Below are positions 1-64,000 of a DNA stretch of 64,000 nt, one piece after another. The translations under genes and the position numbers were made by a program. Source of the DNA: Aggregatimonas sangjinii. GTDB taxonomy: Bacteria > Bacteroidota > Bacteroidia > Flavobacteriales > Flavobacteriaceae. Numbering within the stretch: the first letter of the stretch is position 1; each line of letters begins with the position of its first letter. The DNA is taken from the NCBI RefSeq assembly GCF_005943945.1, contig NZ_CP040710.1:2305001-2369000 (forward strand), in the 5' to 3' direction. The notes beneath the pieces were generated by a model that was given only the letters and a program-made list of their open reading frames with translations, had not been told where the DNA came from and made no database searches.

Positions 1-63
1 GGATTGGGAAAAGCCCAATACCGGGAAGATTGCGATCAAAATTACTACAAGTGATTTTCTCAT
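1..63 (-). CDS. Exported protein, N-terminal fragment (cut by window edge)
   Basis: Reading the minus strand from an ATG at 63 gives 21 residues beginning MRKSLVVILIAIFPVLG and ending FSQS. This is a typical signal peptide with a cleavage site after FSQ, and the rest lies outside the window. The gene follows a DUF4252 gene on the same strand, about 140 bases downstream of its stop. In Flavobacteriaceae such sigma-factor cassettes often carry two DUF4252 genes in tandem, so this could be the second one, but 21 residues cannot prove it. Confidence 0.55.
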   Translation of the reverse strand, partial: MRKSLVVILIAIFPVLGFSQS

Positions 64-202
64 GATTTTCGTTTTAGAATGGACTTGACTTTAATTGCTG
101 TCAAATTCAAGATGAATTGATTGATGAATGATTATATAATGGTCGGCGGCAACCCATTTCTTGAAGTAATACATTACCTCCGACCGAATACTGATTTGAT
201 TT

Positions 203-772
203 TTATTTTTTGCCCTTATTCCCGGCTTTCCCAAGTTCTTTCCCTCCTGGAAGATCCATCTTCTCGGTTAATTTGCCGATTTGGGTGAGGTCGATATCGC
301 CTGTTAGCGAGAGTAAAACGGTTTCTAATTTTCGACCGTTCACTTCTATTTCGTCCATTTCTTTCATTTCCGAAAGTCCCGTTACGAACATTAAAAGCTC
401 TTTTACATGATCGTCGTCTTTGCCTTCCTTTACATAGAACTTTACGTTGGACCCTCCGTCGCGAACACGCATCAGTTCTTCGTAGTTCGAACTTTTCAAG
501 CGTTTGGTTGTCCAGCTGGCGATATCTTTTGAAACGGATTCATTTTCGGTAGTGATTACCTTAAAACTGGTAATGGAGTTCACCAAATCGAAAAATTCCT
601 GCGCCTCGGGATCATCCGAGCTGATGCTCATCTTGGCCAACATTTGAAACATCTTGGGTTGCATGGCAACGAAAGTAACCTCATCGTTATCTTCGTATTT
701 ATCGAAAATATCCTGTGCCGATGTCAAAACCGGTGCGAGCACCACTGCTATTAATACTAATATCTTTTTCAT
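203..772 (-). CDS. DUF4252 family exported protein
   Basis: The 189-residue product has a signal peptide (residues 1-20, MKKILVLIAVVLAPVLTSAQ). The body fits the DUF4252 family: alternating acidic helices and strands, a central EELMRVRDGGSNVKFYVKEG segment and a basic glycine-rich end. The molecular function of DUF4252 is not known; the protein should lie in the periplasm or at the outer membrane. It is the third gene of a minus-strand cassette after an ECF sigma factor and a small membrane protein, with a 34-base gap to the latter. It is therefore probably part of the sigma factor's own regulon or signalling set. The family call is from pattern recognition. Confidence 0.75.
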   Translation of the reverse strand: MKKILVLIAVVLAPVLTSAQDIFDKYEDNDEVTFVAMQPKMFQMLAKMSISSDDPEAQEFFDLVNSITSFKVITTENESVSKDIASWTTKRLKSSNYEELMRVRDGGSNVKFYVKEGKDDDHVKELLMFVTGLSEMKEMDEIEVNGRKLETVLLSLTGDIDLTQIGKLTEKMDLPGGKELGKAGNKGKK

Positions 773-806
773 GATTTTAAATTTATTTGTGTTAAGGGGA
801 ATTTGA

Positions 807-1238
807 TTATTTAATTAAGAATTTATTCGTGTTCTTGTCGAACTCTTCCAGACGCGAAAGCTGATCAGTACCTTTATTGAAATTGATGGCGAGCAGTGAA
901 AAGGCTTCCTGTGCCGCCGCGATTTCTTCTTGGGTATAGGTCTCTTCCAACGATCTTTCCGTGGTTCGGTTAAAATAGACGCCGACTAAGAGTACTGCTA
1001 CCGCTGCAACGGAAACCCATCTGAATAGTTGTTTTCGTATTCCTGTTTTTATAGGTACCGGTTTGGTAAAGCGCTCTTCCTTGGCATGTGAAAAGTACTG
1101 AAACATAGGGGCGTATTGTGCTAGATGTGTCGCTACACTTTCCGAAGCAAAATATTGTCGTAATGTTTCTTCTTCGGCAACGGTCGCTGTGGCCTCAAAA
1201 TACTTTTCTATTAATTTTTCTATGTTATGCGATTCCAT
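807..1238 (-). CDS. Small single-pass membrane protein, probable anti-sigma factor
   Basis: The 143-residue protein has a soluble N-terminal part of about 70 residues (MESHNIEKLIEKYFEATATV, a short helical stretch resembling the first helix of zinc-finger-type anti-sigma factors). One transmembrane segment follows at about 74-90 (WVSVAAVAVLLVGVYF), then a short helical outer domain. It overlaps the end of the ECF sigma gene by 14 bases, so the two are translationally coupled. That context is the main reason for calling it an anti-sigma factor. No HxxxCxxC zinc motif is present. Other readings, such as a membrane-tethered sensor without direct sigma binding, remain possible. Confidence 0.6.
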   Translation of the reverse strand: MESHNIEKLIEKYFEATATVAEEETLRQYFASESVATHLAQYAPMFQYFSHAKEERFTKPVPIKTGIRKQLFRWVSVAAVAVLLVGVYFNRTTERSLEETYTQEEIAAAQEAFSLLAINFNKGTDQLSRLEEFDKNTNKFLIK

Positions 1239-1734
1239 AATTATGTTTTTGCACTAATTTTTCTCTTACTGTTTTTCTGGCCCGTGATAAGGCTACTCTT
1301 ACGGTACCCGCCTGCATATCCAACATTTGGGCGATTTCATCGAAATCGTATTGTTCTACATCCCGCAATTGCAATACCATTTTTTGTTGTTCGGGCAACT
1401 CTTCCATGATTTTTTCCACCCAACTTAAACTGTCCTTGGTCTCCAACTGCCGTTGTAAGGAGGTGTTTCCATCCTCATAATTGCTGTGAACTAGTTTCAG
1501 GTTTGTCGCTTGTTTTGATTTCAAACGGTCCAAGCAAAAGTTTTTCGTCATGGTCATGGCAAATGCCTCTACATTGTTATAAGAGTCCATTACCTTATTC
1601 TTCTTCCATAGTTTCAGCAATATCTCCTGCGTCGCATCTTCCGCTTCTTCCGTAGAAGTAAGCAAGCGCTTTGCCATGCGGAACAACTTGTCCTTAAAAG
1701 GCATCACTATATTTAAAAACTCTGACTGTTGCAT
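1225..1734 (-). CDS. ECF-type RNA polymerase sigma factor
   Basis: The 169-residue sigma-70 family protein has region 2 near the N terminus (EEAEDATQEILLKLWKK, the core-binding and -10 recognition part). Region 4 is at the C terminus (LPEQQKMVLQLRDVEQYDFD followed by a helix-turn-helix ending TVRVALSRARKTVREKL). There is no region 3, which is typical of extracytoplasmic-function sigma factors. I chose the ATG at 1734 over a TTG eight codons upstream at 1758. It heads a minus-strand cassette with a membrane protein (14-base overlap) and DUF4252. It probably responds to an envelope signal through that membrane protein; the inducer is not visible. Confidence 0.9.
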   Translation of the reverse strand: MQQSEFLNIVMPFKDKLFRMAKRLLTSTEEAEDATQEILLKLWKKNKVMDSYNNVEAFAMTMTKNFCLDRLKSKQATNLKLVHSNYEDGNTSLQRQLETKDSLSWVEKIMEELPEQQKMVLQLRDVEQYDFDEIAQMLDMQAGTVRVALSRARKTVREKLVQKHNYGIA

Positions 1735-2028
1735 GCTCTTGGCGGTTGTTGTTTGCAATTGGTTCGTTACCGTTTACATAAGGAAGACGAACTATAACGA
1801 ATTTTGTTACACGAATTTTTTTATTCCGGACAACCGCCCTATTTTAGGGGGCTGTTTGTTGATTCTCATATGTACTTCCGGTGAAATTAACGAACCCAGA
1901 AGGTAGGGCAATCGCTTTTGGTAGGGTTTTTGAAAAAGGGATTGTTATTTAAACAAATCCGAAACACGGGAAAGTACGTAAGTAATTGGAACAAACAGTG
2001 ACAAATTAAGAAACTATAAAAAAGAAGA

Positions 2029-3543
2029 ATGAAAAAGTATGTGGTAAGTTTCCTCGCCATGGGCCTGTTGCTCGTGAATTGTAATACGGATGATGATGTT
2101 GTACGCGAACCAGCTGGACCGGACCCGGACCCTGATGCACAAGTAGATGTACAAGCACAAGATTTTATCTGGAAAGCTTTAAATCTATGGTATTTCTGGC
2201 AACAAGATGTTCCCAATCTAGCGGATGACCGCTTTTCTACATCGGCTGAATATACCGAATTCCTACAATCGGAAAGCGATCCCGGTGAGTTCTTTGATAA
2301 CAAGCTACGATTTGCCGAAGATCGCTTCACCTTTTATCGTGCCGACTATAGGGAGTTGGTAAATAGTCTGAGTGGCACTATCCCCAGCAATGGACTAGAG
2401 TTCGGCCTTGCAAGATTTAGGGATAGCGATGATGTTTATGGTTACGTAGAGTATGTTTTACCGAATACGGATGCAGCCACTAAAGACATTAAGAGAGGTG
2501 ATATTTTTACAGGGGTCAATGGTCAGGTACTAAATTTGGGTAATTATATTGAATTGTTATTTGGTGAAAGTACTTCATATACATTGAATATGGCCGATTT
2601 GGTGGATAACACGATTATCCCGAACGATAAAGAGGTACAATTATCCAAGTCCGTGATACAAGTTAACCCCATTTTCTTGGAGAAAATCATTGAAACAAAT
2701 GGAAGGAAAATTGGGTATTTAATGTATAATAGATTTTTGAATGAATTTGATGGTGAGCTTAATGAGGTATTTGGACGTTTCGAGTCAGAGGGTATAACCG
2801 ATTTAATCCTAGATTTAAGATATAACCCAGGTGGGCGCGTACTTTCGGCACAACGAATTGCCAGTATGATATACGGTTCAAATGATAGTGATGTTTTTTC
2901 CACCTTAGTATACAACGATAAATATACGGCATTTCTTAATGAAAATAATGTTGATTTAAATCGATATTTTCAGGACAGTGTAGTTGTTTTAGATGAAGAT
3001 GATCAGAAAATTTACGAATCAGAGCTTAAAACGCTGAATTTAGATAAAGTTCATATCATCGCATTAGGTAGTTCCGCTTCTGCAAGCGAATTGGTAATCA
3101 ATGGACTAGAACCCTATATGGATGTAATTCATGTTGGGGATACTACAACGGGGAAAAATGAATTTTCAAGAACGATGGTTGATGACAGGGCTAACAACTA
3201 TATATATGAAAGTGGAAGGGTGGATAATATAAATCCTGATAATAGCTGGGCCATACAACCGTTACTTGGACGTAGCTCAAATGCTGATGGATTTTTTGAT
3301 TACACAGAGGGTCTGGTACAGGATATATTCTTAGAAGAAGATTTAGGTAATTTTGGAGTGCTGGGAGACCCTAACGAGCCTTTATTGGCTATTGCCCTTG
3401 AGAATATTACCGGAGCTACTTCCAAACGGTCATATGAGCCAATTTATCCAATAGACGAGGTTACAAGCAGCTCTATATTCACCCCTATTAAAGATAATAT
3501 GTATATTGATAATGTACCGTTGGCTCCTGCGGTCAAAGAGTAA
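2029..3543 (+). CDS. S41 family peptidase, lipoprotein
   Basis: The 504-residue protein has a lipoprotein signal (LLVNC, Cys18). A PDZ-like region lies at about 110-195. The S41 (C-terminal processing peptidase) domain spans about 225-390, with LILDLRYNPGGRV and the active-site segment GSSASASE. Ser351 and Lys376 (TTTGKN) are 25 residues apart, the same spacing as the catalytic Ser-Lys pair of Tsp/CtpA proteases as I recall it. It therefore should be an active serine protease anchored at the outer membrane or periplasmic face. It stands alone, divergent from the sigma cassette and followed by its own terminator. The substrate is unknown. Confidence 0.9.
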   Translation: MKKYVVSFLAMGLLLVNCNTDDDVVREPAGPDPDPDAQVDVQAQDFIWKALNLWYFWQQDVPNLADDRFSTSAEYTEFLQSESDPGEFFDNKLRFAEDRFTFYRADYRELVNSLSGTIPSNGLEFGLARFRDSDDVYGYVEYVLPNTDAATKDIKRGDIFTGVNGQVLNLGNYIELLFGESTSYTLNMADLVDNTIIPNDKEVQLSKSVIQVNPIFLEKIIETNGRKIGYLMYNRFLNEFDGELNEVFGRFESEGITDLILDLRYNPGGRVLSAQRIASMIYGSNDSDVFSTLVYNDKYTAFLNENNVDLNRYFQDSVVVLDEDDQKIYESELKTLNLDKVHIIALGSSASASELVINGLEPYMDVIHVGDTTTGKNEFSRTMVDDRANNYIYESGRVDNINPDNSWAIQPLLGRSSNADGFFDYTEGLVQDIFLEEDLGNFGVLGDPNEPLLAIALENITGATSKRSYEPIYPIDEVTSSSIFTPIKDNMYIDNVPLAPAVKE

Positions 3544-3568
3544 GCGCTATATTTAAAGTCTTAGAACT

Positions 3569-3601
3569 AGAACCAAATCTCAAAAGAGATTTGGTTCTTT
3601 A
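3569..3601 (+). terminator. Rho-independent terminator of the S41 peptidase gene
   Basis: A perfect 12-bp stem (AGAACCAAATCT at 3569-3580 with AGATTTGGTTCT at 3587-3598) closes a short A-rich loop. It begins 26 bases after the stop codon and is followed by a T-rich tail. Confidence 0.8.
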
Positions 3602-3827
3602 TTAAAGATTTTATTTGGAAGCACATTTTTAATGACCTGTTTTGAAAATAGAATTTAAAATCTTTGAAATGAATTTTAAAGATTATCTTATTAAGTCAAT
3701 AAAATTTAGAATCAAAACCAATCTTTTAGAAAAACATAGCTCTAATTTCCAATGTCTGTAAAGGTCCAAAAGCTATATTATTTCATATATTTTATGCTTT
3801 GTATGACTTCTCAATAAATACTAATTT

Positions 3828-6800
3828 TTAATTCGTATTTGCACCTACAGATCCACCCCCTGAGAATCCTGGATTGCTAATTGTAACTCGAAACTCATAA
3901 TCATAAACGCCAGGTTCAAAGACTGCAGTTGTTTCGGTTAAATTATCACCGCCTCCAGGAAACGGAGCACTTACAGAATATTGTACACCGTCAATAGTAA
4001 ATGAGGTCGATGTTCCAAGAAAGCTGTCAACAGAGAGCGTAAAACTTGTCGCCTGATTATAAATAGTAACCCTACCGGTCCATGCCCTGCTAACATCACT
4101 GACAGATAACGAACGAAGTGTAAACTCACCGTCTTCAACAGAAAATAATACATTCGGCTGCTCCACTATCACCGTACGTGTCCGCTCGACGGCTTCGTTG
4201 CCCGCCAAATCCCGGACATTATAGGTCACCGTATAGGTGTCCGCAACACTCATGTCAAGATCACCGCCGATTACGACCTGCTCCGTAAGATCGCCGTCTT
4301 GATCGTCGCTTGCAGAATAGCCCGGATCCACAAAGGTATCGCCGACGGTAAAGGTCACCGTACCGCCCGTCAACTGGATCTCAGGTGCCGTCGTATCGAG
4401 AGCCGGTTCGACTATAACCGTTCGTGTCCGCTCAACGGCCTCGTTGCCCGCCAAATCCCGGACATTATAGGTCACCGTATAGGTGTCCGCAACACTCATG
4501 TCAAGATCACCGCCGATTACGACCTGCTCCGTAAGATCGCCGTCTTGATCATCGCTTGCAGAATAGCCAGGATCCACAAAGGTATCGCCCACGGTAAAGG
4601 TCACCGTACCGCCCGTCAACTGGATCTCAGGTGCCGTCGTATCGAGAGCCGGTTCGACTATAACCGTTCGTGTCCGCTCAACGGCCTCGTTGCCCGCCAA
4701 ATCCCGGACATTATAGGTCACCGTATAGGTGTCCGCAACGCTCATGTCTAAATCACCGCCGATTACGACCTGCTCCGTAAGATCGCCGTCTTGATCATCG
4801 CTTGCCGAATAGCCAGGATCCACAAAGGTATCGCCCACGGTTAAGGTCACCGTACCGCCCGTCAACTGAATCTCAGGTGCGGTTGTATCGGGGGAAATTA
4901 CCGTTACCAAAGCCGTTTGGGAAACATTGCCGGCATCATTGGAAGAGGCAGTAATTTCAGCTTCACCAGCACTTATGGCAGTTATTTCTCCTGTGGCACT
5001 TACCGTTGCCACGGTCTCATCGTTTGAAGACCAGGTTACATTCTGATTCGTTGCGTTTGTGGGCGTTATTTGAATCCCCAGCTCGCTTGTCTGGCCTACG
5101 TTCAATGTAAACTCGGCTGGAGTCAATGTAATCCCTGTTATCAGTATGCCATCAGAAATGGTTACCGTTACTATGGCAGAATCGTCGTTGCCATCGTTCC
5201 CATCGTTCACCGTATAGCCAAAAGTAGCCTCCCCTGAATACTCCCCGGAACTGGTGAATACCATTTCCTGTCCTTCAACGGTAAACGAACCTGCATTTTC
5301 TGGCTGCACCCCAATAACGCCCGTAATTTCAAATTGGGAGCTCGGGGTATCGGGGTCGGTATCGTTCGCTAAAACAGCAATGCTAACGGTTTCGCCTAGC
5401 GCTACGGCCGCCGTATCATCGGTCGCGACTGGAGGCTGATTGGCGGCCACCGTAACATTCACCGTCCAGACCTGTACCGTACCATCTCCCGCCGTTACCG
5501 TATACTGTACCGGACTTTCAAAATCCTGAATCTCGGACACTAACGGACTAACCGTAGCCTCCGGGGAAATGGCTAGCGTCAACGGTGCTATATCGGAAAG
5601 CAATGTTCCATCCGGCACGTTGACCGTAACCGTATGGTCAACATCGTCTATGTCCACATTATTTTGTACGGGAAGGGCAAAAGAAACGATATCATTTTCA
5701 GCGCTACCGACCGGCGGCGATACCGTAACGTTCACCGTCCATACCTGCGCGGTACCGTTGCCCGCTGTGACCGTATAGGTCCGTGCAGCGTTGAAGTCGC
5801 GTACCGCTCCGATGCCAGGATCAATCGTCGCTTCTCCGGAAATACTCAGCGCAGAAGGAGCCGTATTCAACTCAGTACCCTCGGTCACGTTCACCGTGAT
5901 GGTATGGGTTTCCGCATCTATCGTAGAACTGTTCTGTCCCGGAAGTTCGAAGGCGGTAATATCGTTCCCGTCCTGCAAAGCGCCGCCGCTGATGTTCACC
6001 TCTATGGTATCGACCACTTCAGAATCCGATACCGAGGTAGCCGTTATGGTGACCGTTCCCGCCTCAAGGCCGGTCAAAAGTCCGTTCGCATCTATGGTGG
6101 CGACCGTATCATCGCTCGAGGACCAAGTCACGCTCATATCCGTGGCCTCCGCGGGCAGTACCGTCGCGATCAATTGCCGTACCGCACCCTGGGCCTCGGG
6201 ATTTTCTTGGGTTATGGTGATAGACGTAACGGGGGTACGATCGGCTTCTCCCACAGTAACTACAATCGTGTCCGTCACATCCGGATTGGAAATCGAGGTA
6301 ACGGTCACCGTCGCCGTTCCCAAACCTACCGCAATACAAAAATTGTTTTCGTCGATCAATATTACATCGGGATTATCGGAAACAAGGATAATGCCCTGAT
6401 CCGTCGCGTTGGGCGGATCGAAGGTGATATCAGGCGCCACTAAATCACCCAGCTGCAGTTCTATGGTATCGTCCTCTCCCAGAAAAATCGAGATGACCCG
6501 AATCACCTCGGCCACGTTGAAGGAGAGGGTTTCCCTAAGCTCCTGCCCGTTGCTGTCCCGCAGCACGAAGACGAGCTCTTGGAGGCCAAGCTCCGAGGGC
6601 GTGAACGTAAAGGGATAGGTGCCGGGCGCAATGGACGCATAATCTCCTTCCAAAAGGTAGTCCTCTTCCTGTATTCGAGCGAGCGTACCAGAACCGGAGG
6701 TGAACTCCAGACGCGCCTCGTAAGCGACGCCCAGGGCTGCGTCCACCGGCTCGAACAACAAAGAGATGTCGGCAGACTTTCCCAGTTCGATCTCAGCGAG

Positions 6801-7247
6801 TTCACTCGATGCCTCCCATCGGGCGGAGACGTTATCCAAATTGTACCCTAACTCCAGTTCTTCTTTAAAACCAAAGTTATCGGTGGCCACTACAGTCAAC
6901 CGATGCGTACCAGGCTCCGTGCCCATGTATAAAAGAGAAGTCGTTATCGGCATGGACAGGTCTAGACCCTTGCCTGTTCCGGTTTCCCAGCGACTACCAT
7001 CTAAATTTTCAAAGTAACCGTTGCCTTCAAGTATCTCATAGGAAATATCATACTTGTAATTTTCAAGCATCTCTTCCGGTACTATCGTAAAAGTGGTCGG
7101 AAGGCCCTGATTTACAAAACCATCCGAAGTATGCTCCTCCAAAAGTTGAAACTCCACCTCGGTGACAAGCCCAACATCCTTGGTACAGGCAAGTGCCACC
7201 AGAAAGAGGCAGCAAAAGGACAAAAGTGATTGTAGAGACTTTTTCAT
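3828..7247 (-). CDS. Multidomain Ig-like surface lipoprotein (BIG2, DUF5018-like, DUF5011 repeats)
   Basis: The 1139-residue lipoprotein (lipobox near Cys21, VALAC) is built almost wholly of beta-sandwich modules. In order: two PKD/CHU-like N-terminal domains (about 30-245); BIG2-like domains (about 250-335 and 340-420, with TWSSSDDTVATIDANG); two DUF5018-like repeats (about 425-600, each ending QVWTVNVTV); a cadherin/VCBS-type domain (PPVATDDTAAVALGE, about 610-690); another BIG2; three DUF5011 (HYR-like) repeats (DTTAPEIQLTGGTV to VIVEPAL); and a C-terminal strand-rich domain. It is probably an adhesin or scaffold on the cell surface; no enzymatic domain was seen. GC content is clearly higher around 6450-6800 than near the 3' end, which suggests that modules were assembled from different sources. 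Confidence 0.8.
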   Translation of the reverse strand: MKKSLQSLLSFCCLFLVALACTKDVGLVTEVEFQLLEEHTSDGFVNQGLPTTFTIVPEEMLENYKYDISYEILEGNGYFENLDGSRWETGTGKGLDLSMPITTSLLYMGTEPGTHRLTVVATDNFGFKEELELGYNLDNVSARWEASSELAEIELGKSADISLLFEPVDAALGVAYEARLEFTSGSGTLARIQEEDYLLEGDYASIAPGTYPFTFTPSELGLQELVFVLRDSNGQELRETLSFNVAEVIRVISIFLGEDDTIELQLGDLVAPDITFDPPNATDQGIILVSDNPDVILIDENNFCIAVGLGTATVTVTSISNPDVTDTIVVTVGEADRTPVTSITITQENPEAQGAVRQLIATVLPAEATDMSVTWSSSDDTVATIDANGLLTGLEAGTVTITATSVSDSEVVDTIEVNISGGALQDGNDITAFELPGQNSSTIDAETHTITVNVTEGTELNTAPSALSISGEATIDPGIGAVRDFNAARTYTVTAGNGTAQVWTVNVTVSPPVGSAENDIVSFALPVQNNVDIDDVDHTVTVNVPDGTLLSDIAPLTLAISPEATVSPLVSEIQDFESPVQYTVTAGDGTVQVWTVNVTVAANQPPVATDDTAAVALGETVSIAVLANDTDPDTPSSQFEITGVIGVQPENAGSFTVEGQEMVFTSSGEYSGEATFGYTVNDGNDGNDDSAIVTVTISDGILITGITLTPAEFTLNVGQTSELGIQITPTNATNQNVTWSSNDETVATVSATGEITAISAGEAEITASSNDAGNVSQTALVTVISPDTTAPEIQLTGGTVTLTVGDTFVDPGYSASDDQDGDLTEQVVIGGDLDMSVADTYTVTYNVRDLAGNEAVERTRTVIVEPALDTTAPEIQLTGGTVTFTVGDTFVDPGYSASDDQDGDLTEQVVIGGDLDMSVADTYTVTYNVRDLAGNEAVERTRTVIVEPALDTTAPEIQLTGGTVTFTVGDTFVDPGYSASDDQDGDLTEQVVIGGDLDMSVADTYTVTYNVRDLAGNEAVERTRTVIVEQPNVLFSVEDGEFTLRSLSVSDVSRAWTGRVTIYNQATSFTLSVDSFLGTSTSFTIDGVQYSVSAPFPGGGDNLTETTAVFEPGVYDYEFRVTISNPGFSGGGSVGANTN
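4155..4889 (-). repeat. Three tandem 246-bp repeats encoding DUF5011 domains
   Basis: Three copies with an exact 246-bp (82-codon) period begin, on the minus strand, at 4889, 4643 and 4397; the last lacks the final few codons. They differ at only a few bases, mostly synonymous. Such near identity points to recent duplication or ongoing gene conversion. Copy number can change by recombination or slippage, and short-read assemblies may collapse it. Confidence 0.95.
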
Positions 7248-7483
7248 GAACAGTGAGGGACTAAATCTAATAGGACCGCAAGATATTAATTCTGTGGGGG
7301 TAATTAAAGTTTCGTTTTATTTTTACAGCTTAAAAGTCCATTAACCCGATAAGTGGTTGGAAAAGAAGGTGGTAAAACCTCTTGGAATTACCTTCTCATA
7401 CCGCTCATTTGCTTTTTACCGAGTGACTTTTTAGATGGTTTAATGGGCTTTCGAACCTTTTAAAAGTCCTCGAAATTATTTTC

Positions 7484-8533
7484 TCAATCATTCATCGGTT
7501 TTAGGAACTTCGCTTCCGTATTGATGGCTCCTTTTTTGGAATCGTACTGACTTGAATAACTGTCCGCACTGCTTTCGTGGGGACCATATTGCTTCTGGTT
7601 CAAGTCCCTTGGACGCACAACATACATACCCCCGAATTCCCTATCCGGATACAGCTCATTCGGTTCTTGAACGATAAAGACGACATCGTTGCGGCCCCCT
7701 TGGGTAACCGGAATCTTGTAGAACTGCATGTTCACCCCCATACTCCCATGCCTTTTTATCTTAATGGTATCGCCCAAAGGCATATATAAATTAAGGTAAT
7801 AGTCGCCAGCCGAGTAGGAAATCGGATTCAAGCCCGAACCTTTTTCGCTATCGGTTTCTTCGTAGCCCACTATATCGATAAACGAAGTGTCACGTTCAGC
7901 CCTTGCCTTGAAAAAATCAGGGCAAAGGTCGCGGAGTTCCACCATACGGATATTTGAGTACTTAGCAGGATATTGTTCTTCTAAATCCAAAGGGATTCCC
8001 TTAACATCCCTTTTAACTTCGACCCACTCTTTATCAATTTTCACGTAATAATCATAGACGCTAGGGGATATATAAACATCTGAGGCAGAGGTATACAATT
8101 CCTTGAATTTTTCAATCCACTTTTCAACATCCTGAAAATTTACACCTGTCATGGGTTTTCTGTAATTCTTCGGATTCTTATCTCCATCAATTATCCAATT
8201 ATTATATTCGCTGTAATGCCAAAGAACACCATTTTTTAAAACCGTATAAATCGGACCGCTATCCAGTACTTTACCAATATCGGATATTTTTAGTCTTATG
8301 TTTTTTGCCTCGCCTTCTTTAATTGGATTTGTTTTTCCATATGCATTAATAGTTTTCGATACAGTATCTAAATAAAGTTCTGGAATTTGAAATTCCTTAG
8401 AGTATATTTCTTCAATTAAATAATTTTCCGTTCCAGAGTGATTATTTAATCGGAAAAAGTCTGATTGTTCGCTTTGCATTCCACAGCTATATAAAAAAGT
8501 ACAATTAACTAATATTAAATAAAGCTTTTTCAT
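7484..8533 (-). CDS. Lipoprotein, probable immunity protein of the adjacent lipase effector
   Basis: The 349-residue protein has a lipoprotein signal (FLYSCG, Cys17). I recognise no family. The body is hydrophilic, rich in Tyr, Asp and Lys, with several strands (YYLNLYMPLGDTIKIKRHGS) and a polar tail. Its start overlaps the stop of the effector gene by 4 bases (ATGA), so the pair is translated together. Known immunity proteins of type VI lipase effectors are usually periplasmic or lipoproteins encoded beside the effector. This placement and localisation fit that role well, but no sequence motif proves it. An accessory or adaptor lipoprotein is the alternative. Confidence 0.55.
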   Translation of the reverse strand: MKKLYLILVNCTFLYSCGMQSEQSDFFRLNNHSGTENYLIEEIYSKEFQIPELYLDTVSKTINAYGKTNPIKEGEAKNIRLKISDIGKVLDSGPIYTVLKNGVLWHYSEYNNWIIDGDKNPKNYRKPMTGVNFQDVEKWIEKFKELYTSASDVYISPSVYDYYVKIDKEWVEVKRDVKGIPLDLEEQYPAKYSNIRMVELRDLCPDFFKARAERDTSFIDIVGYEETDSEKGSGLNPISYSAGDYYLNLYMPLGDTIKIKRHGSMGVNMQFYKIPVTQGGRNDVVFIVQEPNELYPDREFGGMYVVRPRDLNQKQYGPHESSADSYSSQYDSKKGAINTEAKFLKPMND

Positions 8534-10734
8534 TTCACCTCGTCATATAATTTATGTTCCACGCTTCTGACGCTTTCAACGTATGCCTTAATCACATTAT
8601 CGATGTATTCGGTGTTTACCAAATTTGTATTTATCAGAAGGCTCTGAGTTTTTTCTTTTTCAACAAACTTTTTCTCTTCTTCCCTTTTTTCTTTCTGATT
8701 CAACTTACTTCCATCCGGCTTTTTGGGATAATCCAACCGGTAAAACACTTTCTCCCCACTTTTTTTAATCCGTTCCCATATACTTTCGATTGTTCCGACC
8801 GTATCATCACAATATTCGGTAAAATCAGATAACAAGTGTTTGTGATTGATCAATCCGACCGGACTAAAATGCGCATAAAGATCGGCGGTTTGCCAGGCCG
8901 AGTATTTTTTCAGCATATGCTCATAGGCCAAGGAAGTCTCTTTATGTAATTTGATTTCCAAGGCACTCTCGGGAGGCCGGTCTTCCATAAAAGGCATGGT
9001 ATCATACAACCAATTGGTTACCCGCTTTGCCCTATCGTGCACATAATTACTATAGTGATAGGTCTTGTTCGTCTTGACCTCATATCTTTTTTTGGCCAGT
9101 TTGTATTGGTAAAACGCTATTCCCCAACGTATGGCGACTTTTTTATAGTCGCCCCACTCCTCGCCCACTTCTATTTGTTCAGGGGTTGGGTTCTCAATTT
9201 TATTGAGAAATTCAAAATCAAATCTTCGGTTTGCAATATAGGGAGGCAAAACGATAAAACCGATGGCATCGCCCTCTTTAGAAAGGTCAATGATCATTTT
9301 TCCATCCGCATTCTTAATACTACTCCTCTTGGAGTAAAATTCAATGCTCAACAACGAGGTATCCCCTTTCGGATTACAGGCGCTAGTGATTTGGGGTATG
9401 TCGCCATCCCTCAGTACCAAATCGCCCCTATCGTTGGCAAATGTAAATTGAACCGATCTGTTCTTAAAGCTGTTCCAGTCGCCCAAAATACGCGTTAAGT
9501 GCTCGAACGTTCCCCTTTTATGTTCTACCTTGTTGTATTTTTCCGAAAAGATATCGGAAATGCTATTCAACAGTTCCAAACCGTGATCTTCCTTTTCCCC
9601 CTGTATATTTGGAAATGTTCTATTGACCTCCAACAGATCCACTTTCTTATAGAGCAAATCTTTATACGTATCGCCGGTCAAATTTTTGGGTTGATGTACG
9701 GCAAGATAAATCATATTCAAAGGAACTTTTTCCCAGCCAACATCCGCAGCGTATTTTAAAATACCGATGGCCACACCCGCCGCCATAGCCGCTCCTTGAC
9801 TGTGCCCTATGACCGTAACGGGTTTATAATATGGTGTAAAACTTAGCATAAAGGAGCTTTCTCCATCAAGGTCGCCAGTAACATCGGGAGGAAGTATAAA
9901 CCAATTTTCCTTCGCCCAAGTATATCCCAAGGCGATCCCATGGTCAATGCGATGTGCGGCATTCGATCCTAGACCATGCGAACCATTGATATAGTGCTCG
10001 TTTTTACCTGCATTAAAATAAGCGCAATAGTCGGAAGTGGCCCGGAGCTTGTTGGATTTTGCATTCCAATAGCCCCAATACTTTTGCATGGGCGTAAACT
10101 TAAAAATATTGGTGTTGTATTTATGTCTATTGAACCAATACATATTCTCGCGATCCTGTTCCAGCGCTTTTTCTTTCTCAAGCTCCTCTGCGGTGAAGAT
10201 GTCATCGTCATGTGTACGGTCGTGTTCATCGGTATTTTCACCTTTCATGGCCCCGGAATGAGGAGCGTCGGGGTTTTTATCCCAAACCGCATTGTAATGC
10301 GATTCGGTATTCGTGATGGGATTGCTGAGATAGCCATTTACAAAAATCACCTCCCCTTGTAATTCCGGTAATATTTCTTTCCGCTCCTCCTCTTTCTCCC
10401 CTGTGCATACAACTTCCTGATTTACATCCTTTACCGTAATGGTACCGCCCTGGGTGCATTGAATACTGGAATCGTTCATAAGGAAACTCTTTTTCCCCAT
10501 GGCCGTTTTCTTTCCAGGTATCTGCCAGTCCATAAAAGCAGGAGAACAGGGCGGATTGGGGGATTTGCACGTGCAATTGCCAAAAAAAGGAGGTTCCAAC
10601 AGCTTATCTTTGTTCGTTGCCTTTAATTTTCCCTGAATGGTCAATAATTGCTGCGACATGACGGTAAGCTTGCCTGGAGCGGTACCTAACGTACATTCCA
10701 ATTGTGCTCCGTCAACAACATATTTTCTTTTCAT
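8530..10734 (-). CDS. Type VI secretion effector: DUF4280 PAAR-like tip fused to a GxSxG lipase
   Basis: The 734-residue protein begins with a DUF4280 (PAAR-like) domain of about 110 residues (KRKYVVDGAQLECTLGTAPG, then the Cys-rich FGNCTCKSPNPPC and SSIQCTQGGTITV). Such domains cap the VgrG spike. An alpha/beta hydrolase domain follows: a strand FVNGYLS near 131-137 and a nucleophile elbow VIGHSQGAAMAAG with Ser312. The last 250 residues are charged and of unknown function. It lies 11 bases downstream of vgrG and overlaps a lipoprotein gene. The architecture suggests a phospholipase or lipase delivered into rival cells by a Bacteroidota (subtype iii) T6SS. The acid and His of the triad cannot be assigned by eye. 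Confidence 0.8.
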   Translation of the reverse strand: MKRKYVVDGAQLECTLGTAPGKLTVMSQQLLTIQGKLKATNKDKLLEPPFFGNCTCKSPNPPCSPAFMDWQIPGKKTAMGKKSFLMNDSSIQCTQGGTITVKDVNQEVVCTGEKEEERKEILPELQGEVIFVNGYLSNPITNTESHYNAVWDKNPDAPHSGAMKGENTDEHDRTHDDDIFTAEELEKEKALEQDRENMYWFNRHKYNTNIFKFTPMQKYWGYWNAKSNKLRATSDYCAYFNAGKNEHYINGSHGLGSNAAHRIDHGIALGYTWAKENWFILPPDVTGDLDGESSFMLSFTPYYKPVTVIGHSQGAAMAAGVAIGILKYAADVGWEKVPLNMIYLAVHQPKNLTGDTYKDLLYKKVDLLEVNRTFPNIQGEKEDHGLELLNSISDIFSEKYNKVEHKRGTFEHLTRILGDWNSFKNRSVQFTFANDRGDLVLRDGDIPQITSACNPKGDTSLLSIEFYSKRSSIKNADGKMIIDLSKEGDAIGFIVLPPYIANRRFDFEFLNKIENPTPEQIEVGEEWGDYKKVAIRWGIAFYQYKLAKKRYEVKTNKTYHYSNYVHDRAKRVTNWLYDTMPFMEDRPPESALEIKLHKETSLAYEHMLKKYSAWQTADLYAHFSPVGLINHKHLLSDFTEYCDDTVGTIESIWERIKKSGEKVFYRLDYPKKPDGSKLNQKEKREEEKKFVEKEKTQSLLINTNLVNTEYIDNVIKAYVESVRSVEHKLYDEVK

Positions 10735-10745
10735 GACGCGCTGTA

Positions 10746-12560
10746 TTAGTTCCCGTAATCTATTCCCTGTTTGCTTTGAATCGTGACCTTTCCGGTACTG
10801 TCCAATAGCATTTCCCCTTGGCTGATGTGTACGACCAACTCTCCGGAAACCTGTTCTATTTTTCTTCCCGTATGTATCGTCCTATTTTCCGTAATGTGCT
10901 CATCACTGTTTTTTGCGGAAGTCTCTACGAGCTCTTTCACCACTTCACGTTTGTTCTTGCCCACCTCAACATCCATATCTTCCTGCACATTGAATCTGAT
11001 GTTTTTTGCATTGAACTCCATATCACCCATAGCCGTGAACACCATTTTACCTTGGGCCGTATTGATATGCATGCTATTGCCAACTTTGTCGCTTATCGTT
11101 ATCATCTCCCCACCGTCGCTGTCGTTCAGCTCGATTAGGTTCCCGCTGCGCGTCTTGATTGCTTTGATGTTATTATCTGAATTCCCAAAACCGCTATTGG
11201 CCTTCGTATTATAGCCGGCACTCAGTACAAAAGGCCTTTCGGGATTATCGCCCTCGAAGCCGACCAGGACCTCCTCGTCCTTTTCGGGGATGAAATAGAA
11301 GCCCTTCCCACCGCCGGAATAGGGTGTCACCATCTTGATCCATGGCGTGGAGGTGCCCATGGCCTTCTGCCAGGGGAACTGTACTTTTATACGTCCAAGA
11401 CCTTCTGGATCTGCATTGTCGAATACGCGGCCGCGCTGTGCGCCCGAACGGGGCGTGGCGAAACCGTTGGAATAGGGTAGGTGTTCGGTGCCTTGTGGTA
11501 CGCCCTCGAACTCGTTGCGGTACTGCCCGCTATGGTCGAAGCGATGTACGATCTTTACGATATCATAGGAACCGTACGGGTCTGATGTTTTTGGCTTAGA
11601 AAAATTAAGCCCTTTCAGTTCCAGAGTATCCCCTATGCGTAAGGCGGTCAACTCCGAAATTCCGGAAGCAGTGACCATTGCGGCGGCCTTTCCTAAGGTA
11701 TTAACTTTCACGATAGTATCTAATCTTCTTTGCGAGTTATACGCTTGCTGACCGACATTGTAATCATAGCTCCCCTTTTTGGCGAAGACCGTATCCGATT
11801 CTTTTTTTATCTGGCTTAGGTAGGGATGTGAGGAACTGGGGGAATGTGATGCGGATTCGGCCTCCAACAGCATATCGTTCGTCCAGTCGTGACTCTTGAT
11901 GCCGAAGGCCTGTTCCCTGAGTGAGGTCGAAACGTTGAAGGTCAGTACGTCCACCCCTACGGTGCCCTCGACCTGTACGTTGCCTGTGCGTCCGATACAG
12001 AAATCGGTGCCGTTATGGTAGAGCCAGACCCCGTAGCGGCTACACAGCCGCTGCAAGAAAGAAAGGTCGCTCTCGTTGTACTGCACCGTGTAGGGCAGGG
12101 CGACATCGGTTCCTTCGCCGAGGACGCTCTTGAGGAACTCGCCCGAATGGCCGTTCGTAGTGCCGTTGGCGACCTGCGAGAGGGTCGTGCCCTCCTCGTA
12201 GCTGAAACACTGCACGGAATTCGCCAGCAGTACAGACGGACCGTGACCGGAGAGCACCACGGTGCCCGCTGCACCGACGCCCTTCTGGAAATCGACCCCG
12301 GTGACCACGCCCGAGAACTCCATCTTGTTGTCGTCGACCCCTATGGAGGCCTTCTTGCCCACGAACTTCAGGGCGTTGTTCATCATCACACCTTCGTAGC
12401 CCTCGGTAGCGTTGGCGGGAAAGGCGATGCGGAAGGCACTGTGGCCCCCGACGGACTGTTCGATGGAAACGGTGTAACCGGATTTCGGCAGGAACTCCTC
12501 GCCACCGACGATAAGCTGTATGTCGACTATTTTTGGCATGTTGGCTGTTATTTTGGCCAA
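10746..12560 (-). CDS. vgrG: Type VI secretion spike protein VgrG
   Basis: The 604-residue product matches the VgrG/Rhs-Vgr family. A gp27-like region spans about 1-330 (MPKIVDIQLIVGGEEFLPKS; FLQRLCSRYGVWLYHNG). The gp5-like OB fold is at about 370-450 (RGRVFDNADPEGLGRIKVQF, WIKMVTPYSGGGKG, DEEVLVGFEGDNPERPFVLS). A repetitive beta-helix needle runs to the C terminus (MHINTAQGKMVFTAMGDMEF). There is no C-terminal effector extension; the cargo is the next gene. No tube, sheath, baseplate or ClpV gene lies in the window, so this is an orphan vgrG island served by an apparatus elsewhere. Base composition swings sharply within the gene (see findings). Confidence 0.92.
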   Translation of the reverse strand: MAKITANMPKIVDIQLIVGGEEFLPKSGYTVSIEQSVGGHSAFRIAFPANATEGYEGVMMNNALKFVGKKASIGVDDNKMEFSGVVTGVDFQKGVGAAGTVVLSGHGPSVLLANSVQCFSYEEGTTLSQVANGTTNGHSGEFLKSVLGEGTDVALPYTVQYNESDLSFLQRLCSRYGVWLYHNGTDFCIGRTGNVQVEGTVGVDVLTFNVSTSLREQAFGIKSHDWTNDMLLEAESASHSPSSSHPYLSQIKKESDTVFAKKGSYDYNVGQQAYNSQRRLDTIVKVNTLGKAAAMVTASGISELTALRIGDTLELKGLNFSKPKTSDPYGSYDIVKIVHRFDHSGQYRNEFEGVPQGTEHLPYSNGFATPRSGAQRGRVFDNADPEGLGRIKVQFPWQKAMGTSTPWIKMVTPYSGGGKGFYFIPEKDEEVLVGFEGDNPERPFVLSAGYNTKANSGFGNSDNNIKAIKTRSGNLIELNDSDGGEMITISDKVGNSMHINTAQGKMVFTAMGDMEFNAKNIRFNVQEDMDVEVGKNKREVVKELVETSAKNSDEHITENRTIHTGRKIEQVSGELVVHISQGEMLLDSTGKVTIQSKQGIDYGN

Positions 12561-12743
12561 TCAAATTAACCATTGCGGAAGTTACCTACAAAAAATGCAT
12601 GGTTTTTTCGTCATACTACATAAAAATCAGGATGTTTCTTGAAAACCAAATTCGCGCAACGGCGTGTCTATCAATGTCTAATGGTTTTCAGGAATGCTTC
12701 AAACAATTAGAAAACATGTCAACACAACATCTGTAAAATGCAA

Positions 12744-13682
12744 CTAGTTATGTATTACTTTTTCCGAGAATCTGACAAATTTGCGAACAAGGTTTTCAGG
12801 AATAGCTACAACGCCCGGGTGAAATAATGCGGCCAATAGGGTTATCCCTCTTGTTAGTGTATGCGCAGAAGATTGCGTAAATAAATCAAAATCCGCTATG
12901 TAGACCGCGTTGTTCTGAACAGCACGTAGTGAGGACCACTCGGGTTTTTCGGTCAACAAATGCATCTCTTTCAAAGTACGGGCAATGGTAAAACCGCATG
13001 GTGCAATAACCAAAATCTCAGGATTGTAAGCCACTACAGCGGACCAATCGATAACCGTACTATCACCGGCAGGCCTCGAGAGTCTATCGATACCTCCGGC
13101 GCGTTCGATTTGGTGCGGAATCCAATGGCCACAGTTGAAAATGGGGTCTATCCATTCCAACAGAAGCACTTCTTTTGTTTGCACGGCCGCACTATTTAAG
13201 AGCCGATCAATGTCGTTCAGTTGTTCGTTGAGGACGTCTACATATGCAATACCAGCATTTTCCCGTTTCAATGCCCTTGCTATAGTAAGTGCATTTTCAA
13301 AAACATCTTGAAGAGAGGCGGGAGTGATGGATATCAGTTCAGGCTGCTTCGGCAAATGTGCTACGGCGGCAGCGGTACATTCCGTATCTATCTGACAAAC
13401 ATCACAGACATCCTGCGTGAAAATTATATCGGGCGCAATCGCTTCTAAAATCCGTTCTTCCACATAATACAGACTTTTCCCGTCTCGCTTGCTTGCCGAG
13501 AATAGGCGATCGATTTCATGGCTGCTATATGCCTTTCCTTCCAATATACAGCGCACAACGATTTCCTTTTCGCTCAGTGCCTGTTGGGGACATTCAAAAG
13601 TGATACCGTGTACATATTCCTGCAATCCCATGTCACACATCATTTGAGTTACAGCAGGCAAAAAAGAACAGATTTTTAGCAT
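12744..13682 (-). CDS. Cobalamin-binding-type periplasmic-binding-fold protein without signal peptide
   Basis: The 312-residue protein has the BtuF/TroA fold of class III binding proteins (start MLKICSFLPAVTQMMCDMGL; LEWIDPIFNCGHWIPHQIER; NPEILVIAPCGF). It has no signal peptide or lipobox. It carries the motif FTQDVCDVCQI, which I associate with a cytosolic cobalamin-binding subgroup of COG0614. It lies downstream of the riboswitch-led btuB and btuG-like genes on the same strand, but a hairpin separates them. A role in handling cobalamin or a related corrinoid inside the cell is inference. Transport via the divergent permease is unlikely unless it is exported in some other way. Confidence 0.7.
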   Translation of the reverse strand: MLKICSFLPAVTQMMCDMGLQEYVHGITFECPQQALSEKEIVVRCILEGKAYSSHEIDRLFSASKRDGKSLYYVEERILEAIAPDIIFTQDVCDVCQIDTECTAAAVAHLPKQPELISITPASLQDVFENALTIARALKRENAGIAYVDVLNEQLNDIDRLLNSAAVQTKEVLLLEWIDPIFNCGHWIPHQIERAGGIDRLSRPAGDSTVIDWSAVVAYNPEILVIAPCGFTIARTLKEMHLLTEKPEWSSLRAVQNNAVYIADFDLFTQSSAHTLTRGITLLAALFHPGVVAIPENLVRKFVRFSEKVIHN

Positions 13683-13694
13683 GGGTTACACCTT

Positions 13695-13734
13695 ATAAAA
13701 AAGACCGAAAAAGCTTGTAATCTTAATCGGTCTT
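13695..13734 (-). terminator. Probable terminator downstream of the btuB-btuG operon
   Basis: On the minus strand an 8-bp stem (AAGACCGA and TCGGTCTT, 13701-13708 with 13727-13734) encloses an 18-base loop and is followed by a run of T. It begins just after the btuG-like stop and ends just before the start of the next minus-strand gene. That gene may therefore have its own promoter or depend on read-through. Confidence 0.6.
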
Positions 13735-13754
13735 AGATTTCGTACAATTACGTC

Positions 13755-14816
13755 CTAATTAAAATAAACACCGGCCGGAATGATACCCACCTCAAAAGTT
13801 TTTACTTCCGCTTTCGAGCTTAAATCAAAAATCGATAAGCTACCATTGCTTGCAAAATCCTTGGCGTCGGTCACATATAACCTACCTTCATGAGTTGTCA
13901 TTCCATATACATTTAAATCCTCTATTTCACTAGCAGTAGGTAATACAGTCGCCGAAGGTGATAACACATAAATGGCGCCACCAAGGGTGTAGTAGAAATT
14001 ACCACCACTTGTGCTTAGATGGTTAGGATGCTCAGTTGCTCCAAAATCCAATGTCGTGGTTACCTCATTGGTATCCGTATCGATTTTGGAAATTGACCCA
14101 CCGGTTTCTTCACCGGTAAAAGAAGGTTTTCCACCAGCAAGTACCCAAAGATCGCCTTCAGCATCGAATTGCATTGAATTAGGTACGTCGCCGACCGTTA
14201 TCGTACCCGAAACTTCATTGGTGCCCGAGTCAATGACCGATATTTGGTTGTTTTGACCAAAAGCCCCCTGATGCGCTACATAAACCGTATTGTCTTTGGC
14301 CGCAATTTCCTCTGGACCCAACACTACGGGGATACTCCCTTCAACCGTATTGGTCTGTAAATCGATAATGGCTACATAGTCGTCGGTCTCATCCGCAGCA
14401 TCGCCCCAATTCGTCACATACCCCTTGCCGTTTGCGGAAGTAAAATACCTAGGGTTGTTCAAACCAGTTGTAATTTCCGCCTCTTTTTCAAACGTAAATC
14501 GATTGACTACCGTTATCTTGTTCGATACATTGGCAATGATGTAAGCGCTATTTTCCACGAAACCGATGGATTGCACGATATTTCCGAGGTCCTCGCTATT
14601 CACAGCATTAAAAATGGCATCTTCCTGAGTTTCCAAATCATTGGATATAAACGTTACCGTTCCGGTACCATTATTAAAGGGGCCTTCGTTGGTGAGTAAT
14701 ATCCCATCTACATAATCGCCGGTAGCCATCGGCTCGTTTCCGCCATTGTCGTCGTTCTCGCAAGCGGTACTAAAAATTCCCAAGGCCAAGGCCCACATTA
14801 CATTTTTGATTTTCAT
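13755..14816 (-). CDS. YncE/DUF5074-type beta-propeller lipoprotein, BtuG-like
   Basis: The 353-residue lipoprotein (lipobox FSTAC, Cys19) folds by sequence into a seven-bladed YncE-like propeller. It shows repeated blade motifs such as VDGILLTNEGPFNNGTGTVT, YVTNWGDA, VYVAHQG and DLWVLAGGKPSF. I start it at the ATG at 14816 because an in-frame start further upstream would overlap btuB and hide the lipobox. It begins 1 base after the receptor stop. In gut Bacteroides, BtuG is a surface propeller lipoprotein that captures B12 and sits on BtuB. The same order behind a cobalamin riboswitch supports a BtuG-like role here. Binding itself is not shown. Confidence 0.78.
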   Translation of the reverse strand: MKIKNVMWALALGIFSTACENDDNGGNEPMATGDYVDGILLTNEGPFNNGTGTVTFISNDLETQEDAIFNAVNSEDLGNIVQSIGFVENSAYIIANVSNKITVVNRFTFEKEAEITTGLNNPRYFTSANGKGYVTNWGDAADETDDYVAIIDLQTNTVEGSIPVVLGPEEIAAKDNTVYVAHQGAFGQNNQISVIDSGTNEVSGTITVGDVPNSMQFDAEGDLWVLAGGKPSFTGEETGGSISKIDTDTNEVTTTLDFGATEHPNHLSTSGGNFYYTLGGAIYVLSPSATVLPTASEIEDLNVYGMTTHEGRLYVTDAKDFASNGSLSIFDLSSKAEVKTFEVGIIPAGVYFN

Positions 14817-14817
14817 A

Positions 14818-16656
14818 TTAAAATTTAAAATTAAGGTTAAGGTGTATGTTTCTATTTGGCATAGGCCTGAAAGCAACATTTTGATAATTTCTGTTACCAA
14901 GATTGTTGATCGCCAAGATCGTCTTCAATTCAACGCCCGAGACTTCCGGGAAACGATATTCCAAACCTGAGTCGAGTACCAAATAATCCGATAATTCATT
15001 GTTGTTATCCGTAGTAGTAAAAACCCGCCCGTTGTAAAGTCCTCTTAGAAAAGCGCCCCAGCGCCGGTACCGATAGGCAAGGTTAGAGGTGAATTTATGC
15101 AAGGGCACATAAAGCAGTTGGTTCTTCGTTTCATTATCAATGGCTTTGGTATAGGAATAACCATTGTCCCAAACAAGTCGGTGCGGGCCCAGTTTTTTCG
15201 TCATATTCACCTGTAATTCGAGTCCGTACTGACTCACGTCCTTGATATTTATCGGAGTCCATATCCCGGTCACATCCGGGCGCCACTGAATCAGGTCCGT
15301 AGTCGAAATATAGAAACCGGTCAGGTCGACTTTATAACCATTACCGGAGAGTGTTTGTCCCAATTCCCCCTGTAGCGCGCTTTCCGGTAGCACATTGGCA
15401 TTACCACTGGCTCCGGCACCCTGCCAATATATATCGTTGAAAGTGGGTACCCTATAGTTTTTGGAGGTGTTTGCACGAATACTGTAATTCTGGAGAAGTT
15501 GATATTTTGCATCAACGGAAAACACAAACGGACTTTGATAGTCGCTTACCCAATCCTGCCTGAAATTCATACCATAGCTTAACTTTTCCGTTGGGTTATG
15601 GGATACTAACAATATGGCGGACAATTGGTTTCTATTGGCGGTACTGATGGAGGAACCCTCGGCATTGATGCTATTCGCGCTTACGATTCCGTTGAGCGTC
15701 CATTTCTTCAGTTCGTATTTGTAATCATAGTCTACTTGAAAGTTGCCCGACTTGCCAAAGCTGAAATTCTCGTTGGTATTGTTCGGATAATAGCGAAAAC
15801 GCTCAAAAAGATACGCGCCACGAACCCTTTGAACCCTATTGGACTTGAAATGTACCCATTCCAGCAAGGTTCTCGCATCAAAATTGCGATAGTTATCGTC
15901 TGAAGGTGCTGTAAGTGTGCCCGAAAAATCGCGATTTCCTAAGAAAGTATGATGGTAGAGTTTGATAAGATGTGATTTGGAAGCCAGAAAACCAAAGGCG
16001 AGATCGAAGGCGTTATTTGAAAAAGCTCCATTTTCATTCTTCTGATCCGTGCCAAGATATTCATAATCATTTTCTGAGGCAAAATGCCCAAGGCCAAAGG
16101 TTATAGCCATTTTTTCAGTTCCGTAGGCGGCCTTGTAGAAGAGATTTCGCGTATCGAAACTACCGTATCCCAAACGGAGTTTATTTTCTAAGGGAGTATC
16201 AAAATCGAGTTGGTTGTTGAGATGAATGCTACCGCCGACCGCACCCGTACCGTATTGCGTACTTCCTCCCCCGCTCCTAACGGTAATTCCATCCAAGTTT
16301 TGGGGCATGAGCGCGTTAAAATCCGTTTGGCCCGTAAGCTGCGAATTGATATTGATTCCGTTCCAGACCACGGCCGTCTGTTGTGCCGTAGTACCTCTGA
16401 ACGAGGCCGAGGAAATCATCCCGTAGCCGCTCTCCTTAAAATAAATAAGGGTCGTCGCACGCAGATTATCGGTAAGCATACCGCTATTGCGCATCAAGAC
16501 GGAGTCGGTCAAGGTCCTGACCTTTATTCCGTTGGAAAAATCGCGCAATCGACTGTCGGTCAAAACGACCTCGTCTAGTACCACCACGGAATCGCGTTGC
16601 GCAAAAACAACGTTCGCACTGAGCAGCACGAACAAAAACAGGAGTACATTTTTCAT
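14818..16656 (-). CDS. btuB: TonB-dependent outer membrane cobalamin receptor (BtuB-like)
   Basis: The 612-residue protein has a signal peptide (cleavage after VVFAQ) and then a TonB-box-like start DSVVVLDEVVLTDSR. A plug domain (about 35-150, FRGTTAQQTAVVWNGININS, GGGSTQYGTGAVGGSIHLNN) is followed by a 22-strand barrel ending in an aromatic/basic tail (NLNFKF). The size is that of BtuB (about 600) rather than the much larger SusC-type receptors. A cobalamin riboswitch lies 52 bases upstream, which fixes the substrate class. The gene is followed with 1 base of spacing by the BtuG-like lipoprotein. Imported corrinoid would pass to the divergently encoded ABC importer. Confidence 0.9.
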   Translation of the reverse strand: MKNVLLFLFVLLSANVVFAQRDSVVVLDEVVLTDSRLRDFSNGIKVRTLTDSVLMRNSGMLTDNLRATTLIYFKESGYGMISSASFRGTTAQQTAVVWNGININSQLTGQTDFNALMPQNLDGITVRSGGGSTQYGTGAVGGSIHLNNQLDFDTPLENKLRLGYGSFDTRNLFYKAAYGTEKMAITFGLGHFASENDYEYLGTDQKNENGAFSNNAFDLAFGFLASKSHLIKLYHHTFLGNRDFSGTLTAPSDDNYRNFDARTLLEWVHFKSNRVQRVRGAYLFERFRYYPNNTNENFSFGKSGNFQVDYDYKYELKKWTLNGIVSANSINAEGSSISTANRNQLSAILLVSHNPTEKLSYGMNFRQDWVSDYQSPFVFSVDAKYQLLQNYSIRANTSKNYRVPTFNDIYWQGAGASGNANVLPESALQGELGQTLSGNGYKVDLTGFYISTTDLIQWRPDVTGIWTPINIKDVSQYGLELQVNMTKKLGPHRLVWDNGYSYTKAIDNETKNQLLYVPLHKFTSNLAYRYRRWGAFLRGLYNGRVFTTTDNNNELSDYLVLDSGLEYRFPEVSGVELKTILAINNLGNRNYQNVAFRPMPNRNIHLNLNFKF

Positions 16657-16708
16657 ACCTCTAAAGACCCTTTACCCGAGCGTCTATCAATTTAGGTTAC
16701 GAATCGTG

Positions 16709-16980
16709 CCTGTTCGAAAACAGGTTTGGCAGGTCTCCTGACTTACAATTTGCCGTAACACCTTCCCGCTCGTTCAAGAGCAGTGGCTATTTTTTTACAG
16801 CAACCCATCGATAGGGACAGGATACCGAATCTAGTTCGGTATATGCTTACAGTTGCGGGAACAGTTCCAGACTTTTGAAATACGGAATTAGATGTACGAC
16901 GGAAAAAGTCGTTAATCGCAGCCCATTCATTCAAGCACTGGATTCCCTTTTAATCCCATCGCACTAACATGCAATGGGAA
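16709..16980 (-). ncRNA. Cobalamin riboswitch leader of btuB
   Basis: On the minus strand the leader shows the hallmarks of the cobalamin aptamer in order: GGGAATCCAGTG, CTGTTCCCGCAACTGTAAG, a GCCACTG...CGGGAAGGTG arm, and the B12 box AGTCAGGAGACCTGCC at 16743-16728. Right after the box a hairpin CCTGTT-TTCG-AACAGG (16724-16709) could be the regulatory P13 element that forms the kissing loop. No U-tract follows it, so control of translation of btuB (start at 16656) is more likely than termination. An upstream hairpin lies at 16955-16980. Open frames across this stretch are spurious. Confidence 0.95.
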
Positions 16981-17042
16981 CCAAAATTCAAAACGAAATT
17001 AAACAATTTGTTCAATCTTTCAATCGAAAGATGAAATAATAC

Positions 17043-17050
17043 TACTTTTG
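17043..17050 (+). promoter_or_regulatory. Putative -7 box of the btuF-btuC-btuD operon
   Basis: TACTTTTG matches the Bacteroidota -7 consensus TAnnTTTG. The expected start point would leave a leader of only about 15 bases before the ATG at 17071, too short for a second riboswitch. No good TTTG box lies 19 bases upstream. A small palindrome CTTTC-AATC-GAAAG at 17017-17030 sits just before it. Confidence 0.5.
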
Positions 17051-17070
17051 GCTTCTACCTAAATTTCGTG

Positions 17071-18216
17071 ATGAACAAAATTTTTCTATTGCCGTTACTT
17101 TTGCTGATCGTTTGTTGCAAGGAAGAGAAAAAAAATAATCTTCCCACGGCCGAGGTGACCAAAAACCCAGTTGTCAATCACGCGACAGGGTTTCAAATTG
17201 AAAAATCCGGCAAAGACATTACGCTCATCAAAATCACCTCCCCTTGGCCCGATTCGGAGGCTGCGTTTACCTATGCCCTGATTCCAAAAGAAAAGATGGC
17301 GTTTATGACGTTGAATCGTGATGCCTATGATGCCATTATAGCGGTCCCGGTCGACCGTATCGTCGTTACCTCTACCACACACATTCCCGCTTTGGAAAGT
17401 TTGGGTGTGGAAGACAAGTTGGTCGGTTTTCCACAAACGGCTTTTATTTCATCGCCCAAAACACGTAAAAGAATAGCTGCAGGACTCATTCAAGAATTGG
17501 GTAATAATGAGACCTTAAACACCGAAATGGTCCTGGCACTGAACCCAGAAGTAGTGGTAGGCTTCGGTATCAACGACCAAAACAAGGCTTATGAGACGCT
17601 TGAACGCGCCAATATTCCGGTTGTGTATAATGGTGAATGGACAGAGGAAACCCCTTTGGGCAAAGCGGAATGGATCAAGTTTTTCGCCCCTTTTTTTGGG
17701 TTGGAAAAAAAGGCGGACAGCCTATTTCAAACCATCGAAAAATCCTATGTCGGCGCCAAGCAACTGGCAGAAAAAGCCACCAGTAGACCGACGGTTTTGA
17801 GTGGTGGCCTATATAAGGATGTCTGGCACGTAGCCGGAGGTAAAAGCTGGGTCGCCCAGTTTTTGGCCGATGCCCATACACACTATATTTACAGCGATAC
17901 CGAAAATACCGGAAGCATTTCACTGAGCCTTGAAAGTGTTCTGGACAAAGCGCACGACGCTGACTATTGGATCAATCCGTCTTTACATGTATCCTACGAA
18001 GAATTACTGACGGACAATTCGCACTACAAGCAATTTGATGCCTTTAAAAATCGACAGGTCTACACGAATGCCAACACCCAGGGGGAGACTGGAGGGTTGC
18101 TGTTTTATGAACTTGCACCCACACGACCAGATTTGGTTTTGAAAGATCTTATACACATCTTTCATCCCGAGCTACTTCCGCAGTACCAACCTCATTTTTT
18201 TAAGCCCCTCCAATAA
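17071..18216 (+). CDS. ABC transporter substrate-binding lipoprotein (BtuF-like)
   Basis: The 381-residue lipoprotein (lipobox LLIVCC) has a class III periplasmic-binding fold (VDRIVVTSTTHIPALESLGV, LNPEVVVGFGIND, SGGLYKDVWHVAGGKSWVAQ). I chose the ATG at 17071 over the GTG just before it. It is followed after 1 base by a FecCD permease and then an ATPase. The fold is shared by B12, haem and siderophore binding proteins. The divergent riboswitch-controlled btuB/btuG genes make cobalamin the most likely ligand. At 381 residues it is longer than E. coli BtuF (266), as is common in Bacteroidota lipoprotein versions. Confidence 0.82.
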   Translation: MNKIFLLPLLLLIVCCKEEKKNNLPTAEVTKNPVVNHATGFQIEKSGKDITLIKITSPWPDSEAAFTYALIPKEKMAFMTLNRDAYDAIIAVPVDRIVVTSTTHIPALESLGVEDKLVGFPQTAFISSPKTRKRIAAGLIQELGNNETLNTEMVLALNPEVVVGFGINDQNKAYETLERANIPVVYNGEWTEETPLGKAEWIKFFAPFFGLEKKADSLFQTIEKSYVGAKQLAEKATSRPTVLSGGLYKDVWHVAGGKSWVAQFLADAHTHYIYSDTENTGSISLSLESVLDKAHDADYWINPSLHVSYEELLTDNSHYKQFDAFKNRQVYTNANTQGETGGLLFYELAPTRPDLVLKDLIHIFHPELLPQYQPHFFKPLQ

Positions 18217-18217
18217 G

Positions 18218-19249
18218 TTGAACGGTAAGAAAACATACGGCCTTTCGTTCGTGATTTTAATCATTGTATTGCTGTTATCCATTGGCCTAAATGTGAGTTT
18301 TGGTTCGGTTTCCATTCCATTTCAGGAAACGTTGGCCCTTTTGTTCGGGAATACCTCCGAAAACACCAATTGGGGATACATTATTTTGGAATATCGGGTT
18401 CCAAAAGCCTTTACCGCAATGCTTGTAGGAGGTGCGCTCGCCCTAAGCGGACTATTAATGCAGACCCTTTTTAGAAATCCCTTGGCCGGACCGTTTGTAT
18501 TGGGCATCAGTTCCGGGGCAAGTCTCGGTGCGGCACTCTGGATTATGGGGGCATCCTGGTTTTCCGGAGTAGTGACCTATGGGTGGGCGAACGATGTTTC
18601 CCTTGCTTTGGCTGCAAGTATCGGAAGTTTTTTGGTGCTGGCGGCCGTAATGCTGGTAGCGGCACGGGTAAAAGATACTATGGCCCTCCTCATTATCGGG
18701 TTGATGTTCGGTAGTATCACGGGTGCCGTTGTAGGTGTATTGTCCTATTTTACCAATGCCGAAAAATTACAACAATACATTTATTGGTCTTTCGGTAGTG
18801 TTGGCAACCTTTCGTGGAATCAATTGTTCTTGCTTGCCGGAATCGTTGTCTTGGGAGTCGTTTTGAGTGTGCTATCCATTAAAGCCTTAAATGCCTATTT
18901 GTTGGGTGAAAATTATGCGCGTAGTCTGGGTGTACATTTAAAAAAGTCCCGTTACATCATCATAATAGCAACAGGATTATTAGCAGGTTCGGTAACTGCC
19001 TTTGCCGGACCTATCGCCTTTGTCGGGCTTGCCGTTCCACATTTGACAAGGCAACTATTTCGCACGACCGACCATCGAATTTTAGTACCGGCAGTGTTGC
19101 TCTATGGGGCTATTTTGATGTTGCTTTGTGATACGGTGGCACAATTGCCCGGTTCGGCGAGAGTCCTACCTATAAATGCCATCACCAGTATTTTGGGCGC
19201 TCCGGTGGTGATTTGGTTGTTGATCCGTAAAAAACGTATGCTATTTTGA
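18218..19249 (+). CDS. btuC: FecCD-family ABC transporter permease (BtuC-like)
   Basis: The 343-residue integral membrane protein has about ten transmembrane helices. It carries family signatures: VPKAFTAMLVGGALALSGLL and NPLAGPFVLGISSGASLGA near the N terminus, and AGPIAFVGLAVPHLTRQLF with GSARVLPINAITSILGAPV near the C terminus. It starts with TTG, 1 base after the binding-protein stop, and no ATG is available nearby. Its stop overlaps the ATPase start by 4 bases. It should form the channel dimer of the importer, most likely for cobalamin by context. Confidence 0.88.
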   Translation: MNGKKTYGLSFVILIIVLLLSIGLNVSFGSVSIPFQETLALLFGNTSENTNWGYIILEYRVPKAFTAMLVGGALALSGLLMQTLFRNPLAGPFVLGISSGASLGAALWIMGASWFSGVVTYGWANDVSLALAASIGSFLVLAAVMLVAARVKDTMALLIIGLMFGSITGAVVGVLSYFTNAEKLQQYIYWSFGSVGNLSWNQLFLLAGIVVLGVVLSVLSIKALNAYLLGENYARSLGVHLKKSRYIIIIATGLLAGSVTAFAGPIAFVGLAVPHLTRQLFRTTDHRILVPAVLLYGAILMLLCDTVAQLPGSARVLPINAITSILGAPVVIWLLIRKKRMLF

Positions 19250-20028
19250 TTCCTGAAAAAACACATAGCATTATTACTTTAACGGATGTATCCGTGGGAT
19301 ATAAAGACACGGTCGTCGTAAAGTCCATTGACTTTACCTTAAAAAAAGGAGAATTGATGGTTATCGTCGGTACCAACGGCATTGGCAAATCAACCTTATT
19401 GCGTACCCTAGGGAAGATGCAACCCAAACTATCGGGCACCATACACATCAACGGGGAGTCTTTGGAGGAACTTAAATCTAGGAACCTTGCTTCGGAAATC
19501 AGCATGGTATTGACAGAGGCCATCCCCTCGAAGACGCTGACGGTTTGGGAATTGATTGCTTTGGGCAGACAACCCTATACGAATTGGATCGGTACTTTGA
19601 CCAAAACCGACACGGCAAAAATCAGCGAAGCGATTCAAATGCTCGAACTGGAGGCACTACAGAATAAAGCTTGTTATACATTGAGCGACGGGCAGCTACA
19701 ACGCGCGATGATTGCACGTGCCTTGGCCCAGGATACCCCGATCGTGCTACTGGATGAGCCGACCACGCATCTCGACCTGTATCACAAAGTGCAGATTTTA
19801 AAATTGTTGCAGCAGATTGCCCATACAACCCAAAAAACCATACTTTTTACCAGTCATGAAATCGAAATGGCCATACAACTTTGCGATAAATTGTTGTTAC
19901 TAGATGGTAAAACCAATCCTTTCGGAAGCCCTGAATCGTTGATCAAAGAGAATGCTTTTGACGCCTTGTTCCCCAGTGATACGCTCGTCTTTAATTCGGA
20001 AACCAGGTCATTTCAAATTAAGAAATAA
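19246..20028 (+). CDS. btuD: ABC transporter ATP-binding protein (BtuD-like)
   Basis: The 260-residue ATPase of the FepC/BtuD type shows a Walker A GTNGIGKSTLLR, a signature motif LSDGQLQRAMIARAL (Asp where LSGGQ has the first Gly), Walker B IVLLDEPTTHLD and the switch His in LFTSHE. It begins with TTG inside the permease stop region (4-base overlap), so all three transporter genes form one tightly coupled operon. It powers import through the BtuC-like permease. The substrate assignment rests on the adjacent cobalamin riboswitch locus. Confidence 0.88.
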   Translation: MIPEKTHSIITLTDVSVGYKDTVVVKSIDFTLKKGELMVIVGTNGIGKSTLLRTLGKMQPKLSGTIHINGESLEELKSRNLASEISMVLTEAIPSKTLTVWELIALGRQPYTNWIGTLTKTDTAKISEAIQMLELEALQNKACYTLSDGQLQRAMIARALAQDTPIVLLDEPTTHLDLYHKVQILKLLQQIAHTTQKTILFTSHEIEMAIQLCDKLLLLDGKTNPFGSPESLIKENAFDALFPSDTLVFNSETRSFQIKK

Positions 20029-20109
20029 TGCCTTCCGAATCTAGAGCCGACTTCAATAAAATATTCAAGGGCAATCTTGTATCTTTACCTCGAACATTTT
20101 AGCACATAA

Positions 20110-21477
20110 ATGAACGCGTACCTTATATATCTTATCATCGGACTAGTATGTCTTGCCATAGGCTATTTCTTGGGCAATTACATCCAAAATCTGAAAACGA
20201 AATCGAGTCAAAGTGCCTTGGAGGAACGCGAACTGCAGTTGCGCGGCAATCTATCCGTTCTGGAGACGAAATTGATGGATAGCGAAGATTATAAATCACA
20301 GCTGCAACGCGAAAAAGAAGCCTTGGGCAACCAAATCGTTCGTTACGAGGCCGATATGGAAAACCTTCAACTAAAAAATCGGGAGCAGAAAGAAGAGGTC
20401 GAAAAATTACAGGAAAAATTCACCAAGGAGTTCGAAAATCTTGCCAACAAGATTTTGGAGGAGAAAAGTTTAAAATTTACCGAACGTAACGAAAAAAACA
20501 TCAAGGATATCCTCTCCCCTTTAAATGAAAAGATTCAATTGTTCGAAAAGAAGGTCGAAGAAAGTCAAAAAGAGAATATCAGCATACATTCCGCCCTGCG
20601 GGAACAATTATTGAACCTCCAAACGCAAAATCTTAAAATTACCCAGGAAGCCGAAAATTTGACCAAGGCTTTAAAAGGTGATAGTAAAATGCAGGGGAAT
20701 TGGGGAGAACTGGTTTTGGAGCGTGTGCTCGAAAAATCAGGCTTGGAAAAAGACCGTGAATATACCGTACAACAAAGTTTTACCTTGGCCGACGGCAGCA
20801 GGGTACTGCCCGATGTAATCATACACCTACCCGACGGCAAAAAAATGGTGGTGGATTCAAAGGTATCCTTAACCGATTACGAACGATATATCAATGCCGA
20901 AGACGAGCTGAAAGATAAATTTCTAAAAGATCATATCAATTCCCTTCGCAGGCATGTGGACCAACTTTCCGCCAAAAAATACGAGGACCTTTATGAAATG
21001 GAAAGTCCAGATTTCGTACTGATGTTCGTGCCGATAGAGCCTGCATTTGCCATTGCGATCAATAATGATAATTCGCTGTATAACAAGGCATTCGAAAAAA
21101 ATATTGTTATCGTGACACCCTCCACCCTCTTGGCGACCTTGCGCACTATCGACAGTATGTGGAACAACGAAAAGCAACAACGCAATGCCATTGAAATTGC
21201 AAGACAGGCCGGCGCGCTCTATGATAAGTTCGAAGGTTTCGTATCGGACTTGACCAAAGTCGGGAAAAAGATGGATGATGCCAAAGATGAATACAAAGGC
21301 GCTATGAACAAGCTCGTAGAAGGACGCGGAAATATCGTTACCAGTATCGAAAAATTGAAAAAAATGGGTGCGAAGGCCAAGAAATCGATTCCTGAACCTA
21401 TTTTGAAACGTGCGCAGGACAGCGACCTGCTTGCGGATGAAAAAGGTGCTGCAGAAGAACCCCGTTTGAACTTGTAA
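20110..21477 (+). CDS. rmuC: DNA recombination protein RmuC
   Basis: The 455-residue protein has an N-terminal membrane helix (residues 3-22, AYLIYLIIGLVCLAIGYFLG), a long coiled coil (about 30-190) and the RmuC domain. The domain has its typical strings KMQGNWGELVLERVLEKSGL, DGSRVLPDVIIHLPDGKKMV, DSKVSLTDYERY and TPSTLLATLRTI. The domain is related to restriction-endonuclease-like folds, and RmuC limits inversions at short inverted repeats in E. coli. That is notable here because the region is rich in such repeats, though any link is speculation. It lies 80 bases after the ABC operon, probably as a separate transcript. Confidence 0.93.
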   Translation: MNAYLIYLIIGLVCLAIGYFLGNYIQNLKTKSSQSALEERELQLRGNLSVLETKLMDSEDYKSQLQREKEALGNQIVRYEADMENLQLKNREQKEEVEKLQEKFTKEFENLANKILEEKSLKFTERNEKNIKDILSPLNEKIQLFEKKVEESQKENISIHSALREQLLNLQTQNLKITQEAENLTKALKGDSKMQGNWGELVLERVLEKSGLEKDREYTVQQSFTLADGSRVLPDVIIHLPDGKKMVVDSKVSLTDYERYINAEDELKDKFLKDHINSLRRHVDQLSAKKYEDLYEMESPDFVLMFVPIEPAFAIAINNDNSLYNKAFEKNIVIVTPSTLLATLRTIDSMWNNEKQQRNAIEIARQAGALYDKFEGFVSDLTKVGKKMDDAKDEYKGAMNKLVEGRGNIVTSIEKLKKMGAKAKKSIPEPILKRAQDSDLLADEKGAAEEPRLNL

Positions 21478-21574
21478 AGGAAAAATTGACATAAGCAAAC
21501 GACCGCGGGGCAAGCCTGACGGCAGTCAAGTTTAAATCTCGATTATCGAGTAAATTCTTAAATTCAGAGAAACC

Positions 21575-21940
21575 ATGAAAAAGGTATTGGGAATAGGCGT
21601 TGTAGGGATTATCGGAATTATGTTGGCGTATTATGCGTTTGTCTATTTCGTGACCTACAGCGAAGGAACACGCTCCGGGGAATTGATCAAAATCAGTCAC
21701 AAGGGTGTGATTGTCAAAACCTGGGAAGGTGAAATCAGTCAAGGTATTTCCGGCGCCCAGATTTTCACTTTTTCGGTATTGGACAAAGACCAGGAGGTCA
21801 TCGATAAATTACAGGAATATCAGGGGCAATATGTCAAGCTTGACTATGTGGAACGTTATGCCACATTTTTCTGGCTTGGCGACACCAAGTACTTTATCAC
21901 AAAGGTTACTAAGGAGAAGTCACCTCATTTTAGGAATTGA
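21575..21940 (+). CDS. Small membrane-anchored protein of unknown function
   Basis: The 121-residue protein has one N-terminal transmembrane helix (VLGIGVVGIIGIMLAYYAFVYFV) and a beta-rich outer domain (SGELIKISHKGVIVKTWEGE, YVKLDYVERYATFFWLGDTK). I recall close relatives in Flavobacteriaceae being labelled 6-phosphogluconate dehydrogenase. This protein has no Rossmann motif or catalytic residues, so that name is wrong. The segment KVIVKTWEGEIS suggests a small OB-like or membrane-associated fold. Function unknown; it is preceded by rmuC and followed by an AAGTTGGAAGT-type intergenic repeat. Confidence 0.7.
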   Translation: MKKVLGIGVVGIIGIMLAYYAFVYFVTYSEGTRSGELIKISHKGVIVKTWEGEISQGISGAQIFTFSVLDKDQEVIDKLQEYQGQYVKLDYVERYATFFWLGDTKYFITKVTKEKSPHFRN

Positions 21941-21948
21941 TCAAAGGA

Positions 21949-22003
21949 GCTGGGAGTTACGAGGTTTGAAGTACGAAGTTGGAAGTTGGAAGTGCACGGT
22001 ATG
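21949..22003. repeat. Degenerate GAAGT/TTGGAAGT simple repeat
   Basis: About 55 bases made of imperfect copies of GAAGTTGG-like units (for example GAAGTACGAAGTTGGAAG). Low-complexity tracts of this type are scattered between genes in many Flavobacteriaceae. The rest of the 205-base gap up to the thioesterase holds nothing I can name. Confidence 0.55.
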
Positions 22004-22145
22004 AAATAAAAAAAAATCTTGCACAATCAGTATACTATCCTGAATAAATTAAATTCTCAAACTATTTTGAATTCCTGAACTCATTCCCATTTTTTAGTCC
22101 TTTTGTAAGAGGTAGTCTTGATGCACAAAACTTGAATAAGATACC

Positions 22146-22691
22146 ATGAAGCAATTTAAAACAGCAGCGGAATCACGACTTTCCATAACGGAGCTGATGG
22201 TTCCCTCCCACTCCAATTTTGGGGGTAAAGTGCATGGCGGTCATATTCTGAGCCTAATGGATCAAATTGCGTTTGCTTGCGCCTCAAAACATTCGCAACG
22301 CTATTGCGTTACCGCCTCGGTAAACCGTGTTGATTTCTTACATCCGGTAGAAGTGGGCGATTTATTGACCTTGAAAGCATCTATCAACTATACGGGCCGT
22401 ACCTCTATGGTTGTAGGAGTTCGGGTTGAATCGCAACATGTTACGACCGGAAAAAAACGGCATTGCAACTCTTCATATTTTACCATGGTCGCCAAAGACG
22501 AGAATGGTAAAAATATAGCCGTACCCGGTTTGCTGATTCAAGACGAACAGGGCGTTCGGCGCTTTGCCAGAAGTAAATTTCGAAAAGAGGCCGCATTTCA
22601 GCGGGATACCCAATTCGACTCAAGTAGCTTTAATGCTGCCGATTACATTCGCCACCTGACCACAGAAAACGTTCAAGTACATCTTAAATAA
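22146..22691 (+). CDS. Acyl-CoA thioesterase, hotdog fold
   Basis: The 181-residue hotdog-fold protein of the YciA/BACH group has the segment NFGGKVHGGHILSLMDQIAF, with the HGG loop and catalytic Asp. VNRVDFLHPVEVGDLL and TSMVVGVRVESQ follow. It hydrolyses acyl-CoA thioesters in the cytosol. The C-terminal 50 residues (RRFARSKFRKEAAFQRDTQ) extend beyond the minimal domain. Its stop overlaps the stop of the convergent pgl gene by 8 bases, so the two transcripts run into each other. Confidence 0.9.
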   Translation: MKQFKTAAESRLSITELMVPSHSNFGGKVHGGHILSLMDQIAFACASKHSQRYCVTASVNRVDFLHPVEVGDLLTLKASINYTGRTSMVVGVRVESQHVTTGKKRHCNSSYFTMVAKDENGKNIAVPGLLIQDEQGVRRFARSKFRKEAAFQRDTQFDSSSFNAADYIRHLTTENVQVHLK

Positions 22692-23394
22692 GAGTTGCTG
22701 CCGCTTCGTCTAAAAACCAGACCAAATTATTGGATTCAGGCGCTACCAAGCTAGCGGGATACATTTTTGCTTTATCGTTTTTATTGTGGATTTCACCCAC
22801 CTTTTCCGCTTTGCCCTCCCCTGTGACGAGAAAGACAACGTTTTTGGCGTTGTTGATGATTTGTCCGCTAATGGTGATACGTCGCTGCCCTGAGTCGGGG
22901 TGTGTTGCCACTTCGCAATATTGTTCTGAATCCCATAAATCGATTTCATGTGGAAAAATAGAAGCGGTATGCCCATCATCACCCATTCCCAAGATGACCA
23001 AATCAAATTGTGGTATTCCGTTTGATTTAGGGAGGTTTTCGTCCAATACATCGGCATAGCGGACGGCCTCCTCTTTTGGTATGTTTTCCCCTTTTATACG
23101 GTGGATGTTTTCCTTGGGGATATCGATTTTCGAAATTAAGTGTTCTACCGTCATTTTATAGTTGCTATCATCATCGGTAGGTGCAACACAGCGTTCATCG
23201 CCCCAATACAGGTGCACGCCATGCCAATCGATATCCGATTGAAAATTGGCAGCTAGTTCGTCGAATACTACCTTGGGCGTACTACCCCCCGAAAGCGCGA
23301 TATGCGAAGTCTCTTCAGAAGCCAGTAGTATCGCCAAATAGCGTGAAAAGTTGGAAGCTACCTCTTGCTTTGTGTTATAAGTTTTAATTCTCAT
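22684..23394 (-). CDS. pgl: 6-phosphogluconolactonase
   Basis: The 236-residue enzyme belongs to the NagB/DevB-type lactonase family. It has HIALSGGSTPKVVFDELA, the metal and phosphate segment VHLYWGDERCVAPTDDDSNY, and LVILGMGDDGHTASIFPHE. It hydrolyses 6-phosphogluconolactone, the second step of the oxidative pentose phosphate pathway. It lies downstream of zwf on the same strand, but 275 bases and a palindromic element separate them. CAAAATTA at 23417-23424 reads TAATTTTG on the minus strand, a possible -7 box of its own. Confidence 0.93.
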   Translation of the reverse strand: MRIKTYNTKQEVASNFSRYLAILLASEETSHIALSGGSTPKVVFDELAANFQSDIDWHGVHLYWGDERCVAPTDDDSNYKMTVEHLISKIDIPKENIHRIKGENIPKEEAVRYADVLDENLPKSNGIPQFDLVILGMGDDGHTASIFPHEIDLWDSEQYCEVATHPDSGQRRITISGQIINNAKNVVFLVTGEGKAEKVGEIHNKNDKAKMYPASLVAPESNNLVWFLDEAAATLI

Positions 23395-23441
23395 TTTTTC
23401 ATTATTAAAAGCGAACCAAAATTAGCTGTTTGTTAGGGACA

Positions 23442-23602
23442 CGTCTTTGCGAGGAGCTTTTTTGCGACGAAGCAATCCGTTGAAGTCAATTTAAAATTAA
23501 AAAATAGCACACTTCCCTATTTTATAGGCATCAAAGGTAGTTTGCTTCGTCGCATCAAACTTTTAGGTTCTCGAACTTATAGCAATGCTTCTCGCAAAGA
23601 CG
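23442..23602. repeat. Nested inverted-repeat element between zwf and pgl
   Basis: Outer arms CGTCTTTGCGAGGAGC (23442-23457) and GCTTCTCGCAAAGACG (23587-23602) match at 15 of 16 positions. Inner arms TGCGACGAAGCAA (23463-23475) and TTGCTTCGTCGCA (23542-23554) match perfectly. The consensus CGTC(T/A)TTGCGAGGAGC...GACGAAGCAATC is one I associate with an abundant intergenic repeat in Bacteroidota. The 160-bp element could fold into a long hairpin in RNA or behave as a non-autonomous mobile element. Confidence 0.85.
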
Positions 23603-23669
23603 CATTTTCAATTCTAATAAACACCTCTAATTCCTCCATACATTTCTCACATCCAACATCTCATATCCC

Positions 23670-25202
23670 CTAGCATATCACACAAAATCCAGGGTCATCG
23701 GCCAAATTTGATCCAGGGTTACGCCACCTGCCGATGCCTTCGATAAGCTCGTCCGCATTCTCAGGTCCCCAGACACCAGCTGAATAACCATAAACCCGAA
23801 CATCCTCATTGTCCTTCCAATAATCTAAAATAGGATCCACAAAGGCCCAAGCTGCCTCGACTTCATCAGCTCGCGCATATAATGTTGGATCGCCCTGCAT
23901 GGCATCTAAAAGCAATCGCTCATAGGCTTCCATCACATGGGTTTCCGTTAGGCTAGAGTAATAGAAATCCAAATTGGCCCGTTCTACTTTAAATCCTTGT
24001 CCAGGAACTTTTACACCGAACTTGATCAAAACACCTTCATCCGGTTGAATACGGATAATCAACTTGTTGTCCTTCTGGTCCATGCCGGAATCTTTGAATA
24101 TCTGATGGTGCGGCGATTTAAAGTGGATGACCACTTCGGTGACCTTGGTAGGCATCCGTTTGGCGGTGCGTACATAAAAGGGCACATCGGCCCACCGCCA
24201 ATTATCGACAAAGAATTTAAGCGCAGCATAGGTCTCTGTGGTCGAATCGGCATCCACGCCCTCTTCTTCCCGATACCCATTTACTTTCTTTCCATCAATA
24301 ACAGAACTGATATACTGCGCACGAATGGTATTTTCATGTAAGGTCTTCTCGTCGGTCATTATCCGCAGCGACTTTAACGCTTTCAGTTTCTCATTACGTA
24401 TTTGTTCCGCATCGGCGCTTAATGGAGGCTCCATAACAATCAGGGCCACAATTTGTAGTAGGTGACTCTGGAACATATCACGTAAGGCACCGGACTTGTC
24501 GTAATACCCGCCGCGTTTTTCCACGCCCCCACTTTCCGCATTTGTAATCTCTACATAATGGATGTAATTCCTGTTCCACAACGGTTCGAAAATACTATTG
24601 GCGAAACGGGTTACCAGAAGGTTTTGTACGGTCTCCTTGCCCAGATAATGATCAATACGATAAATTTGCGATTCTTTAAAATAGCGTTGTAGGGTAGCGT
24701 TGAGTTCTTTGGCTGTTTTCAGGTCATAGCCGAAAGGCTTCTCTACAATCAATCGGCGCCAGCCTTTGTCCTCTTTATGAAGTCCTTGTTTATGTAGGTT
24801 ATTCGAGATCATTTCGTGTGCAGAAGGCGGTACAGAGAGGTAAAAGATAAAGTTGCCCTCAGTATCGTGTTCGGAATCCAACTGTGTAATGCGCTTGTTC
24901 AACTTTGAATAATCGGTGTCCTCTGCACTGCTTAATTCATGGTAGAACATACGAGCGGTGAATTCTGCGATAAATTTTTTATCCTCATCCACCAACTTCT
25001 CCTTAAGGTGTTTGCTTTCGGTAATTACGTTTTTCCGAAACTCCTCGTCGGACCAAGATGAACGACTGGCGCCTAACACCACGAAATTTTCGGGCAAATG
25101 GCCTCCTTTGGCCAGATTTAGAATAGCTGGTATTAATTTTCGTGCGGTAAGATCTCCGGAAGCCCCGAAGATGACCAAGAGTTGGTTCTGTGTTTTCGTC
25201 AT
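23670..25202 (-). CDS. zwf: Glucose-6-phosphate 1-dehydrogenase
   Basis: The 510-residue enzyme has the coenzyme-binding motif GASGDLTARKLIPA (13-26), the EKPFGYDL segment and the active-site signature RIDHYLGKE (182-190). It oxidises glucose 6-phosphate to 6-phosphogluconolactone with NADP+, entering the oxidative pentose phosphate pathway. Length and motif spacing are standard. It is divergent from gnd and followed by pgl on the same strand, so all three pathway enzymes lie within 4.3 kb. Confidence 0.96.
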   Translation of the reverse strand: MTKTQNQLLVIFGASGDLTARKLIPAILNLAKGGHLPENFVVLGASRSSWSDEEFRKNVITESKHLKEKLVDEDKKFIAEFTARMFYHELSSAEDTDYSKLNKRITQLDSEHDTEGNFIFYLSVPPSAHEMISNNLHKQGLHKEDKGWRRLIVEKPFGYDLKTAKELNATLQRYFKESQIYRIDHYLGKETVQNLLVTRFANSIFEPLWNRNYIHYVEITNAESGGVEKRGGYYDKSGALRDMFQSHLLQIVALIVMEPPLSADAEQIRNEKLKALKSLRIMTDEKTLHENTIRAQYISSVIDGKKVNGYREEEGVDADSTTETYAALKFFVDNWRWADVPFYVRTAKRMPTKVTEVVIHFKSPHHQIFKDSGMDQKDNKLIIRIQPDEGVLIKFGVKVPGQGFKVERANLDFYYSSLTETHVMEAYERLLLDAMQGDPTLYARADEVEAAWAFVDPILDYWKDNEDVRVYGYSAGVWGPENADELIEGIGRWRNPGSNLADDPGFCVIC

Positions 25203-25522
25203 AGTGTTATTTTCTTTTTCAAATAGTCCTTATTAAAGGAAATCATTTGGCATCAACATCCAAATCACATTTATGAGACGGCGACTTTGTGGCCATTGGA
25301 CTTTGCATTTTTAAATATAGCCAACCAAAAGGAGTTTACAAGCCGCATTTCAAGTAAAACCCGATATTTTCATTTATTTTTGAGTGAAACGGTTTTTGAA
25401 AACGAAATGTTACAATAATGTAGAATTTCTGGAAAGATTGTCGCTGTTGCAAACCAACGGGCAAGTGTACTGAATCCGGAAAAATGTTTAGGTATAAATA
25501 ATGCTGACATAAAAAATTTAAC
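25203..25522. other. Divergent promoter region between zwf and gnd
   Basis: This 320-base AT-rich gap has no gene. On the plus strand TATTTTTG at 25375-25382 fits the -7 consensus and would give gnd a leader of about 130 bases. I found no clear operator palindrome or riboswitch. Confidence 0.4.
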
Positions 25523-26938
25523 ATGAAGAATATGTATGATTTTGGATTGATAGGTCTTGGTGTAATGGGACGTAATTTTATTTTAAATGTGGCCGATAAC
25601 GGATTTAGCGCCTACGGAAATGATCTTGACCCTGAAAAGGTAGCCGCATTGAAAAAAGAAGGCGGGGATGAAGATCGCGTAAATGCCACAACCGATGTCG
25701 CCACCTTCGTTCAGGCCCTATCACAACCTCGAAAAATAATGATGTTGGTGCCCGCCGGAAAAATCGTGGATTCGGTTATCGAGGGATTACTGCCTCATAT
25801 TGACGAGGGTGATATCATCATAGACGGCGGAAATTCCTTTTTTACCGATACCGATCGCAGGGCCGAATACTTGGCAGAAAAAGGCATTCATTTCTTTGGT
25901 GCAGGTGTTTCTGGAGGTGCCAAGGGCGCACGGAAAGGCCCCAGTATCATGCCGGGCGGATCAAAAGAAGGTTATGCCGCGGTGCAGCCAATCTTCGAGG
26001 CGGTTTCCGCTAAGTACGAAGGAGAACCTTGTGTAGCCTATTTGGGACCTAAATCTGCGGGCAATTATGTAAAAATGGTGCACAATGGTATCGAATATGG
26101 CCTGATGCAGTTGACCTCTGAAATTTACGATTTGTTGAAAAAAGGTGGCGATTACAGTAATTTGGAATTGCATGAACTCTATACCAAGTGGAACGAGGGC
26201 AGGTTACAATCTTTTTTAGTCGAAATCACTTCCAAAATCTTCAGTAAAAAGGATGATTTAAAAATGGGGGAATTGGGCCTTTTGGACCAAATTTCCGATA
26301 AAGCCAAACAAAAAGGAACCGGAAAATGGACGAGCCAGAATGCAATGGATTTGGGTATACCCGTACCTTCCATCGATATAGCCGTGAGCATGCGGGAAAT
26401 ATCGGCTTTGAAAGAGGAGCGTACCCATGCCGATACGCTGTACGACCGCCCCGAAGTCGAGAAAATGGACAAATTGATTCTCGCAGAGCTGGCCGAAAAG
26501 GCACTGTACTTTTCGTTTATAGTGACCTATGCCCAAGGGCTACACCAACTCGCAGATGCCTCGAAGGAGTATGGCTATGAATTGGATATTGCCGTTATCG
26601 CCAAAATATGGCGCGCAGGTTGTATTATTAGAGCGGGATTGTTGGCAGATATTACCGAAGCATTCCAAGCCGATGACCATTTGCCGAATTTATTGGTATC
26701 CCCCTTGTTCACCGAAAAAGTGCAAAGTACGGTAGGTGCCGCGCGAAAGTTGGTTGCCTATGCCGCTACCAATGGCATTCCCTTACCTGGATTGAGCAAT
26801 TCGCTCACCTATTTTGATGCCTATACCAGCACGCGTTTACCCTTGAACCTGATTCAGGCACAGCGTGATTATTTCGGTTCGCATACCTATGAGCGATTGG
26901 ATCGAGAAGGGGTTTTTCATACGGAGTGGGAGGAGTAA
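25523..26938 (+). CDS. gnd: 6-phosphogluconate dehydrogenase (decarboxylating)
   Basis: The 471-residue enzyme has the usual length for the long (dimeric) form. It has the N-terminal NADP-binding motif GLIGLGVMGRNFILNVAD, the substrate segment GAGVSGGAKGARKGPSIMPG and the active-site string NYVKMVHNGIEYG, with Lys184 equivalent to the catalytic Lys183 of the E. coli enzyme. It converts 6-phosphogluconate to ribulose 5-phosphate. Translation could also begin at the Met three codons downstream. The broken DUF2007 gene begins at the next base after its stop, so the two probably shared a transcript. Confidence 0.96.
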   Translation: MKNMYDFGLIGLGVMGRNFILNVADNGFSAYGNDLDPEKVAALKKEGGDEDRVNATTDVATFVQALSQPRKIMMLVPAGKIVDSVIEGLLPHIDEGDIIIDGGNSFFTDTDRRAEYLAEKGIHFFGAGVSGGAKGARKGPSIMPGGSKEGYAAVQPIFEAVSAKYEGEPCVAYLGPKSAGNYVKMVHNGIEYGLMQLTSEIYDLLKKGGDYSNLELHELYTKWNEGRLQSFLVEITSKIFSKKDDLKMGELGLLDQISDKAKQKGTGKWTSQNAMDLGIPVPSIDIAVSMREISALKEERTHADTLYDRPEVEKMDKLILAELAEKALYFSFIVTYAQGLHQLADASKEYGYELDIAVIAKIWRAGCIIRAGLLADITEAFQADDHLPNLLVSPLFTEKVQSTVGAARKLVAYAATNGIPLPGLSNSLTYFDAYTSTRLPLNLIQAQRDYFGSHTYERLDREGVFHTEWEE

Positions 26939-27597
26939 ATGAATCAACAATATTCTATATTCAGAACTTTTCCAATTCTCGAGCAAGCAAAGGAGCTTAA
27001 GGTTTTACTCGATGAGAATGGTATCGATGCTATACTCGGCGACAATGTGCCTCCCGTAGATGTCACCTTTTCTGGAAGTACAATCAATAATTTAATTGAA
27101 GTTCGAATAAAGCAGTCCGACTTCGAAAGAGCAGAGCAAATTCTTGAAAAAATGCGGAAAATATTCTTGATGAAGTAGATCAAGATTATTACTTGTTTGA
27201 CTTTACGGATGAAGAGCTTTATGAAATTTTACTAAAATCAGATGAATAGAATTCTTATGACTACACACTTGCCAAAAAACTATTGGCGTAAAGAGGAAAG
27301 CCAATCGATAACGATATGTTGAATTCTTTGAAAAAAGAGCGTATCAAGCAACTAGCCAAACCGGAAGAAAATCAGAAAGCTTGGATTTTTTGTGGTTATG
27401 TTTTTGCCATCTTTGGAGGCTTTTTAGGTTTAATTATTGGTTATTTTCTTTGGACTGCCGAAAAAACTTTGCCAGATGGAAACAAAGTTTATTCATATTC
27501 CGAAAAAGATAGAAAGCACGGAAAAACCATATTTTTTATTTCAGTGATTATTTTTCCTACTGCACTGTTCTTGAGGGCATTCGGTCCATTTGCATAA
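26939..27597 (+). pseudogene. Broken DUF2007-type membrane protein gene
   Basis: The first 70 codons encode a DUF2007-like domain (YSIFRTFPILEQAKELKVLL). In the A-run at 27147-27152 one base is missing; restoring it joins the frame used downstream. That frame reads NILDEVDQDYYLFDFTDEEL and is interrupted by TAG at 27247-27249 and TAA at 27289-27291. It then continues through MLNSLKKERIKQLAKPEENQ into a membrane helix (GGFLGLIIGYFLW) to the stop at 27597. One gene is thus split by a frameshift and two nonsense codons. Two separate small proteins could still be made (26939-27178 and 27316-27597), but they are remnants. Confidence 0.88.
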
Positions 27598-27606
27598 CTC
27601 AAAGCG

Positions 27607-27957
27607 ATGCCGAAAACACAATACCATATCTACGTTATCGAACTCCATAAAAAAGTGTTTACGGAAAACCGTCGTTTCCGTGAGGCGAATCCACAATTTA
27701 ACGGGGTGCTCGAATGTTTGTATGTCGGCATGACCACTAAAACCCCTAAAGAGCGTTTTCTACAACATAAAACGGGCTATGTCAACAAAAAAGGCCACAA
27801 ACTCTCAGCCAATATCGTTCAGCGATACGGCTCCTATTTACGACCAAGCTTGTACAATCATATCGGTCCCATTACAACCCGTGCAGAGGCCCTGAAAATG
27901 GAAGAAACTTTGGCGTTGGAGCTTCGTCGTAAAAGGTATGCGGTGTGGTTTAATTGA
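27607..27957 (+). CDS. GIY-YIG nuclease-like protein
   Basis: The 116-residue protein has the start YHIYVIEL and, after an insertion of about 25 residues, CLYVGMTTKTPKERFLQHKTG. This resembles the GIY-YIG core (YVIEL standing for GIY, LYVG for YIG), followed by the conserved Arg. A glutamate near the end (KMEETLALELRRKRYAVWFN) could be the metal ligand. Stand-alone proteins of this kind may act on DNA, but the function is unknown. It starts 9 bases after the broken DUF2007 gene and is intact. Confidence 0.65.
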   Translation: MPKTQYHIYVIELHKKVFTENRRFREANPQFNGVLECLYVGMTTKTPKERFLQHKTGYVNKKGHKLSANIVQRYGSYLRPSLYNHIGPITTRAEALKMEETLALELRRKRYAVWFN

Positions 27958-27973
27958 AGTAGAAGCAGGACCG

Positions 27974-28102
27974 ATGTGCTGAAAGGGAAAAGAGCCAAGA
28001 CGGTTAGTCGGCCTCAAGCTGAGCGTATTTCGCTATACGCTTTAGGTATTTTGCGATTAGAAGGCGCAAAGCGATAAGCACATTGGGTAACGTCTATGGC
28101 TC
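27974..28102. repeat. Structured intergenic element with nested inverted repeats
   Basis: Arms ATGTGCT (27974-27980) and AGCACAT (28077-28083), GAGCCAAGACG (27992-28002) and CGTCTATGGCTC (28091-28102, one-base bulge) surround a perfect hairpin GCGTAT-TTCGCT-ATACGC (28023-28040). The arms cross, so not all pair at once. It may be a degenerate palindromic repeat or a bidirectional terminator region between convergent genes. Confidence 0.5.
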
Positions 28103-28143
28103 ATCTTGACGCTTGATTCCAATTGTCTTGTTTCGTTTTTTCG

Positions 28144-28662
28144 CTACCGTGTTCTCTTTGACTTAAAGGTATGCAGAATCCCGAAGTTCAAGGTGGTCCA
28201 TGATGCACCATCCAATTTGATGCTGGTATGGGAAAGGTTGATTTCCGTGTAAGTGCCAAATAGAAAGCCGATGATGGGCCTAAGGTAAAAGCCGCCATCA
28301 TTGCCATCGCTTACACCAAACGCCTGACCTACATCAACGCCAAGCGAGAAGGATTGCGAGGGCCATATTCGTGTCGTTAGGGCCAAGGGCACAAAATCGA
28401 TTGCTTTGTTTCTGACAGCCAATAGGCCGTCTGATTCCACAAAGCTATCTGGAAAACCGTGCACAAGTCCGGTCATCACCCCCATATCGACTACCTGCCC
28501 CAACGCGAACATATATCCGGCATCGGCTCCGACCATAACACTTGAAATATTATTGAAATCGTTATAAGGAAGACCTGCCTGAATGCCCAATTTAAAACCT
28601 TCCTGCGCGTAGGCGCCCATTCCGGACAGGGTGATGAGTAGTATAAAAAGTACTTTTTTCAT
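28144..28662 (-). CDS. Outer membrane beta-barrel protein, small porin-like
   Basis: The 172-residue protein has a signal peptide (cleavage after GAYAQ). Alternating strands are typical of eight-stranded barrels (GFKLGIQAGLPYNDFNNISS, AGYMFALGQVVDMGVMTGLV, FYLRPIIGFLFGTYTEINLS). It has a short C-terminal strand and no aromatic-rich enzyme motif. It belongs to the large, functionally ill-defined group of PorT/OmpA-barrel-like proteins. Single gene on the minus strand, without an obvious operon partner. Confidence 0.7.
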   Translation of the reverse strand: MKKVLFILLITLSGMGAYAQEGFKLGIQAGLPYNDFNNISSVMVGADAGYMFALGQVVDMGVMTGLVHGFPDSFVESDGLLAVRNKAIDFVPLALTTRIWPSQSFSLGVDVGQAFGVSDGNDGGFYLRPIIGFLFGTYTEINLSHTSIKLDGASWTTLNFGILHTFKSKRTR

Positions 28663-28903
28663 GGCTTTGGTTTGATTTGTACTCCAAACCTAAAACCTTC
28701 CTTGCTGGAATTTCAATTTTTGTTGTAAAAGTGGTTAAAATGGATGTGGAGGGTGAAGAAATTGATATGATGTCTTTTTGTCAAGTATGAATAACCTATA
28801 GTAAACCTATCCCTAGATGGTTAGAGCCTCAGCAAGGTCATGGGGAAAATACTTTTTTGACCCGCCAAACGTTAATTGACTACCACCCAAGCAATACGTC
28901 AAG

Positions 28904-29692
28904 ATGAAAACCTACACTTTTGCACTTCTGCTTTTATTTTTATCTTCCTGCACCAAGGATAATTCCGAACCTATCGCAACCGAAGAGGAAAAGAATACTG
29001 ATTTCATCTCTAATTTCGATGATTTCGATGGTAGTGGTCCGCTGGTCGGATACACTACCAATAACGAGTCCGCCTTACCACAAGTAACGCAATCCGATAA
29101 TAGGTATCACGCCTTGCTTACGGATAATACCAATAACATTACTTTACATTTCAACGAGGTACAGGGAAGATTGGATGCCAAGCTATTGTCATTCCCTTTC
29201 GAATTTGTAGCACGAAATATAGGAATCGGTACGGTTTCGGATTCTCAGACAGCCCCTGCCTCAGATGAAAATCCTTATATTTTTTCAGGTGTACAGGTAC
29301 ATGTAGCGAATTTAAATTCTGTCAACTCATCACACGTCGTGGTTGGTCACAGGGGGCCTACGGGCTTCACAATTGAAGGAAAAAATACGTTAAACGGTGC
29401 TTCTTCTGTAAATGACACAGGTGAAAACACCGCTCCTAGCGGTAGAGCGGACATTAGGATAGTCGGAAATGAAGATCGTACTTTAACCGTATACTGGCAA
29501 ACTCCCAACGTCAATTATCAAGAAAACCTTGATAATTGGACAATGTACAAAGGCACCGGCAAGCTACCCGGGACAGCCCCAGAGTACGGAAATTCAGTCT
29601 ACGTAGGGCTTATTACCTATGCATTTGGCACTAAGGGCATTCCTTTTGTAGGCACCTGTGATGCTATCGAGATAAATAGCGTACCAGACTGA
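28904..29692 (+). CDS. Lipoprotein, possible lectin-like jelly roll
   Basis: The 262-residue protein has a lipoprotein signal (FLSSC, Cys16) and an acidic linker. A beta-rich body includes SGVQVHVANLNSVNSSHVVV and DIRIVGNEDRTLTVYWQTPN, suggestive of a concanavalin-like sandwich. No catalytic motif was recognised and I cannot name a family. It is convergent with carB (25 bases between stops) and stands alone. It could bind a glycan at the cell surface, but that is only a guess from fold features. Confidence 0.6.
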   Translation: MKTYTFALLLLFLSSCTKDNSEPIATEEEKNTDFISNFDDFDGSGPLVGYTTNNESALPQVTQSDNRYHALLTDNTNNITLHFNEVQGRLDAKLLSFPFEFVARNIGIGTVSDSQTAPASDENPYIFSGVQVHVANLNSVNSSHVVVGHRGPTGFTIEGKNTLNGASSVNDTGENTAPSGRADIRIVGNEDRTLTVYWQTPNVNYQENLDNWTMYKGTGKLPGTAPEYGNSVYVGLITYAFGTKGIPFVGTCDAIEINSVPD

Positions 29693-29717
29693 TTGCCTTC
29701 CTACGACCACATTGCAT

Positions 29718-32570
29718 TTACTTGCTCAGATACATTTTTCTACGCCCGTACAAATCGTAGAAATCATCGTCTTTTAGGCTATCGATAAACAATATGCTTT
29801 CGCCCGTACTTTTCATTTCAGGACCTAAATTCTTGTTTACGTTCGGGAATTTGTTGAAAGAGAACACCGGTTGTTTGATGGCAAAACCTTCCAATTCCGG
29901 TTTAAAATCGAAATCCCTTACTTTTTTCTCCCCCAACATCACCTTGGTCGCATAATTTACATACGGTTCTTTGTATGCTTTTGCAATAAAAGGTACGGTA
30001 CGGGATGCCCTTGGGTTGGCCTCAATGATATAGACCGTATCGTCCTTAATGGCAAATTGTATATTGATCAAACCGACTGTATTCAAGGCTAAAGCGATTT
30101 TTTTGGTATGGTCCTTTATTTGTTGCATAACGAACTCGCCCAGATTAAAAGGAGGAAGCGTCGCATTGGAATCACCCGAATGAATTCCACAAGGCTCGAT
30201 ATGTTCCATGATACCGATGATATAAACTTCTTCCCCATCACAAATGGCATCGGCCTCTGCTTCGATTGCCCCATCCAAATAATGGTCTAACAGCAATTTG
30301 TTGTTCGGTATTTTACGAAGCAAGTCCACGACATGTGCTTCCAATTCCTCTTTGTTGATTACGATTTTCATCCCTTGCCCACCCAAAACATAAGAAGGCC
30401 TGATCAATAAGGGGAAATCAAGTTTATCGGCCAGTAGCAAGGCTTCGTCTGCCGTTTCGGCCACTCCGAATTCAGGGAAAGGAATATTGTTTTCCTTCAA
30501 CATTTCAGAAAAGCTACCGCGATCTTCGGCCAAATCGAGCGATTCGAAACTGGTGCCGATGATTTTGATTCCGTATTTCGAAAGTTTTTCAGCCAATTTC
30601 AAAGCGGTTTGTCCGCCTAATTGTACGATAACGCCTTCTGGCTTCTCATGCCGAATGATATCATAAATATGTTCCCAAAAAACCGGTTCAAAATATAGCT
30701 TATCCGCCGTGTCAAAATCGGTGGAGACCGTTTCGGGGTTGCAGTTGATCATGATGGTCTCGTATCCACATTCCGCGGCAGCTAGCACCCCGTGAACACA
30801 ACAATAATCGAATTCGATGCCCTGCCCTATTCTATTTGGACCGGAGCCCAGCACAACGATTTTCTTTTTATCGCTAACAATACTGTCATTGGCGACATAG
30901 CGTTCCCCATCGGGCGTCTCGATTTCGGCTTCGAAAGTAGAATAATAATACGGTGTCATAGCCTTGAACTCAGCTGCGCAGGTATCGACCAACTTGTACA
31001 CACGGTTCACGTTCAATTCTTCCCGTTTGTTATAAACCTCGCTTTCGTAGCAATCGAGCATGTGTGCGATTTGTCGATCGGCGAATCCCTTTTGTTTGGC
31101 TTCCAACAACAAATCCTTCGATAAACTGGCAATAGTATATTTAGAGATTTCCTTTTCTAGGTGATGCAGTTCTTCGTATTGTTTTAAAAACCACATGTCT
31201 ATTTTCGTAATCTCATGGATACGACTCAGCGGAATCCCCATTTGAATCGCATCGTAGATAACAAAAACCCTATCCCAGCTCGGAACGGTCAGTTTTTGAA
31301 TAATCTGCTCATAGTCTTTGTAGCCCTTTCCATCGGCTCCCAGGCCGTTTCTTTTGATTTCGAGTGATTGTGTGGCCTTGTGTAATGCTTCTTGAAAAGA
31401 TCGCCCAATACCCATCACCTCGCCAACCGATTTCATTTGAAGTCCCAAGGTTCTATCGGATCCTTCGAACTTATCGAAATTCCAACGAGGAATCTTTACG
31501 ATTACATAATCCAAAGTCGGTTCGAACAGGGCCGAGGTAGATTTTGTAATTTGATTGTCCAACTCATCCAAAGTGTACCCTATTGCCAGTTTTGTGGCGA
31601 TTTTCGCAATGGGATATCCAGTGGCTTTTGACGCCAACGCCGAGGAACGTGAAACCCTAGGGTTGATTTCAATCGCGATGATATCTTCCTTTTCGTCAGG
31701 ACTCACCGCAAACTGTACGTTACATCCCCCTTCAAAATCACCGATACTACGCATCATGTGGATGGCCATATCCCGCATTTTCTGGTAGGTCTTATCTGAG
31801 AGTGTCATCGCAGGGGCAACCGTAATGGAATCCCCGGTATGTATGCCCATGGGATCCATATTTTCAATAGCACATATGATGACCACGTTATCGTTTCGGT
31901 CGCGCAGTAATTCCAATTCAAATTCCTTCCAACCCATCATGGCCTTATCGATCATGACCTCGTGGATAGGAGAGATTTCCAAGCCACGGCTTAAAAGTTC
32001 ATCGAAATCTTTGGGGTCATAGACTATAGAAGCTCCCGCCCCACCCAGGGTATAAGAAGCCCTGATGACCAAGGGAAAGCCAAATTCCTGAGCGATTTCT
32101 TTACCTTTTAGAAAAGAGGTAGCCGTTGCCTGTGGAGCCATGCCGACCCCGATTTCCAACATCAGTTCACGAAATTTCTCCCGATCTTCGGTGATGTTGA
32201 TGGCATTGATATCCACTCCGATCATATCCACATCAAAATCATCCCAAATACCCTTTTCATCCGCCTCGATACAAAGGTTTAAAGCAGTCTGTCCTCCCAT
32301 CGTAGGCAGTACGGCATCGATATTCGGATGTTTCTTCAAAATTTCGATTATCGATTTGGTCGTAAGCGGCTTCAGGTAAACATAATCCGCCATAGAGGGG
32401 TCCGTCATTATCGTTGCGGGATTACTGTTGATTAAAATGGTCTCGATACCATCTTCACGCAGCGAACGCAAGGATTGCGAACCTGCATAATCGAATTCGC
32501 AGGCTTGACCGATTACAATCGGACCTGAACCAATAATCAAAACGGACTTTAAATCTTCTCTTTTCGGCAT
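29718..32570 (-). CDS. carB: Carbamoyl-phosphate synthase large subunit
   Basis: The 950-residue protein has both ATP-grasp halves. The first begins SVLIIGSGPIVIGQACEFDY and the second KIVVLGSGPNRIGQGIEFDY. Each carries ERYV/NPRASR-type active-site strings (IAIEINPRVSRSSALASKAT; YIIEANPRASRTVPFIAKAY). It makes carbamoyl phosphate for pyrimidine and arginine synthesis with the CarA subunit, which is not in this window. E. coli CarB has 1073 residues. The missing 120 correspond to the C-terminal MGS-like allosteric domain, so control by UMP/ornithine through that domain should be absent. I recall this short form being normal in Flavobacteriia. Confidence 0.95.
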   Translation of the reverse strand: MPKREDLKSVLIIGSGPIVIGQACEFDYAGSQSLRSLREDGIETILINSNPATIMTDPSMADYVYLKPLTTKSIIEILKKHPNIDAVLPTMGGQTALNLCIEADEKGIWDDFDVDMIGVDINAINITEDREKFRELMLEIGVGMAPQATATSFLKGKEIAQEFGFPLVIRASYTLGGAGASIVYDPKDFDELLSRGLEISPIHEVMIDKAMMGWKEFELELLRDRNDNVVIICAIENMDPMGIHTGDSITVAPAMTLSDKTYQKMRDMAIHMMRSIGDFEGGCNVQFAVSPDEKEDIIAIEINPRVSRSSALASKATGYPIAKIATKLAIGYTLDELDNQITKSTSALFEPTLDYVIVKIPRWNFDKFEGSDRTLGLQMKSVGEVMGIGRSFQEALHKATQSLEIKRNGLGADGKGYKDYEQIIQKLTVPSWDRVFVIYDAIQMGIPLSRIHEITKIDMWFLKQYEELHHLEKEISKYTIASLSKDLLLEAKQKGFADRQIAHMLDCYESEVYNKREELNVNRVYKLVDTCAAEFKAMTPYYYSTFEAEIETPDGERYVANDSIVSDKKKIVVLGSGPNRIGQGIEFDYCCVHGVLAAAECGYETIMINCNPETVSTDFDTADKLYFEPVFWEHIYDIIRHEKPEGVIVQLGGQTALKLAEKLSKYGIKIIGTSFESLDLAEDRGSFSEMLKENNIPFPEFGVAETADEALLLADKLDFPLLIRPSYVLGGQGMKIVINKEELEAHVVDLLRKIPNNKLLLDHYLDGAIEAEADAICDGEEVYIIGIMEHIEPCGIHSGDSNATLPPFNLGEFVMQQIKDHTKKIALALNTVGLINIQFAIKDDTVYIIEANPRASRTVPFIAKAYKEPYVNYATKVMLGEKKVRDFDFKPELEGFAIKQPVFSFNKFPNVNKNLGPEMKSTGESILFIDSLKDDDFYDLYGRRKMYLSK

Positions 32571-32624
32571 GTTCTTTTATGTACTTTAAGTGTTGATATA
32601 TTAAGAGTTTCTGGTGTTTAGGCA

Positions 32625-32660
32625 TAAAAAAAAAGGTGCTACTTTCGGAAAAGTAACACC
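32625..32660 (-). terminator. Rho-independent terminator of rpmH
   Basis: On the minus strand GGTGTTACTTT pairs with AAAGTAGCACC (one G-U pair) and is followed by a run of nine or ten T. It sits between the rpmH stop and the carB start, so carB needs its own promoter. Confidence 0.85.
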
Positions 32661-32686
32661 TCAATATTTTTAAAATATAGAATCAT

Positions 32687-32854
32687 TTATTTTTTGTGTC
32701 GTGGTTCGGAAGATACACTAAGTTTCTTTCTACCCTTGGCCCTTCTTCTGGCAAGAACTTTTCTTCCATTTACGGATGCCATGCGCTCTCTAAAACCATG
32801 TTTATTCCTTCTCTTTCGCTTTGACGGCTGATATGTTCTCTTTTGTCCGGGCAT
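32687..32854 (-). CDS. rpmH: 50S ribosomal protein L34
   Basis: Translating the minus strand from the ATG at 32854 gives 55 residues: [20 protein letters not shown], then [20 protein letters not shown] and [15 protein letters not shown]. This is a clear L34, a small basic protein of the large ribosomal subunit. It is 55 rather than the more usual 51-53 residues because of a short N-terminal extension. It has a strong promoter upstream and its own terminator, and so is a single-gene unit. dnaA and rnpA are not adjacent, unlike in many Gram-positive and gamma-proteobacterial genomes. Confidence 0.97.
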
Positions 32855-32912
32855 TTTTTAAACCTTTTCGTTGTTTTTTGATGTTCTAAGGAATACTCCG
32901 TAAAACTGGGCG

Positions 32913-32943
32913 CAAATATACGAAGAGTTTTCGCTTTGCCAAA
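32913..32943 (-). promoter_or_regulatory. Perfect Bacteroidota-type promoter of rpmH
   Basis: Read on the minus strand this is TTTG (32943-32940), a 19-base spacer, then TATATTTG (32920-32913). It matches the consensus TTTG-N19-TAnnTTTG exactly. The predicted start leaves a leader of about 50 bases before rpmH. It is the best evidence in the window for the sigma-A (SigABfr-like) promoter type of Bacteroidota. Confidence 0.85.
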
Positions 32944-33000
32944 CACTATATAAAAAATAATTTATGACCATCCGCCGCAGACCAACTGATGCGTTTTTAC

Positions 33001-33008
33001 TACTTTTG
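33001..33008 (+). promoter_or_regulatory. Putative -7 box upstream of the DUF6263 gene
   Basis: TACTTTTG fits TAnnTTTG and lies 20 bases before the ATG at 33029, leaving a short leader. No convincing -33 box is present. Confidence 0.45.
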
Positions 33009-33028
33009 CCCCTTCAGAACAAAACCTT

Positions 33029-33925
33029 ATGAAAACTCTTTTTAACATACTTTTTTCAGTTGTCTTAGGAGCTTTTTGCAGCGCGCAAACGGCCTTAGGC
33101 TATATCTTGAAAAAAGATGATGTCTTCGTCGTGAAACAGGATGCAAAGCAAGTAATCGTGCAAACGATTGACGGGGCGGCCCACGAAATAACGAATAACC
33201 TGAACGGCATACTCGAATTCCGGGTTACGGATACCAACGAAACAAACTATCACATCGCAATGCGTTTTAAGGACTTGAACCTGAAAATGACCTCGAGTAT
33301 TCAGGGTGAACTGATGAATGTTCGAGCGAAGGAAGTCATCGAAGACGACTTGCAATCAAAGATTTTCAACAGTCTTTTAGATGTGCCCGTAGCACTTACC
33401 CTTGCTAAAAATGGTGATATCGTTACCATTTCAGGAGGAGACAGTCTTATTACTAAAATGGTGCAAGCTTCAGGCATTGCAGATGATTTTCAAATGAACA
33501 TGATGAAAAAGGGCCTAGAAAAAGAATTTGGTTCACAGGCCTTGTCGGACAGTTACGAACAAATGACGTATATCTATCCCCAAAACGAGGTTGCGATCGG
33601 GGATTCATGGGAAAATGAATACACCGGAAAGTTAAATGCCAAAAATAAATGGACTCTTGAAGCCATCAGCGAAGAGAATACAACCATTAGCGGAACAGCG
33701 AAGGTCGTGATGCATGTAGTGGATGAGGCCAACAATATGAAGCTTAACGGAACACAGCGCACCAGGATAACCGCTGACCGTACCTCGGGTTTCCTGCAAC
33801 TAATGACGGTAGAGGGTGAAGCCAGAGGAACAGCTACCATGGCACAACTGGGCGATACGGAAATCCCCACTTCCATTTCATCGACTATAACGTACAAATT
33901 AATCAATCAATATCATGTTCAATAA
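33029..33925 (+). CDS. DUF6263 family exported protein
   Basis: The 298-residue protein has a signal peptide (cleavage after FCSAQ) and long alternating strands typical of a lipocalin- or barrel-like extracytoplasmic fold. These include YILKKDDVFVVKQDAKQVIV, PVALTLAKNGDIVTISGGDS and AVGDSWENEY-like IGDSWENEYTGKLNAKNKWT. I assign it to DUF6263 from the DxW and tail patterns; no function is known. It overlaps the next gene by 11 bases, which suggests coupled translation with a TPR-like membrane protein. Confidence 0.7.
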   Translation: MKTLFNILFSVVLGAFCSAQTALGYILKKDDVFVVKQDAKQVIVQTIDGAAHEITNNLNGILEFRVTDTNETNYHIAMRFKDLNLKMTSSIQGELMNVRAKEVIEDDLQSKIFNSLLDVPVALTLAKNGDIVTISGGDSLITKMVQASGIADDFQMNMMKKGLEKEFGSQALSDSYEQMTYIYPQNEVAIGDSWENEYTGKLNAKNKWTLEAISEENTTISGTAKVVMHVVDEANNMKLNGTQRTRITADRTSGFLQLMTVEGEARGTATMAQLGDTEIPTSISSTITYKLINQYHVQ

Positions 33926-34430
33926 AACGTTCAAACTTATTATCGCCGTTTTGATCATCGGTTTTGCCGGATATCAATTTTATGAAGGGAATATCGGCAA
34001 CGGTATTTTTCTCATCCTACTCTCGTTAATTTTCATATTTCTATATTTTAGGAACGAAATGATTTTGTTGGCCTTTCTAAGAATGCGGAAGCAGGATTTG
34101 GTGGGGACACAAAAATGGCTCGATAAAATCAACAATCCGGAAGCGGCGTTGACGACCAAACAACAGGGGTATTACAACTACTTGCATGGAATCATTCATT
34201 CTCAAAAGAACCTCACACAGGCCGAAAAATATTTCAAAAAAGCCTTAAAACTTGGACTTACGATGGATTATGACGTTGCTATGGCCAAATTGAGCCTTGC
34301 GGGCATCGCCATGCAAAAACGTCGCAAACGCGAGGCTACTACCCTATTACAAGAGGCTAAAAAACTGGACAAAAACCAGATGCTTACGGAACAAATAAAA
34401 ATGATGCAGCAGCAGATGAAAAAGATTTAG
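33915..34430 (+). CDS. Membrane protein with C-terminal TPR-like repeats
   Basis: The 171-residue protein has two N-terminal transmembrane helices (about 6-22 and 28-48: FKLIIAVLIIGFAGYQFY; IFLILLSLIFIFLYF) and a cytosolic helical part of about 120 residues. The latter is TPR-like (GYYNYLHGIIHSQKNLTQAE, AEKYFKKALKLGLTMDYDVA). TPR parts usually mediate protein contacts. It overlaps the DUF6263 gene by 11 bases, so the two probably work together at the envelope. Exact role unknown. It is followed by a strong bidirectional terminator after a 230-base gap. Confidence 0.7.
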   Translation: MFNKTFKLIIAVLIIGFAGYQFYEGNIGNGIFLILLSLIFIFLYFRNEMILLAFLRMRKQDLVGTQKWLDKINNPEAALTTKQQGYYNYLHGIIHSQKNLTQAEKYFKKALKLGLTMDYDVAMAKLSLAGIAMQKRRKREATTLLQEAKKLDKNQMLTEQIKMMQQQMKKI

Positions 34431-34664
34431 TGGACGATCTTGAGTATGCCGTGGCAGTGTTCGGTTGGCGGTTATGGTCAGGGGTTTGATCGACAGCCAA
34501 GATTTAAACCAAACCTAACGCAAACTTGCCCGATTAGCCTTCCGGCGGGCTTGGTAACACCTTCATAAAGCCATATGCCAGCTCTGCTTAATCTCCTGCG
34601 GCGCACAGATGGAGGAAAGCGGGAACTGGGTTATTTACGTAAGATTATAAACTGGCGTTAAAAT
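34431..34664. other. Intergenic stretch without a gene
   Basis: Together with the terminator that follows, this makes a 332-base gap. It holds a GCCCG...CGGGC hairpin around 34537-34559 and otherwise nothing I can identify. No small gene with a plausible start was found. Confidence 0.4.
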
Positions 34665-34705
34665 AAAAAGATAGCCCTTCAAAAAATTTGAAGGGCTATC
34701 TTTTT
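34665..34705. terminator. Strong bidirectional terminator
   Basis: A 19-bp perfect stem (AAAAAGATAGCCCTTCAAA with its complement) has a three-base loop and A/T runs on both sides. It serves both the plus-strand TPR-like gene and the convergent lytic transglycosylase gene. Confidence 0.93.
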
Positions 34706-34762
34706 ACAGGGTAATGACCGTTAAGCTAACTGAACAATGCCACTGCTAACTGAAATCTTTTC

Positions 34763-35719
34763 TTATCTGTAGAATCCCTTTTCAGGAATTTCCAATACGT
34801 AGGTCTTTCCGCTCTGATTATTTAGGTGCGGCTCGCGTAACCAAGCGTTATGTCTTTTTAGAATCTTGTAATTGATGCCGTGCTCTATGGCAAAATCGGC
34901 GAAATTGGTGACCGGGGTATCAACTTCCACCTTAAAGGTTGGTACGGCCTTGTACATATCCTCCTTTTCGATATCAAAACCATATTTTGCGGGATCGCTC
35001 AAAATCTCTTTGATGGCCATAATGCGAAAAACATAACGTCCGGTTTCCTGTCCTAGTAACAAATCGTAGTAATTGTCTACTTTTTGAATTCTCAAATATT
35101 TATTGATAGCTCCAGGGCCGGCATTATAGGAAGAGGCGGCAAGGGTCCAATTTCCGTATTTTCTTTTCCATTTGTTTAAATAATCGCAGGCCACCTGTGT
35201 TGCCTTTTCGATATGATACCGTTCATCTACGTTGGAATTCACTTCAAGTCCGTATTGCTTTCCAGTTCCCTTCATTATCTGCCAGAAACCTGTTGCCCCG
35301 GCATGTGACACTACGTTCTGCAGTCCACTTTCGGCCACCGCCAAATATTTAAAATCGTCGGGGATTCCGTTTTTCGCCAAAATCGGTTCAATGATAGGGA
35401 AATACTGGTTCGCCCGTTTGATCAATAACAAGGCGTTCGATTGCCAGTAGGTATTTACCAAAAACTCGCGATCGATCCGTTCCATGATTTCAGGATCGTT
35501 CTGAGGTACTTTTTCTCCAGCAAAATTCAAGTCGGCAGGAATTTCTATCGGAGTGATGCGATAGCCCTCTGCTACATTTTTTACAGGCGTTTGGTCTTCA
35601 AGCCTGGGAAGTTCTTTAACCCACTGCGGATCGGATTGTACAGCGAAGATAAGGGTGCTGATGACACAAAAGACACCGATCAACATTAAGATACTTTTCA
35701 AAAATTTCATTAGAGGCAT
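34763..35719 (-). CDS. Membrane-anchored lytic murein transglycosylase (SLT domain)
   Basis: The 318-residue protein has an N-terminal membrane anchor (residues 8-27, SILMLIGVFCVISTLIFAVQ) and a periplasmic SLT domain at about 105-240. The catalytic glutamate is Glu130 in YLAVAESGLQNVVSHAGATG, followed by the conserved GFWQIM, ASSYNAGPGAINKY and YVFRIMAIKEI blocks. It cleaves the MurNAc-GlcNAc bond of peptidoglycan to give 1,6-anhydro ends. It resembles MltD, but no LysM repeats are present; the last 60 residues could form a degenerate one. ATG at 35719 was used; 35710 is possible. Confidence 0.9.
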   Translation of the reverse strand: MPLMKFLKSILMLIGVFCVISTLIFAVQSDPQWVKELPRLEDQTPVKNVAEGYRITPIEIPADLNFAGEKVPQNDPEIMERIDREFLVNTYWQSNALLLIKRANQYFPIIEPILAKNGIPDDFKYLAVAESGLQNVVSHAGATGFWQIMKGTGKQYGLEVNSNVDERYHIEKATQVACDYLNKWKRKYGNWTLAASSYNAGPGAINKYLRIQKVDNYYDLLLGQETGRYVFRIMAIKEILSDPAKYGFDIEKEDMYKAVPTFKVEVDTPVTNFADFAIEHGINYKILKRHNAWLREPHLNNQSGKTYVLEIPEKGFYR

Positions 35720-35758
35720 TTTTTTTGGGGTTATGGTAAAGGTAGTTCTAGAACTCCT

Positions 35759-36421
35759 TTATTGCAAAATAATTGTGGGCAGGTGCTCATTAAACCATTT
35801 GGCCCTGTGAATAATCATGGTATGCGTACCATTTTTAACGGGAATACAGTCTTTAATATTGCCTATCGGGAACACCGCATCTTTCTCCCCGTGAATGTGC
35901 ACCAGACAATCCGGACAATACCTACACTTCCAATTTACGATATTATCCAAAGACCAATCAATGTAATACTTATCCCGAATAGAAAGGTATTCTTCGTAAA
36001 GTTCCAGACGTTTGGTAACCGTTTCCCCGAAAGCGTATTTGGCCAATAATTCAACATTGTTTACCAACCCCGTGGGGAGCAACTTGTGTATTTTGGTATA
36101 CCTTGCAAAGAGCATGCGCTTGGGTAGCTCCGACTCATGTTTGACGCTGGACACCACAATCACTTTTCTGGTCTTAATATGGCGTGCCATTTCCTGCACC
36201 AACATTCCACCGAACGAGACACCCAATAAGACGGGATTATCATGTTTTACATGTGTTGTCATTTCCAAAGCATATTCCGATAAGGTGATTCCCTTTTTGG
36301 GTACAGACCATTGTAGCAGGTGTTGTTCAAATTTCGCTTTTGGAAGATCAATATTTTTAAAAATTGATGGATTTGCGGCCATTCCCGGCATAAAATACAC
36401 ATGAATTTTCTCATCCCCCAT
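35759..36421 (-). CDS. Alpha/beta hydrolase
   Basis: The 220-residue alpha/beta hydrolase has no signal peptide. It has the oxyanion strand VYFMPGMAANPSIFKNI and nucleophile elbow VLLGVSFGGMLVQEMARHIK (GVSFGG). A late His in GTHTMIIHRAKWFNEHLP probably completes the triad. Late in the chain CLVHIHGEKDAVFPIGNI fits the acid-bearing strand. The substrate is unknown; such small esterase-like proteins are widespread in Bacteroidota. It lies 39 bases from the transglycosylase on the same strand, so the two may be co-transcribed. Confidence 0.85.
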   Translation of the reverse strand: MGDEKIHVYFMPGMAANPSIFKNIDLPKAKFEQHLLQWSVPKKGITLSEYALEMTTHVKHDNPVLLGVSFGGMLVQEMARHIKTRKVIVVSSVKHESELPKRMLFARYTKIHKLLPTGLVNNVELLAKYAFGETVTKRLELYEEYLSIRDKYYIDWSLDNIVNWKCRYCPDCLVHIHGEKDAVFPIGNIKDCIPVKNGTHTMIIHRAKWFNEHLPTIILQ

Positions 36422-36467
36422 AGATTCACAAGTTGTAAATAAACTAGGAATTTAGTATTTTTTTTAG

Positions 36468-36475
36468 TACTTTTG
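36468..36475 (+). promoter_or_regulatory. Putative -7 box upstream of the GNAT-like gene
   Basis: TACTTTTG fits TAnnTTTG and is preceded by a T-rich tract. It would give a leader of about 105 bases for the gene starting at 36590. Confidence 0.4.
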
Positions 36476-36589
36476 TCCTTCTTAGGCGATATTATTCTCA
36501 ATATTTTAAGGCCTAGGTTTCCATTTTAAATTACGATTCGGGAACATCGTAATTTTTTTGTCTAAGACCAATTTTAAAATCAACTCTAT

Positions 36590-36883
36590 ATGAATGAAGT
36601 AGAAATCAATGACAACAGTTTCTTACGCCAATTTGAAACTAAAGTTGAAGGGCATTTGGCAAAAATTGAGTACTCCTCTCAAGAGCGTAAAGTGTTTTTA
36701 ACCAAGTTGGTGATTCCAGAGAGCATCACACAAGAAAGTTTCAAGGAAGATTTCATCAAGTCCGTACTCCACCACATTCAGGATAAGAACCTTCGAGTGG
36801 TTCCTACAAGTCCCCAAATCGCTGGATTTCTAAGAAAAAATAGACAGTACAAAGAAATGTTACCCGTTGGTATTCGCATTTAA
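36590..36883 (+). CDS. Short GNAT-type acetyltransferase (YjdJ-like)
   Basis: The 97-residue protein resembles the stand-alone short GNAT family. Strand pairs FETKVEGHLAKIEYSSQERK and VFLTKLVIPESITQESFKED lead to a helix and the segment LRVVPTSPQIAGFLRKNRQY, which stands where the acetyl-CoA loop and final strand lie. The family is often called a putative N-acetyltransferase; target unknown. It is a single gene with its own terminator 21 bases after the stop. Confidence 0.7.
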   Translation: MNEVEINDNSFLRQFETKVEGHLAKIEYSSQERKVFLTKLVIPESITQESFKEDFIKSVLHHIQDKNLRVVPTSPQIAGFLRKNRQYKEMLPVGIRI

Positions 36884-36904
36884 GGTCTATATTTCATAAA
36901 ATTT

Positions 36905-36938
36905 AAAACCTCTTTTCAGTTCGAAAAGAGGTTTTTTT
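36905..36938 (+). terminator. Rho-independent terminator of the GNAT-like gene
   Basis: AAAACCTCTTTTC pairs perfectly with GAAAAGAGGTTTT around a five-base loop and is followed by further T. Confidence 0.92.
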
Positions 36939-37306
36939 ATGGATTTTCATGTAGAAAGTTTAACTACCGAGCTTTTATCCATTGGAAATACATAGACAGG
37001 GGGATTTTAAAATCAATAAAATCGCAATTAAATTTTTGTTTAAAGACCATTGCTAAGTGATTTGGTCGGTACATATAACAAAGAACGAAATCACCCAGTA
37101 ACTTAATAAGCCATATCTATAGGAACGAATCCCGATAACTACAGGAAGCATACACTTCCAAAATTAAATCTAAGATTGAAATATAAGCGATAAGGAAAAT
37201 ACCGAAACGAAAAAATAATCTCGGCCGCCGATGAATAAGTGGTTTCGTAACAATTAGGTAGTAATCGATAAAAACAAATAACCAAACCTATACCGGGAAT
37301 ATCACG
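36939..37306. other. Gene-free AT-rich stretch
   Basis: This is the rest of a 423-base gap. No gene, hairpin of note or repeat was recognised. It lies downstream of the GNAT-like gene and of the convergent mtaB gene, so promoters are not expected. Confidence 0.4.
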
Positions 37307-38635
37307 CTATACGTCTATCGTTTGCGAAACGAACTCGAAACGTACGTGGCCATCTTCGTCTATTTCCGATAGTTCTACCTGATGTAGTGTATTTACCAAT
37401 TCAGGATTCCAAGGCGCTTTAACTTTGATATAATTTTCAGTAAATCCGGTAATGTAACCCTCTTTGTTTTCGCCCTCAAACAGCACAGTGCGCATCGTAC
37501 CAAGCTGACTTTCGTAAAAAGCCCTTCTCTTCTTTACGGATAAACCTCTTAGCATCTTGCTGCGTTTACTACGAACATTTTTCGGCACAGCACCACTCAT
37601 TTCCGCAGCCGTGGTATTGTCCCTTTCGGAGTAGGTGAAAACATGCAAGTAAGAAATATCCAATTCATTGAGGAAATGGTAGGTCTCCAAAAAATGCTCA
37701 TTCGTTTCGCCCGGAAAACCAACGATTACATCCACCCCGATACAGGCATGTGGCATCACCTTCTTTATTCGCTGTACGCGATTTACATAGAGCTCGCTCA
37801 GGTAACGACGACGCATTAATTTGAGAATTTCATCACTCCCGCTTTGTAAGGGAATATGAAAGTGGGGTACGAAAGCATTGCTCTGCGCTACGAAATCAAT
37901 CGTTTCATTTTTAAGAAGGTTCGGCTCTATGGATGATATACGCAAGCGATGAATACCGTCTACGGTATCGAGCGCCTTTACCAAATCAAGAAAGGTGTGT
38001 GCGTGTTTTTTGTTACCGAATTCCCCTTTACCATAGTCTCCTATATTTACACCGGTCAGCACGATTTCCTTGATTCCTTTGGCGGAAATGGCCTCTGCCT
38101 TATCGAGCACACCCTGCAAGGTATCGCTGCGTGAGATGCCACGAGCCAAGGGAATGGTACAATAGGTACATTTGTAATCACAGCCATCCTGTACCTTTAA
38201 GAAAGCCCTGGTTCGGTCGCCTATGGCATAACTGCCTACGTAGAAATCCGCTTCCTGTATTTCACAGGAATGCACCTCCCCATGGTCGTTTTTCGAGAGG
38301 TCGTTAATATAATCTGTTATCTTGAACTTTTCACTGGCGCCGAGTACCAAATCAACACCATCTACCTCGGCGAGCTGTTCCGGTTTCAGTTGCGCATAGC
38401 AACCGATAGCTGCCACAAAAGCATCAGGATTCACTTTTTGTGCCTTTTTTACAATCGTCTTAAAACGCTTATCGGCATTTTCGGTCACCGAACAGGTGTT
38501 GATGACGTACATATCGGCAACTTCGGAAAAATCGACGCGCTCAAAACCTTCTTCCTGAAACCCTCTTGCAATGGTAGAGGTTTCCGAAAAATTTAGCTTA
38601 CAGCCCAAGGTATAAAAGGCGACTTTCTTCTTCAT
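37307..38635 (-). CDS. mtaB: tRNA t6A37 methylthiotransferase MtaB
   Basis: The 442-residue radical SAM methylthiotransferase has an N-terminal UPF0004 domain (FYTLGCKLNFSETSTIARGF, NTCSVTENADKRFKTIVKKA, AAIGCYAQLKPEQL) whose three Cys bind the auxiliary cluster. The radical SAM motif is CDYKCTYCTIPLARG (CxxxCxxC). A C-terminal TRAM-like domain follows (LFEGENKEGYITGFTENYIK). It adds a methylthio group to N6-threonylcarbamoyladenosine at tRNA position 37. Length is typical of MtaB rather than MiaB or RimO. A TATCTTTG box lies at 38674-38667 on the minus strand. Confidence 0.95.
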   Translation of the reverse strand: MKKKVAFYTLGCKLNFSETSTIARGFQEEGFERVDFSEVADMYVINTCSVTENADKRFKTIVKKAQKVNPDAFVAAIGCYAQLKPEQLAEVDGVDLVLGASEKFKITDYINDLSKNDHGEVHSCEIQEADFYVGSYAIGDRTRAFLKVQDGCDYKCTYCTIPLARGISRSDTLQGVLDKAEAISAKGIKEIVLTGVNIGDYGKGEFGNKKHAHTFLDLVKALDTVDGIHRLRISSIEPNLLKNETIDFVAQSNAFVPHFHIPLQSGSDEILKLMRRRYLSELYVNRVQRIKKVMPHACIGVDVIVGFPGETNEHFLETYHFLNELDISYLHVFTYSERDNTTAAEMSGAVPKNVRSKRSKMLRGLSVKKRRAFYESQLGTMRTVLFEGENKEGYITGFTENYIKVKAPWNPELVNTLHQVELSEIDEDGHVRFEFVSQTIDV

Positions 38636-38666
38636 TTGGCGAAATTGTCCAATTTTTTTAAGGATG

Positions 38667-38674
38667 CAAAGATA
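38667..38674 (-). promoter_or_regulatory. Putative -7 box of mtaB
   Basis: CAAAGATA on the plus strand reads TATCTTTG on the minus strand, a common form of the Bacteroidota -7 element. It lies 32 bases before the mtaB start. Confidence 0.5.
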
Positions 38675-38791
38675 AGCACAAGTTTTTAATGGCTACCGGG
38701 GTTCCCATTCAAATAGAGCTATCAAGTTCGGGTTTCTTCAGGTATTAGGAGTAAAGGTTAATACATTCTGCCTTCTGTACCTATGCATTCA

Positions 38792-38825
38792 AACCCGTAA
38801 ACCCCTAAACTTATAAACTCTTAGA
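38792..38825. repeat. Degenerate TAAAC simple repeat
   Basis: A short tract of imperfect AAACCC/TAAAC units lies between mtaB and the GlmU-like gene. Low-complexity spacers like this are common in related genomes. Confidence 0.35.
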
Positions 38826-38832
38826 TCAAAAC

Positions 38833-40008
38833 TCAATAACTCCGCCATTTTTTCGTCAGTTCAAAAACATGTTCCAAAATCCGGGCATCCACCTCGTCGA
38901 ACTCCACGCCCCTACGTGCCATCATCACCTTGGCCACCTCAAACGCTTTTTGAGGTTGATAACTGCTAAAGCCCGAGGCACCGCCCCAACTAAAACTGGG
39001 TACGAAATTTCTCGGGAAACCGGGTACGTAAATATTACAATTGACGCCGATAACCGTTCCGGTATTGAACATCGTATTGATGGCGGTCTTACTGTGATCG
39101 CCCATCATTAGTCCACAAAATTGAAGACCCGTTTGCTCGAACTTTTCGGTGGCATAATTCCAAATACGGACTTTTGCATAGTTGTTCTTCAGATTCGAGT
39201 TGTTGGAATCGGCCCCAATATTGCACCATTCCCCTAATACGGCATTGCCCAAATAGCCTTCGTGACCCTTGCTCGAGTACCCGAAAATAACCGAATTGCT
39301 GATTTCCCCGCAGACTTTCCCATGCGGGCCGATGGTGGTAGCCCCATATATTTTGGCACCCATTTTTACGACGGCATTCTCACATAGGGCAAACGCTCCC
39401 CGAATAAGGCTACCTTCCCAAACTTGAGCATTTTTACCGATATAAATCGGTCCGTCCGTAGCATTCAGAATACTATATTCGACCTGTGCCCCTTCTTCCA
39501 AAAAAATACGTTCGGAATTGATGAGTCGGTTCGTTTTCGAGATAGCGGCACTTGTTCTCCCTTCGGTCAGCAATTCAAAGTCGGCCTCTAAAGCCTCTTG
39601 GTTCTTCGAAAAGATATCCCATGTGTTTACCACGCGGAGAACATCACCCTCAAATTCAATGGCCTCATATCCCGAAAAATCGACTTCCTCTTGGGTATCC
39701 GAGGTATAAAATGCAATGACTTCCTCCTCTTGAAAAATCGCCTGGTTTTCTTTCAGGCCTTGAATGAGTTCCACTAAATCCGAATTCGGCAGGTATGAAG
39801 AGTTGATTAGGACGTTCTCTTCCAATTCGACCATTGGGTACTTTTCCGAAAGGTACTCCTCGGTTATCGTAGTGGTTGTATTGCCCAAATAGTTCTCCCA
39901 TTTCTCACGTATGGTCAGGATGCCCACGCGAATATCCGCCACTGGTCTGGTGAAGGTAAAGGGAAGCAAATTGTTGCGAACAGTACCGTCGAAAAGAATA
40001 TAGTTCAT
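38833..40008 (-). CDS. GlmU-like protein: nucleotidyltransferase-related N terminus with left-handed beta-helix
   Basis: The 391-residue protein has an N-terminal part of about 180 residues related to sugar nucleotidyltransferases (ILFDGTVRNNLLPFTFTRPV, DIRVGILTIREKWENYLG). It lacks the usual GxGxRxxP pyrophosphorylase loop, so activity is doubtful. From about 180 it has hexapeptide repeats of an acyltransferase beta-helix (GPIYIGKNAQVWEGSLIRGA, ATTIGPHGKVCGEISNSVIF, NIGADSNNSNLKNNYAKVRI). Bacteroidota carry this GlmU-family protein beside true GlmU. A role in UDP-sugar or cell-wall precursor supply is inferred from the fold only. Confidence 0.85.
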   Translation of the reverse strand: MNYILFDGTVRNNLLPFTFTRPVADIRVGILTIREKWENYLGNTTTTITEEYLSEKYPMVELEENVLINSSYLPNSDLVELIQGLKENQAIFQEEEVIAFYTSDTQEEVDFSGYEAIEFEGDVLRVVNTWDIFSKNQEALEADFELLTEGRTSAAISKTNRLINSERIFLEEGAQVEYSILNATDGPIYIGKNAQVWEGSLIRGAFALCENAVVKMGAKIYGATTIGPHGKVCGEISNSVIFGYSSKGHEGYLGNAVLGEWCNIGADSNNSNLKNNYAKVRIWNYATEKFEQTGLQFCGLMMGDHSKTAINTMFNTGTVIGVNCNIYVPGFPRNFVPSFSWGGASGFSSYQPQKAFEVAKVMMARRGVEFDEVDARILEHVFELTKKWRSY

Positions 40009-40094
40009 GCGTTTATTGAATTTGTAGCTAAAATAAACAATCTGTCGTCAGTTCTATTTATTGTTGAACATATAGATTCGATCGAAAAACGACT

Positions 40095-40125
40095 AAAAAA
40101 GAAAGGCCCCCGATTTTCGGGAGCC
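40095..40125 (-). terminator. Rho-independent terminator of rpmE2
   Basis: On the minus strand GGCTCCCGA pairs with TCGGGGGCC (one G-U pair) around a short A loop, and a T-rich tail follows. Confidence 0.85.
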
Positions 40126-40164
40126 CTACTACTTATATGTAGCCGCATTGCGCAGCACAAAAAT

Positions 40165-40524
40165 CTATTCCTCTTCCTTCGCAGCTTTGGCTTCGGCTTT
40201 AGGAGCTTCTTCCTTGGCAGCCTTGGCTTCAGCTTTTGGAGCTTCTTCCTTTACGGGAGCAGCGGCGACGGGTTTTTTCTTGAATTTATCGTACTTGCTC
40301 TTAAACTTGTCAATACGCCCTGCAGTATCCAAAAATTTAGCTTTACCAGTGTAAAAAGGATGCGAAGTTCTGGAAATTTCCAGTTTTACCAAAGGGTAAT
40401 CTACACCATCAACGGTCAATGTTTCCTTGGTTTCGGCAGTAGATTTGGTCAAAAACACCTCTTCGTTGGACATGTCTTTAAAAGCAACCAATCTGTAATT
40501 CTCTGGGTGTATATCTTTTTTCAT
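40165..40524 (-). CDS. rpmE2: 50S ribosomal protein L31 type B with a charged C-terminal tail
   Basis: The 119-residue protein starts [20 protein letters not shown] and continues through [20 protein letters not shown] and [20 protein letters not shown]. This is a clear type B L31 (no CxxC zinc motif). I use the ATG at 40524 because the in-frame upstream extension is not L31-like. After about residue 83 a tail of Ala, Lys, Glu and Pro contains two copies of [12 protein letters not shown]. Ordinary type B L31 is about 80-90 residues. CAAATTTA at 40577-40584 reads TAAATTTG on the minus strand, a fitting -7 box. Confidence 0.95.
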
Positions 40525-40576
40525 TGTTTGTAATCTTAAGGCGCACCCATTCCGACAGGCACTCATTTTCAGGCTG

Positions 40577-40584
40577 CAAATTTA
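40577..40584 (-). promoter_or_regulatory. Putative -7 box of rpmE2
   Basis: It reads TAAATTTG on the minus strand, with ATTG 19 bases further upstream as a partial -33 element. It lies 53 bases before the L31 start. Confidence 0.6.
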
Positions 40585-40707
40585 ATGATTTCTACTAAAC
40601 TCGCAATTTTAAAACATAAAAAAGAACTATAAAAATCACTAACTTTAATTTGTAACAAATTTCCCTCCCTTACAACTAACATAAAACAACCACTAAAATC
40701 AAAGAAA

Positions 40708-41229
40708 ATGGAAGAAAATCAACCGAAAATCGGAAAATTCGCATGGACTTTTGGTCTCCTTTTAGGCGCAGCCAGTATTATATTTTCATTTATGCTCTAC
40801 ACTGCCAAAATGCATTACGAGCAAAATTGGTCCGTTCGCATCATCGGTATCGTACTGACCATAGTAGCTATTGTCATTGCGACCATGCAATACAAAAAGG
40901 CAAATTCCGGATTCCTATCACTGTCGGAAGCACTGAAACTAGGAACGGGCATAGGTTTGGTGAGCGGTATATTGGCATTGGCCTTTTACTGGTTACTGAC
41001 CAATGTCATCGAGCCTGACTTTATGGACAAGGCGATGGAAATAGCCAAAGTAAAGGCATTCGAAGAGAACCCGAAAATCACGGAAGAGCAATGGGCCCAA
41101 GGTGTCGAAATTCAGAAAAATTTCGCTTGGTTGGCGTATCCAATCGGTATCATCGTTAATGTCATTTTGGGGTTAGTAATAGGATTGGTAACAGGCCTGA
41201 TCATGAAAAAACAAAAAGACGCTTATTAA
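40708..41229 (+). CDS. DUF4199 family membrane protein
   Basis: The 173-residue protein has four transmembrane helices (about 9-27, 40-58, 78-98 and 140-165). It includes FAWTFGLLLGAASIIFSFML, SLSEALKLGTGIGLVSGILA and a final helix pair ending LVIGLVTGLIMKKQ. Pattern and size fit DUF4199, a Bacteroidota inner-membrane family of unknown function. In Flavobacteriaceae it typically sits directly before a family 2 glycosyltransferase. The same order occurs here (41-base gap), suggesting a shared role in cell-envelope glycan or lipid synthesis. Confidence 0.85.
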   Translation: MEENQPKIGKFAWTFGLLLGAASIIFSFMLYTAKMHYEQNWSVRIIGIVLTIVAIVIATMQYKKANSGFLSLSEALKLGTGIGLVSGILALAFYWLLTNVIEPDFMDKAMEIAKVKAFEENPKITEEQWAQGVEIQKNFAWLAYPIGIIVNVILGLVIGLVTGLIMKKQKDAY

Positions 41230-41236
41230 CTTCAAA

Positions 41237-41258
41237 ATTGTATTTTTGAAAATACAAT
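41237..41258. repeat. Perfect 22-bp palindrome upstream of the glycosyltransferase
   Basis: ATTGTATTTT and AAAATACAAT are complementary around a TG centre, 12 bases before the ATG at 41271. It contains TATTTTTG, which fits the -7 box. It could be an operator, a weak terminator for the DUF4199 gene, or a leader hairpin that covers the start region. Confidence 0.55.
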
Positions 41259-41270
41259 CAGAAGGGTATA

Positions 41271-42245
41271 ATGAATTTATCTGTAGTAATTCCTCTACTT
41301 AACGAAGCAGAATCACTAAAAGAACTTCATGATTGGATTGCAAAGGTTATGCAATCCAATCATTTTTTATATGAAATTCTATTTATTGATGATGGTAGTA
41401 CCGATGATTCGTGGGATATTATTACGAAACTCGCCCATGAAAATCCGTCTGTAAAAGGAATACGATTTCAACGTAATTTCGGTAAATCGCAAGCCTTGCA
41501 TGCCGGTTTTAAAGCAGCCAAGGGCGATGTGGTCATCACCATGGATGCCGACCTACAGGACAATCCGGAAGAAATTCCCGAATTGTACAACACAATCCAA
41601 GAAGGGGGATTCGATTTGGTTTCCGGATGGAAGAAAAAGCGATATGATTCCGTACTCTTTAAGAATATGCCTTCAAAATTGTTCAATTGGGCAGCAAGAA
41701 GGACTTCGGGTGTTCGCCTGAACGACTTCAATTGCGGATTGAAGGCATATCGGAACGAGGTGATCAAAACCATAGAGGTGTCCGGCGAAATGCACCGATA
41801 TATTCCCGTTCTTGCCAAAAGTGCCGGGTTTACGAAAATCGGTGAGCAAATCGTTCAGCACCAGGCCCGCAAGTACGGAAAAACAAAATTCGGAATGGAA
41901 CGATTTATCAATGGCTTTTTAGATCTTATCACCATTTGGTTCGTCTCCAAATTCGGCCGGCAGCCCATGCACCTTTTCGGCGCCTTGGGCGTACTGATGT
42001 TTACGATCGGTTTTGGTTTTGCCATATATTTGGGCATTGACAAGCTCTTCATCAATAAGGCTGGACGGCTGATTACCGATAGACCCCAATTTTTTATCTC
42101 GTTGACGGCGATGATTATCGGTACACAGCTATTCCTAGCTGGGTTTTTGGGGGAATTATTGACACGCTCTAAAAAGAACGAAACTAGATATACCGTTTCC
42201 GAAGAAATTAAGAGCCCTAAGCAGGAAAAACAATACACGGAATAA
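41271..42245 (+). CDS. Family 2 glycosyltransferase (DPM1/GtrB-like)
   Basis: The 324-residue GT2 enzyme has a GT-A domain with the nucleotide strand LSVVIPLLNEAESLKELHDW, FIDDGSTDDSWDII and the metal motif MDADLQDNPEEIPEL. Two C-terminal transmembrane helices follow (about 230-250 and 267-290). This is the layout of polyprenyl-phosphate mannosyl/glucosyl transferases (DPM1, GtrB, ArnC-like). It would transfer a sugar from a nucleotide donor to undecaprenyl phosphate. The next gene, a phosphosugar mutase 18 bases downstream, supplies sugar 1-phosphate, so the order makes metabolic sense. Confidence 0.88.
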   Translation: MNLSVVIPLLNEAESLKELHDWIAKVMQSNHFLYEILFIDDGSTDDSWDIITKLAHENPSVKGIRFQRNFGKSQALHAGFKAAKGDVVITMDADLQDNPEEIPELYNTIQEGGFDLVSGWKKKRYDSVLFKNMPSKLFNWAARRTSGVRLNDFNCGLKAYRNEVIKTIEVSGEMHRYIPVLAKSAGFTKIGEQIVQHQARKYGKTKFGMERFINGFLDLITIWFVSKFGRQPMHLFGALGVLMFTIGFGFAIYLGIDKLFINKAGRLITDRPQFFISLTAMIIGTQLFLAGFLGELLTRSKKNETRYTVSEEIKSPKQEKQYTE

Positions 42246-42263
42246 TTTTGATATCAATTTATT

Positions 42264-43973
42264 ATGGATACATTTTTAGAAAATGCAAAGACGTGGCTGT
42301 CCGACTTTTTTGAGCCGGGCGTCAAAAAAGAGGTACAAGACCTAATCGACAACGACACCAACGAGCTGAAAGACCGCTTTTACAAGCACATGGAATTCGG
42401 AACAGGAGGCATGCGCGGGATGATGGGCGTCGGTACCAATCGAATCAATAAGTACACCTTGGGAAAAAGTACCCAGGGTCTGAGCAATTACCTCAAGCAG
42501 TCCTACGCCGGTGAGTCCGTTCAAGTCGTCATCGCGTACGATTGCCGCCACAATAGCGATACTTTAGCACGCACGGTAGCAGAGGTGTTTTCGGCAAATG
42601 GCATTAAAGTCTTTCTTTTTTCGGAATTACGGACTACCCCCGAACTCTCCTTTGCGGTACGGCATTTAAACTGTCACGCAGGAATCGTACTTACGGCTTC
42701 ACACAATCCGCCCGAATACAATGGTTATAAGGTATATTGGACCGATGGCGGGCAAATCGTACCCCCACAGGACGGAGCGATAATCGCTGAAATAAATTCT
42801 CTTTCCTTTGAGGACATCAACTTCAAAGCAAACGATAGTTTGATCGAAATGATAGATAAGGAGGTTGATGAAGCCTTTATTAATGAATCGGTCGCCAACG
42901 GAAACTTCAACGCCCAAGGCAAAGATGATTTTAAAATCGTATTTACCTCGTTGCACGGCACTTCGATTACGGCCATACCCGAGGTATTAAAGCGGGCAGG
43001 CTACAAAAACGTGACCGTTATCGCAGAGCAGGCCAAGCCCGATGGTGCTTTTCCGACGGTAAAATCACCTAATCCCGAAGAACCGGAAGCCTTGTCGATG
43101 GCGATACAAAAGGCCGAGGAAATAGGTGCCGATATGGTGGTAGGTACCGATCCCGACAGCGACCGTTTGGGCATTGCCGTACGCAACTTGGAAGGTAAGA
43201 TGGAAATTGTAAACGGCAATCAGGCCATGGTACTAATGACCCGTTTTCTGTTGGAAAAACAAAAGGAAAAAGGGTTTGCGGGCAACGAATTCATTGCAAC
43301 GACAATCGTTTCTACGCCCATGATGGAAGAGATGGCGAAAGCCTATGGGGTTGAATTCAAAACTGCCTTGACCGGATTCAAATGGATCGGGAAAATGATC
43401 AAGGATTTTCCCCAATCGAAGTTTGTTGGTGGCGGAGAGGAAAGTTTCGGCTATATGGTCGGGGATTTTGTGAGGGATAAAGATGCCGTTACCTCTACCC
43501 TATTGGCCTGTGAAATCGCTAGTCAGGCAAAAGCGAATGGAAGCTCGTTCTATAAAAATCTGATCGACTGTTATGTAGACTTTGGTTTTTATAAAGAGCA
43601 TCTAGTTTCGCTTACCAGGAAAGGAATCAGCGGGGCAGAAGAAATCAAACAGATGCTGATTGATTTTAAGGAAAATCCAGTCGAATCGGTGGCGGGTTCC
43701 AAGGTACGATGGATAGAGGACTACAATACAGCAACGGCTACCAACGTCATTACCGGAGAGGAAAAACACATCAATCTACCCAAGTCGAACGTGTTGATCT
43801 ATGAGACCGAAGATGGCACTCGGGTTGCCGCACGACCAAGTGGTACGGAGCCCAAAGTAAAATTTTATATCAGTACGAATGCGAAATTAGCCCATGCCGA
43901 TGATTTTAAAAAGGTAAGTGCCGAGTTGGATGCAAAAATAAAAACGATATTGGCCGAACTCGATTTGGGGTAA
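42264..43973 (+). CDS. Phospho-sugar mutase (phosphoglucomutase/phosphomannomutase family)
   Basis: The 569-residue alpha-D-phosphohexomutase has the phosphoserine loop VLTASHNPPEYNGYK (Ser146), metal loop GTDPDSDRLGIAV, sugar-binding loop GGEESFGYMVG and phosphate-binding loop RPSGTEPKVKFYI. All four are intact, so it is active. It interconverts hexose 6- and 1-phosphates through a bisphosphate intermediate; glucose versus mannose preference cannot be decided here. It lies between a polyprenyl-phosphate glycosyltransferase and an ABC exporter (9-base gap), an operon likely to feed cell-surface glycan synthesis. Confidence 0.92.
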   Translation: MDTFLENAKTWLSDFFEPGVKKEVQDLIDNDTNELKDRFYKHMEFGTGGMRGMMGVGTNRINKYTLGKSTQGLSNYLKQSYAGESVQVVIAYDCRHNSDTLARTVAEVFSANGIKVFLFSELRTTPELSFAVRHLNCHAGIVLTASHNPPEYNGYKVYWTDGGQIVPPQDGAIIAEINSLSFEDINFKANDSLIEMIDKEVDEAFINESVANGNFNAQGKDDFKIVFTSLHGTSITAIPEVLKRAGYKNVTVIAEQAKPDGAFPTVKSPNPEEPEALSMAIQKAEEIGADMVVGTDPDSDRLGIAVRNLEGKMEIVNGNQAMVLMTRFLLEKQKEKGFAGNEFIATTIVSTPMMEEMAKAYGVEFKTALTGFKWIGKMIKDFPQSKFVGGGEESFGYMVGDFVRDKDAVTSTLLACEIASQAKANGSSFYKNLIDCYVDFGFYKEHLVSLTRKGISGAEEIKQMLIDFKENPVESVAGSKVRWIEDYNTATATNVITGEEKHINLPKSNVLIYETEDGTRVAARPSGTEPKVKFYISTNAKLAHADDFKKVSAELDAKIKTILAELDLG

Positions 43974-43982
43974 GCCGTCTTC

Positions 43983-45806
43983 ATGGACTATTTCAAAAAA
44001 ATTCTTCGCTTTGCAAAACCATATCGCAGGTACGGGTATCTGAACATTTTTTTCAATATCCTTTATGCCCTTTTCAGTGCGCTCTCTTTTGCCGCGTTGA
44101 TTCCCATGTTGAATGTCCTTTTCGACAAGGCCGAGCCGGTGACCAAATTACCGGTTTACACCGGTATCGGGGACATAAAGGATTACTTTTTGGACTATAT
44201 GGGCTATCACGTAACCCAGTATTCCGGAGGGGATAAAATGAAAGGCCTTGTACTGGTCATAGGACTGATTTTGGTGCTTTTTCTCCTTAAAAACCTGTTC
44301 AACTATTTGGCGATGTACTTTATTACCTTCCTGAGAAACGGGGTGTTGAAAGACATCAGAAATGCGATGTACGCCAAAATCACCGAATTGCCCATCTCCT
44401 ATTATTCCGAAAAGAAGAAAGGAGACGTGATTGCCCGCATTACCTCCGATGTTTTGGAAATTCAGCATTCGTTTCTTTCTATTCTAGAACTGATTGTACG
44501 AGATCCGTTGACCATTCTCTTTACGATATTGATTATGTTCGGACTTAGTGTGAAATTGACACTTTTCGTATTTATTTTTATCCCCATTGCGGGTGGTATT
44601 ATTTCTTGGATAGGGAAATCCCTCAAAAAAAAGTCTGACGATGTACAGCGTGAACAAGGTCAATTCCTGTCAATTGTCGAGGAAACACTAGGTGGACTAA
44701 GGGTAATCAAGGCCTTCAATTCGGAATCCAGGTTTTATAAGACCTTCTCCACTTCAACAAAACGTTTTTTCGATTTTTCGAATACACTGTTGAACCGTCA
44801 AAACCTCGCGTCCCCTACCGGGGAATTTTTAGGCATACTGGTCATCGGAGTGCTACTTTGGTTTGGCGGGAAAATGGTACTTGTAGAGGAAACCCTAGAT
44901 GCCTCTTCGTTTATAGCCTACATGGGCCTGGCTTATAACATACTTACACCGGCCAAATCGATAAGTAAGGCATCCTACGGTGTTAAAAAGGGTAATGCCG
45001 CGGCAGAGCGGGTACTTGAAATCCTGGAGACCGAAAATCCGATTTCGGAAATCGCGAATGCTATCGACAAAACGGATTTCAACTCCGGATTGGTACTCAA
45101 AAACATTTCGTTCAAATATGCGGATGATTACGTTCTGAAAAACTTTAATCTTACCGTTCCCAAAGGGCACTCTGTGGCATTGGTCGGGCAATCGGGAAGC
45201 GGAAAAAGTACCATTGCCAATTTGGTTACCCGATTCTATGATGTGAATGATGGTGTAATCGAAATCGATGGCATCAGTATAAAGGACTTGACCAAAAAAT
45301 CGCTCCGAAATCTGATGGGATTGGTTACGCAAGATTCTATCCTTTTCAACGATACCGTTCGAAAGAATATAGGTCTGGGAAAAGAAAATGCTACTGAGGA
45401 AGATATTATAGAGGCGGCGAAAATAGCTAATGCACACGACTTTATTTCAGAATTGCCCTTGGGTTACAATACCAATATCGGAGACAGTGGTAACAAATTA
45501 AGCGGGGGTCAAAAGCAACGCTTGGCTATTGCCAGGGCCGTTTTAAAGAATCCGCCTATCATGATCTTGGATGAAGCCACCTCGGCATTGGATACTGAAA
45601 GCGAACGCTTGGTACAGGACGCCTTGGAAAAAATGATGCGCAACCGTACTTCCATCGTTATTGCGCATAGACTCTCTACCATACAGACCGCAAATACCAT
45701 CGTGGTACTCCAAAAAGGGGAGATTGTAGAACAAGGCTCGCACGAGGAATTGATGGCCAAAAACGGTTCGTACAGAAAACTTGTTGAAATGCAATCGTTG
45801 GGGTAA
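43983..45806 (+). CDS. ABC exporter, membrane and ATPase fused (MsbA-like)
   Basis: The 607-residue half transporter has six transmembrane helices in about 1-330 and a C-terminal ATPase. The ATPase has Walker A VGQSGSGKSTIAN, signature LSGGQKQRLAIARA, Walker B IMILDEATSALD and switch IVIAHRLST. It forms a homodimer that flips lipids or lipid-linked glycans. Size and motif layout match MsbA and related exporters. An extra segment of about 40 residues lies between the first two helices (LFDKAEPVTKLPVYTGIGDI), on the outer side. It is the last gene of the glycosyltransferase/mutase operon. Confidence 0.92.
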   Translation: MDYFKKILRFAKPYRRYGYLNIFFNILYALFSALSFAALIPMLNVLFDKAEPVTKLPVYTGIGDIKDYFLDYMGYHVTQYSGGDKMKGLVLVIGLILVLFLLKNLFNYLAMYFITFLRNGVLKDIRNAMYAKITELPISYYSEKKKGDVIARITSDVLEIQHSFLSILELIVRDPLTILFTILIMFGLSVKLTLFVFIFIPIAGGIISWIGKSLKKKSDDVQREQGQFLSIVEETLGGLRVIKAFNSESRFYKTFSTSTKRFFDFSNTLLNRQNLASPTGEFLGILVIGVLLWFGGKMVLVEETLDASSFIAYMGLAYNILTPAKSISKASYGVKKGNAAAERVLEILETENPISEIANAIDKTDFNSGLVLKNISFKYADDYVLKNFNLTVPKGHSVALVGQSGSGKSTIANLVTRFYDVNDGVIEIDGISIKDLTKKSLRNLMGLVTQDSILFNDTVRKNIGLGKENATEEDIIEAAKIANAHDFISELPLGYNTNIGDSGNKLSGGQKQRLAIARAVLKNPPIMILDEATSALDTESERLVQDALEKMMRNRTSIVIAHRLSTIQTANTIVVLQKGEIVEQGSHEELMAKNGSYRKLVEMQSLG

Positions 45807-45929
45807 GCCTCCTAACCTCCAAAGGGGGAATCTTATGCTTGCGCAAATATTCGAATACCACCTTCGTGATCTGGGGCTTAAACCTTTTCTTAACTTTAGC
45901 ATCCAATACCTAGTTTAAAAGAACAACTA

Positions 45930-46469
45930 TTGATAGTTGAAGCCGATTTAGTAAAACAATTAAAAGATTCGAAAACCCGATCGAAAGCTTTTGAGGTGTT
46001 GGTAAACACCTATAAACAAAAGTTGTATTGGCAAATCCGTAGGATTGTATTGAATCATGACGATGCAGATGATGTGTTACAGAACACCTTCATCAAAGTC
46101 TTTCGAAATATCGATGGATTCAATAGCCAAAGCAAGTTGCATACCTGGATGTATCGCATCGCAACCAACGAGGCTTTGACTTTTTTGAGGGTAAAGTCAA
46201 AAAAAACGGGCTGGAGCGATGGGGTGATGCAGGACAAGATGATTGAAAATCTTCGAGCCGATGTTTATTTTGATGGAGATGAAATTCAACTACAATTGCA
46301 AAAAGCGATTGCGACCCTCCCTGAAAAACAGAAATTGGTTTTTCAAATGAAATATTTCGAAGAACTGAAATACACCGAAATTTCGGAAATACTGGAAACG
46401 TCGGTGGGTGGACTAAAAGCATCCTATCATCTGGCCGTAAAAAAATTAGAGGCCTATTTGAAAGATTGA
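45930..46469 (+). CDS. ECF-type RNA polymerase sigma factor
   Basis: The 179-residue protein has region 2 (LYWQIRRIVLNHDDADDVLQ, NTFIKVFRNIDGF, WMYRIATNEALTFLR) and region 4 (TLPEKQKLVFQMKYFEELKY, TEISEILETSVGGLKASYHL). It starts with TTG; no better start lies nearby. It is the first gene of a plus-strand cassette: sigma factor, 170-residue membrane protein, then a Spy-like exported helical protein (63-base gap, then overlap). This matches the common Flavobacteriaceae set in which the third gene is sometimes labelled sensor of ECF-type sigma factor. Confidence 0.9.
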   Translation: MIVEADLVKQLKDSKTRSKAFEVLVNTYKQKLYWQIRRIVLNHDDADDVLQNTFIKVFRNIDGFNSQSKLHTWMYRIATNEALTFLRVKSKKTGWSDGVMQDKMIENLRADVYFDGDEIQLQLQKAIATLPEKQKLVFQMKYFEELKYTEISEILETSVGGLKASYHLAVKKLEAYLKD

Positions 46470-46532
46470 TGTGACAACATATATAACATACACCAATTAA
46501 ACCATTTAAGTGATTGAGCGTCAAAATATAGA

Positions 46533-47045
46533 ATGAAAGAATCGAATAAAAATAATCCGTTTACAACACCCGAAGGTTACTTTGAGAACTTTACGGACAG
46601 GCTTATGGATCAACTAAGCCAAGAGTCGCCCGAATTACCTAAAGAAGAAGGTTTTATCGTGCCCGAGGATTATTTTGATGGGGTGTACAAAAATGTTCAG
46701 CACCAATTAGCAACGAAAGAAACCAAGGTGGTTCAACTTCATCCCTATCGTAAATTTTATTTTGCGGCGGCGTCAATTGCGGCAGTTGCTGTACTTGTTT
46801 TTGCTCTCAATTGGAACGCTTCCGAAGAACTTACCTTCGAAAGTCTGGCCGAATCGGAAATCGAAAATTATTTTGAAACCAATGAATACGATTTAAGTGC
46901 TTACGAATTGGCCGAAGTGATTCCACTTGACGGATTAGATATTGATGATATGCTGACAAATCGCTTTGAAGAAGAAAATGTCATCGATTATTTAGATGAA
47001 AATATAGAGGATTTTGAAGAACTAAATCTTGAAGATTATGAATAA
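46533..47045 (+). CDS. Single-pass membrane protein, probable anti-sigma partner
   Basis: The 170-residue protein has an N-terminal cytosolic part with two PEGYF/PEDYF motifs (NPFTTPEGYFENFTDRLMDQ and GFIVPEDYFDGVYKNVQHQL). One transmembrane helix follows (FYFAAASIAAVAVLVFALNW, about 71-90), then a strongly acidic outer part (ENYFETNEYD, LDIDDMLTNRFEEE, EDFEELNLEDYE). It lies between the sigma gene and a Spy-like gene with which it overlaps by 8 bases. An anti-sigma role is inferred from topology and position. The acidic outer domain could bind metal ions, but that is only a possibility. Confidence 0.65.
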   Translation: MKESNKNNPFTTPEGYFENFTDRLMDQLSQESPELPKEEGFIVPEDYFDGVYKNVQHQLATKETKVVQLHPYRKFYFAAASIAAVAVLVFALNWNASEELTFESLAESEIENYFETNEYDLSAYELAEVIPLDGLDIDDMLTNRFEEENVIDYLDENIEDFEELNLEDYE

Positions 47046-47493
47046 CCTAAAGACTATACTCCTAGTGATGCTTTTGTTGACCACTGCAATCTTTTATGGG
47101 CAACACAAGCACGACCATGAAAAAATAAAATCGCTTAAAGTAGCCTTCATTACCGAAAAATTGGATTTATCGAGCAGTGAAGCCGAAGCCTTTTGGCCCA
47201 TCTACAACGACTATGAAAAGAAAAGGGAAGCCCTGCGTCAGAAAGAGCGGAAAGAGATAAAGAGCAAGATTAAAAGTGCCGATGAACTTTCGGAAAAAGA
47301 GGCCAAAGACCTTTTGGAAAAATACATCAGTTTTGAGGAAGAAGAAGAGGCGCTCGACAAGACGTTTCTTAAAAAAATAAACACAGTCATATCGGCAAAA
47401 AAAACGCTTTTATTGTTAAAGACAGAAGATGAGTTCAAAAGACAATTGATACGGCAGTATCGCCAAAAAAAGGGCGGTGGCGGGTTTCGTTGA
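47038..47493 (+). CDS. Spy/CpxP-like exported helical protein
   Basis: I use the ATG at 47038, which gives 151 residues with a signal peptide (cleavage after IFYGQ) and a His-rich start (HKHDHEK). The body is a highly charged helical hairpin with an LTxxQ-like motif (LDLSSSEAEAFWPIYNDYEK; YISFEEEEEALDKTFL) and a basic glycine tail. The family is usually described as periplasmic stress chaperone or metal sensor. It overlaps the membrane protein gene by 8 bases. Together with the sigma factor it should form an envelope stress circuit. The His-rich segment hints at metal binding. Confidence 0.7.
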   Translation: MNNLKTILLVMLLLTTAIFYGQHKHDHEKIKSLKVAFITEKLDLSSSEAEAFWPIYNDYEKKREALRQKERKEIKSKIKSADELSEKEAKDLLEKYISFEEEEEALDKTFLKKINTVISAKKTLLLLKTEDEFKRQLIRQYRQKKGGGGFR

Positions 47494-47627
47494 TTGTAGT
47501 TCGGTAAGCTGCAAAAAACGGGAAATCTTTGTTTCATTTTATATCACCTTCCAGTATTAAAGCGATACAATGCTAAGAACCATCGTCTAAGGTCAACAAG
47601 GTTTTTCTTGGATTAGGAATAAAAACT

Positions 47628-48653
47628 CTATCTGAAAGCCAACTTGGCAATTCGATTCCTGCCGGCCGCATAGGCCGTCGAATCATTTAAAAAGCGTATC
47701 GTAAAAAAGGGCTCATCGGATAGCTTTTTCCATGATTTACCGATATCACTCGAATAGGATATGCCGGTAAGACCAAGTGCAACGATTTCCTTTCCTTCGG
47801 AGTTTGGCACAAATTGCACACAACTTTTATAGGACGGATTTTGACCGTCTGCGAGCAGCTCCCAGGTTTTGCCCCCATCTATCGTAATCGCTTTATTGGC
47901 CGTATTCCGTTCAGGATTAGTATAGTCGCCGCCAAAAGCTATCCCAATGTTTTTATCCCAAAAATCGATGGAATAGATGCCTTGTGTTGCTTCGGTATTT
48001 GCGACTGGGGTTTCAAAGGCTTTCCAGGTCGTTCCCTTATCCGGTGAAAACAGAATGCGTTTGGTTGTCGCGATCCAGGTGTAATCCCCAATCGTTTTGA
48101 TATTGGTATTACTTGCCGCAAAGGCACCCTCGCCTTCAATCCCTTCGGGTAGTCTCTCACAGGGAATTTTACTCCACGTATAACCACCATTCCTACTGAT
48201 TATGATGCTCAAGCAACCGTCTACACTATCGCCGATTGCGATACCCTCGCTGTCGTTCCAGAATGTCATGGCATCATAAAAAACGCCATCACCTTCTTCC
48301 ATGTATACCAAATCCATCTTCCCACCTTCTCCGGTTTTGTAAAGCAGAGCCGGGCTACCCACAGAGAGCATGAAAAAATCCGAAGAAGTATGTGCAATGG
48401 CGCGGAACTCGGGGATGCTGGTATGGAACTTCTTTACGCCTTCCATAATTTTTCCATTCCTTAAATCGATGTTTCCAAAAGTTCCTTTGTTGGCCGCGTA
48501 GCGCAGCGTGTTCCCGACAAGATCAATCGCACGAATGCTTAGGGAATCCTGGTATATCGGCTCGATTTTCACTGTTGTATAAGGAGCAGGTCTTTGATTT
48601 TCCGCACAGGAAAAAGTGAACAAAAATAGAAATAAAATGGTCAAATAGCGCAT
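47628..48653 (-). CDS. BNR/Ycf48-like beta-propeller lipoprotein
   Basis: Starting at the ATG at 48653 the product has 341 residues and a lipobox (TFSCA). The body has Asp-box (BNR) blades, for example ISRNGGYTWSKIP, SPDKGTTWKAFETP, TIDGGKTWELLADG and SSDIGKSWKKLSD, as in Ycf48/HCF136 and sialidase-like propellers. No catalytic sialidase residues were seen. It is the last gene of the minus-strand run YHYH, YwqK-like, SCO, this gene (21-base gap after SCO). A role as assembly factor for a metalloprotein at the envelope is possible by analogy with Ycf48 and SCO, but is inference. Confidence 0.78.
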   Translation of the reverse strand: MRYLTILFLFLFTFSCAENQRPAPYTTVKIEPIYQDSLSIRAIDLVGNTLRYAANKGTFGNIDLRNGKIMEGVKKFHTSIPEFRAIAHTSSDFFMLSVGSPALLYKTGEGGKMDLVYMEEGDGVFYDAMTFWNDSEGIAIGDSVDGCLSIIISRNGGYTWSKIPCERLPEGIEGEGAFAASNTNIKTIGDYTWIATTKRILFSPDKGTTWKAFETPVANTEATQGIYSIDFWDKNIGIAFGGDYTNPERNTANKAITIDGGKTWELLADGQNPSYKSCVQFVPNSEGKEIVALGLTGISYSSDIGKSWKKLSDEPFFTIRFLNDSTAYAAGRNRIAKLAFR

Positions 48654-48674
48654 GCTCAAAAATAGCACAAAATA

Positions 48675-49370
48675 TTAGAGTTCTTCTTTAAGCGCTTTGA
48701 CATCTGTTATCAATTGAGCGACAGACGCCCTATTCAATCCATTATAAATACCCCGAATATGTTTGTTTTTATCGATAAGTAAGAAATTTTCAGTGTGTAA
48801 AAAATCATTAATGTCTTTCGGGATTCCCAAGTCGTTCTCAACAAAATATTCTTCTCTGCCTAGTTTATAAATTGTCGTTTTATCGCCTGTAACCAAGTGC
48901 CATTTGTTGGCAATGATATCATGTCTTTCCGCATATTTTTTAAGAACAGCAACCGAATCTATCGTTGGTGTAACGGAATGTGAGAGTAATAAAATGTCAT
49001 CATCATCTTCAAACTCTTCCTGTAATTTCAACATATTCCCTGTCATTTTCAAACAAATACCTGGGCAGCTGGTAAAGAAGAAATCCGTGATATAAATTTT
49101 GTCATCAAAAGTTTTGGGCGTAATGGTATCGCCGAGTTGGTTAATCAATTCAAAGTCCGGAATCTTATGAAATTGCCGCTCCTCTTCACTATTCGGGCGT
49201 AACCAATTTGGGGTGAAAGTTACTTCATTGTAATAGGGTAGGTTTTCAACTCTACTCGCTTCCTCTGTTCGGATATGCTCTTTTTTGATTTCCTTTTTAC
49301 AACAGATAAAAAGTATCACCAAAAATATCAATACAAGCCTTTTACTATTTGCTTCTAACAACAACCTCAT
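48675..49370 (-). CDS. SCO1/SenC family copper/thiol protein
   Basis: The 231-residue membrane-anchored or lipoprotein product (hydrophobic 11-24 with ICC) has a thioredoxin-like fold. The SCO copper site is present: Cys102 and Cys106 (FFTSCPGICLKM) and His192 (LHTENFLLID). SCO proteins deliver copper to cytochrome oxidase CuA or act as thiol reductants; no oxidase genes are in this window. The start overlaps the upstream YwqK-like gene by 26 bases, so expression is coupled. Company of YHYH, MORN and propeller lipoproteins is unusual for an oxidase assembly factor. Confidence 0.92.
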   Translation of the reverse strand: MRLLLEANSKRLVLIFLVILFICCKKEIKKEHIRTEEASRVENLPYYNEVTFTPNWLRPNSEEERQFHKIPDFELINQLGDTITPKTFDDKIYITDFFFTSCPGICLKMTGNMLKLQEEFEDDDDILLLSHSVTPTIDSVAVLKKYAERHDIIANKWHLVTGDKTTIYKLGREEYFVENDLGIPKDINDFLHTENFLLIDKNKHIRGIYNGLNRASVAQLITDVKALKEEL

Positions 49371-49953
49371 CTTCCAATTTATAACACGAACTAGCCCTTT
49401 TCATCCCAAAAATGCGTCCATTCTTGGCTTCGTAGTTGACATATAATTTACCATTCTCAAGCCATGCTTTTTGCAAGCCTTCTTCCTTTCCTTCAACCAG
49501 TTGGCGTTCTTTTGCCAGTTGCCCGGTGGGGTACCATTTCTTTTCCACACCGTTCATCTTCCCGTCAACATAATTGGCCTCTGAACTCAAAACACCATTT
49601 TCCCACCAACTTTTATAAGGCCCTGTCAAACGATTTCGTGTATAGTGCGATTCGACACGAAGCACTCCGTTTTTAGACCATCGCTTGGCGATACCCTGCC
49701 TTTTCCCGTTATAATACCCCAGCCGCTCTTCCATCGCTCCGTTTTGATGAAATTTTATCGAAAACCCAGTAAAAGGCAAGTTATTATGATACCATTTGCC
49801 TTCGACCGGGTTCAATACCAATTCATTTTTTGACACCTCGACACTGTCGATAACAATCGATTTATCAACAGTGCGTTCGGCATCATGGGTTTTTTTGCAG
49901 TTGAAGTTGCTGCAAGAAAGTAGGACTAAGAATATAGGGAAAAGCGATTTCAT
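49345..49953 (-). CDS. YwqK/MORN-repeat lipoprotein
   Basis: The 202-residue lipoprotein (LLSCS, Cys14) consists of about five MORN-like repeats: GYYNGKRQGIAKRWSKNGVL, ESHYTRNRLTGPYKSWWENG, ANYVDGKMNGVEKKWYPTGQ and ERQLVEGKEEGLQKAWLENG. Databases often name such proteins YwqK family antitoxin. Here the lipoprotein signal places it at the envelope, so it cannot be a cytosolic antitoxin. The repeats form an extended beta hairpin stack suited to binding membrane lipid or partner protein. It follows the YHYH gene by 8 bases and overlaps SCO by 26. Confidence 0.85.
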   Translation of the reverse strand: MKSLFPIFLVLLSCSNFNCKKTHDAERTVDKSIVIDSVEVSKNELVLNPVEGKWYHNNLPFTGFSIKFHQNGAMEERLGYYNGKRQGIAKRWSKNGVLRVESHYTRNRLTGPYKSWWENGVLSSEANYVDGKMNGVEKKWYPTGQLAKERQLVEGKEEGLQKAWLENGKLYVNYEAKNGRIFGMKRASSCYKLEDEVVVRSK

Positions 49954-49961
49954 ATTTTTAT

Positions 49962-50723
49962 CTAGTACCCCTGAAAAGGACCCGCGAAAGCGATGTATGA
50001 TCCAGTTGTTGAGTAGAGTTCATTGATAATGTGATAATGGTACTCGGCGTCCCCATCGGTATATTGCGTAGCAGTCGTATGTCCGCCGGAGGCATCTAAA
50101 TCTGTAGGATACGTTCCGATAGAATTACATTTTCTTCCGTAGAGAAAAACCCCGTCCAGCAAAATACCGGCCAGTTCATCATCATCATCTGTAAACGCCT
50201 TGGGTTCTAAATGGTAATGATATACACTAGGTCCGATATGGGCACCGGTCCAGTCCAAACTTCCCGCTGCCTGGTCTAAGGGGCCGTTCCCTTCTTGGTC
50301 ATTAAAAATATATGATCCACTTACTGCGATACCGATAATACCTAGTTCAGTGGCAACCGTGCTTCCAGTTAAATCGGGACTAGTATCTACCGTTATTGTC
50401 GCTCCCTGGTTACGGTCGGGGATTCTAGTTGGAGTAAGGTTTACATCCGGCTCCGCTCTATAAAGGTCATTGTCTTCTCCCCAATAAACAGTTTCGTGAT
50501 CTGGTAAACCAGTAGTCTCGATAACCACGTTCGACCCATCCAAAAATATGGTTGTGGCATCGGCATTAAATGCCGAGAAAGCTGCGTGCAGTACTGTAGC
50601 AACGGGGTCGTCGTCCTCAATTACTTCATCTTCAGTACTATCGTTGCTGCAGGCAACGAAACCCATGATTGCAAAAAGTAGTAGGGACAGAACTACGGAA
50701 ACTTTTTCTAATTTATTTTTCAT
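49962..50723 (-). CDS. YHYH domain-containing lipoprotein
   Basis: The 253-residue lipoprotein (lipobox FVACS, Cys25) has two His-rich signatures, SVYHYHLEPKAF and AEYHYHIINELYS. The segments LAGILLDGVFLYGRKCNSIG and DLDASGGHTTATQYTDGD are typical of YHYH proteins. Paired HxH motifs plus Asp and His in between suggest a metal site, but the family has no proven function that I know of. It is the first gene of a minus-strand operon with YwqK-like, SCO and BNR-propeller genes. An EF-hand protein gene lies 126 bases upstream on the same strand. Confidence 0.88.
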   Translation of the reverse strand: MKNKLEKVSVVLSLLLFAIMGFVACSNDSTEDEVIEDDDPVATVLHAAFSAFNADATTIFLDGSNVVIETTGLPDHETVYWGEDNDLYRAEPDVNLTPTRIPDRNQGATITVDTSPDLTGSTVATELGIIGIAVSGSYIFNDQEGNGPLDQAAGSLDWTGAHIGPSVYHYHLEPKAFTDDDDELAGILLDGVFLYGRKCNSIGTYPTDLDASGGHTTATQYTDGDAEYHYHIINELYSTTGSYIAFAGPFQGY

Positions 50724-50849
50724 AACGTCTTACTTTTATTATTAGATATGATATTCTGATCAAACTTGCGCTTAGTGCTGATTTTTTAAAAGCTCCACAA
50801 GTGCTTATGAAGCTTTTGCAACCAACTAAAACCAACAACTGAAAACGTA

Positions 50850-51140
50850 CTATCTTTTCTTCGGGCCTCTTTTTGGCCTTGGTGCCTTGTCAAATTCTTC
50901 CTTTGTTATAAAGCCATCTTCGTCGGTATCTACCTTAGAAAAATTCTCCTTTAACGGCCCCTTCAATTCATCCTTTGAAAGTTTCCCATCTTCATTGGCA
51001 TCCATCTCCTTAATTAGCTCATTGAAAGTCGGGGGTTTTTTTCTGCCTTCCTTATTCTGTGATTGTGCAAAAGAAATGTTCGAAAAAAATAAGGTCAGCC
51101 CAAAAACTATAATCGTTGTTCTAAATGTGTTCGTATTCAT
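50850..51140 (-). CDS. Small exported EF-hand calcium-binding protein
   Basis: The 96-residue protein has a signal peptide (cleavage after ISFAQ) and two canonical EF-hand loops. The first is DANEDGKLSKDELK and the second DTDEDGFITKEEFD; both have Asp/Asn at 1, 3 and 5 and Glu at 12. A basic tail PRPKRGPKKR follows. It should bind calcium in the periplasm or outside. A hairpin downstream of the Spy-like gene ends the neighbouring sigma cassette before it, so it is likely a separate unit with the YHYH cluster, or alone. Confidence 0.88.
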   Translation of the reverse strand: MNTNTFRTTIIVFGLTLFFSNISFAQSQNKEGRKKPPTFNELIKEMDANEDGKLSKDELKGPLKENFSKVDTDEDGFITKEEFDKAPRPKRGPKKR

Positions 51141-51221
51141 GTTTACTATTTTTACCTGTTTGTTCTTTTTTAGATGTACTTCATTTTAGAAACCTGTGGG
51201 GGACCTTGTTAAAAAAAGCAC

Positions 51222-51250
51222 AAAAAAACCTGAACTAAAATTCAGGGTTT
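51222..51250 (-). terminator. Terminator of the minus-strand ECF sigma cassette
   Basis: On the minus strand AACCCTGAA and TTCAGGTT form a stem around a six-base loop, followed by seven T. It lies 21 bases after the stop of the Spy-like gene. Confidence 0.8.
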
Positions 51251-51270
51251 AATAAATTCAAAATATGATC

Positions 51271-51780
51271 TCAGCGTCCTCTTGGTGGGGAAGGAGGGCG
51301 ATTTTCATCACCCGGTCTTCTTGGGGGTCCATTACGATTTCTACCGCCTGGTTGGTGCAAAGCATCTTTAATTATTGCATTAAATCGAACTTTTTGTTCC
51401 GCATTACAGAGTTCTCGAATGGCTTCGAAAAACCTAAATGTCTCCAACTCTTTTTTAACCTCTATACGGGCGATCATAGTTGCAAGGGAATCGATTTCTG
51501 GACCCTTGGTCGTCTCATCTGATAATTTATCGAACAATATATCTTTTGCTGCCCTGATATCGTCGAATATGGCGCTCATCTTTTCGCGATGTGCCGCATC
51601 CAACTTTTCAAATTGCTGCGATTGGGTGGCATCAAACTTCAACTCTTTGGTAATAAAGTTCGAAGGACCCCGCCTCATAGGACCATCATTATAGGAGGTA
51701 CTAAAGTGTTTGAATAAGAAAAAGCCGTTCATAACAACTAAAAAACCCAGTAAGATGTATAAGAGTATATTTTTCTTCAT
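51271..51780 (-). CDS. Spy/CpxP-like periplasmic metal-sensor-type protein, membrane anchored
   Basis: The 169-residue protein has an N-terminal hydrophobic helix (ILLYILLGFLVVMNGFFLFK) and a helical body with the Spy/CnrX-like pattern. The LTxxQ-like motif is KFDATQSQQFEKLDAAHREK, followed by RIEVKKELETFRFFEAIREL and CNAEQKVRFNAIIKDALHQP. The tail is rich in Arg, Pro and Gly. This group includes heavy-metal resistors such as CnrX, which control an ECF sigma factor through a membrane anti-sigma protein. It is the third gene of a sigma / membrane protein cassette, in line with such a circuit. The metal is unknown. Confidence 0.8.
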   Translation of the reverse strand: MKKNILLYILLGFLVVMNGFFLFKHFSTSYNDGPMRRGPSNFITKELKFDATQSQQFEKLDAAHREKMSAIFDDIRAAKDILFDKLSDETTKGPEIDSLATMIARIEVKKELETFRFFEAIRELCNAEQKVRFNAIIKDALHQPGGRNRNGPPRRPGDENRPPSPPRGR

Positions 51781-51785
51781 ATCAC

Positions 51786-52118
51786 TTAATTCTGGTATAG
51801 ATAGAAATCGGTACTCGTTTCCGAGAGTCCGTACATTTCCGCAAAGTTCTCGACATTATCCGTATAGCTGTCGGAGGTGTACGATAGGAGGGCTACTGTG
51901 TTCAGTACCACGAAACAGATAAGAGCTACCAATTGATACCTTGGGGTAAACCAAAAGAACGGCGCTTTAGACGCTTCCACCTTGGTATTTTGGTCCCTAA
52001 TTCTATTGAGCACCTTATCTTTGAAGAAAGGTGGTGCCTTAACGGTTTCGATATCCGAAACAGCATCTAAGGTTTCCGCTACCAGCTCGTCTATATTTCT
52101 TTTACTATTGGTACCCAT
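51786..52118 (-). CDS. Small single-pass membrane protein, probable anti-sigma factor
   Basis: From the ATG at 52118 the product has 110 residues. The N-terminal cytosolic part (RNIDELVAETLDAVSDIETV, PPFFKDKVLNRI) is followed by one transmembrane helix (YQLVALICFVVLNTVALLSY) and a short outer acidic end (NVENFAEMYGLSETSTDFYL). It starts 48 bases after the sigma gene and ends 5 bases before the Spy-like gene. Topology and position match CnrY-type or RsiW-like anti-sigma factors, but sequence similarity is too weak to be certain. An in-frame upstream start would add 13 residues and is less likely. Confidence 0.65.
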   Translation of the reverse strand: MGTNSKRNIDELVAETLDAVSDIETVKAPPFFKDKVLNRIRDQNTKVEASKAPFFWFTPRYQLVALICFVVLNTVALLSYTSDSYTDNVENFAEMYGLSETSTDFYLYQN

Positions 52119-52166
52119 TACTTCTGTATCTATTCGTTGAGATGCTATTAGCGACAAAAACTTGTG

Positions 52167-52748
52167 CTAGTTTCCTTCCTTTTTATAATAATCGTGCAAT
52201 AAACCCTGTAAATTCTTTTTTGCCCTAAACAGCAGTGATTCAATTGAGCCTATGCTCTTTTGCGTAATATCGGCAACCTCCTGATAACTCATACCATCAA
52301 TCTTGTTCAGTGTATATACCGTACGCTGAGCTTCTGGAAGCTTGTTGATGGCAGCAAACAGAATTTCACTTTTCTCCTTGTTTTCCAATTGTATTCCCGG
52401 GTGATTAAACTCAGTAAAATAGGTGCTTCTGTCTATTGCAGTATCATTTCCCAGAAGCGATTGCATGAATCCAAAACGCTTTTTCGCATTTTTCTTTCTA
52501 ATGAATTCCAAACTCTTGTTGACGGAGATGCGATAAATCCATGTAGACAATTTTGAGCCCCCTTTAAATTTAGAAATCGAATTGAAGACTTCTATAAAAA
52601 CTTCTTGCGCCAAATCCTCAGCATCCTCGGCATTGGGTACGAAAGAAATACAGGTATTGAAAACCTTTTTCTGGTACTCGACCAATAATCGACCAAAGGC
52701 CTCATTGTTTCCTTCCCGTAAACTCTCCAAAAACTGATTTTCCTCCAA
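52167..52748 (-). CDS. ECF-type RNA polymerase sigma factor
   Basis: The 193-residue protein has region 2 (FVPNAEDAEDLAQEVFIEVF, LSTWIYRISVNKSLEFIRKK) and region 4 (LPEAQRTVYTLNKIDGMSYQ, EVADITQKSIGSIESLLFRA). It begins with TTG. Between the regions is a slightly longer linker than usual (SLLGNDTAIDRSTYFTEFNH). It heads a minus-strand cassette with a membrane protein and a Spy-like protein. This is the third ECF set in 64 kb, and it faces the plus-strand cassette at 45.9-47.5 kb across the YHYH/SCO cluster. Confidence 0.92.
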   Translation of the reverse strand: MEENQFLESLREGNNEAFGRLLVEYQKKVFNTCISFVPNAEDAEDLAQEVFIEVFNSISKFKGGSKLSTWIYRISVNKSLEFIRKKNAKKRFGFMQSLLGNDTAIDRSTYFTEFNHPGIQLENKEKSEILFAAINKLPEAQRTVYTLNKIDGMSYQEVADITQKSIGSIESLLFRAKKNLQGLLHDYYKKEGN

Positions 52749-52797
52749 TAGCCGGATTTGCTTCGCAAATTACAGAAATTAAACAATTTCAAAAGCC

Positions 52798-52805
52798 TAC
52801 CTTTG
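52798..52805 (+). promoter_or_regulatory. Putative -7 box of the RNA methyltransferase gene
   Basis: TACCTTTG fits TAnnTTTG and lies 18 bases before the ATG at 52824, implying an almost leaderless or very short-leader mRNA. Confidence 0.5.
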
Positions 52806-52823
52806 CACCCTTATTTTTAATGG

Positions 52824-54041
52824 ATGAAATTACATAGAAACCTTGTATTCGCGGTCATCGATGCCCTGAACCTCATCTTCAACGAAGGCGAGTATGCCGA
52901 CAAGGTGGTGCAAAAAGTTCTGAAATACGATAAACGTTGGGGATCTAGAGACCGAGGGTTTATCGCCGAAACCACCTATGAAATGGTTCGTTACAAGAGA
53001 CTTTACACCGAAATAGCGGAGGTAAAAGCACCTTATAAACGAAGTGAACTGTTTCGTATGTGGGCCGTCTGGGCCGTTTTAAAAGGCATACAATTACCCG
53101 ATTGGAAACAAATCGAACCCACTCCGGAACGCCGTATTAAAGGAAAGTTCGACGAGCTTTCGAAAATCAGGAAATTCAGGGAGTCGGTTCCCGATTGGAT
53201 CGATGAACTTTGCGTAAAGGCCCTGGGCGAGAAACTATGGACCGTGGAATTGGCTAAACTCAACGAACCGGCAGAAGTAATTCTTCGTACGAACACCTTA
53301 AAGACCACCAAAGAAACACTTCAAAAAGCGTTATTGGAAGAGAATATCGTTGTCGAACCGATCAAAGGCTACGCATCGGCGTTACGCCTTCCTCAAAGAG
53401 CCAACGTTTTTCAAACGGAGGCTTTTAAGAAGGGTTACTTTGAGGTACAGGATGCCTCATCGCAGCTGGTAGCCGAAATGCTCGAGGTTGAACCTGGACA
53501 GCGCGTTGTGGATACCTGTGCAGGTGCCGGTGGAAAATCGTTACATCTGGCGGCCCTTATGGAAAATAAAGGCCAGTTGATCGCCATGGATATTTATGGT
53601 AGTAAGCTTAAGGAATTGAAACGTCGCGCCCGAAGAAACGGCGCACACAATATTGAACCACGGGAGATTACCTCCACAAAAATCATCAAAAAACTTTATG
53701 GCAGCGCAGACCGTGTCCTGATCGATGCGCCTTGTACGGGATTGGGCGTACTGCGTAGGAACCCCGACTCGAAATGGAAAATGCAGCCGGAATTTTTAGA
53801 GAAAATCACCAAAACACAGCACGAAATCATTCGGTCGTATAGTAAAATCGTAAAATCAGGCGGTAAAATGGTCTATGCGACTTGCTCTATACTTCCGCAA
53901 GAAAACAGTGATCAGGTTTCCTCATTTCTAGCTTCGGAAGAAGGCTATAACTTCACACTCGCCAAAGAGAAAAAAATCTACGCCTCTAAAAGCGGATTCG
54001 ACGGATTTTATATGGCCTTGTTGGAGAAAAAACCGGACTGA
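52824..54041 (+). CDS. RsmB/NOP-type RNA (cytosine-5) methyltransferase
   Basis: The 405-residue methyltransferase has an N-terminal NusB-like helical domain (about 1-140, LHRNLVFAVIDALNLIFNEG). The SAM domain has motif I VVDTCAGAGGKSLHLAALME, motif IV RVLIDAPCTGLGVLRRNPDS and motif VI YATCSILPQENSDQV. The Cys of the TCS triad is the expected nucleophile and that of APCTG the release residue; both are present. It methylates a cytosine in rRNA (RsmB acts on C967 of 16S in E. coli); the exact target here is not decided. Single gene with its own terminator. Confidence 0.93.
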   Translation: MKLHRNLVFAVIDALNLIFNEGEYADKVVQKVLKYDKRWGSRDRGFIAETTYEMVRYKRLYTEIAEVKAPYKRSELFRMWAVWAVLKGIQLPDWKQIEPTPERRIKGKFDELSKIRKFRESVPDWIDELCVKALGEKLWTVELAKLNEPAEVILRTNTLKTTKETLQKALLEENIVVEPIKGYASALRLPQRANVFQTEAFKKGYFEVQDASSQLVAEMLEVEPGQRVVDTCAGAGGKSLHLAALMENKGQLIAMDIYGSKLKELKRRARRNGAHNIEPREITSTKIIKKLYGSADRVLIDAPCTGLGVLRRNPDSKWKMQPEFLEKITKTQHEIIRSYSKIVKSGGKMVYATCSILPQENSDQVSSFLASEEGYNFTLAKEKKIYASKSGFDGFYMALLEKKPD

Positions 54042-54069
54042 TAAAATACTTCTAAGGTCTCCATTAATG

Positions 54070-54102
54070 AAATCCCCTTCGATTCATGAAGGGGATTTTT
54101 TT
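54070..54102 (+). terminator. Rho-independent terminator of the RNA methyltransferase gene
   Basis: AAATCCCCTTC pairs with GAAGGGGATTT around a seven-base loop, followed by T. It starts 29 bases after the stop. Confidence 0.9.
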
Positions 54103-54175
54103 ATAAAAGTATACCTGTATTTTTATTCCTTTCTACGATAATAGGCAACAAAGGCCTTCCGCTCAAATTAAATGA

Positions 54176-54613
54176 CTAAACAGCCGTCATTAGTGTCTCC
54201 CTGCTAAAATCTTTTGGATCTTCGCCATATTGGTTGGTATTCTTATCGCCCTCGGTGGCATAAAAGACCAATAAAATCAAACTTACGAACGGTACAAATC
54301 CCAATAAAAGAAAAGCGCCAGATTTTCCTGTGTCGTGTAGCCTTCTAACCGCCACCGCCAAATGGGGAATAAAAGTACCCAGCGCGAAAATCATAACGAG
54401 TATGCCTCCGATTCCTGCCAGTACCGGAATATCGGCTATCGCTCCCAAAATCATTATAACATAAAGGGCGATAATAACGAATACGTTTACAAGTGTAAAA
54501 TTCCAATACTCCGAGCGTCTTGCCCTTCCATTAAAATTGGCATAGTTTTCCACTAACGCTTTCTTATACCAGTCGATCATGGTAAAATCTCTTTCTTGCT
54601 TTTTGCTTTCCAT
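54176..54613 (-). CDS. DUF805 membrane protein
   Basis: The 145-residue protein has the DUF805 layout: an amphipathic start with WYKKALVENYANFNGRARRS (the conserved NFxGRARRSEYW motif) and three to four transmembrane helices. A loop AVAVRRLHDTGKSGAFLLLG (RRLHD-G-S) and the tail GDKNTNQYGEDPK follow. DUF805 proteins are inner-membrane proteins of unknown function, found widely including phages and plasmids. It is convergent with the methyltransferase gene. Confidence 0.92.
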   Translation of the reverse strand: MESKKQERDFTMIDWYKKALVENYANFNGRARRSEYWNFTLVNVFVIIALYVIMILGAIADIPVLAGIGGILVMIFALGTFIPHLAVAVRRLHDTGKSGAFLLLGFVPFVSLILLVFYATEGDKNTNQYGEDPKDFSRETLMTAV

Positions 54614-54951
54614 ACTAATTTGAATAAAGTTGATAGATTAGGATTCAGAAACGAAGCGCGTCCTAAAAAATTACAACTATTTCGTAATTATCGATGAAGT
54701 GCACAGAAATGCATATAAAATTTTAAAGGCTAGAAAAAGTTATTTTGAAGCCTACGGGGATTGTATCACTCCGGCTTAAGGTTTCTTTGCACAAATAATG
54801 AGTATAATCAGGATGATAATTAAATAAATCAAATAATGGACTTCAAATGAACCTTTTGAGCACATATTCCGCGACGCTATTTGCCGAGGTCGAAACCACC
54901 GAAAATGGTCTAAAAGATTCACAATTGCGTATATTTAATTAAAATACCAAG
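54614..54951. other. Gene-free spacer before a lipoprotein gene
   Basis: This 338-base AT-rich gap separates two divergent genes. I see no RNA gene, palindrome of note or clear TAnnTTTG box in a useful position. Tiny in-frame starts such as that at 54837 end within a few codons. Confidence 0.4.
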
Positions 54952-55779
54952 ATGCTGCCAGCCATAAAAACGAAGTCTTTTCTGCCCATTTTTGGTTGCT
55001 TTCCATTTCTCATCAGTTGCGGAAAAACATCGACCACTGGAGATTCCGTTAATGAAACTGTCGACCAAAACGATGCTGCACTTAAATTCCTCATTGAGGA
55101 CATGACACTGGCGCATGAAGCAAAACCAAAGGGAGTGCCCTATGCTGATTGGGTAGACGGACCGAGAATCGGCTACGGAAACAGTCCACCGGACGGCTGG
55201 ACGGCTATGATGCCATGGGGACAGGTCTATGTAGATGAGACGGGGTTCCAGGCAGGGAATGTGCGCTTTCAGATAAGGAACCTCCAAACCTGGTACTTGA
55301 GCAAATCACAGGGAAAATGGCTGCCTTGGAGGAACTCTTCGGATATCGATGGGGCAAACTATACCGAGGATTTTCAAGACGACGTCAACCTACCGGCAGA
55401 TATCCGAATAGAAACTGCTAACGGTGGCGGTATATCGTCAACCCTTATCCCGGGCCATAACTTTCATTTCTGGTCGGCTGAAGGACGTGTTGGTATTAAT
55501 CCTGATGATATTGATGCCGTATGGAGTGCTGTAGACGCTCGACTTATTTTGGAGAACCCCGATGGCGTCGACGAAAGGGATAGTGCACGCCTGATGATGT
55601 CCGTTGGAGCGGATTACTGGCTTGACTTAAGCGCACCATGGGATCAATGGACAACCAATGGCGATATTTTTATCGGCAGATTTCGATATATGACATCGGA
55701 ATGGCAGCGTTTTCATGCCCATACATTAACCGAGGAACAGATTGAGAAAGGATTGCTTCCTCCTTTTCGAGTGGAGTGA
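54952..55779 (+). CDS. Lipoprotein of unknown function
   Basis: The 275-residue protein has a lipoprotein signal ending LISCG (Cys23). The sequence is rich in Trp, Asp and Gly (GPRIGYGNSPPDGWTAMMPW, TWYLSKSQGKWLPWRNSSDI, IPGHNFHFWSAEGRVGINPD, MMSVGADYWLDLSAPWDQWT). This pattern suggests a carbohydrate-associated beta sandwich. I recognise no family. Repeated references to an external solvent-exposed Trp surface make a glycan-binding role thinkable. It stands alone, with 338 bases before and 342 bases after it without intact genes. Confidence 0.6.
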   Translation: MLPAIKTKSFLPIFGCFPFLISCGKTSTTGDSVNETVDQNDAALKFLIEDMTLAHEAKPKGVPYADWVDGPRIGYGNSPPDGWTAMMPWGQVYVDETGFQAGNVRFQIRNLQTWYLSKSQGKWLPWRNSSDIDGANYTEDFQDDVNLPADIRIETANGGGISSTLIPGHNFHFWSAEGRVGINPDDIDAVWSAVDARLILENPDGVDERDSARLMMSVGADYWLDLSAPWDQWTTNGDIFIGRFRYMTSEWQRFHAHTLTEEQIEKGLLPPFRVE

Positions 55780-55879
55780 AAACTTATTTAAACGAATTAT
55801 CTCCTACTTCCGCGAAGTTCTTTTAGCTATCATCAAATTGAAATCCATAATAATATTCTGAGGATATTACGAAAGTGAT

Positions 55880-55998
55880 ATATTAACTTTTGAGTCCGAC
55901 AGAAGTAAGCCACCACCGATTGAAGTGCTCGAATAGTTTGTCCTTTTTATATATTTTCGCCAACACCTCCCTTAGTCCCTCCTTTCTAGGAGGGAAAC
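55880..55998 (+). repeat. First copy of a 119-bp direct repeat: relic 3' end of a DUF559 gene
   Basis: This stretch matches 56467-56584 with about three substitutions and one single-base indel. Read on the plus strand it still encodes ILTFESDRSKPPPIEVLE and a stop, the C terminus of the DUF559 gene downstream. A hairpin TCCCTCCTTTCTAGGAGGGA follows. Upstream of 55880 similarity fades to fragments (GAGGATATTAC against GAGGATTAC). It is thus the tail of a lost gene copy. Confidence 0.9.
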
Positions 55999-56044
55999 TC
56001 ACGTTCCATAGAATTGCTTGAACATAGTGATTCCGCAACAGTTT

Positions 56045-56062
56045 CCCCTCTATTAAGAGGGG
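56045..56062. repeat. CCCCTC/GAGGGG hairpin upstream of the DUF559 gene
   Basis: CCCCTCT-ATTA-AGAGGGG-type palindrome lies between the relic and the intact DUF559 gene. Hairpins of this GGGG-rich kind around DUF559 genes are part of the repeated unit described in the findings. Confidence 0.6.
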
Positions 56063-56121
56063 ATTAAGGGGTGTGTAGGGTTGAATTCTTATCTTTAACA
56101 TGCCCAATGTAATCGACTGAT

Positions 56122-56523
56122 ATGAAAATCAAATATAACCCCAAACTCAAAGAACTAGCCCGGCAACTTCGCAACAATTCCACCAAATCAGAAATTCGCT
56201 TATGGCAAAAATTAAAACGCAATCAGATGCATGGGTATGACTTTCATCGCCAAAAACCCATCGATGAATATATTGTAGATTTCTTCTGCAATAAGTTGCA
56301 ATTGGCCATAGAATGCGATGGGTATTCACACGAAATTTTAGAAGTTTGGAAAAAAGATGTTAAGAAAACCAAACGATTAAATCAATTAGGCGTTCGGGTG
56401 CTTCGCTTTTCCGATCATCAAATTATGAATGACATTGAAAATGTTTTAAGACATATTGAGGATTACATATTAACTTTTGAGTCCGATGGAAGTAAGCCAC
56501 CACCGATTGAAGTGCTCGAATAG
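56122..56523 (+). CDS. DUF559 (Vsr/Hsr-like endonuclease fold) protein
   Basis: The 133-residue protein has a classical DUF559 core: LARQLRNNSTKSEIRLWQKL, GYDFHRQKPIDEYIVDFFCN, LAIECDGYSHEI and VRVLRFSDHQIMNDIENVLR. The E...D...ExD arrangement resembles the PD-(D/E)XK fold of very short patch repair nucleases. Activity has not been shown for this group as far as I know. The C terminus ends in PPPIEVLE, a low-complexity tail often seen on repeated DUF559 genes in Bacteroidota. Its 3' end is duplicated upstream, so it is part of a repetitive element rather than a normal housekeeping gene. Confidence 0.88.
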   Translation: MKIKYNPKLKELARQLRNNSTKSEIRLWQKLKRNQMHGYDFHRQKPIDEYIVDFFCNKLQLAIECDGYSHEILEVWKKDVKKTKRLNQLGVRVLRFSDHQIMNDIENVLRHIEDYILTFESDGSKPPPIEVLE

Positions 56524-56584
56524 TTTGTCCTTTTATATATTTTCGCCAACACCTCCCTTAGTCCCTCCTTACTAGGAGGGAAAC
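56467..56584 (+). repeat. Second copy of the direct repeat: 3' end of the DUF559 gene and following hairpin
   Basis: It covers the last 19 codons of the DUF559 gene and 61 bases downstream, including a CCCTCCTTACTAGGAGGG hairpin that could act as its terminator. It is about 97% identical to 55880-55998 at an offset of 586-587 bases. Confidence 0.9.
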
Positions 56585-56609
56585 AGGTGTTATGAATCCG
56601 ACCTTTGCT

Positions 56610-58199
56610 TTACTCCTTTAGCGTAGGGTACTCCACTCCCAATTGCTCCAAATACGAATCGTATTTGGTTTCGTCGTAATAAAATTGTTCCAGCTGAGCA
56701 CGAAATTCCTCTTGCTTGTCCGTATTGAGATAAATCGGCGGCATGTCGTTCTCCGAAATCATGGGAACAAACTTGGTTTCTTTGGTCTGCTCGTTACTGA
56801 AATACTCCCAAGCATCCTTTAAGAGACCCGGTTGCAATAGAAAATCCAAAATAGTCATGGCTTCGGCCTTCGCCCCTGCCACGACACCTTTGTGCGCTAT
56901 AGGAGTTGCCATTGAAATGGCATTGCTCCAGTGGTGCCCTTGTAAGCCGGGAATGTTGGAGGGAAAACGCATGGTAACCGTTGGCACCTTCCATGAAATA
57001 TCCCCGATATCGTCCGAGCCACCGCTCACCGGATTAACCACGGGCAAGCCCAAGGGCGCAAGTTTCGTGGCCAAACCATCAAGGCTATCGGATTCCACTT
57101 CAGTTTGAACTGCTTTCGCTAAGGCTTGGTCATCTTCGGACCACTGTGGCAAACCGACCTTTTTGATGTTTTCGTACATGGTTTCGGCAATGACCTTATT
57201 GAAATGTCTTGGCCAAGCTGCACCCAATATCTTGGATTTCATGGTCGTCCCGGTCATTAGGGCAGCACCTTTGGCGATGTTATTGGCTTCTTCGTACATT
57301 TCCATAATCCCGTCGTACTTGATATCCCTAAAATAAAACCAGATAGCTGCTTTTGAAGGTACGACATTGGGTTGGTCACCGGCATCGGTAAAAATGGAAT
57401 GCGAACGTTTTAGGGGATGTAGGTGCTCCCGCTTGTAATTCCATCCGATATTCATAAGCTCTGCCGCATCCAAAGCACTTCTTCCGCGCCACGGAGCACC
57501 CGCCGAGTGAGCAGATTCCCCTTCAAAAGAGTATTCCACGGAAATCAATCCCGTTCCCCTCGCCGGGCCATAGGAGACCGTAAAATTATTACTCACGTGG
57601 GTAAAGACGCACATATCGATGTCATCGAAGAGTCCGTCGCGCACATACCACGCTTTGGCCGCTACCAATTCTTCCGCAATGCCCGGCCACACCAAAAGCG
57701 TTCCCCCGATGTTTTCTCTTTCCATGATCTGCTTGACCGCCAATACGGCCGAAATATTCAAAGGGATTCCGGCGTTGTGCCCTTCGCCGTGACCCGGTGC
57801 TCCGTCCACCAAAGGTTTATGATACGCCACCCCAGGATACTGTGATGCTTTCGGAATACAGTCGACATCGCTTCCGATAGCAATGACCGGTCCTTCACCA
57901 TTGTCCCATTTGGCAAACCAGGCCGTCGGGATTCCGGAAATGGAATGTTCTATTTCAAAACCATTCTTTTCCAATATGCCCGTAAGATATTTGGAGGACT
58001 CGACTTCCTGAAAACCCAGCTCCGCAAAACTGAACACCTTGTCGACCATTACTTGGGCTTGCTTCTTATTGGTCTCAACGATTGCCGCAGCTTCGGCCTT
58101 TATTTTTTCTATCTGTTTTTTGGAATATTTTTTCTGGGCCTGTACAGAGGCCACAAAAATTATACAGGCGGCCGTCATTAAAATTCTGGACATTTTCAT
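56610..58199 (-). CDS. Exported M20-family amidohydrolase (AbgB-like)
   Basis: The 529-residue protein has a signal peptide (cleavage after SVQAQ). The M20 metallopeptidase fold shows VIAIGSDVDCIPKASQYPGV, the metal segment GAPGHGEGHNAGIPLNISAV, WPGIAEELVAAKAW (catalytic Glu-Glu) and a dimerisation domain. VNPVSGGSDDIGDISWKVPT and LQGHHWSNAISMATPIAHKG complete the site. It resembles p-aminobenzoyl-glutamate hydrolase subunit B and other amidohydrolases that cleave N-acyl or peptide-like amides; the natural substrate is unknown. It is longer than typical cytosolic members (about 480) because of the signal and an extended C terminus. Single gene. Confidence 0.88.
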   Translation of the reverse strand: MKMSRILMTAACIIFVASVQAQKKYSKKQIEKIKAEAAAIVETNKKQAQVMVDKVFSFAELGFQEVESSKYLTGILEKNGFEIEHSISGIPTAWFAKWDNGEGPVIAIGSDVDCIPKASQYPGVAYHKPLVDGAPGHGEGHNAGIPLNISAVLAVKQIMERENIGGTLLVWPGIAEELVAAKAWYVRDGLFDDIDMCVFTHVSNNFTVSYGPARGTGLISVEYSFEGESAHSAGAPWRGRSALDAAELMNIGWNYKREHLHPLKRSHSIFTDAGDQPNVVPSKAAIWFYFRDIKYDGIMEMYEEANNIAKGAALMTGTTMKSKILGAAWPRHFNKVIAETMYENIKKVGLPQWSEDDQALAKAVQTEVESDSLDGLATKLAPLGLPVVNPVSGGSDDIGDISWKVPTVTMRFPSNIPGLQGHHWSNAISMATPIAHKGVVAGAKAEAMTILDFLLQPGLLKDAWEYFSNEQTKETKFVPMISENDMPPIYLNTDKQEEFRAQLEQFYYDETKYDSYLEQLGVEYPTLKE

Positions 58200-58395
58200 A
58201 AGGTCGGGCTTTTTTTGAATTCGCTAGTGTCTAAAGTATGAAAACAATCGGTAAGTTGGTGGCCGTATAACCGTAATATATACAATATCGCTTCCCTTAC
58301 CGAATGCGTGTATATGGTTCCTGTAGGATAGGCTATTCTTTTTAGCTTTATTCCAAGGATTGGCTATCTTTATTGAATTTAATCAATTGGTACCA

Positions 58396-58764
58396 ATGAA
58401 AAAAATACTGTTCTTATTACTTGTTACAGCTACCACCTCCTGTATTATGTTACAAGAAAAAGGCATTGCCTTTAAAATCACGAACAACTCAGGGTCGGCG
58501 ATTACCGGTGTAAAAATCGCCACCTCGGAAAATTTGGACAGTATCACTTTTGAGCACATTGCAAAGCGCGACAGTCGAGAAGGTTTTTTATCCATGAAAA
58601 ACAATAAAACGGATGGTTCTTACACCTTGGCGTTTAAAGATAGGGATGGAAACGTTAAGGGAGTTTCCACTGGTTACTATACCAATGGGAATAGTTTAGA
58701 CAGTTATATTCGCTTTGAGATACAAAAAGATACTACCTTGGTTAAATTTGGAGAATTTCCCTAA
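58396..58764 (+). CDS. Small lipoprotein of unknown function
   Basis: From the ATG at 58396 the product has 122 residues and a lipobox (ATTSC). A small beta-rich domain resembles a fibronectin-like or C2-like sandwich (GIAFKITNNSGSAITGVKIA, GFLSMKNNKTDGSYTLAFKD, YIRFEIQKDTTLVKFGEFP). I do not recognise a family. It has no close operon partner; the amidohydrolase gene is divergent 196 bases upstream. Confidence 0.6.
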   Translation: MKKILFLLLVTATTSCIMLQEKGIAFKITNNSGSAITGVKIATSENLDSITFEHIAKRDSREGFLSMKNNKTDGSYTLAFKDRDGNVKGVSTGYYTNGNSLDSYIRFEIQKDTTLVKFGEFP

Positions 58765-58921
58765 CTAAGCAGCACTCAATGATTCTCGCCGTGTGGTCAG
58801 TACCCGACGTTAGGAACTTTTTACAATCCTTTGGAAAAATATAGAAAAAGACCTGAATTTATACTACCTTAAAACTAAGCTGAATACTTCTTCTCGTTTT
58901 ATCGAATTTTAAAAAAATAGC

Positions 58922-60058
58922 ATGCCACTACGCCCATTCAGATTACAAATTCCATTCCTTCTAGTAATACTTCTCATTTTTAATAGCTGCGCTAGTAGTG
59001 ATGAAACCAACGAAGAGGCGGAAATCGGTGGACCAATTGCCACGGATATTTCCGTAACATCGGCTGAAACTTTGATTTTATGGATCGATGCTGCCGATTT
59101 AACATTAAAATTGAGCAATGCCCTAAGCTACTCATACGGCGTTGCGTCTGAGAGCGATACGGAAAAACTTCAAAGCTTTAACGCCGATACCACTCAGGTT
59201 ACCGCTTCAATAGCTTTTAAAGCCGCGGCGCAAGGTGATTACAACGATACGAATACATCGAATAATTCAACTACTATTGCCCTTGAAAAAGAGGTTGAAA
59301 CTTCGAACCCTATAAGTGTTCTACTAAGTGCCGATGGGCCTGGAAACACCTATGACCTGATTACTTCGGTACTCGCACCTGGTCATGATCCCATTGAAGT
59401 TCCAGATTGTAATCACGCTGCATTCGGCGAACATATTGATGAGCTTTTCGATACCGAGTTAAATGCGAATGTCTTTCGATTTTACATACATACGACACCC
59501 GACAATGACCGCTGTATTAATTTTGACCGACAACGCAATGAAATAAAAACCTATGACCGATCCCCCGATAATTTATTGGGTATGGAAAACGAAACGGTTG
59601 AATACAAATGGAAATTTAAACTGGCTGCAGGTTTTCAAGCCTCACCGAATTTTACCCATTTGCATCAATTGAAGTCCGTGGGAGGCTCTTTAGAAAGCAT
59701 GCCCATGTACACCCTTACAGCAAGAAAAGGGACCCCTGATCGATTGGAGCTACGTTATGCCGAAACCGATGACCAGGAGACGGTTGCACAAACCGACCTG
59801 GCACCACTAACAGATACCTGGCTTGAAGTTACCGAAACCATAACTTATGCCACATCGGGCACATACGCAATCGAAATAAAAAATGTAGCTGACGGTACTG
59901 TTCTGTTTGAATATTCTAATGGCTCCATCGTCAATTGGAGACCTGGGGGAAGTTTTGTCAGACCAAAATGGGGCATTTACAGGAGTTTATTGAATGACCA
60001 AGACCTCCGGGACGAAGAGGTATTATTTGCGGATTTTAGCATAACGGAAATCGAGTAG
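58922..60058 (+). CDS. Lipoprotein with polysaccharide-lyase-like jelly-roll domain
   Basis: The 378-residue lipoprotein (lipobox FNSCA, Cys23) has an N-terminal BIG-like linker (about 40-125) and a C-terminal domain of about 240 residues. Its strings CINFDRQRNEIKTYDRSPDN, VEYKWKFKLAAGFQASPNFT, LHQLKSVGGSLESMPMYTLT and RPKWGIYRSLLNDQDLRDEE resemble beta-jelly-roll polysaccharide lyases (PL20 or PL28-like) acting on uronic-acid polymers. The RxNEIK and HLHQLK segments would lie at the active cleft. No SusC/D pair or other CAZyme is adjacent, so the substrate is unknown. Lyase versus lectin cannot be settled here. Confidence 0.6.
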   Translation: MPLRPFRLQIPFLLVILLIFNSCASSDETNEEAEIGGPIATDISVTSAETLILWIDAADLTLKLSNALSYSYGVASESDTEKLQSFNADTTQVTASIAFKAAAQGDYNDTNTSNNSTTIALEKEVETSNPISVLLSADGPGNTYDLITSVLAPGHDPIEVPDCNHAAFGEHIDELFDTELNANVFRFYIHTTPDNDRCINFDRQRNEIKTYDRSPDNLLGMENETVEYKWKFKLAAGFQASPNFTHLHQLKSVGGSLESMPMYTLTARKGTPDRLELRYAETDDQETVAQTDLAPLTDTWLEVTETITYATSGTYAIEIKNVADGTVLFEYSNGSIVNWRPGGSFVRPKWGIYRSLLNDQDLRDEEVLFADFSITEIE

Positions 60059-60201
60059 CAGCGCCATTGATTAGGTATAAAAGAGTTGTAACTTTTTAGC
60101 GCTTGGCGAATAATCATCTCCATAAAATTCCATTTTCATTTTATCAACACCCTCCGTTCAAAACTGTTTTAAATCCATCAGAAAAAGGTGCGAAAAAGAT
60201 G

Positions 60202-60209
60202 TAATTTTG
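60202..60209 (+). promoter_or_regulatory. Putative -7 box of purL
   Basis: TAATTTTG fits TAnnTTTG and lies 33 bases before the purL ATG at 60243. No clear -33 partner is seen. Confidence 0.5.
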
Positions 60210-60242
60210 CGACTTTATTAATCATTCCAACCCAGTCGCCAA

Positions 60243-63200
60243 ATGATTCATTTTTTCGGAGAGCAAACCGCAAAAGTTTTTGCAGTTCAAACAGAGGCAT
60301 CACTTTCTCAGGAAGACATCAAAAAATTAACTTGGTTATTTGCTTGTCCTGAACTTGTTTCAGGTGCAAACAACAAACCGCTGGCGTCTCTTGACGCCTT
60401 TTTTATTGGGCCTCGTGCCGCGATGGTTACTCCCTGGAGTACCAATGCCACCGAAATCACCCAAAATATGGGTATTTCGGGTATAATTCGTATCGAGGAG
60501 TTTCAAGCGGTCGATGAAGCCTTCACCGATTTCGACCCCATGCTATCCCAAAAGTATACCGGGCTCACCCAAGATATCTTTACCGTTGCCATACAGCCGG
60601 AAGCTATTTTGGAAATCGATGACATCGCTGCCTATAATGACCAGGAAGGTTTGGCGCTCAACGATGAGGAAGTAGCGTATCTCAATGGACTATCGACTAA
60701 ACTGGGTCGAAAATTGACCGATTCAGAGGTCTTTGGGTTTAGTCAGGTCAACTCTGAACACTGCCGCCATAAAATTTTCAACGGTACCTTTGTCATTGAT
60801 GGCGAGGAGATGCCTACCTCTCTTTTCAAGATGATCAAAGAAACGTCGAAACAGCACCCGAACGACATCGTTTCGGCCTACAAAGACAATGTGGCTTTTG
60901 TAGTAGGTCCGACCGTGGTGCAATTTGCGCCCAAAACAGCGGACAAACCCGATTTTTATCAAGAATCCGAATTTGATTCGGTGATTTCCTTAAAAGCTGA
61001 AACCCATAATTTCCCCACAACTGTAGAACCCTTTAATGGTGCCGCCACCGGCTCCGGAGGTGAAATACGAGATCGTCTGGCTGGGGGAAAAGGCTCCTTG
61101 CCTTTAGCAGGAACAGCAGTATACATGACCGCTTACTCACGCCTGGAAGAAACTTCCGAATCCGCTCCCTCCGAATCCGCTCAGGGAACGCAGGATAAGA
61201 AGTCTAGACCATGGGAAAACGCAATGCCGGCTCGCGAATGGCTCTACCAAACCCCAACGGATATTTTGATAAAAGCCTCCAATGGCGCATCGGACTTTGG
61301 TAATAAGTTCGGGCAACCTTTAATCTGTGGCTCGGTGTTGACTTTTGAACATGATGAGGCCTCCGTGCCCTTCGACTCCCCTCAGGGTACAGAGACTTCG
61401 GAGATTAGGGCCCTGAGCGAAGCCGAAGGGTCAAACAATCTAGATTCCAAAGAGGTCTCGACTGCGCTCGACCGGACAGTTGGAAGAAGATTGGCCTACG
61501 ACAAAGTCATCATGCAAGCCGGTGGTATCGGTTACGGGAAGGCGGAACAAGCCTTGAAAGACACGCCAAAAACAGGCGATAAAATCGTCATCCTGGGCGG
61601 TGACAACTACCGTATCGGAATGGGTGGTGCAGCGGTCTCCAGTGCCGATACCGGTGAATTCAGTTCGGCGATCGAATTAAATGCTGTGCAACGATCGAAT
61701 CCCGAAATGCAAAAACGGGCCGCCAATGCCATTCGCGGAATGGTGGAGAATGATAAAAATCCCATTGTATCCATTCACGACCATGGTGCGGGCGGACATC
61801 TCAACTGCCTATCGGAATTGGTCGAAGACACTGGCGGTAAGATAGATTTGGATAAATTGCCTATAGGCGACCCTACCCTATCCGCCAAGGAGATCATCGG
61901 GAACGAATCGCAAGAACGTATGGGCCTCGTAATCGGTAAAAAGGATATCGATTTGCTCCAACGAATAGCGGAACGGGAACGTTCCCCTATGTACAAGGTC
62001 GGGGACGTGACCGGAGACGACCGCTTCACGTTCGAATCCCAAACGACTGGTGAAAAACCGATGGATGTAAACCTTTCCGACATTTTTGGAAGTTCCCCAA
62101 AGACCATCCTGACCGACAACACCGTAGACAGAACGTACAAAGATGCGGAGTACTCCTTGGAGTTCTTTCATGACTATTTGGAACAAGTATTACAATTAGA
62201 GGCCGTGGCCTGTAAAGATTGGCTCACCAATAAAGTGGACCGATGCGTGGGCGGACGTGTTGCGAAACAACAGTGTGCAGGTCCGCTTCAATTGCCATTG
62301 AACAATGTTGGGGTGATGGCCTTGGATTTTAAAGGGACAGAGGGCATTGCGACCAGTATTGGCCACTCCCCTATTTCAGCCCTTATCGACCCCGCGGCGG
62401 GAAGTAAGAACAGTATTGCCGAGGCGCTGACGAATATCATTTGGGCCCCTTTGAAAGACGGACTGAAATCCGTTTCGCTATCCGCCAATTGGATGTGGCC
62501 TTGTAGAAACGAGGGTGAAGATGCTAGGCTTTACAAGGCCGTCAAGGCCATTTCCGACTTCTCGATTGCGTTGGGTATCAATGTGCCCACTGGCAAGGAT
62601 TCCCTTTCCATGAAACAGAAATACAAAAATGGGGAGGTCATCAGTCCGGGTACCGTTATTATTTCCGCTGCTGGAAATTGCAACGACATGACCAAAGTGG
62701 TCGAACCTGTGTTGCAAAAAGACGGTGGGGATATCTATTACATCAACCTGTCAACAGATTCCTATAAACTCGGAGGTTCCTCTTTCGGGCAGGTCCTGAA
62801 CGCGGTGGGAAGCGAAGCCCCTACGATAAAAGACGACGTCTATTTTGCCAACGTTTTCGATACCATTCAAACTCTGATCAAGCAAGGCCAAATCATTGCC
62901 GGCCACGACATTGCCTCTGGCGGTTTAATTACCACGCTGCTGGAATTGTGTTTTGCGGATATCGACCTAGGAGCGGAATTCGATTTATCCGATTTGGGCG
63001 AATCGGATACCGTAAAACTCCTATTTTCAGAGAACGCGGGCATCGTTTTTCAAGTTCACCCTCATGCATATCAGGATCTTGAACAAATCTTGGATGACGC
63101 CAAAATAGACTACAAAAAAATAGGCAAAGCAACTTCGAAAGCGGAAGTCACCATCAAGAATGGCGGTATGGAAATGGGTTTAAATGTTTCATCCTTAAGG

Positions 63201-64000
63201 GATACTTGGTTCAAGACCTCTTATTTGTTGGACAATAAGCAAACGGCAAAGGGTCTGGCAAAAGACCGCTTTGATAATTATAAGGAGCAACCGTTGCAAT
63301 ACAAGTTCCCAAGCCAATTCACTGGTAAGAATGTTACCCTGAACTTGTCGAAGGGTAGACCCAAAGCAGCCATACTAAGAGAAAAAGGCAGTAATTCCGA
63401 ACGGGAAATGGCCAATGCAATGTACCTGGCCGGCTTTGATGTAAAGGACGTACACATGACCGATTTGATCTCTGGCAGGGAGACATTGGAGGACATCCAA
63501 TTTTTAGGTGCCGTAGGCGGATTTTCGAACTCCGATGTACTAGGCAGTGCCAAAGGTTGGGCGGGAGCCATCAAATACAATGAAAAGGCCAATGCGGTCA
63601 TCAAAAATTTCTTTGCACGACCCGATACACTCTCTATCGGCATTTGTAATGGGTGTCAATTGTTTATGGAATTGGATCTCATCAATCCGGAACATGAAAT
63701 TCACGGTAAGATGACCTACAACGACAGTCATAAGCATGAAAGTAATTTTACATCGGTCAACATACAGGAAAACAATTCGGTTATGCTATCGAGCTTGGCA
63801 GGCACTACGCTAGGTGTTTGGATTTCACATGGGGAAGGTAAATTTGTACTTCCCAACTCCGAGGACAGCTACGACATTGTGGCCAAATATGGTTATTCGG
63901 GCTATCCGGCCAATCCGAATGGAAGCGATTTCAATACGGCCATGCTCTGCGACTCCACTGGCCGCCACTTGGTGACCATGCCGCATATCGAGCGTTCTAC
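60243..64000 (+). CDS. purL: Phosphoribosylformylglycinamidine synthase (large form), 3' end outside window
   Basis: An open frame of 1252 codons from the ATG at 60243 runs off the right edge. It has the order of large PurL: N-terminal PurS-like part, FGFSQVNSEHCRHKIFNGTF, SLKAETHNFPTTVEPFNGAA, GSGGEIRDRLAGG, first and second ATP-binding halves (SIHDHGAGGHLN, VPTGKDSLSMKQKY, GHDIASGGLITTLLE). The C-terminal glutaminase follows with the nucleophile in IGICNGCQLF and the late WISHGEGKFVLP, VTMPHIERST. By comparison with E. coli PurL (1295) only about 20-30 residues are missing. It makes FGAM for purine synthesis. Its frame contains in-frame palindromic inserts, listed separately. Confidence 0.96.
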   Translation, partial: MIHFFGEQTAKVFAVQTEASLSQEDIKKLTWLFACPELVSGANNKPLASLDAFFIGPRAAMVTPWSTNATEITQNMGISGIIRIEEFQAVDEAFTDFDPMLSQKYTGLTQDIFTVAIQPEAILEIDDIAAYNDQEGLALNDEEVAYLNGLSTKLGRKLTDSEVFGFSQVNSEHCRHKIFNGTFVIDGEEMPTSLFKMIKETSKQHPNDIVSAYKDNVAFVVGPTVVQFAPKTADKPDFYQESEFDSVISLKAETHNFPTTVEPFNGAATGSGGEIRDRLAGGKGSLPLAGTAVYMTAYSRLEETSESAPSESAQGTQDKKSRPWENAMPAREWLYQTPTDILIKASNGASDFGNKFGQPLICGSVLTFEHDEASVPFDSPQGTETSEIRALSEAEGSNNLDSKEVSTALDRTVGRRLAYDKVIMQAGGIGYGKAEQALKDTPKTGDKIVILGGDNYRIGMGGAAVSSADTGEFSSAIELNAVQRSNPEMQKRAANAIRGMVENDKNPIVSIHDHGAGGHLNCLSELVEDTGGKIDLDKLPIGDPTLSAKEIIGNESQERMGLVIGKKDIDLLQRIAERERSPMYKVGDVTGDDRFTFESQTTGEKPMDVNLSDIFGSSPKTILTDNTVDRTYKDAEYSLEFFHDYLEQVLQLEAVACKDWLTNKVDRCVGGRVAKQQCAGPLQLPLNNVGVMALDFKGTEGIATSIGHSPISALIDPAAGSKNSIAEALTNIIWAPLKDGLKSVSLSANWMWPCRNEGEDARLYKAVKAISDFSIALGINVPTGKDSLSMKQKYKNGEVISPGTVIISAAGNCNDMTKVVEPVLQKDGGDIYYINLSTDSYKLGGSSFGQVLNAVGSEAPTIKDDVYFANVFDTIQTLIKQGQIIAGHDIASGGLITTLLELCFADIDLGAEFDLSDLGESDTVKLLFSENAGIVFQVHPHAYQDLEQILDDAKIDYKKIGKATSKAEVTIKNGGMEMGLNVSSLRDTWFKTSYLLDNKQTAKGLAKDRFDNYKEQPLQYKFPSQFTGKNVTLNLSKGRPKAAILREKGSNSEREMANAMYLAGFDVKDVHMTDLISGRETLEDIQFLGAVGGFSNSDVLGSAKGWAGAIKYNEKANAVIKNFFARPDTLSIGICNGCQLFMELDLINPEHEIHGKMTYNDSHKHESNFTSVNIQENNSVMLSSLAGTTLGVWISHGEGKFVLPNSEDSYDIVAKYGYSGYPANPNGSDFNTAMLCDSTGRHLVTMPHIERS
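60348..60364. repeat. CCTGAACTTGTTTCAGG palindrome inside purL
   Basis: The 17-base near-palindrome is read as PELVSG in the purL frame, within an N-terminal stretch (CPELVSGANNKPL) that is longer than I expect for this family. The word CTGAACTTGTTTCAG is one I know as a frequent intergenic palindrome of Bacteroidota. Confidence 0.75.
61155..61204. repeat. Inserted repeat in purL with tandem TCCGAATCCGCT
   Basis: Two copies of TCCGAATCCGCT (61155-61166 and 61170-61181) precede CAGGGAACGCAGG. The frame reads TSESAPSESAQGTQDKKS between SRLEE and RPWENAMP, which I expect to be nearly adjacent in related PurL. It resembles half of the CTTCGACTCCGCTCAGGGAA-type palindrome. Confidence 0.7.
61368..61430. 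repeat. Inverted-repeat element inside purL
   Basis: Arms CCCTTCGACTCCCCTCAGGG (61368-61387) and CCCTGAGCGAAGCCGAAGGG (61411-61430) are complementary at 17 of 20 positions around a 23-base centre. They encode PFDSPQGTETSEIRALSEAE in frame, between FEHDE and GRRLAYDKVIM of purL. Confidence 0.88.
61455..61477. repeat. TCTCGACTGCGCTCGACCGGACA word inside purL
   Basis: A GTCTCGACTGCGCTCGAC near-palindrome follows the previous element by 25 bases. It is a third type of intergenic repeat word familiar from Bacteroidota, again read in frame (VSTALDRT). Confidence 0.7.

Follow-up and report, generated by a model that had tools for sequence, protein, structure and literature searches.

In-frame inserts in purL of Aggregatimonas sangjinii

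The window, a stretch of 64,000 nucleotides from the forward strand of the Aggregatimonas sangjinii contig NZ_CP040710.1, ends within purL, which encodes the large type of phosphoribosylformylglycinamidine synthase. The purL frame spans 1252 amino acids with its 3' end open in the window and is intact in the genome (label G000; one contig, 4.72 Mb), where it comprises 1288 codons for 1288 amino acids (locus L055) and is the single purL match in a genus search. Alignment with the PurL proteins of nine congeners reveals three inserts particular to the window, which harbor palindromic motifs that we refer to as REP elements. The names REP1 to REP4 were coined in this analysis. The features are as follows.

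60243 to 64000, forward: purL, running past the window end (NF003672, 1405 bits)
60345 to 60371, forward: site A insert, CPELVSGAN, net about +6 residues, with REP2 CCTGAACTTGTTTCAGG inside at 60348-60364
61152 to 61202, forward: site B insert, TSESAPSESAQGTQDKK, +17 residues, with a degraded minus-strand REP1 at 61168-61185 (2 mismatches)
61359 to 61484, forward: site C insert between FEH and RRLAYDKV, net +40 residues, with two REP1 copies and one REP4 copy; edges approximate
61368 to 61387, reverse: REP1 copy at site C, left arm of an inverted pair, encoding PFDSPQG (match 61369-61386, 1 mismatch)
61411 to 61430, forward: REP1 copy at site C, right arm of the inverted pair, encoding ALSEAEG (match 61412-61429, 0 mismatches)
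61455 to 61477, reverse: REP4 copy GGTCTCGACTGCGCTCGACCGGA at site C, encoding VSTALD, with TCTCGACTGCGCTCGA exact within these bounds

An earlier note on this DNA had claimed that one open purL frame runs through four repeat-like segments of three different types, and we found all four at the coordinates given there (60348-60364, 61155-61204, 61368-61430 and 61455-61477) and identified them as REP1, REP2 and REP4. The 20-base arms between 61368 and 61430, described there as complementary at 17 of 20 positions, gave the same count by eye and form the inverted REP1 pair. The note's lengths of about 10, 19 and 45 residues do not stand, since the net gains over the nine congeners are about +6 at site A, +17 at site B and +40 at site C. 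Site A (WLF^ACPELVSGA) gained about nine residues and lost three. The inserted residues are not conserved among relatives, as the note had supposed: they are absent from all nine congeners and from most of the 119 PurL proteins described below. Two congeners (G006 and G009) have separate inserts of 7 residues at site C. Placement in Flavobacteriaceae rests on relatives whose purL is identical to named contigs, and among the congeners G001 matches Pelagihabitans pacificus (L225).

Dinucleotide shuffles of the 64-kb window predict far fewer motifs than it contains: 3 copies of REP1 were found versus 0.16 expected, 1 of REP4 versus 0.00, and 2 of REP2 versus 0.11, the sole exact REP2 match being the purL copy at 60349-60363. 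By eye, the REP4 copy of site C shares 27 identical bases with a second genomic copy (locus L049). By folding energy, the inserts of the window do not stand out from dinucleotide shuffles (z of -0.93 for site B and -0.43 for site C).

Dispersed REP families and other genes with in-frame REPs

The insert words recur across the genome, as the earlier note had anticipated. Using the core patterns CTGAGCGNAGYCGAAG for REP1, CTGAACTTGTTTCAG for REP2, TCTCGACTGCGCTCGA for REP4 and GTCATTGCGAnnnnnnTGAAGCAATC... for REP3, we counted 32 copies of REP1 at up to 2 mismatches (reversed pattern, 0), 12 of REP4 at up to 1 mismatch (reversed, 0) and 12 of REP2 at up to 1 mismatch (reversed, 3). REPs are short repeats, of 20 to 40 bp, with many dispersed copies in a genome; the present families fit this, in tens of copies, not hundreds. 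A CGTC or TGTC tag at one end marks the CGTC-tagged REP superfamily; REP4 has a consensus TGTC upstream of its core, and a check for such tags found none common to REP1 and REP2.

REP1 forms a hairpin with compensatory changes. Two base pairs beside the core are each kept in 26 of 28 distinct copies, compared to shuffle means of 12.2 and 14.0, and none of 2000 shuffles reached 26; the pairs are realized as C-G, A-T, G-C, T-A and G-T. A fourth pair is weakly kept (17/28; reached in 49 of 2000 shuffles), and the third does not exceed chance (10/28; 379 of 2000). The note's description of the words as intergenic in type agrees with the distribution of REP1, since 21 of the 30 copies examined (of 32) lie in no stop-to-stop frame of at least 130 amino acids. 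Eight of the 30 are genic, with three in purL, one in hemW, two in metG and two in hsdM, and one (locus L014) lies in a 139-amino-acid frame that is probably spurious.

The hemW copy (TIGR00539) sits in an insert of +11 residues relative to 7 of 9 congeners, L295 and L300, for which a neighboring ORF had been retrieved, having been left out of the comparison. In hsdM, REP1 occurs at two places where alignment with PDB 3lkd shows 4 and 7 extra residues. Both metG copies lie in the linker preceding the C-terminal tRNA-binding domain. Among the best 30 of 120 genomes by score, this linker contains 18 REP1/REP4 matches, some stretches matching both patterns, with 2 matches outside it and 0 for the reversed control. 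A close variant of GTCACGTCGAGCGCAGTCGAGACGTCT is found in the linker of 8 of the 30 loci.

In metG loci L279, L282, L285 and L288-L292, REP4-like DNA encodes NVTSSAVETS or close variants in a linker that is not longer. This stretch may be a REP that has turned into ordinary linker. An in-frame REP4 also occurs at L043:938-1825, in a protein without an NCBIfam match that we take to be of the GSCFA type.

REP motifs at four PurL sites across Flavobacteriaceae

We aligned 119 PurL proteins, taken from a purL search with matches in 381 genomes of the family and from the genus search. REP motifs are present at four sites, A to D, in 29 of the 119 genes, a proportion that describes an insert-enriched sample and not a population frequency. 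The positives comprise the window itself (1/1), none of the 9 congeners, 17 of the 29 top-scoring loci (a scoring that favors inserts), 5 of the 60 next in listing order, and 6 of a last batch of 20, in which 7 had been picked for long or odd frames and account for 5 of the positives. Site A lies around residue 35, site B around 300, site C around 352 and site D around 980, directly before the conserved RPKAAILREKG. N-terminal tails apart, nearly all inserts of at least 5 residues fall at these sites, with L118 and L129 the only cases elsewhere.

The motifs are strongly concentrated at sites A to D, which account for 4.6% of residues. With 2 mismatches allowed (4 for REP3a and 5 for REP3b), REP1 gave 28 matches at the sites and 1 elsewhere, REP4 16 and 1, and REP3a 5 and 1; two L080 matches are counted for both REP1 and REP4. 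REP2 gave 2 exact matches at the sites and 7 two-mismatch matches elsewhere; we took the latter as chance and used only exact REP2 matches at the sites. A reversed control over all patterns gave 1 match. Five synonymous-codon shuffles produced no REP1 or REP4 at the sites. The REP3a half-motif at 4 mismatches appeared 10 times over the same five shuffles, compared to 5 observed matches, because the encoded peptide constrains so loose a pattern, and the case for REP3 thus rests on its exact copies and its dispersal. REP3 occupies site D in L086 and L089, less exactly in L164 and L169, and site C in L087.

Several REP families, both REP1 orientations and four reading frames are represented at the purL sites. 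Cases identified by eye include Pricia antarctica (L185 = G296), Maribacter sp. 1_MG-2023 (L191), Flagellimonas amoyensis (L201), Hanstruepera neustonica (L228) and Flavobacterium sp. H122 (L249). Copies lying in tandem or nested were also read by eye. By genome, REP1 is repeated in tandem in G215, and Pricia antarctica has an element nested in REP2; by locus, site A of L091 has an element within REP2, and site C of L077 has three tandem REP1 copies plus an inverted one. Inserts of at least 10 residues fold better than control windows (mean z of -1.80, n=25, versus -0.36 for 91 windows; p=1.5e-4).

Filled and empty versions of a site can be compared between close relatives. The commonest site C length is 9 residues (such as EEDARKLGF), the length found in L163, L150, L177 and L178, whereas their near relative L133 has 20; L133 and L163 share 93.3% PurL identity outside the sites. 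At site D, L164 carries REP3 and L150 does not, with 95.7% identity elsewhere in PurL. No target duplication could be defined in these pairs. Some site C inserts (for example, in L082 and L096) contain no recognized REP, and the lengths of sites C and D differ between genes also where REPs are absent.

A phylum search extended the comparison. The REP1, REP3a and REP4 motifs are absent from 13 large PurL proteins of other families among the matches listed, where other-family entries are mostly weak partial matches. Among 21 further PurL proteins of the same family, 6 have motifs at site B or D, as placed by residue number.

Three features of individual purL genes are recorded here. L129 (G214) has a 25-residue insert with a perfect 20-base palindrome, TCCGCTTTCGCGAAAGCGGA, seen by eye, at residue 83, a fifth site. 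Short site D inserts in L159, L141 and L202, which read NPSPKERG, SPSPKERG or PSPLGGGREG, suggest by their sequence yet another repeat family. The purL frame of L170 (G313) is open for just 1015 amino acids and may be broken or misassembled.

Reading frames and protein tolerance

REP1 is translated at the sites in four ways: as LSxxEG (10 cases), as a TERSRS-type (5), as a TSTSLS-type (10) and as an FDSxQ-type peptide (3). The frame containing TGA and the LRLRS frame were each used 0 times in the tally over 119 PurLs. The frame is thus not fixed, and it is the hydrophilic readings that survive, with Ser, Thr, Glu and Arg abundant in the peptides. The alignment indicates that sites A to D tolerate indels, as length changes of any kind survive there. 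The earlier note had placed all inserts at surface loops. Two AlphaFold models built from shallow alignments were poor (mean pLDDT of 60.6 and 53.7), and the variability of the four sites suggests that they may be exposed.

Independence of events and REP supply

We evaluated how often the sites changed state on a tree of 118 PurLs (1151 columns, sites removed, L170 left out), some branches of which are weak. Labels were assigned by the analyst, by eye for L172, L091, site D of L087 and site B of L077, and L099 was omitted. Site C changed state 9 times for forward REP1, 6 times for reverse REP1 and 4 times for REP4. The remaining counts are 3 for REP2 at site A, 3 for REP1 at site B and, at site D, 6 for REP3, 3 for REP1 and 8 for REP4. 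Each recurring motif class thus changed 3 to 9 times, and all labels pooled gave 23 changes for 30 taxa. Because these counts mix gains with losses and depend on weak branches, inheritance followed by loss, or exchange of purL between species, may lie behind part of the pattern. At site C, forward REP1 copies are flanked by common residues (DExxD or similar), and most of them share a length of +11; this might reflect fewer, older events.

Genomes with REP1 or REP4 at the purL sites on the whole also carry more REPs elsewhere. Outside purL, the 26 positive genomes have a median of 26.5 REP1/REP4 core copies, compared to 8 for the other 54 (p=1.6e-6); the set of 80 genomes was chosen by the analyst, 39 of them for inserts, and its members are not mutually independent. 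Several REP-rich genomes lack REP1/4 in purL, for example G220 (52 copies) and G219 (54). Genome G254 has 11 REP3 copies by exact pattern and no REP1/4, and REP3 is the only family in its purL.

Origin of the inserts

We consider it likely that the inserts are REP palindromic elements that entered purL and were retained where PurL tolerates extra residues. REPs would land widely, and most insertions into coding sequence would be harmful and lost. Survivors would be those with a net length divisible by three, a stop-free frame and an indel-tolerant site. The inserts would afterwards decay as spacer, and a resident REP could let neighboring or nested copies build up. Since five of the six REP1 core frames contain no stop, the keeping of the frame is most simply explained by survivorship. 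The earlier note had proposed a mobile palindrome family able to enter genes in frame; the in-frame repeats support this, but they belong to several families, not necessarily one.

Landing could instead be directed or self-reinforcing, with a preferred target sequence or with a resident REP that recombines with or attracts others, so that many types gather at each site. Consistent with this reading are the nested and tandem copies seen by eye (site A of L091, site C of L077, and site C of the window with its REP1, inverted REP1 and REP4) and the reuse of DNA position 1062 in most forward REP1 copies read as LSxxEG at site C. However, the same sites also hold several families, both orientations and REP-free length changes, all of which a filter of tolerance predicts, and the filled and empty pairs show no definable target duplication. 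We consider directed or self-reinforcing landing unlikely. Selection for functional peptides might likewise be read from the hydrophilic, Ser/Thr/Glu/Arg-rich frames in use and from the one REP4-like linker kept as a close variant in 8 of 30 metG loci. Yet the purL peptides are missing from most of the 119 PurLs, the types have no common sequence, and all states of decay occur; for the related proposal of regulatory hairpins in purL, positions 58000 to 64000 contain no Rfam match. We regard a selected function of either kind as very improbable. Slippage-driven expansion of low-complexity sequence that merely resembles repeats would account for the length variation of sites C and D in REP-free genes. 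It does not predict exact 15- to 16-base matches to dispersed families, the 27-base identity with another locus or the failure of synonymous-codon shuffles to yield REP1 or REP4 at the sites. For REP-positive inserts, slippage is already contradicted, and we think it highly improbable, although it may be valid for REP-free inserts such as that of L096.

A more speculative reading, which we offer tentatively and think rather unlikely, is that PurL sites A to D and the MetG linker are standing acceptor sites at which unrelated REPs are repeatedly gained, nested and exchanged, with residents seeding more. If so, such proteins would preserve a history of REP transposition that otherwise goes unseen, and of the REP frames that are tolerated.

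Relation to known intragenic repeats

In-frame REPs are already known from the Rickettsia palindromic elements (RPEs) and from the intragenic repeats of PMC3733652. As described in PMC10969869 and PMC3733652, RPEs comprise several short palindrome families lying in frame in unrelated metabolic genes, with a length of about 150 bp and a conserved encoded peptide. The purL REPs are alike in being short palindromes of several families, in frame and in unrelated metabolic genes, a likeness of behavior alone. They differ from RPEs so described in their units of about 15 to 60 bp, the four frames of REP1, their Flavobacteriaceae hosts and their recurrence at the same sites in one enzyme.

The GTAG/CGTC REPs, by the account in the main text of Di Nocera et al. 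(2013, PMC3733652), are mostly intergenic yet occur as singles, dimers and clusters inside genes. That text lists CGTC repeats for Bacteroidetes, without a dedicated transposase, and reports different REPs at about the same recB site in two Xanthomonas; the words "purL" and "Flavobacter" are absent from it. The same-site recurrence described there thus concerns one gene in two species, whereas in the present case members of several families occupy four sites in many genera. Among the literature matches listed, we found no report of intragenic REPs in purL or in Flavobacteriaceae. What is new is that several REP families repeatedly use the same sites across one bacterial family.

To our knowledge, REP movement is rarely caught. 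PurL serves as a record of tolerated mobile-DNA insertions, acquired apparently many separate times among relatives. As a conserved enzyme that can be aligned, and whose sites are filled in many genomes and empty in others at known divergence, it allows insertions to be dated, element ends to be defined and rates to be compared among genomes. The inserts also offer a natural experiment on how far a large core enzyme tolerates insertions, and they carry the warning that REP-encoded peptides should not be mistaken for conserved protein features.

A REP-associated tyrosine transposase as candidate mover

The earlier note had suggested a search for a REP-associated tyrosine transposase (RAYT). The A. 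sangjinii genome contains one intact RAYT (NF047646) and, adjacent to it, a second match that is broken; no REP1-4 motif occurs in its 3.2-kb locus (L103). The genome resembles REP/RAYT systems in having an intact RAYT and REPs in inverted pairs. It differs in that the RAYT is not flanked by the same REPs, as it would be in a RAYT-mobilized unit (REPtron), and in the weak tie between RAYT number and REP load. Across the 80 genomes, RAYT number correlates with REP1/4 load at a Spearman coefficient of 0.23 (p=0.037), and genomes with and without a RAYT differ at p=0.16. At 37 RAYT loci, 7 REP1/4 copies were found versus 1.73 expected (Poisson, 0.0021), at most 2 per locus, in a count that includes two regions (G385 and G220) picked after REP1 had been noticed nearby. 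Given flanks without REP1-4 and a weak load relation, the RAYT is a weak candidate for the mover of REP1-4.

The RAYT locus (L103:1300-2480; G000:C1 about 2838800-2840000) has palindromes of its own, of the GCTAGCGCTCGTC type by eye. In G385 (L363:2095-3618), a RAYT-like N-terminal domain is fused in one open frame to a second protein, which is presumably HemF (coproporphyrinogen III oxidase). RAYT matches also lie in long open frames of 491 to 508 amino acids in G267, G353, G255 and G165.
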